From a virus: 21,781 nt of DNA. The first letter of the stretch is position 1. Each line of letters starts with the position of its first letter. The notes beneath the pieces were generated by a model that had not been told where the DNA came from, searched no databases, and saw only the letters and a list, made by a program, of their open reading frames with translations. The stretch is from IMG/VR virus record IMGVR_UViG_3300034198_019201, positions 1 through 21,781 of that record, one strand, 5' to 3'. Positions 1 through 21,781 of the stretch are shown here, in pieces. The translations under genes and the position numbers were made by a program.

Positions 1-375
1 AAAACTCGATGTTCGTCAAGACTTTCAGATAGTTTTTTTCACTTTTTTTTCGATGGCCTGGACGGCGTAGGTTGGCATGAAAAGTGCTGGTCCAAAGGGG
101 GTATTTATTTTGCTTGACAAGTTGCGCGAGCGGCATCATGCTGGGGGGGAGTAGGGGGGTGTCACCAACCTCCCCCCTTTTTTTGAAATTTTTTGTTTTG
201 ACAATTTTTTAGAAAAGGTAGGGGGACATTTTCCTCAATCTCTAATTCATTTTATCATAAAACAACGTACTTCACCGTACCCCTCCCCCCCATTTTCCCA
301 AAAAATCGCCAATATTAGAGAAAAATCGTCCTATAAAAAACTAAAAAAAAATCCAGCCCCTCCATATAATAAAAT
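1..375. other. Non-coding leader region with G/C homopolymer runs
   Basis: No convincing gene is present. The longest open stretches are about 17-25 codons and look random. The segment stands out in an AT-rich genome because it contains pure G runs (97-101 area, 143-149, 154-159, about 221-225) and C runs (172-177, 284-291), interspersed with long A and T runs. It holds one strong intrinsic terminator (listed separately) and ends in an A/T-rich stretch directly before the first start codon at 376. A TTGACA hexamer occurs at 114-119 and another at 198-203, but neither has a good -10 box at 16-18 bp. It probably separates an upstream transcription unit from the glycosyltransferase operon. A replication or packaging signal is possible but unsupported. 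Confidence 0.6.
144..184 (+). terminator. Rho-independent terminator with G8/C8 stem
   Basis: GGGGGGAG at 144-151 pairs perfectly with CTCCCCCC at 170-177. The loop is about 18 nt, and a run of seven T (178-184) follows immediately. A second G run at 154-159 can compete for the same C run, giving an alternative stem with a shorter loop. Stem plus U-tract is the classical intrinsic terminator layout on the plus strand. It would end transcription of whatever lies left of the window before the glycosyltransferase operon. Confidence 0.7.
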
Positions 376-2232
376 ATGTCTAAAAAGATAGCCTTAATAC
401 AAGTTTGGTTTGGGCCATTTCCTTCTTATTTTTATACCCATCTCAAAACATGCAAAAATCAAAGCCAAAACATAGACTTCTTTATATTCACAGATCAAAA
501 CATAAGCTCAAACTCATCCAATATAAAGATCTGTTATATGAACGAAAAGATATTAAAGCGCATTGTCGCCGACAAAACGTCCATACAGATTACAGAAGAC
601 ATATCTTCAGGACGAAAGATATGTGATTACAGACCTTTGTACGGAATCCTTTTTGAACACTATTTTTGCGACTATGATTATATAGGATTTTATGATATTG
701 ATTGTATGTTTGGCGATATGTATGATTTATTGCTTCCTTTTTTAGATAAAGAGATAATATCTATTGGAGATGATACTTATTTTAAAGGAGTTCGGGGGCC
801 ATTTACAATATGGAAAAATATACCTTTTTACAATAACTTCTATAAAAACATAAACGACTACGAAACTTTCTTAAAAGACCCAGTATATCATGGAGTAGAC
901 GAACATCATTTCAACAACGCATTATCTCAACAATCAATACAAATAACAAGCTTCTCGGAACTATCCAACACACGCAAAAACGGTAGATACATTGGAGAAG
1001 CAGTTTTAAAAGGTAAAAAATTATACATCCAAGATCGCGAATCTCTATTATCGCACTTTTATTATAAAAAAGATCTAGGAATACAAGATGATACTCTCTT
1101 TTATAACAAAAAAGTATTATTAGAAGATTTCTATTGGGTAGTATATTTTGATAAAAAATATGAGCCTGTCGCGAAACAAATGTTGAACACAATAAGTATG
1201 TTTTCTAATCGCAAATGTATTATTTATAGTCTTAATTATGATTTGGACGTTACAAGAGATTTAGATTTGAACAAAGAACAGTTTATATCTGTGCCTTTTT
1301 ATATATATAAAGACGATAATCAAGATATTGACTTATTAAGAAATATAAAACCATTCTGTCTAAAAGACAGTTGCGAAAGATATCCAAATACTAATTTTGT
1401 ATATATTGATACTGATTGTTTTTTAACTGTTACCGCCGATCATATTGCTAATTATGTTTCCAAGCTTAAAAATCATCCTTTAATTAATCTTAATTTATAC
1501 GATAGCGTATTTCATACAAACTTTTTTGGCGACGGCAAACCTTTGCACGGTCTACAAGTATTATCGGACGCTTTAAATATTCCTATTTCAATATATCCAA
1601 GAAGAAAAGCTAATGTTATAGTTTACAACTCTAATCATCATAACTTTTTCTCGGAAGCTACAGAGATGTATGAAAAATATAAAAATACAAGACCAGGAAT
1701 ATTCGCTTTGCACGATGAAGACGCTTTTAATATATTATTGTCTAAGTACAACTACACAGAAAGCCTACCGACAGTAGATATCGAAGAAACAAATAAGTTA
1801 TACATTGAAAAATATAATGAATACGGCGCATCTAATTGTTTTTCGGCCCACAAGATCTTGCCAAAACATATAAATAACATTTTTTGCTTTCATAGAGTAA
1901 AATCTATACCAGAATTCAAAGACATAAAAGAAAACTATCTTAAAACTGTATTCGCCCATGATGAATTATATATAACCCAAAATGAAAAAGACGATCTTGT
2001 GTTAAGCAGAAAAAATTTTATGCCCGAAAAGCAATTTTCTCAGCTTGTTAATCTAACTATCTACGATAAACGTGGAAATTTATTGTATGATTTTATCAAT
2101 GTTGAGATATTTAAATACTTTCATTTTTGCGTTGGAAAAGTAGCCGCCAATCTAGATTATGTTTACATTAAAATAACTGAACCAGAATCTGGAAATATTT
2201 TGTTCAGTAAATTCACTCAAATTCATAAATGA
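376..2232 (+). CDS. Twin GT-A-type glycosyltransferase (DUF6625-like N-terminal half)
   Basis: A 618-aa soluble protein with no signal peptide or membrane segment visible. Residues about 1-260 resemble the DUF6625 family of putative glycosyltransferases: a beta-strand start (KIALIQVWFG), a conserved 'CDYRPLYG' stretch, and a DxD-type metal/nucleotide-sugar motif at D107-I-D109 in 'GFYDIDCMFGD'. A second unit, about 250-500, begins with a new beta strand (WVVYFDKKYEP) and has its own DxD motif, D345-T-D347 in 'VYIDTDCF', so the chain appears to hold two GT-A folds. About 530-618 looks like a small beta-rich appendage. Acceptor and donor sugars cannot be read from sequence. The start ATG is preceded by TATAATAAAAT without a Shine-Dalgarno. 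The stop overlaps the next start (ATGA at 2229-2232), so the two proteins are probably translationally coupled. Family assignment of the second half is the weaker part. Confidence 0.75.
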   Translation: MSKKIALIQVWFGPFPSYFYTHLKTCKNQSQNIDFFIFTDQNISSNSSNIKICYMNEKILKRIVADKTSIQITEDISSGRKICDYRPLYGILFEHYFCDYDYIGFYDIDCMFGDMYDLLLPFLDKEIISIGDDTYFKGVRGPFTIWKNIPFYNNFYKNINDYETFLKDPVYHGVDEHHFNNALSQQSIQITSFSELSNTRKNGRYIGEAVLKGKKLYIQDRESLLSHFYYKKDLGIQDDTLFYNKKVLLEDFYWVVYFDKKYEPVAKQMLNTISMFSNRKCIIYSLNYDLDVTRDLDLNKEQFISVPFYIYKDDNQDIDLLRNIKPFCLKDSCERYPNTNFVYIDTDCFLTVTADHIANYVSKLKNHPLINLNLYDSVFHTNFFGDGKPLHGLQVLSDALNIPISIYPRRKANVIVYNSNHHNFFSEATEMYEKYKNTRPGIFALHDEDAFNILLSKYNYTESLPTVDIEETNKLYIEKYNEYGASNCFSAHKILPKHINNIFCFHRVKSIPEFKDIKENYLKTVFAHDELYITQNEKDDLVLSRKNFMPEKQFSQLVNLTIYDKRGNLLYDFINVEIFKYFHFCVGKVAANLDYVYIKITEPESGNILFSKFTQIHK

Positions 2233-5200
2233 AAATCTTAGGCCACGCGAGTTACGTTGGAAATACAGGTTACAACGCTCATTCAAAAGGATTTTTTCGC
2301 GCACTTAGTAAAAAAGTGCAAACCAAAGTAAGGAATTTTTCAATTGGTCCTAATTGGAGCGGTTACGAAGGCAAAAATAATAATCCTCATGGCACAGACG
2401 TTAATGATTTAGATAAAAATATACTTATTTCTCAAAGTCTTTTTGATGCCGATAGAAATTTAAATGATTTTCCTATTTATAATTATGATGGATCTTATGT
2501 TCCAGATATTAACATTATTCTTAATAGCGTAAACCATTATTATTTTTATCAATCTTACAAAGGTCCAAAAATTGGGTACGTTGTTTGGGAAAACACATTA
2601 TATCCAGAAGATTTTTTTGCAAAATTATTAGAATACGATCAAGTTTGGGTTCCTACTGAATGGCAAGCAAAAATTACCATCGATCAAGGTATTTCAGCAG
2701 ATAAAGTAAAAATAGTACGAGAAGCTGTAGATCCAGCAGTTTATCAAACAATAACTTCTCCATTATCTAATGATATTTTTACATTTGTTTTATTTGGATC
2801 TTGGGGAGATCGAAAAAGCACGAAAGAAATTATAAAAAGTTTTATAAAAGTTTTCGGCGGCAACAATAAAGTTCAATTAATTCTTTCTGTCGCCAATACT
2901 TTTAATAATGATGGATTTGCAAATACTCATGAAAGATTAAAAGCGAATAATCTGTATGCGCCCAACATAAAAGTCGTTGATTTTGTTCCAAGAGAAGATT
3001 ATATCCGATATATTCAAAACGCACACGTTTTTCTTTCTTGTGCGCGTGGAGAAGGATGGAATATACCTCTTATTGAAGCAATGGCTTGCGGTACACCTTC
3101 TATATATTCCAATTGTAGTGGGCAACTTGAATTTGCACAAAATTTAGGAATACCAATTGATATAAAAGGATTAGTTTTAGCTAAGAATTTTGAAGAAAAT
3201 AAAAATCAAAACTCACCGGGGTACTGGTACGAGCCTGATTTTGAAGATTTAGAAAAAAAGATGATGGATGCGTACTTAAACCATTCTTTTTACAAGCAAA
3301 AAGCTATTAAAGAATCTAAATATATTAGAGAAACTTTTACATGGGAAAATGCTGCTAATGCAGCAGTTGAACATTTAAAAGAATTTGCACATAAGAAAGT
3401 TAGGTTAGAAGTTAGTTGTAGTTTTGTTGGAACTGGAGGTTTAAATATATTTTGTCAAGAAATGTTGCCTAACTTAAATGAAATTTGCGAAGTAAAAGTT
3501 AGAAATTATACAATTGGTAAAAATTGGAAAGGTTATAATCTAAATCCGCACGACTTGGACATAGAACAACACCATAAAAAAATTTTACATAAACAAACTT
3601 TATATAATTCTGACAATTCAAGATCAGATTATCCAATCTATAATTACAAAAAACAATTTGCGCCAAATGTTAACCTTGTCATGGAAGGTTTGAATCATTT
3701 TTATTTTTATGATGATTACGTTGGTCCGAAAATTGCCTATACGATGTATGAAACAACTAAATTTCCAGATAACTTTTTAAATCAATTAAAAACTTTTGAC
3801 CAGTTATGGATTCCTTCTCAATGGCAAAAAAATAATTTAATCAATCAAAATTTTCCAGAAAATAAATTGAAAGTTGTTCCTTTAGGCGTTGATGAAAATG
3901 TATTTTTTCCTATTTCAGAAAAGTTTAAAAAGTTTACCTTTGTTTTGATTGGTAGATGGGACGCTAGAAAAAGCACCATGGAAATTATAAGGTCTTTTAA
4001 AGACAATTTTGAAAATAATGACAATGTTGAACTTTTATTATTAGTAGATAATCCATTCGACATTGATGGACTGGGATCTACAGAAAATAGATTACAACAT
4101 TACAATTTAAATTGTAAAAATATTAAAGTTTTGTCGTTCACAACGAAAGAAGATTATTTATATATATTGCAACGCTCTCATGTTTTCTTATCATGTTCTC
4201 GCGCAGAAGGTTGGAACCTTCCTCTCATAGAATCTATGGCTTGTGGAATAGTATCAATCTATTCTAACTGTAGCGCACAACTAGAATTTGCAAAAAATCT
4301 TGGAGTTTCGATCAATGTGCTTGGCGAAGAACCTGCTTCCAATTATAATGCAAGACAATTTGATAAAGATATAGTTGGAAATTATTATATTCCAGATTTT
4401 AAAGATTTGTCGAACAAGATGATTGACATATACAACAATTATTCTTATTATAAAGACATAGCAATTAGAGAATCAGAAATCATAAGAAATAATTTTTCTT
4501 GGAAAAAGTCTTCTCAAAAAGCTTTTAGTTACATAAACGATTTAATCACAAATATGAAAAAAATAGAATTCGTTAGATTTGTAGGTGATGACAAAGGTAT
4601 TGAATACAAAAACATTAGCGATAAAAAAATTAAAATAAAAGTTAAAATATTCGATACCCAAAAGAATATTTACGTTTATGAAAGTGATTTAACTTTAGAT
4701 CCACAGATTTTGTATTTTTCCAGTTTGAATAGTGATTACAAGCCCGAAGAGAAATTAAGATTTGAAATTTTTGACGATTTTGACATGCTTCAATTGTCTA
4801 TAGAAAAAGATTTTCCCAAGATTAAACGTTTAGATTATGTGATCATAAGAGGTCGTGAACATATTGATAATGAAGACTTTTCTTTTTTATACAATAAAAG
4901 AAACAACATGTTTCATTTTGAACCTACTAAAAAAGAATTTAAAAATCTTGACTTTGTAATTAAAGATTTAAGTTCTAATTTAACTTTTACATCATTCTTT
5001 AATAAAGATTTTGTTTTTGCAAAGGGTTTTTCTTATTTTACCAGTCCAATCACCACAAGAGATTTAGATTTGAATTTTTTTAGTGGTTTGAAAGTTTTGG
5101 CGTTTAAAAATAAAAAACTATTCTTTGAAATAGATGTTCCAATCGATAAAGACTTTTATAATAAAAGCTCATGCCGCAAATTCTTATATACTGAAGATAA

Positions 5201-6701
5201 TTCAGTAAATATTTTAGATAACTTTTTTACTCAAAAGATAGATTTTTATAATTACGATTTCTATTCTAAACACATTCGCGAAAAAGATGTTGTCGTCGAT
5301 ATTGGGGCCAGTTGTGGAAGTTTTATAGATTTTTGTTTATCTAAAAATATAAGTAAAATTATAGCTTTAGAACCGTCTCCATCTTTTAGCATACTAAATA
5401 ATACATTTGAAAATGAAACAAGAGTAATAGCTGAGAATAAAGCGATTTCTATAGATAATAAGAATAAAAAATTTGTAGTTGAAAGTCTGACTACGTTAAG
5501 CCACATAACTGAAACCGATACATCAGATAAAAATTATATAGAAGTAAAATGCATAAGTCTTGACGCTCTAATTTTTAAATATAATTTAAATAAAATAGAT
5601 GTTTTGAAAATGGATATTGAAGGGTATGAATATGAGATTTTTAAAAACTTGCAAAATGATACCTTAAATAATATAAATAAAATTATCTTAGAATTTCATG
5701 CAAATGAAAATAATAAATTAGATATCATCAAAGAAAAACTATTAAATTGCGGATACAAATTAGAAACATTTGATTTATCTTTTAATAAAAAAGATACTTC
5801 AACAATCGATAAAGGATATATGTTGGCTTATCGAAATGATATATATGAAATTGTAAACGAATCATCTTCTTTGGGCGATGCGATAGCTTGGACAGGAATT
5901 GTAGACTCTTTTCAAAAACAAAAACAACAACAAGTTAATTTTTATACTCCGTTTAAAGACCTTTTTGAATCTCAATATAAAAATATTAATTTTTATAACT
6001 ATTGGGAAAAACCAATAGACTCTTCTAGATGTTATTCTATTGGATGCTTTGACGTAAACGGCACAAAATGGAATCAATTGAGCCTTCAAGAAATCGCTTC
6101 TAAAATATTAAATATTAAATATGAAGAATCTATAACCAAAGTCGCTTTGCCACAAAATCTTAAGAACAATTTCAAGAGAAAGTATGTTTGTATTGGATCT
6201 CTTTCTACATCTCAAGCTAAGTTTTGGAATAATCCTTCTGGCTGGACAAGAACTGTAGAATATTTAAATAGTTTGGGTTATGATGTAGCATCTATAGATA
6301 AAAATAATAATATTGGTTGCGGAGAATATATTAATTATATTCCTGTCAACTCTATAGACAAAACGGGAGATATTCCATTATCCGAAAGAATTAATGATTT
6401 ATATTTTTGCGATTTCTTTATTGGTTTAGGATCTGGCTTGTCTTGGCTGGCTTGGGCGGTTGGAAAGCCAGTTATTATGATATCTGGATTTTCAGATCCT
6501 GTTTCTGAATTTTATACTCCATATAGAGTAATTAATAAAAATGTATGCAATAGCTGTTGGAACGATCCTAATTTGACTTTCGATAAGGGAAATTGGGCGT
6601 GGTGTCCTAGAGATAAAAATTTTGAATGTTCTAAAGAGATTTCATTTGACATGGTGAAAGAAAAAATAGATCTTTGTATAAAGGATTTAAATAGCAAGTG
6701 A
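2229..6701 (+). CDS. Giant multidomain glycosyltransferase/FkbM methyltransferase/heptosyltransferase-like protein
   Basis: A 1490-aa polypeptide with at least five modules. Residues about 1-390 and about 392-765 are two GT4 (GT-B fold) glycosyltransferases that are clear tandem duplicates. Both carry the E-x7-E signature (E275-E283 in EGWNIPLIE; E660-E668 in EGWNLPLIE). About 770-1005 is a beta-rich segment of unknown role. About 1005-1205 is an FkbM-type SAM-dependent methyltransferase, with motif I 'DIGASCGSF' (from D1024), 'LEPSPS', and 'KMDIEGYE' (D1129, E1131). About 1210-1490 resembles autotransporter O-heptosyltransferases (TibC/AAH type): 'SLGDAIAW' near L1215, 'LGSGLSWLAWAVGKPV', and a C-terminal Cys4 metal finger (C1440, C1443, C1459, C1467). 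The expected role is assembly of a methylated glycan or direct protein O-glycosylation; the substrate is unknown. ATGA coupling upstream and GTGA coupling downstream place it in the middle of a coupled operon. Confidence 0.85.
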   Translation: MKILGHASYVGNTGYNAHSKGFFRALSKKVQTKVRNFSIGPNWSGYEGKNNNPHGTDVNDLDKNILISQSLFDADRNLNDFPIYNYDGSYVPDINIILNSVNHYYFYQSYKGPKIGYVVWENTLYPEDFFAKLLEYDQVWVPTEWQAKITIDQGISADKVKIVREAVDPAVYQTITSPLSNDIFTFVLFGSWGDRKSTKEIIKSFIKVFGGNNKVQLILSVANTFNNDGFANTHERLKANNLYAPNIKVVDFVPREDYIRYIQNAHVFLSCARGEGWNIPLIEAMACGTPSIYSNCSGQLEFAQNLGIPIDIKGLVLAKNFEENKNQNSPGYWYEPDFEDLEKKMMDAYLNHSFYKQKAIKESKYIRETFTWENAANAAVEHLKEFAHKKVRLEVSCSFVGTGGLNIFCQEMLPNLNEICEVKVRNYTIGKNWKGYNLNPHDLDIEQHHKKILHKQTLYNSDNSRSDYPIYNYKKQFAPNVNLVMEGLNHFYFYDDYVGPKIAYTMYETTKFPDNFLNQLKTFDQLWIPSQWQKNNLINQNFPENKLKVVPLGVDENVFFPISEKFKKFTFVLIGRWDARKSTMEIIRSFKDNFENNDNVELLLLVDNPFDIDGLGSTENRLQHYNLNCKNIKVLSFTTKEDYLYILQRSHVFLSCSRAEGWNLPLIESMACGIVSIYSNCSAQLEFAKNLGVSINVLGEEPASNYNARQFDKDIVGNYYIPDFKDLSNKMIDIYNNYSYYKDIAIRESEIIRNNFSWKKSSQKAFSYINDLITNMKKIEFVRFVGDDKGIEYKNISDKKIKIKVKIFDTQKNIYVYESDLTLDPQILYFSSLNSDYKPEEKLRFEIFDDFDMLQLSIEKDFPKIKRLDYVIIRGREHIDNEDFSFLYNKRNNMFHFEPTKKEFKNLDFVIKDLSSNLTFTSFFNKDFVFAKGFSYFTSPITTRDLDLNFFSGLKVLAFKNKKLFFEIDVPIDKDFYNKSSCRKFLYTEDNSVNILDNFFTQKIDFYNYDFYSKHIREKDVVVDIGASCGSFIDFCLSKNISKIIALEPSPSFSILNNTFENETRVIAENKAISIDNKNKKFVVESLTTLSHITETDTSDKNYIEVKCISLDALIFKYNLNKIDVLKMDIEGYEYEIFKNLQNDTLNNINKIILEFHANENNKLDIIKEKLLNCGYKLETFDLSFNKKDTSTIDKGYMLAYRNDIYEIVNESSSLGDAIAWTGIVDSFQKQKQQQVNFYTPFKDLFESQYKNINFYNYWEKPIDSSRCYSIGCFDVNGTKWNQLSLQEIASKILNIKYEESITKVALPQNLKNNFKRKYVCIGSLSTSQAKFWNNPSGWTRTVEYLNSLGYDVASIDKNNNIGCGEYINYIPVNSIDKTGDIPLSERINDLYFCDFFIGLGSGLSWLAWAVGKPVIMISGFSDPVSEFYTPYRVINKNVCNSCWNDPNLTFDKGNWAWCPRDKNFECSKEISFDMVKEKIDLCIKDLNSK

Positions 6702-7522
6702 AAACAAAAATTATTTTAACCACTTCATCTTTGGGAGATACTATTGGTGCGGTGGCTCAAGTAGATAAGTATCAAAAATTAACAAATGATGAGGTGGGAT
6801 TTTTTATTAATAACTCTTTTGTTTGTCTTTTTGAAAAATCATATCCTAATATAAGTTTTAATCCAGTAAACTTTGAATGCGAGCAACAAAAATCAATAAA
6901 TTTTTATTTTGACCGCCCATTACAGAAAGGATTTTCTGATGATCTTAAAATGGAATATGAAGAAATAAATACTTTGATTGATAATTATTCAGGAGTTAGA
7001 CCAATAAAGCAAAAGTACATAACAATCTCTACACATTCGACTCATCAAGGTCGTTATTGGAATAATAATGACGGTTGGAATGATCTGATTAAATATTTAA
7101 AATCAAAATATGATATTTCTGCTGTTTGCATAGATAGAGATTACTCTTTTGGTATAAAATCTTGCATGAATCCAATACCTAAAAAGGCGATAAATAGATG
7201 CGGTTTAAATTTAAAAGAATGTATTAATTATGTCAATCATTCTGAATTTCATATAGGAACTTCTAATGGATTATCATGGTTGGCTCATGGCATAGGAAAA
7301 CATGTCGTGTTAATTTCAAACATTACTAAACCTTGGTGCGAATTCACAAAAAATATAACGAGAATTTACGATGATTCTATTTGTAATGGATGTTTAAATG
7401 AAGAAAAATTTGATCGTTCTGATTGGTTGTGGTGTCCAAGAAAAAAGAATTTTGAATGCACAAGAAAAATATCATTTGAAAGCATTAAATCAAAAATAGA
7501 CAATTGTATTATAAATTTATGA
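6698..7522 (+). CDS. TibC/AAH-like O-heptosyltransferase homologue
   Basis: A 274-aa protein homologous to the last about 280 residues of the preceding 1490-aa protein. It shows the same landmarks: 'SSLGDTIGAV' at the N terminus, a 'QGRYWNN..GW' stretch matching 'QAKFWNNPSGW', 'GTSNGLSWLAHGIGKHVVLIS', and a terminal Cys4 finger (C229, C232, C246, C254; spacing C-x2-C-x13-C-x7-C). In the characterised TibC/AAH family these enzymes transfer heptose to serines of repetitive adhesins, and the Cys cluster binds a metal; transfer of that activity to this protein is inference. The start is GTG at 6698, overlapping the previous TGA (GTGA). No ATG exists near the homologous N terminus, and the reading begins directly with the KTKIILTTSSLGD strand. 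The stop overlaps the next ATG (ATGA). Confidence 0.75.
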   Translation: MKTKIILTTSSLGDTIGAVAQVDKYQKLTNDEVGFFINNSFVCLFEKSYPNISFNPVNFECEQQKSINFYFDRPLQKGFSDDLKMEYEEINTLIDNYSGVRPIKQKYITISTHSTHQGRYWNNNDGWNDLIKYLKSKYDISAVCIDRDYSFGIKSCMNPIPKKAINRCGLNLKECINYVNHSEFHIGTSNGLSWLAHGIGKHVVLISNITKPWCEFTKNITRIYDDSICNGCLNEEKFDRSDWLWCPRKKNFECTRKISFESIKSKIDNCIINL

Positions 7523-7902
7523 TTACTATTTTGGTGGACGAAGCTTACGCTTTTGATTATTTAAGCATTTTAGAGATTAAAAAACAAAAATCTTCTAATA
7601 ATGTTCAAGCGTGGTTGAATTGTTGGTCGCATTTGCAAAATCAATTTGAGCGTGAAAAATGGTTATCAATGATATATTCACAAGAATATAAAGATATGAT
7701 AAACACCAATCAATTAACTTTTGAAGCCGTAGATAAAGCTAAAAATAATGAAGTAACTGCTCAGTATGTTGATTATTGTAATTATCAAAGACACATAGCT
7801 AAAGAAAATTTTCAAAAGAAATTTTTTAATACTAATTTATCTGAGTCGAAGATAGGTTATGAAAAATATACTGATAGTAATCACACTGTTTCTCTAATGT
7901 GA
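7519..7902 (+). CDS. Small DUF6165-like protein of the sugar operon
   Basis: A 127-aa protein starting at ATG 7519, which overlaps the previous stop as ATGA. An in-frame TTG at 7504 would add five residues but is less likely, given the ATGA pattern used throughout this operon. Features are the N-terminal 'DYLSILEIKKQK' and the C-terminal 'NYQRHIAKENFQ...SKIGYEKY'. These resemble DUF6165, a family of about 127-aa proteins with 'DKLTILEIK' and a late 'NDERA...INEL' block. Function is unknown, and membership is judged by eye. Its last 71 bp overlap the 3' end of the minus-strand glycosyltransferase. The conserved-looking C-terminal block lies in that overlap, so the overlap appears real rather than a run-on. 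Confidence 0.6.
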   Translation: MITILVDEAYAFDYLSILEIKKQKSSNNVQAWLNCWSHLQNQFEREKWLSMIYSQEYKDMINTNQLTFEAVDKAKNNEVTAQYVDYCNYQRHIAKENFQKKFFNTNLSESKIGYEKYTDSNHTVSLM

Positions 7903-8914
7903 ATTTTGAAATTGCGTTTCTATAGCAATTTTCTGGATTGATAAATTTATCTATATTTTGAACAGCATAAATAATATCATTTATGCTGGAACACCTTAGT
8001 CCAGTTTCTCCTTGCGATACGGTTTCAGTAAATCCGCCAAAATTTGTTGTTATTGTCGGAGTTCCTGAAAATTGAGCTTCAATAACGGTCCAATTGCATG
8101 GTTCAATAAATAAAGAAGGCGCAAATAAAAATTTAGCATCACTAAGTAAATACATTCTTTTGATTGGATCAACAAAGCCAACAAATTGACAATATCTAGT
8201 ATCTTTTAAACCAAGTATATTTGGACCAGCAAAAATTATATCTTGTTTTAAATCGTTACATATATCATAAGCAACTTTTGCTCCTTTCGCTTCTGTAATC
8301 CTGCCTAAAAACAGGGCGGTATTAGATTTGTTTTTCTTATAAAGAAAATCATTAGGATCAAAACCGGGATAAACTACAAATTCATTTCCTATATTTATAT
8401 TGGTTGAAGAATATCCATGCATTTTGTGCATTTGACTATGAGTTTCAAACATTTTAACTGGCGCGAACATACTATCGTAACCAATGCTAGGTTCTACTAC
8501 AATAGCTTTTTTATAAAAATGCTTAACACATTGTTCATGAGCAAATCCAAACCAACATAATATAAATTCTTTATCTGATCTTATTCTTTTATTTAATTCT
8601 GATGTGCAATTGTTATTAAATATTTTTACAGCTTCTGTATTTATATCTTGATTGAATCCCTTAGTCTCCCAATCATTTAAGTTGCCATAACTCTTTTTTA
8701 ATATATCATTATTAGTAACATTAATATGTTCTGTGCAATTAACGCTAGAGTTTTCATGACCATAATGATAAACAGTGTGACCTCTTTTGGTCATTTCATC
8801 ACAAAATTTGTAAACCTTTTGAACAAACGCACACAAAGATATGTTTTTACTTGTAGGTGAGTACGGAACACTTAGACAATGAAAAACCATACAATATAGT
8901 GTAACTCCTTTCAT
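7832..8914 (-). CDS. GT4-family glycosyltransferase
   Basis: A 360-aa GT-B enzyme and the only convincing minus-strand gene in the window. The N-terminal acceptor domain carries 'CAFVQKVYKFCDEMTKRGHTVYHYGHE'-type sequence (read here in part). The C-terminal Glycos_transf_1 domain carries 'ALFLGRITEAKGAKVA', a 'FVGFVDPIKRMYLLSDAKFLFAPS' region and the E-x7-E motif E271-E279 (EPCNWTVIE), then 'GGFTETV' and 'GETGLRC'. It probably transfers a sugar from a nucleotide donor to a glycan or protein. Two starts are possible: ATG at 8914, or ATG at 8890, which fits the usual GT4 N terminus (MVFHCLSVPYS) better and lies about 14 nt after an AAAGGAG sequence. The 8914 start is only 3 bp from the divergent PhoH start. 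Confidence 0.8.
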   Translation of the reverse strand: MKGVTLYCMVFHCLSVPYSPTSKNISLCAFVQKVYKFCDEMTKRGHTVYHYGHENSSVNCTEHINVTNNDILKKSYGNLNDWETKGFNQDINTEAVKIFNNNCTSELNKRIRSDKEFILCWFGFAHEQCVKHFYKKAIVVEPSIGYDSMFAPVKMFETHSQMHKMHGYSSTNINIGNEFVVYPGFDPNDFLYKKNKSNTALFLGRITEAKGAKVAYDICNDLKQDIIFAGPNILGLKDTRYCQFVGFVDPIKRMYLLSDAKFLFAPSLFIEPCNWTVIEAQFSGTPTITTNFGGFTETVSQGETGLRCSSINDIIYAVQNIDKFINPENCYRNAISKFTLEKQCDYYQYIFHNLSSTQIN

Positions 8915-8917
8915 AAC

Positions 8918-9667
8918 ATGTCAACCAAAAAGAAGAAAATTCAAAAAGAAAAAGAAGATCTAAACGAAATCATTGCTGATAATCATTTTAGATCAGTTAA
9001 ATTGAACATTAAAAACTTCAATTTAACAGATAAGCAAAAAAGTTTCGCGCAGATAGCATTTGATAAGAATACTAAAATTATTTTTATCAATGGTCCAGCA
9101 GGTTCTTCTAAAACCTTTTTAGCAGTCTACTGTGCGCTTCATATTTTAAATATGAATTCGAGAGCAGAATTGAAATATATAAGAACGATAGCGGAATCTG
9201 GAGAAAGAGCGTTAGGATCTCTTCCTGGGACTGTAGATGAAAAGTTTAATCCATTTATGATGCCTTTATATGATAAATTGGATGAGCTACTTCCTATGAG
9301 TCAATCAAAATACTTAGAAACCAATGGTTTTATCGAAGCTTTACCAATTAATTTCTTAAGAGGAGCAACTTGGAATGATAAAGTGATTATCGCAGACGAA
9401 TCTCAAAATTATAGCAGTAAAGAATTAGTCACGCTTCTTACTCGTATTGGGGAAAATACTAAAATGTTTATCTGCGGTGATGCTATGCAATCAGATATTG
9501 GCAACAAATCTGGTTTCATGAGAGTGTACGATCTTTTCAATAACAAAGAAAGCGAAGACAGAGGAATTTATTGTTTCCAATTTGATGAAGAAGATATCAT
9601 GCGTAGTGAAATATTAAAGTACATAGTTTCAGTGTTTAAAAAATTAGATAAAACTAATATACAGTGA
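8918..9667 (+). CDS. phoH: PhoH-like P-loop ATPase
   Basis: A 249-aa PhoH-family protein. Walker A is 'GPAGSSKT' (residues 59-66), Walker B 'VIIADESQN' (D160, E161; the cellular consensus is closer to ILDEAQN), and the sensor region is 'LTRIGENTKMFICGDAMQSDI'. The N-terminal about 30 residues are Lys/Glu-rich. PhoH homologues are common in aquatic phages; they bind ATP and are related to the helicase domain of RecD-like enzymes, but their phage role is not settled. The gene opens a tightly overlapping operon leading to the terminase. There is no Shine-Dalgarno, and the start lies 3 bp from a divergent ATG, so its promoter must sit inside the neighbouring glycosyltransferase gene. Confidence 0.88.
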   Translation: MSTKKKKIQKEKEDLNEIIADNHFRSVKLNIKNFNLTDKQKSFAQIAFDKNTKIIFINGPAGSSKTFLAVYCALHILNMNSRAELKYIRTIAESGERALGSLPGTVDEKFNPFMMPLYDKLDELLPMSQSKYLETNGFIEALPINFLRGATWNDKVIIADESQNYSSKELVTLLTRIGENTKMFICGDAMQSDIGNKSGFMRVYDLFNNKESEDRGIYCFQFDEEDIMRSEILKYIVSVFKKLDKTNIQ

Positions 9668-9673
9668 TATAAT
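9665..9673 (+). promoter_or_regulatory. Candidate extended -10 promoter (TGATATAAT)
   Basis: TGATATAAT matches the extended -10 consensus TGnTATAAT exactly and overlaps the phoH stop codon. There is no recognisable -35 box, which extended -10 promoters do not strictly need. A transcript starting the usual 6-8 nt downstream would begin almost at the ATG of the zinc-ribbon gene (9682), giving a near-leaderless mRNA. The same bases also match a TATAATAT octamer seen before other genes, so a phage sigma factor could be the reader. In such AT-rich DNA a chance match is possible. Confidence 0.3.
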
Positions 9674-9681
9674 ATTGGTGT

Positions 9682-10047
9682 ATGTACTGTAGCCAATGTG
9701 GTTTTAAAAATGGGGTTGGATCGAAGTTTTGTTCTAGCTGTGGAACAGCTTTAATGACGAATGTTCAACAACCCCAGATTAGAAAACAAATTCAAACTAC
9801 ACAAAAAGAAGTAGACGAAGATGGTTTGCCTACTTCTGTAGTCAAGCCAAGACGTTTAGAATATGAAATTGAAAGACCAGAGAAGAATAAGTTTCTAGCA
9901 AGTGAAATAATTCATTCTCCTCCGTCTTCTGAAAAATTTTCTAGACCGAGAGGCAATGTCAGCAAGCTTACTAAGGAAGAATACTTGTCACAATCATTAA
10001 AAGAGTGCGCTCCTAGTAAGAACTTCAAAGAAATAAATGAAGCATAA
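9682..10047 (+). CDS. Zinc-ribbon protein, hypothetical
   Basis: A 121-aa protein. The first 25 residues form a zinc ribbon with two CxxC knuckles (C3-x2-C6 and C17-x2-C20; 'YCSQCG' and 'FCSSCG'). The rest is hydrophilic, Pro/Lys/Glu-rich and probably disordered, with the tail 'LTKEEYLSQSLKECAPSKNFKEINEA'-like in character. The family's function is unknown; such proteins often bind nucleic acid or a transcription partner. Its 3' end overlaps the sigma-like gene by 11 bp, so the two are probably co-translated. That makes a regulatory partnership with the sigma-like protein plausible but unproven. Confidence 0.7.
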   Translation: MYCSQCGFKNGVGSKFCSSCGTALMTNVQQPQIRKQIQTTQKEVDEDGLPTSVVKPRRLEYEIERPEKNKFLASEIIHSPPSSEKFSRPRGNVSKLTKEEYLSQSLKECAPSKNFKEINEA

Positions 10048-10759
10048 AAACAAAAAAACTTTTGAAGAAATGTATGAAATCATAGATCAAGTCATAAAAA
10101 AAAGAAAAGCCAAGTGGAAGTTAAAAGCAATTGTTTGGTTCGACTTTGAAGACATTGAGCAGATAATAAAGATTCATATACATAAAAAATGGCATCTATG
10201 GGATCAAAAGCGACCCATAGAGCCTTGGGTTAATAGGATAGTCTCAAATCAGATAAAAAACATAATCAGAAATTCTTATAGTTGTTTTGTAAAGCCGTGT
10301 GTAAATTGCTCTTTTAATACTAATAAAGGAGCGACTTCTGCTGGAGATGACAATGCTTGTGGATTCACTCCTAGTCAAAAACAATGCAACGAATGTCCAT
10401 TGTACGCTAAATGGGAAAAGACAAAAAAGAATGCTTACGATTTAAAAATGACAGTAAGTTTGCAAAACCATCAAAATTATTTTATTTCTATACCAGAAAA
10501 TGAATCTGTTAATTTTTCCAACGCTGAAAAGAAACTTCATTCTTTAATGAAGGAGAATTTAAACGATAAACAGTTTTTTGTTTATAAAATGTTTTTTATT
10601 GACTGTCTTACTGATGATGAAGTAGCAAGATTTTTAAAATTCAAGACCAATGAGAAGGGTCGTAAGGCTGGATACAAGCAGATTAAAAATTTAAAAAAAA
10701 TGCTATATCTAAAAGCGAAAAATTTGATAAAAGATAACGACGTTTTTAACAATGAGTGA
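10037..10759 (+). CDS. Sigma-70-like (ECF-type) factor with Cys-rich insert
   Basis: A 240-aa protein. Residues about 34-80 look like sigma region 2 ('FDFEDIEQIIKIHIHKKW', then 'PIEPWVNRIVSNQIKNIIRN', the helix that normally contacts core and the -10 element). Residues about 165-235 resemble region 4, with a helix-turn-helix ('LTDDEVARFLKF..' then 'GYKQIKNLKKMLY'). Between them is an unusual Cys-rich insert with C83, C88-x2-C91, C108 and C117-x2-C120, likely a zinc site. The expected role is to redirect host RNA polymerase, perhaps to late promoters, given the position directly before the packaging and capsid genes. It overlaps the next gene by 8 bp. The region 2 match is by eye and fairly convincing; promoter specificity is unknown. 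Confidence 0.65.
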   Translation: MKHKNKKTFEEMYEIIDQVIKKRKAKWKLKAIVWFDFEDIEQIIKIHIHKKWHLWDQKRPIEPWVNRIVSNQIKNIIRNSYSCFVKPCVNCSFNTNKGATSAGDDNACGFTPSQKQCNECPLYAKWEKTKKNAYDLKMTVSLQNHQNYFISIPENESVNFSNAEKKLHSLMKENLNDKQFFVYKMFFIDCLTDDEVARFLKFKTNEKGRKAGYKQIKNLKKMLYLKAKNLIKDNDVFNNE

Positions 10760-11828
10760 TTTATCTGAAGAGCAACAAGTATTTATCAATAAAAAAATAG
10801 AAGAAGGGCTAACAGATTATATTGTTATAGCTAATCTTTTATTTAAAAGAGAAGATTTGCATGGCCGTTCAAAAGAATCAAAGCTAGTAAGAGATTATAT
10901 GATCTCTTCTGGGTCCATAAGCAAGAAAGAAAAAGCCAAACCAAAAGCGGACCCAGAAGCACTTACTGCGGCGCACATAGAATTTATAGACAGTAATATC
11001 AGAACAGGAATAACTCCAAAACAGATCACAGAATTATTATTTTCTAAAGAATTAGCAGGAGTATCTAACCTAAATGTTTTTATTACGCCTCAATACAGAG
11101 CAGTACACAAATACATCAAAGAAAAGCATCCAGATTATTTGGTTGAAAGCGAATCAGCAGTTAATGAAAAGTATGTCGTGCCAAGAAGTTTATCTTCTGC
11201 CATCAAGAAAGTAAATAAATGGGCTGGACAAGATTTATCTGAGGATAAATTAACATTGCAGCATAGAAAATATTTAGAAAAGCTATTGACTTATTTAAAT
11301 AGTCCACGCTTTGTACAAAACTACGATTCTTATCGTAGCTCTAATGATAAAGATCTTTTTGAAGCTGAGTTTGTACGTTCAGTTTGGGACAAGCCAGATC
11401 TTACGATTGATGAAACTAATTTATATATAAATGTTTGCATGGATTATATCAATCTTAAACAAATTGATATGAAAAAAAATAAAGTAAATGAAATGTTCAA
11501 TGACACTCAAGAACAAAAAGATTTTACAATGCGATTGACTGAAGTTTTGAAGACCATTTCAGAAGAATATAATCAATGCGCCCAACGTATAGATAAGTCT
11601 TTGCAGAAATTGAATGGCGAACGATCTAAACGTATAGAATCTCATCAACAAAAGAACGCTTCGATACTTAGTTTGGTAGAATTATTCCAAGACGAAAACG
11701 AAAGAAAAATGATGATTCAAATTGCAGAAATGCAAAAGAAAGTTGTCAAAGAAGAAGCTGATAGATTGGAAACGATGTCTGCATGGAAAGCTAGAATTTT
11801 AGGAATTACAAAAGAAGATGCTATATGA
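10752..11828 (+). CDS. Hypothetical protein, possible small terminase subunit
   Basis: A 358-aa soluble, charged, helical protein that I do not recognise by sequence. The N terminus contains two similar helical units, about 1-52 ('LSEEQQVFINKKIEEGLT...IANLLF') and about 72-130 ('LTAAHIEFIDSNIRTGIT...ITELLF'). Each looks like a small helix-turn-helix module, joined by a Lys/Pro-rich linker. The C-terminal about 170-358 is long-helical and coiled-coil-like ('MQKKVVKEEADRLETM'). DNA-binding modules followed by an oligomerising helical part, and a position two genes before the large terminase, fit a small terminase or packaging adaptor, but this is inference from context. The stop overlaps the next start as ATGA. 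Confidence 0.5.
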   Translation: MSDLSEEQQVFINKKIEEGLTDYIVIANLLFKREDLHGRSKESKLVRDYMISSGSISKKEKAKPKADPEALTAAHIEFIDSNIRTGITPKQITELLFSKELAGVSNLNVFITPQYRAVHKYIKEKHPDYLVESESAVNEKYVVPRSLSSAIKKVNKWAGQDLSEDKLTLQHRKYLEKLLTYLNSPRFVQNYDSYRSSNDKDLFEAEFVRSVWDKPDLTIDETNLYINVCMDYINLKQIDMKKNKVNEMFNDTQEQKDFTMRLTEVLKTISEEYNQCAQRIDKSLQKLNGERSKRIESHQQKNASILSLVELFQDENERKMMIQIAEMQKKVVKEEADRLETMSAWKARILGITKEDAI

Positions 11829-12745
11829 TCGAATGTAAAGTCTGTCAAGAATCTTTTGTAAATGATAAATGCTTTCACGCCCATTTAAAGAAACATAATC
11901 TATATCAAGGAGAGTATTATTGTAAATATTATCCTCGCTTTTCATTTTTTTATAAAAAACAAATACCATTTAAAAATAAAAGAGAATATTTTGAAACAGA
12001 GTTCCTTGATTATAATGAATTTTCTGAATGGGAAAGATCAGAGAATCAAGAAATCGTAAAAACAAAATGCGTATCCATGCTAAAAAATAGAATACAAGAA
12101 AAAAATTATCATTACGCACCTTTTCATAATGAATTGAAGACTTTGGATCTTCCAAATATAAATATATTCAAGAAGCATTTTGGATCTTATAATTCTGTTT
12201 GTAAGTTGCTGGATAAAGAGCCGCTTTTTAATAAGCCTTTGCCAAAAACTTTTAATAAAGTTTCTTTAAAGAATGAAACCATGCTTGTCGATACTCGCGA
12301 ACAAGATCCTTTAGAATTTCCTAATGTAAAGATTGAAAAATTATTTATTGGTGATTATTTAATGAACGCTCAAGAATATAATTATACTTTTGTAGATAGA
12401 AAAAGTGAAAATGACTTTTTAGGAACTTTAGCTTCTGGAGTTGATCGTTTTGAAAGAGAAATCCAAAGGACTTTTGAATTGGAAGGATATTTATTTATTG
12501 TAATAGAGTCCACAATAGATAGTATAATAGATAATCATCGAAAATACAAAAGAAAAACGAACTTAGAATACGTCTTTCATAACATGCGCCATTTGACTCA
12601 TAAATATCCTAGACATGTTCAGTTTGTATTTACGGGCAGTCGAAAAAAATCAATCGAAATTATACCAAAGCTTTTATATTTTGGAAAAGATTTATGGCAA
12701 GTAGATTTACAATACTTTTTAGATCATGAGTTGGGAAACAGGTAA
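11825..12745 (+). CDS. C2H2 zinc finger fused to ERCC4/XPF-type nuclease
   Basis: A 306-aa protein. The N terminus is a classical C2H2 finger: C4-x2-C7-x12-H20-x3-H24, with the hydrophobic core residues F11 and F17 at consensus spacing. A middle segment (about 30-145) is Lys/aromatic-rich and unassigned. Residues about 150-290 form an ERCC4-type nuclease: 'VDTREQDPLEF' (D156, R158, E159), 'IGDYL' (D177) and the XPF motif variant 'DRKSENDF' (D191-R192-K193...D197, Asp replacing the usual Glu of ERKxxxD). It should cut branched or flap DNA. Wedged between the possible small terminase (ATGA overlap) and the large terminase (20-bp overlap), it may trim or resolve branched replicative DNA before packaging. 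Fold assignment is strong; the role is inference. Confidence 0.8.
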   Translation: MIECKVCQESFVNDKCFHAHLKKHNLYQGEYYCKYYPRFSFFYKKQIPFKNKREYFETEFLDYNEFSEWERSENQEIVKTKCVSMLKNRIQEKNYHYAPFHNELKTLDLPNINIFKKHFGSYNSVCKLLDKEPLFNKPLPKTFNKVSLKNETMLVDTREQDPLEFPNVKIEKLFIGDYLMNAQEYNYTFVDRKSENDFLGTLASGVDRFEREIQRTFELEGYLFIVIESTIDSIIDNHRKYKRKTNLEYVFHNMRHLTHKYPRHVQFVFTGSRKKSIEIIPKLLYFGKDLWQVDLQYFLDHELGNR

Positions 12746-14591
12746 CCAAAGAATAAGAAAAAATCAGTTTATTTCTAATGAAGAGCTTTCTGAAAAGCAA
12801 GGCTTCTTGGAAGAACGTGAAGCGAAGCTTTTGTTTTATCAATTCTTGAGAAACAATATTACTTTTACTACTGATTTAATTACAGGAGTTAAATTGTTTC
12901 CATTTCAACATATGGCTGTCAAGTCAATGTTGGAAAGCGATTATTTTTTAGGAGTTTGGTCGCGTGGCATGAGTAAAAGTTATACTACTGGTATTTTTGC
13001 CATTCTAGACGCGATATTAAATCAAGGAATAGAGATAGGTATTATGTCTCGTTCTTTTCGTCAGTCAAAAATGATATTTAAAAAGATAGAAGATATTGCC
13101 GCCAAGCCTGAAGCCTATCTTTTAAAACAATGTATTACACATGTATCAAAAAATAATGATGAATGGCTAATGGAAATAGGTAAAAGCCGTATTCGCGCAT
13201 TGCCTTTAGGTGATGGTGAAAAACTTCGTGGTTTTCGTTTTCATCGTATTATTATTGACGAGTTTCTATTGATGCCTGAACGCATTTATAACGAAGTTAT
13301 TGTACCATTCTTGTCCGTAGTTCAAAATCCAACTCAACGAGAAGAATTGTATAATCTAGAAACTCAATTGATTGAGAAGGGCGAGATGAAGGAGGAAGAT
13401 AGATATGTTTGGCCCAACAATAAACTGATTGCTCTATCATCAGCGTCTTTTAAATTTGAATATCTTTATAAATTATACGAGCAGTATGATAATTTAATAC
13501 ATAATCCTAAGCCAACAGATTCTTCTAAGCGTTGTGTTATGCAATTTTCTTACGATTGTGCGCCAGTTCAGTTATACGATCAGAATCTAATCAATCAAGC
13601 AAAATCAACAATGAGTGAATCGCAGTTCCAAAGAGAATTTGGCGCTCAATTTACAGATGATAGTTCTGGATATTTTAAAATATCTAAAATGGCGCTATGT
13701 ACAGTACCTGATGGAGAAACACCTTCTGTAGAAGTAGTAGGTAATCCAGAAGATGAATATGTAATAGCCGTTGATCCTTCTTGGTCAGAAACTGAAGGGT
13801 CGGACGATTTTGCTATACAAGTAATAAAAGTTAATTACGAAAAACAAATGGGTACGTTAGTGCATTCGTATGCATTAGCTGGAGCTTCACTAAAAGATCA
13901 TATTAAATATTTCTTATATATTCTCAAAAATTTCAATGTTGTTGCTATATGTATGGATTATAATGGTGGTGTTCAGTTTATGAATTCCTGTAATGAAAGC
14001 GAACTGTTTAAAGATGAGAAGATTGAGTTAAAATGCGTAACAACAGAGTTTGAAAGACCAGAAGAATACCAATCTAATCTATATGCCGCAAAATCAGAAT
14101 ATAATAAAACAGATTATAGAACAGTTTTCATGAGAAAACCAACATCGGCTTGGATTCGTCAAGCGAACGAATTATTGCAAGCTAATTTTGACCATCGTCG
14201 CATATATTTTGCAAGCAGAGCTATGGATGATCATTACAAGTCACAAATAAACAAAAGAATAGGAATAGAAAATCTTAAATTTTCTAACGTTTCTGATTTG
14301 GATAAAGCGGATGTCGGCGCAAGAATGATTGACTTTGTTGAACATTTGTCAGATATGATACTTTTAACAAAAACAGAATGTGCGCTTATACAAATAACAA
14401 CTTCTGCACAAGGTATGCAAAATTTTGATCTTCCTGCTAATCTAAAACGTAAATCAGGTCCAGACAAACCAAGAAAAGATAGTTATTCAGCATTAGTATT
14501 AGGAAATTGGATGACAAAGATTATAATTGATATGAGAACTGTTACTGTAGAAGATAATACAGAAACATTTACTCCTATGTTTATAGCGTAA
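12726..14591 (+). CDS. terL: Large terminase subunit (packaging ATPase/nuclease)
   Basis: A 621-aa terminase. The ATPase half has a Walker A-like loop 'WSRGMSKSYTTG' (S79-S85, K84) and Walker B 'IIIDEF' (D178, E179). The RNase H-fold nuclease half begins at 'YVIAVDPSW' (D350), with a second acidic strand 'CMDYNGG' (D411) and a third acidic cluster at D524/D526/D529. Length and layout match T4 gp17-like motors. It docks on the portal, cuts concatemeric DNA and drives packaging. The Walker A has Ser where the usual Gly precedes Lys; R80-G81 precede it as in other terminases with divergent P-loops. It starts inside the nuclease gene (20-bp overlap) and is followed by a 49-bp gap holding 12-bp repeats, then the portal gene. 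Confidence 0.92.
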   Translation: MSWETGNQRIRKNQFISNEELSEKQGFLEEREAKLLFYQFLRNNITFTTDLITGVKLFPFQHMAVKSMLESDYFLGVWSRGMSKSYTTGIFAILDAILNQGIEIGIMSRSFRQSKMIFKKIEDIAAKPEAYLLKQCITHVSKNNDEWLMEIGKSRIRALPLGDGEKLRGFRFHRIIIDEFLLMPERIYNEVIVPFLSVVQNPTQREELYNLETQLIEKGEMKEEDRYVWPNNKLIALSSASFKFEYLYKLYEQYDNLIHNPKPTDSSKRCVMQFSYDCAPVQLYDQNLINQAKSTMSESQFQREFGAQFTDDSSGYFKISKMALCTVPDGETPSVEVVGNPEDEYVIAVDPSWSETEGSDDFAIQVIKVNYEKQMGTLVHSYALAGASLKDHIKYFLYILKNFNVVAICMDYNGGVQFMNSCNESELFKDEKIELKCVTTEFERPEEYQSNLYAAKSEYNKTDYRTVFMRKPTSAWIRQANELLQANFDHRRIYFASRAMDDHYKSQINKRIGIENLKFSNVSDLDKADVGARMIDFVEHLSDMILLTKTECALIQITTSAQGMQNFDLPANLKRKSGPDKPRKDSYSALVLGNWMTKIIIDMRTVTVEDNTETFTPMFIA

Positions 14592-14626
14592 AAGTAACTT
14601 TCAAAGTCACTTTTAAAGTTATAAGT
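14591..14626 (+). repeat. Three tandem 12-bp palindromic repeats (AAAGTNACTTT-type)
   Basis: The gap between terL and portal contains AAAGTAACTTTC, AAAGTCACTTTT and AAAGTTATAAGT in direct 12-bp register. The first two units are each perfect 11-bp palindromes around one central base (AAAGTnACTTT); the third is degenerate at its end. Together the first two could also fold as a weak hairpin. Possible roles are a repressor or activator operator, a packaging (pac) recognition site or a weak attenuator ahead of the head genes. The first unit starts on the final base of the terL stop codon. Confidence 0.6.
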
Positions 14627-14640
14627 GTAAAATAAAGAAT

Positions 14641-16695
14641 ATGAGTCGATCTTATAATAAAAAGTCTTCTTACTGGAATAGATTTTCTAGAGGCGCAAAG
14701 GAAAATAATAACAGTAATTTAGAGGACTTGGTTAACAACAATTCTGAATCAGAACCAAGTTTTGTTGGCGATTCTTTTTACGAAAGCTCTGCCAGTTACG
14801 AAAGAAATAATTTTTCTGGTTCTGGAGATGGTGGCACTTCTATTAGAAGAAACTTGGCTTATGTAGGACCAAAGATTTATAAATACGCGAATATCCGTGA
14901 AGGTTTATTGCCTTTCGAGATGTCAGTTAATGGGTACAACATCCGTGATGCTATCGAATTGTGTCAAAAAGCTTACGCCAATGTAGCTATTTTTAGAAAT
15001 GCGGTAGATATCATGTCGGAATTTGCTAATGCAGAAATCTATTTAGAAGGTGGTAGCCAAAAAGCTCGCGACTTTTTTTCTAAATGGATGAAGTACACAA
15101 AGATGTGGAATGTAAAAGATCAGTATTTTCGCGAATACTATAGAAGTGGCAATGTTTTCTTTTATAAAGTAAATGCCAAATTTACTATCGATGATTTTCA
15201 AAGCATATTAGAGACATATGCTAATTATGATGGAGACTCTTATGAAACCAACGTTGAAATTCATAATTATCCAACTCCTTACGATGTAAAGAATATAATT
15301 CCTGTTCAATATATTCTATTAAACCCTTTTTATGTAACAGTAAATAGAACAAGTTCTTGGAAGAAGGTTGTTTATCAAAAGATTCTTTCAGAATATGAGT
15401 TAGAAAGATTGCAGAATCCAAAAAACGATAGAGATGTAGAAGTATTTAATAGTCTAGATAAAGAGACCCAAACTAAAATAAAGAATGGTCAATGGGCGCA
15501 AGACGGATTAAAGATTCAACTCAATCCAACAGATGTAATATATTCTTTTTATAAAAAGCAAGACTACGAACCTTTTGCTATTCCTTTTGGATTCGCCGTT
15601 TTGGACGACATTAACTTCAAGATGGAAATGAAGAAGATAGACCAAGCTATTTGCCGCACAATTGAGAATGTCATTCTATTGATAACGATGGGTACTGAGC
15701 CTAGCAAAGGCGGCATCAATCATAAAAATATAAAAGCCATGCAAGGCTTGCTAAATAATGAATCTGTCGGTCGTGTTCTTATCGCTGATTATACTACAAA
15801 AGCAGAATTCGTTATTCCTGATCTAAATAAAGTTTTAGGTTATGAAAAATATAAAATAGTAAATGAAGATATCAAAGAAGGTCTTCAGAATATTCTTATT
15901 GGTTCAGAAAAGTTTGCAAATACAACAGTAAAAGCACAAGTATTTTTTGAAAGACTAAAAGAAGCTAGAAACGCATTCTTAAATGATTTTCTACGTCCCG
16001 AAATGGAACTTATATTTAGAAATTTAGGATTTAAAGGTAAGTGTCCTATTGCTAAATTCGAAGAAGTTTCAATCAAGGATGAAACTCAGTTTAATCGCGT
16101 CGTGACTCGCATGATGGAACTTGGAATTCTTCCTCCAGAAGAAGGTCTCAAGGTTATCGAAACAGGTATTTATCCAACTCAAGAAGAGTTAGCCGCCGCT
16201 CAAACCAAGTTTGTCGAAGAGCGCAAGAAAGGCTTTTACAATCCTATCGTTGGAGGCGTTCCAGTTATTCCTCCTGCGATGCCAGAAGTTCCAAATATTG
16301 GAGCCAAGCCACCAATGAAGAAGACTACAACTCCAACTGAGAGAGGTCGTCCAATGGGGGCTAAAGCTTCATCAATATTTGCTAAAGAAGCTATTGCCAA
16401 AACGATGGAAAGCACAAAAGTTTTATATTCAATCATCGAAGGCGAATTAAAAACAAAATATAAAAAGAAAAAGCTAAATGAAGAGCAAAAGAAGGTAGCT
16501 GAGAGTTTATCAGAAGCTATTATTATTGGTTGCGAAAATGAAACTTGGGAGACGGTAGCAAAAACAGTTGTTAAAGATCCTTCTATATTAGATAAGGTCA
16601 GCATACTACCAGGAATTCAAGAATTGGGCGCAGAACATCAATTAGAGACATATTCTGCTGCTCTTTTATATCACAGTACTAAATACTCAGTGTAA
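14641..16695 (+). CDS. Portal protein
   Basis: A 684-aa portal protein. The N-terminal about 75 residues are Ser/Asn/Gly-rich and probably flexible. The core, about 75-520, has portal-like features: a helical wing segment ('AIELCQKAYANVAIFRNAVDIM'-like), 'YYRSGNVFFYK', 'VQYILLNPFYVTV', and a long stem/crown part with 'ILIGSEKFANTTVKAQVFFERLK' and 'FLRPEMELIFRNLGFKG'. About 540-580 is a Pro-rich linker, followed by a Lys-rich helical C-terminal domain. Dodecameric portals form the head vertex that the terminase docks on. Position directly between terL and the protease is the canonical order. It is followed after 11 bp by the protease gene. Identification rests on features plus gene order. Confidence 0.82.
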   Translation: MSRSYNKKSSYWNRFSRGAKENNNSNLEDLVNNNSESEPSFVGDSFYESSASYERNNFSGSGDGGTSIRRNLAYVGPKIYKYANIREGLLPFEMSVNGYNIRDAIELCQKAYANVAIFRNAVDIMSEFANAEIYLEGGSQKARDFFSKWMKYTKMWNVKDQYFREYYRSGNVFFYKVNAKFTIDDFQSILETYANYDGDSYETNVEIHNYPTPYDVKNIIPVQYILLNPFYVTVNRTSSWKKVVYQKILSEYELERLQNPKNDRDVEVFNSLDKETQTKIKNGQWAQDGLKIQLNPTDVIYSFYKKQDYEPFAIPFGFAVLDDINFKMEMKKIDQAICRTIENVILLITMGTEPSKGGINHKNIKAMQGLLNNESVGRVLIADYTTKAEFVIPDLNKVLGYEKYKIVNEDIKEGLQNILIGSEKFANTTVKAQVFFERLKEARNAFLNDFLRPEMELIFRNLGFKGKCPIAKFEEVSIKDETQFNRVVTRMMELGILPPEEGLKVIETGIYPTQEELAAAQTKFVEERKKGFYNPIVGGVPVIPPAMPEVPNIGAKPPMKKTTTPTERGRPMGAKASSIFAKEAIAKTMESTKVLYSIIEGELKTKYKKKKLNEEQKKVAESLSEAIIIGCENETWETVAKTVVKDPSILDKVSILPGIQELGAEHQLETYSAALLYHSTKYSV

Positions 16696-16706
16696 ATTTA
16701 TATATT

Positions 16707-18260
16707 ATGTTTAAATATAGAACGTCATTTGAGAATTTTGTAACCGCTAGTCTAAATTTTGATACCAATGTTCTCGTATCTAAAGCTTCTTTAGATTCTC
16801 TAAAAAGTCTTATCCCTTCATCTGTCAACTTGGATACAAACGTGGATTTAATTGGAGCGGCTTTCAATGCTGCACTGGTTAACAAGTTTAACAAGAATGG
16901 TGATGGGATCGATACTAACACCGCTATTGCATTTAAAAACTATTTTATTCATAAGCCAACTAACATTGAGCATAAAAAGCAAAGAGTAGTGGGACATATT
17001 GTTAATTCGGCGTTTTCTGCTATTGGTTCTAATAAGATTATTTCAGATGAAGATGTAAAAGGAAAGTTAGATCCATTTAATATTTCTTTGGCGGCTGTAG
17101 TTTATAAGACTGTTGATAGAAGTTTTGCTGATGCTCTCATGGAATCAAATGATCCTGAATCAAATCTATTTCAAAAAATAAGTGCAAGTTGGGAAATTGG
17201 ATTTAATGAATATATGGTTGCGGTTGGCAGTGCTGATTTGAGCCAAGCAGAAATAATCACAGATAAAAAACAAATAGAAGAATTTAAAAAGTATCTAAGA
17301 GGCTTTGATGGTCCTGGAGTAATGAATGATGGCACTCCAGTTTATCGTTTAGTCACTGGTCGTATTTATCCATTAGGAATAGGATTCACAACTAATCCTG
17401 CGGCAGATGTTCAAGGAGTAATTATTGATGATGGATCTTCCGAAATGATTAAAAATGATACTGAAGCTGAAGAAATAGAATCTTTTGAAGTAAATTCATT
17501 AGATTTGTTACGAATAAACAAGAAAATATTTTCACAAGAAGAAAAAACGACTGTAAATACATCTAAAATAAATACTATGGATCTAGAACAAATACTATCC
17601 GCACTAAAGACCGTTCTTGCTGAAAAGCAAGAAACTGTCAACTTTAATGAAGAGGCCGTTGCTAACATTTCTCATAAGATCGCCGAAAGCATTAAGTCAA
17701 AGAACGACGAATTTAAGTCTCAACTTCAAGCTGCTGAAGAGGCTAAATTAAAGGCTATCGCCGAAACCGAAAAGTTGCGCGAAGATCTAAACGCTACAAT
17801 TTCCAAGCTTGGTGAACTAGAGTCCGCCGTAGCCGCCAAGAATAGTCAAGAACTTTTCAATACAAGAATGGGAATTCTAGATCAAGAATTTGATTTCGAT
17901 GATCTTGATAGATCAATTTTAGCTAAAGATATTACTTCTTTAGATAGTTCAGACGAAGCATTCGCTTCTTACAAAGAAAAGCTTTCTGTAGTTTACAGAC
18001 ATAAGAGCAAGGCTTTTAAGACTGAACAAGAAAAAGTTTTCCAAGATAGACTCGAAGCCGAATTAGCCAAGAGACTAAAAGATACTCAAACAGTCGCTCA
18101 AGCGACAGAAAAAACCGTACAAGTAGAAACTGCTTTGGCAAATGCCAAGGAAGAAACTGCTGTTATTTCTAGTCAAATTGAAGTCACTGAGGCTCAACCT
18201 TCTTGGAAAGAAAAGATCGCAAAAGCTTTCTCGAAAGAAAACATAACAATTAAATACTAA
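16707..18260 (+). CDS. Prohead protease fused to scaffold domain
   Basis: A 517-aa protein. Residues about 1-230 resemble prohead serine proteases (S78-like): a His-bearing segment 'FIHKPTNIEHKKQRVVGH' (H82 or H89 as catalytic His candidate) and a Ser segment 'ISASWEIGF' (S161). About 230-290 is an acidic linker. About 291-470 is a long charged coiled coil (Glu/Lys/Ala/Gln-rich), as expected for an internal scaffold, and the last about 45 residues form a distinct basic tail. In related phages the protease is packaged in the prohead and digests scaffold and capsid delta domains. A separately translated scaffold from M291 is likely (listed below). The ATG is in an A/T-rich context with no SD. 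It sits between portal and decoration protein, as expected. Confidence 0.8.
   Translation: MFKYRTSFENFVTASLNFDTNVLVSKASLDSLKSLIPSSVNLDTNVDLIGAAFNAALVNKFNKNGDGIDTNTAIAFKNYFIHKPTNIEHKKQRVVGHIVNSAFSAIGSNKIISDEDVKGKLDPFNISLAAVVYKTVDRSFADALMESNDPESNLFQKISASWEIGFNEYMVAVGSADLSQAEIITDKKQIEEFKKYLRGFDGPGVMNDGTPVYRLVTGRIYPLGIGFTTNPAADVQGVIIDDGSSEMIKNDTEAEEIESFEVNSLDLLRINKKIFSQEEKTTVNTSKINTMDLEQILSALKTVLAEKQETVNFNEEAVANISHKIAESIKSKNDEFKSQLQAAEEAKLKAIAETEKLREDLNATISKLGELESAVAAKNSQELFNTRMGILDQEFDFDDLDRSILAKDITSLDSSDEAFASYKEKLSVVYRHKSKAFKTEQEKVFQDRLEAELAKRLKDTQTVAQATEKTVQVETALANAKEETAVISSQIEVTEAQPSWKEKIAKAFSKENITIKY
17577..18260 (+). CDS. Candidate nested scaffold protein (in-frame internal start)
   Basis: ATG at 17577 is codon 291 of the protease ORF, in frame, and begins 'MDLEQILSALKTVL', the exact start of the coiled-coil scaffold half. 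It would give a 227-aa scaffold lacking the protease. The bases before it (AAAATAAATACT) resemble the A-rich start contexts used by other genes here. Codon choice changes at this point from mostly A/T-ending to clearly richer in C- and G-ending codons (GCC, AAG, CTT), like the capsid gene. Nested scaffold genes inside protease ORFs are established in lambda (C/Nu3). Independent translation here is inference. Confidence 0.45.
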   Translation: MDLEQILSALKTVLAEKQETVNFNEEAVANISHKIAESIKSKNDEFKSQLQAAEEAKLKAIAETEKLREDLNATISKLGELESAVAAKNSQELFNTRMGILDQEFDFDDLDRSILAKDITSLDSSDEAFASYKEKLSVVYRHKSKAFKTEQEKVFQDRLEAELAKRLKDTQTVAQATEKTVQVETALANAKEETAVISSQIEVTEAQPSWKEKIAKAFSKENITIKY

Positions 18261-18266
18261 AAATAT

Positions 18267-18935
18267 ATGTCACTAAGATTATATCCATTCAGACAATATA
18301 GCGACTTTGACGTTGTCAATATGTTCGCCAATAGCACCTGCGATGATAATCCATCTACCAATGGTAATGGTTCCGCTGGTGTTTTCGTTAAGGTAAACGC
18401 TGGTAACTTGGATCTTGATCCAATTACCTACGGAACTAACGCTTATCTAGGTAAGACTGACTATCCATTCCTTGGAGCCGCTCAGTATCCTAGCGTTCCT
18501 CTTACCTTTACTGCGGCTACCAATGACGCTCCTGTTCTTGGTATTACGCTCAATCAAACACTCGCCTATGATGAAAATGGTGAAAAGCTCCTTTATAATC
18601 CTGTAAAGAGACAAGAGCTACAAGCCGTTCTCTCTGGACAAGCTGTTCCAGTAGCCACCCGTGGTATCTTCACTTTAAATGATACTGCTGTTGACTGGGT
18701 TGACGCTAACATGGTTGTCAATTCTCACCTTCTTATCTCTGCTAATGCTGGTAAGGTTACCGGATTGGCCCCAACAACTTCTGGTCCTCTCACTGGTCAA
18801 TATTCTATCATCGGTAAAGTATTGGCTACTGGCAGCAGATCCAGTCAAAATGGTAAGAGCGACTATTTCGCCGGTACAACTACTGGTAAATACGTTATCG
18901 TACAAATCGATTGTGCTAACGCCTCTGTACTCTAA
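18267..18935 (+). CDS. Probable head decoration/stabilisation protein
   Basis: A 222-aa beta-rich protein directly upstream of the major capsid gene, the usual place for decoration proteins such as lambda gpD. It is rich in Gly, Thr, Asn and Ala with few Lys. It contains 'RGIFTL', 'SHLLISANAGKVTGLAP' and 'YSIIGKVLATG', resembling the pattern in DUF2190-like and gpD-like decoration folds ('..G.....IGkaL..g'). Codon use is strongly C-ending, matching the capsid gene and suggesting high copy number. No transmembrane segment or signal peptide. Function is inferred from position, composition and expression signature rather than a firm sequence match. Confidence 0.6.
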   Translation: MSLRLYPFRQYSDFDVVNMFANSTCDDNPSTNGNGSAGVFVKVNAGNLDLDPITYGTNAYLGKTDYPFLGAAQYPSVPLTFTAATNDAPVLGITLNQTLAYDENGEKLLYNPVKRQELQAVLSGQAVPVATRGIFTLNDTAVDWVDANMVVNSHLLISANAGKVTGLAPTTSGPLTGQYSIIGKVLATGSRSSQNGKSDYFAGTTTGKYVIVQIDCANASVL

Positions 18936-18954
18936 TCTTTAAATATAAAATAAC

Positions 18955-20124
18955 ATGAAAATCGTTTTAAAAAGAACAGACGAACAAGTTGAACTAATCA
19001 AGGCTATGGCTTCTCGCAACCGTGAGGTTGCTTATGAAGCTCAAATTGCTTTAGCTCAGTTCATTGGACCCGTCCTCGCTGAAGTTATTAACAACGCTCC
19101 TACCGTTTCTAATCTCTTCACCAGCCTCCAATTCAACGCTGAAGATAATCCTTCAATTCCTTTGGATCTCTACTACGACATTTTTGACGAAGATTATATC
19201 AAGGTCTATAGTCAATCTGTTGCCGGTGGTCTTCCTCAGAACATCGTTCAACCTACAGCTTCAGAGCTAAAGGTTGCTACTTACAAGCTCGACAGCGCCG
19301 TCGCTTTCGACAAGAAGTACGCTGCCAAGAGCCGTCTAGATGTAGTTAGCAAGACTTTCACTCGCGTAGCTCAAGAAGTTATGCTAAAGCAAGAAAGAAC
19401 TTCAGCTAATCTTCTTCTTACCGCTCTAGCTCAAGCTTCTACTGGTAATGATGCCACTGCCGCTAATAACTATCACGTTTTCCGTACTGCTGCTGCTAGT
19501 CGTTTCGTTCTTAACGACTTGAACAAGTTGTTCACCAAGATTAAGCGCATTAACGCTTCATTCGTCGGTGGTACTCCTTCTGGCGCTCGCAGAGGATTGA
19601 CTGACCTCATCGTTTCTCCTGAAATCGTTGAGGAAATTCGTGGTATGGCTTATAACCCAATCAATACCAAGGTATCTCCAGTAGCTACTCCTAGCACAAG
19701 TTATAGTGCCGGTAACGCTCCTGTAGTCGCTACAGATGCTATTCGTGATCAAATCTTCAGCCAATCTGGTCTACCTGAATTCTATGGTGTTAGCATCATG
19801 GAAATTCTTGAACTCGGAATTGGTAAGAGATTCAACACCATCTTTGATACCGTCGCTGGTAGCACAAGTTATGCTGGTCACTATTCAATCACCACATCTG
19901 CCGCTGCGTTCGATGGAGCCACTGAAGAAGTTATCATCGGTCTCGACAGAAGCCGTGATTCACTAATCCGTGCCGTAGCCGTTGACTCTGATACTGGATC
20001 TGAATTCAATCTCACTGCTGATGACCAATATACTCTCCGTCAAGGAAAGATTGGTTACTATGGCGGTCTAGAAGAAGGACGTATGGTTCTCGACAATCGT
20101 GCGTTGGTCGGTCTAATTGTCTAA
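18955..20124 (+). CDS. Major capsid protein (HK97-fold type)
   Basis: A 389-aa protein that, by position and character, is the major capsid protein. It follows the protease/scaffold and decoration genes, has a helical N-terminal arm, then segments typical of HK97-like coats ('VASKTFTRVAQEV'-like spine helix region, 'LNDLNKLFTKIKRI', 'GLTDLIVSPEIVEEIR', 'LPEFYGVSIMEILELG', 'GEEG/GLEEGRMVLDNRALVGLIV'-type C-terminal strand). It lacks an obvious long delta domain, consistent with a separate scaffold. Its codon bias is the strongest in the window (GCT/GCC, AAG, CTC, TTC, AAC), fitting the most abundant virion protein. The upstream AT-rich stretch contains TATAAAAT (18944-18951). A strong terminator lies 23 bp downstream. 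Confidence 0.85.
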   Translation: MKIVLKRTDEQVELIKAMASRNREVAYEAQIALAQFIGPVLAEVINNAPTVSNLFTSLQFNAEDNPSIPLDLYYDIFDEDYIKVYSQSVAGGLPQNIVQPTASELKVATYKLDSAVAFDKKYAAKSRLDVVSKTFTRVAQEVMLKQERTSANLLLTALAQASTGNDATAANNYHVFRTAAASRFVLNDLNKLFTKIKRINASFVGGTPSGARRGLTDLIVSPEIVEEIRGMAYNPINTKVSPVATPSTSYSAGNAPVVATDAIRDQIFSQSGLPEFYGVSIMEILELGIGKRFNTIFDTVAGSTSYAGHYSITTSAAAFDGATEEVIIGLDRSRDSLIRAVAVDSDTGSEFNLTADDQYTLRQGKIGYYGGLEEGRMVLDNRALVGLIV

Positions 20125-20146
20125 TATATACAGTTAAAACAAAATT

Positions 20147-20176
20147 GGCGTTATCCGAAAGGGTAACGCCTTTTTT
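20147..20176 (+). terminator. Rho-independent terminator after capsid gene
   Basis: GGCGTTATCC (20147-20156) pairs with GGGTAACGCC (20161-20170) around a GAAA tetraloop: ten pairs including one G-U. It is followed by six T (20171-20176) and preceded by an A-rich tract. It ends the highly expressed capsid transcript. Confidence 0.93.
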
Positions 20177-20210
20177 ATTGAATTATTTAAACAATAACAA
20201 ATTATAATAT

Positions 20211-20639
20211 ATGGCTAAAAAGCTCGTAAAGAAAGACAACAAGAAGTCTAAAAAAGATCAAGCTCCAAAATCAGCTTTGGACGATCTTATTCTAGCTGAT
20301 GGTAAAGTAACTGAGCCACTGGAAGATCCAGATATTAAAAAAGTAAGAGAGCTAGAAGAAATTTTAGGTGTAAAAAAAGTTAATCCCTTTGGGACTTATA
20401 ACTTAGAAGTTTTTAAAGAGAAGTTGAGCGACATGACTAACTTAGATTTACAAAATCTATGTGAACGAGTTGGTATTTTCGCTAGTGGATCAAGAATGCA
20501 AATTAAAGAAAAGTTGTTGCGCGAATTCAAGTCGGTAGCAAGAGGAACAATCTCTATGACCGCTGAATCTCCTAGTGTTCAACTAGATCCCAATAATCCT
20601 TTGCATAAAAGAACTTTAAAAATTCTTGGTGAAATATAA
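20211..20639 (+). CDS. Small protein with SAP-like motif, possible head completion protein
   Basis: A 142-aa protein. The first about 20 residues are very Lys-rich. Residues about 74-107 ('MTNLDLQNLCERVGI..SGSRMQIKEKLLREF') match the helix-turn-helix spacing of SAP/Rho-N-like nucleic-acid-binding motifs (L..L..L....G....G.......L). The C terminus is 'NNPLHKRTLKILGEI'. It lies just downstream of the capsid terminator and is preceded by TATAATAT (20203-20210), a possible promoter element very close to the ATG. The position suits a head-tail connector or an internal DNA-binding head protein. I do not recognise the family, and the SAP resemblance is by eye. Confidence 0.6.
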   Translation: MAKKLVKKDNKKSKKDQAPKSALDDLILADGKVTEPLEDPDIKKVRELEEILGVKKVNPFGTYNLEVFKEKLSDMTNLDLQNLCERVGIFASGSRMQIKEKLLREFKSVARGTISMTAESPSVQLDPNNPLHKRTLKILGEI

Positions 20640-20660
20640 TATATATTACAGTACATAATT

Positions 20661-20858
20661 ATGGAACAGAATCAAATTAATCTATCAACAGTAACTGATG
20701 TTCAACTAAAGGCGTTCGCCTATGATGAACTAGGAAAGATCGAAGTCGCTCAAGCTAATCTTCGCGTTATCAATCAGGAGCTTGCGAATCGCGCAAAGGC
20801 TGCTGCTGGTGCGTCTAGCAATGGAGTAGTGAATCCAGATCTTCCAGTAGTTAAGTAA
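20661..20858 (+). CDS. Small conserved-looking helical protein, function unknown
   Basis: A 65-aa acidic helical protein starting 'MEQNQINLSTVTDVQLKAF', with a central amphipathic helix ('GKIEVAQANLRVINQELANR') and an Ala/Gly/Ser tail. Codon use and a clean start/stop between two terminators support it as a real gene. TATAATAT occurs at 20635-20642, 19 bp before the ATG. It sits in the head-tail junction region, so a small connector or chaperone is conceivable; no function can be assigned. Confidence 0.6.
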   Translation: MEQNQINLSTVTDVQLKAFAYDELGKIEVAQANLRVINQELANRAKAAAGASSNGVVNPDLPVVK

Positions 20859-20874
20859 TATTAAATAACTCACG

Positions 20875-20901
20875 AACCCAAGCGCAAGCTTGGGTTTTTT
20901 T
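20875..20901 (+). terminator. Rho-independent terminator with GCAA tetraloop
   Basis: AACCCAAGC (20875-20883) pairs with GCTTGGGTT (20888-20896) around GCAA, giving a 9-bp perfect stem. A T-run (20895-20901) follows. It separates the two small head-region genes from the fibre/baseplate-type genes. Confidence 0.92.
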
Positions 20902-20937
20902 GTCTCTATATTTAATATATGGTGTAATATTTATCAA

Positions 20938-21267
20938 ATGGCTACTCAGTTAACAGTCATAAGAGGCGATACATTTCCTACGCAAACAATAACAGTTACG
21001 TCTGATTCTTTAGATTTTAGTAATATTGTTTGCACAGGGCAAATTCGTCCTCATCCTGATGGAAATTTATTATATACTTTTGTACCTACAATAGTAACTG
21101 GAGTAGTTGGAACTGGGATAGTAGAATTTAATATACCTTCAAGCGTAACAAAAGCTTTTCCACCAATTAATTTATATGGTGATGTGCATTTCTATTCTAC
21201 AGGAATTCAAGATCGTACGCTTTTTGAATTCAGATTAGATGTTTTAGCGGATGTAACACATTTATAA
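20938..21267 (+). CDS. BppU-N-like beta-sandwich protein (tail/baseplate accessory)
   Basis: A 109-aa protein starting at ATG 20938. An upstream in-frame TTG at 20890 lies inside the terminator hairpin and is rejected. The sequence has the pattern of BppU N-terminal-like domains seen in phage baseplate and tail-fibre operons: 'RGDTFPTQTITV' followed by 'LDFSNIVCTGQIR', a 'G..LYTF' strand, and a late 'LYGDVHF' strand (usually YDI..). Such domains attach receptor-binding modules to the virion. The stop is one base from the start of the Gly-Ser repeat protein, so the two are probably co-translated and structurally linked. The family match is by eye. Confidence 0.6.
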   Translation: MATQLTVIRGDTFPTQTITVTSDSLDFSNIVCTGQIRPHPDGNLLYTFVPTIVTGVVGTGIVEFNIPSSVTKAFPPINLYGDVHFYSTGIQDRTLFEFRLDVLADVTHL

Positions 21268-21268
21268 A

Positions 21269-21781
21269 ATGTCTATTAATGTCAATACTTCCTCTAATTC
21301 TAATCAAATAAATGTAACCGTTGGAGGCGGATCGAATTCAACTGTTGTTGACAGCAGTAATAATAATAATATATTAATTCAATCTGTTGCGCCAGAAGGT
21401 TCTTTAACTAGAATAGTAGAAAGAGGTCCATCAGGAAGTTCTGGTACTAGCGGTTCTTCTGGAAGTAGTGGCACAAGTGGAACTTCTGGATCAAGCGGTT
21501 CATCAGGAACTTCTGGTTCATCAGGTTCTAGCGGCAGTTCTGGTACAAGTGGAACGTCTGGTTCAAGTGGAAGTTCTGGTACAAGCGGAACATCTGGAAG
21601 TTCTGGTTCAAGCGGTTCTTCTGGATCAAGCGGATCTTCAGGAAGTAGTGGAAGCAGTGGAACATCAGGAAGCTGCGGTACTTCTGGAAGCAGCGGTACA
21701 AGTGGAACTTCAGGATCAAGCGGAAGTTCTGGAAAAGATGGTACTTCTGGATCAAGTGGAAGCTCTGGAAGCTCTGGAAGC
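21269..21781 (+). CDS. Gly-Ser/Thr-repeat fibre-like protein, 3' end outside the window
   Basis: ATG at 21269 opens a frame with no stop to the window end (171 codons visible). Residues 1-52 are Asn/Ser/Val-rich ('MSINVNTSSNSNQINVTVGGG' region, read in part) and include 'ILIQSVAPEGSLTRIVERG'. From residue 53 onward the chain is G-x-y triplets, almost all GSS or GTS, starting GPS, with GSC (C136) and GKD (K156, D157) as the only visible exceptions. This is collagen-like in periodicity but lacks Pro. Such repeats occur in phage tail-fibre and structural proteins, commonly before a C-terminal folding or receptor-binding domain, which would lie beyond this window. The dense Ser/Thr content makes it a possible O-glycosylation substrate. 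Confidence 0.8.
   Translation, partial: MSINVNTSSNSNQINVTVGGGSNSTVVDSSNNNNILIQSVAPEGSLTRIVERGPSGSSGTSGSSGSSGTSGTSGSSGSSGTSGSSGSSGSSGTSGTSGSSGSSGTSGTSGSSGSSGSSGSSGSSGSSGSSGTSGSCGTSGSSGTSGTSGSSGSSGKDGTSGSSGSSGSSGS
21425..21781 (+). repeat. Degenerate 9-bp-triplet repeat encoding (Gly-Ser/Thr-Ser)n
   Basis: About 119 consecutive codons repeat Gly-x-y every nine bases to the end of the window. At DNA level the codons vary (GGT/GGA/GGC; TCT/TCA/AGT/AGC; ACT/ACA/ACG), so the protein periodicity is kept while perfect DNA repeats are avoided. A shadow open frame on the opposite strand (21528-21755) is a by-product of the repeat. Confidence 0.9.

Follow-up and report, generated by a model that had tools for sequence, protein, structure and literature searches.

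A multi-domain phage protein with an Aah/TibC-type transferase domain, proposed to glycosylate the phage's own collagen-like fibre

The window analysed here is the whole stretch of 21,781 nucleotides from an IMG/VR virus record (IMGVR_UViG_3300034198_019201), and its features are listed in Table 1. The gene that interests us starts with ATG and encodes 1490 amino acids with no internal stop. An earlier note, made from the letters alone, had described it as a single uninterrupted frame holding several catalytic domains; this is borne out, and the frame is kept in independent contigs. The signatures it named all lie exactly where it placed them: E275 and E283 (EGWNIPLIE), E660 and E668 (EGWNLPLIE), D1024 in the SAM motif VVVDIGASCG, D1129 and E1131 in KMDIEGYE, and the four cysteines of a finger near the C-terminus. 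The gene upstream, which encodes a DUF6625 protein, shares its last 4 bp with the start of the fusion gene. Downstream, the second BAHT paralogue keeps the Asp and all four Cys of TibC, with K230 replaced by R and R286 by C, and the 132-aa protein, which has no Pfam match, is kept at the right edge of many cassettes (see below). The collagen-like gene, 14 kb away from the fusion gene, is cut by the contig end; its repeat matches PF01391 with 65.8 bits (cut-off 27.2), and longer copies of the protein occur in the contigs L382-L388. The window copy is incomplete, and in a syntenic relative (L385) as well as in L030 the repeat protein ends in the fibre chaperone Peptidase_S74.

Table 1 Features of the window
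Feature	Coordinates	Strand	Basis
618-aa protein, DUF6625 domain and unassigned C-terminal half	376..2232	+	PF20330, 109 bits
Fusion GT4-GT4-beta-beta-FkbM-BAHT	2229..6701	+	profile matches; full-length relatives in L001-L008
GT4 domain a, residues 1-390	2229..3398	+	PF00534; E-x7-E at 275/283
GT4 domain b, residues 391-778	3399..4562	+	E-x7-E at 660/668
Beta segment 1, residues 779-864	4563..4820	+	sits where TibC has its N-terminal beta-barrel
Beta segment 2, residues 865-1000	4821..5228	+	low-confidence all-beta model
FkbM-type SAM methyltransferase domain, residues 1001-1190	5229..5798	+	TIGR01444, PF05050
BAHT (Aah/TibC) O-heptosyltransferase catalytic domain, residues 1207-1481	5847..6671	+	TIGR04414
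Iron-finger motif	6546..6629	+	C1440, C1443, C1459, C1467 = TibC C339, C342, C358, C370
Second BAHT paralogue, 274 aa, no barrel	6698..7522	+	TIGR04414 169.9 bits, under the 200 cut-off
132-aa protein, function unassigned	7504..7902	+	found in sister contigs
GT4 (phrog_3408), bounds the variable cassette	7832..8914	-	profile matches; sister contigs
PhoH, conserved boundary gene	8918..9667	+	PF02562, 161 bits
Start of Ser/Thr-rich collagen-like protein, (Gly-Ser/Thr-Ser/Thr)n, ends at contig end	21269..21781	+	PF01391

The N-terminal half of the fusion is made up of two GT4 domains. In the profile search PF00534 matches the protein twice (90 bits), and both copies combine this match with the E-x7-E signature of the family. 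They are 44% identical to each other, which indicates that they are paralogues from a tandem duplication. The pair has no sequence relatives among solved structures by phmmer; the AlphaFold model of the region resembles GT4 enzymes, including a virus glycosyltransferase (3oy2) and a capsule multienzyme (8qoy). Beta segment 1 is modelled as all-beta (pLDDT mostly 83-95) and leads straight into the BAHT domain in L007, a relative that cleanly lacks the FkbM insert and also misses beta segment 2, for which no Pfam match was found. The FkbM profile covers residues 1021-1157 (TIGR01444, 80.8 bits; cut-off 37.7) and the domain is an insertion between the beta segments and the BAHT catalytic domain. 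An intact BAHT protein with a contiguous barrel is upheld only partly: residues 779-864 match other barrels weakly (hhalign probability 5.9) and, by position and predicted fold only, would be a barrel-like counterpart of the TibC barrel, with FkbM lying between it and the catalytic domain.

The C-terminal domain had been called heptosyltransferase-like. It is indeed a relative of heptosyltransferases, but specifically of the Aah/TibC family (BAHT) and not of the LPS type. TIGR04414 recognises it with 265.6 bits (cut-off 200), TibC matches the fusion by phmmer (3e-54) and the domain in structural comparison (Foldseek E 1e-24), and the donor-site and base residues D1217, T1327, K1331, R1387 and W1406 correspond to TibC D110, T226, K230, R286 and W305. 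The four-cysteine iron finger described in TibC (PMC4358343) is also kept. An identity as an LPS heptosyltransferase (WaaC/WaaF, GT9) was rejected, TIGR02193 giving 12.6 bits for a cut-off of 185 and the WaaC structures ranking far below TibC in the fold search. The characterised BAHT members are protein-serine transferases, TibC placing heptose onto serines of repeat-rich passengers (PMC4358343), and by family membership the domain is predicted to be a protein Ser-O-heptosyltransferase. Since the position of TibC R286 varies in other phage BAHTs, the donor sugar may differ from heptose across the family.

Full-length relatives of the fusion are present in eight other IMG/VR contigs (L001-L008, 72-98% identity), and seven of them keep the whole domain order, L007 being the exception. 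This recurrence in independent contigs rules out an assembly artefact joining separate genes; fused homologues exist, and the view of the protein as a genuine multi-domain glycan enzyme is supported. The idea of an assembly line also fits, because sister phages carry the same kinds of domains at the corresponding genome position, either joined in one chain or in separate pieces. The earlier note knew of no described phage enzyme with such an architecture. The fusion does not stand as an isolated oddity: BAHT relatives are common, occurring in at least 577 confirmed stretches of uncultivated phages, many of them as fusions, and the cultured Microcystis phage Mel-JY01 carries a partial relative annotated only as 'methyltransferase FkbM'. 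One BAHT multi-domain protein, that of L060, contains both DUF6625 and a PLOD-type glycosyltransferase domain, a Rosetta-stone arrangement that appears to link DUF6625 to the BAHT pathway.

Sister contigs were gathered using PhoH as the boundary gene. All 54 contigs of this uncultivated phage group whose sequence extends over 3.5 kb beyond phoH on its upstream side have a BAHT there, and their BAHT-bearing cassettes show at least ten domain arrangements. In the closest contigs (L004, L008 and L009) identity is about 97% in the flanking DNA and 77-84% in the cassette. From these comparisons we propose that the locus is exchanged and reshuffled among otherwise close phages. One possible explanation is that the cassette alters the surface glycans of the host (LPS or O-chain) and thereby blocks superinfection by other phages, as the hypervariable glycosyltransferase islands of aquatic phages (pelagimyophages) have been interpreted (PMC7029224); GT4, GT9 and FkbM domains are indeed typical of surface-glycan clusters. 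Nevertheless, the sole constant domain belongs to a protein Ser-O-transferase family that accompanies collagen-like repeats, in bacteria as well, and we consider this explanation unlikely.

The association with repeats was seen in several sets of records, which are not phylogenetically independent. Gly-Ser/Thr collagen-like repeats are present in 41 of 50 BAHT-bearing viral records and in none of 40 random ones; when only records of 15-260 kb are compared, the counts are 39/47 and 0/23 (p 4e-12). In an independent set selected for FkbM, 19 of the 25 records with BAHT have repeats and none of the 15 without it do (p 1e-6). Conversely, BAHT occurs in 15 of 48 viral records selected for their repeats (0/40 random records). 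The other 33 are mostly fragments; among the repeat-bearing records of at least 80 kb, 5 of 14 are without BAHT, one of which misses the longer repeat pattern. The repeat gene lies within two genes of BAHT in 22 of 40 loci (10.6 expected, p 5e-5), strict next-gene adjacency not being significant (9 vs 5.7 expected, p 0.09). The repeat proteins are collagen-like and some carry the S74 chaperone of phage fibres. All eight bacterial BAHT loci have a repeat gene in the examined stretch, in six of them at most 1 kb from BAHT. A survey of the class to which Methylomicrobium sp. RS1 belongs (L102 comes from its genome), aimed at enlarging this bacterial test, found BAHT over the cut-off in only 2 of 369 genomes.

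It could be argued that BAHT glycosylates another phage or host protein and that the collagen repeats simply happen to be frequent in these large aquatic phages, considering the many fragments with repeats but without BAHT and the several genes that often separate enzyme and repeat. Yet the FkbM-bearing phages have repeats only where BAHT is present, and Ser/Gly repeat proteins also lie near the bacterial BAHT loci, which makes this alternative similarly improbable. Hypermodification of phage DNA is a very remote prospect: phage glycosyltransferases that modify DNA are cited as known (Pyle et al. 2024, in PMC12619734), but the characterised BAHT members belong to a protein-serine transferase family (PMC4358343) and none of the Pfam-scanned proteins of the window was recognised as the product of a base-modification gene.

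The reading that we favor, with a probability of roughly 0.6, is that the fusion is a recombining protein O-glycan synthase, encoded by the phage and acting on its own collagen-like fibre, substrate and sugars being inferred. Since its last domain is a BAHT, this domain likely performs the first, protein-attaching step. It would put a first sugar, probably heptose drawn from host ADP-heptose, on serines of the (Gly-Ser/Thr-Ser/Thr)n stalk encoded from 21269 onward; the two GT4 domains would then lengthen the chain and the FkbM domain would methylate a sugar, the DUF6625 protein and the second BAHT supplying further steps or partners. In that case, swapping of the locus would give each strain a different virion glycan, in the way bacterial O-antigens differ, and the purpose might be receptor choice or virion shielding. 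We give even odds to a broader version, in which large aquatic phages have 'virion serotype' loci where an invariant BAHT starts the glycan on collagen-like stalks and recombining fused glycosyltransferase and methyltransferase domains vary the rest per strain; the main role of the BAHT family would then be to glycosylate Gly-Ser/Thr collagen-like repeats, in phages as in bacteria, the autotransporter enzymes being a special case.

A multi-domain phage enzyme that builds a variable sugar coat on its own collagen-like fibres seems to be undescribed: in searches of open-access papers, titles and abstracts showed no description of such an association of phage glycosyltransferase and collagen, the exact repeat strings yielded no paper, and among the papers listed a single one, on Cronobacter, names TIGR04414. 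If true, the proposal would assign a function to the Gly-Ser/Thr collagen-like repeats that are common but so far unexplained in environmental phages. It would also carry the BAHT family beyond bacterial adhesins into phage particles, and close phages would be seen to swap their sugar-coat machinery at a hotspot comparable to O-antigen loci. It has a bearing on host range, on how particles avoid being bound or recognised, and on the use of single-chain enzymes in glyco-engineering. A test is already feasible, because a BAHT fusion and the repeats occur together in the cultured phage Mel-JY01.

Among known systems, TibC/Aah (BAHT, TIGR04414; PDB 4rap, 4rb4) share the catalytic domain, the Asp base, the donor residues, the four-Cys iron finger and the fold. 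TibC stands alone as a protein of about 400 aa whose barrel is contiguous, and it acts on an autotransporter, whereas here the domain is fused to two GT4s, FkbM follows the barrel-like segment as an insert, phage head genes are nearby and a collagen-like fibre is the likely acceptor; no autotransporter gene is found among the Pfam-scanned proteins of the window, itself a fragment, and the collagen-like gene is present instead. In the family such a neighbouring substrate gene is frequent, though the profile does not demand it; further family traits are transfer from ADP-heptose to Ser and assembly into a ring dodecamer. Chlorovirus PBCV-1 A064R (GT-GT-methyltransferase, 638 aa) is likewise a single viral chain, which attaches two sugars and puts a methyl group on the last one, in this case for the glycan on the capsid of the virus itself (PMC7826918, PMC9614988); it differs in its glycosyltransferase families, in extending an N-glycan, in having no protein-attaching domain and in belonging to an alga virus. 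The collagen glucosyltransferase L230 of Mimivirus also has collagen-like proteins of its own virus as substrates for glycosylation (PMC9614988), but it targets hydroxylysine, is unrelated to BAHT and comes from a eukaryotic virus. Mycobacteriophages carry glycans on capsid and tail-tube subunits (Freeman et al. 2023, cited in PMC12619734), which are not collagen-like stalks. Finally, the capsule synthase 8qoy of Actinobacillus pleuropneumoniae, which ranks first by E-value among the fold matches of the GT4 pair and has a low overall TM-score (0.28), also has several transferase domains per chain, its product being a capsule polymer and not a protein glycan.

The fusion gene is read in one uninterrupted frame, as the earlier note had stated, and each catalytic residue listed there lies at its assigned position. 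A profile search identifies two GT4 domains and one FkbM methyltransferase domain; the GT4 copies share 44% identity and are therefore a tandem duplication. The C-terminal domain, first described as heptosyltransferase-like, does belong to the heptosyltransferases and can be narrowed to the Aah/TibC family (BAHT), as residues 1207-1481 match TIGR04414 ('autotransporter strand-loop-strand O-heptosyltransferase') at 265.6 bits (cut-off 200); the LPS heptosyltransferase I model reaches only 12.6 bits. The gene apparently lies within an operon, judging by 4-bp overlaps of its start with the end of a DUF6625 protein gene and of its end with the start of a second BAHT gene.

The fusion protein matches TibC (PDB 4rap), a characterised bacterial BAHT, both in sequence (phmmer E = 3e-54) and in predicted structure: residues 779-1490, as modelled by AlphaFold (mean pLDDT 78.5), align to it with E = 1e-24 and ~35% identity. 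TibC loses most or all of its activity when D110, K230, R286, W305 or any of its four iron-binding cysteines is mutated (PMC4358343). These residues correspond to D1217, K1331, R1387, W1406 and C1440/1443/1459/1467 in the fusion protein, and T226 is conserved as T1327. In contrast, the stereoselectivity position P300 is not conserved (G1401). Given its substitutions at K230 and R286, the second paralogue may differ in role, perhaps serving as a partner subunit or taking a different sugar; in many of the sister cassettes, too, a similar short BAHT follows as the adjacent gene. Deletion of the N-terminal beta-barrel inactivates TibC (PMC4358343). Residues 779-864 of the fusion protein are all-beta in the predicted structure, with a weak sequence-profile match to barrels. 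In the relative from contig L007, their counterpart directly precedes the BAHT domain and residues ~865-1205 are absent. This arrangement suggests that 779-864 would be the barrel, behind which a second beta segment and the FkbM domain were inserted.

The earlier note had considered that the fusion might be an assembly artefact or that its homologues might always be split. Neither is the case: full-length relatives occur in eight other IMG/VR contigs (L001 and L003 being near-identical to each other), seven with the same domain order and one, L007, without the FkbM insert. The BAHT family is modular and includes stand-alone, GT4-BAHT, GT2-BAHT, GT4-GT2-FkbM-BAHT, GT4-GT2-BAHT-FkbM, GT9-GT4-BAHT and GT9-FkbM-BAHT forms, as well as GT4-BAHT with a PIG-L deacetylase. 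A further chain has 2255 aa (GT4/methyltransferase/PLOD-GT/DUF6625/FkbM/BAHT; L060:4052-10819). Its PLOD-type domain is of a (collagen) glycosyltransferase type, and a gene for a collagen-like protein (10832-14008) follows at a distance of 13 bp.

Features of the window
Feature	Coordinates	Strand	Remarks
Fusion protein	2229-6701	+	1490 aa, GT4-GT4-beta-beta-FkbM-BAHT
Second BAHT paralogue	6698-7522	+	274 aa, no barrel; Asp and cysteines kept; K230 to R, R286 to C relative to TibC
132-aa protein	7504-7902		No Pfam match; shared at the right edge by many cassettes that differ in other respects
phoH	8918-9667		
Major-capsid-like protein	18955-20124		Weak phrog_1005 match
(Gly-Ser/Thr-Ser/Thr)n collagen-like protein	21269-21781		PF01391; window ends within

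Sister contigs were gathered by phoH and counted if they held more than 3.5 kb upstream of it. BAHT is present upstream of phoH in 54/54, although some are closely related and they do not represent 54 independent events. The BAHT-bearing proteins are of 12 kinds, including the stand-alone form, and the other parts of the cassettes show additional variation, some fused and some split; BAHT is thus the invariant member of a variable cassette. From 7862 onward, contig L008 shares 97.6% identity with the window, against only 79% across the cassette, where the second BAHT is missing. A tblastn search with the major-capsid-like protein gave no match in 50,697 phage records, so the phage group is apparently uncultivated. 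In two loci (L386:8349-11531 and L388:5815-8997) the terminase large subunit has 1060 aa instead of 621 and its homologous part is matched in two pieces, perhaps because of an intein or other insertion.

BAHT co-occurs with Gly-Ser/Thr collagen-like repeats. These were found in 41 of 50 BAHT-positive viral records, hand-picked from fetched loci with a preference for longer ones and including a few near-duplicates, versus 0/40 random viral records drawn by an arbitrary 16-mer (39/47 versus 0/23 for records of 15-260 kb). As a control for glycan-rich phages, 40 records were selected by their FkbM domain, one of them (G017) shared with the first set: repeats occur in 19/25 with BAHT, counting G539 (which at 168 bits falls short of the curated cut-off), and in 0/15 without, counting two weak matches (29 and 15 bits) as negative. 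In the reverse direction, BAHT is present in only 15/48 repeat-bearing records; those lacking it are mostly fragments, so the involvement of other enzymes, or sequence absent from the records, has to be considered. Eight bacterial loci were found via the BAHT sequence; in each, the fetched stretch includes a repeat gene, which in six lies no more than 1 kb from BAHT, and several of these genes encode short, secreted-looking proteins. In bacterial genomes (L096-L100 and L102), stand-alone BAHT genes have as neighbours short proteins that consist mainly of Gly-Ser/Thr repeats, a number of which end in Asp/Glu-rich tails and begin like lipoproteins; enzyme and substrate would seem to be paired here as in the phages.

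TibC acts on serines of repeat-rich passengers (PMC4358343), and the collagen-like repeat protein of the window is the likely acceptor of the fusion enzyme. The window and several sister contigs end within the repeat tract; the repeats probably break assemblies of this group. Sister phages carry longer copies downstream of the same head genes, one ending, like phage fibres, in a Peptidase_S74 chaperone domain, and phage collagen-like proteins are regarded as parts of tail fibres (PMC3368898). A mechanism in keeping with the observed domains, residues, conserved fusion and co-occurrence of BAHT with fibre repeats would have BAHT place the first sugar on fibre serines, the GT4 domains lengthen the glycan and the FkbM domain methylate it, presumably making the surface of the particle more diverse. 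Host ADP-heptose may serve as donor; since R286 varies across the family, the sugar could differ in relatives.

Among the open-access papers searched, none was found that connects BAHT with phages or with collagen-like repeats. Hypervariable glycosyltransferase islands of pelagimyophages have been interpreted as modifying the host surface (PMC7029224), and work cited in PMC12619734 reports glycans on mycobacteriophage virions. Among other viruses, chlorovirus A064R is a single chain of two glycosyltransferases and a methyltransferase acting on capsid glycans, and mimivirus L230 adds glucose to a collagen-like viral protein (PMC7826918, PMC9614988).
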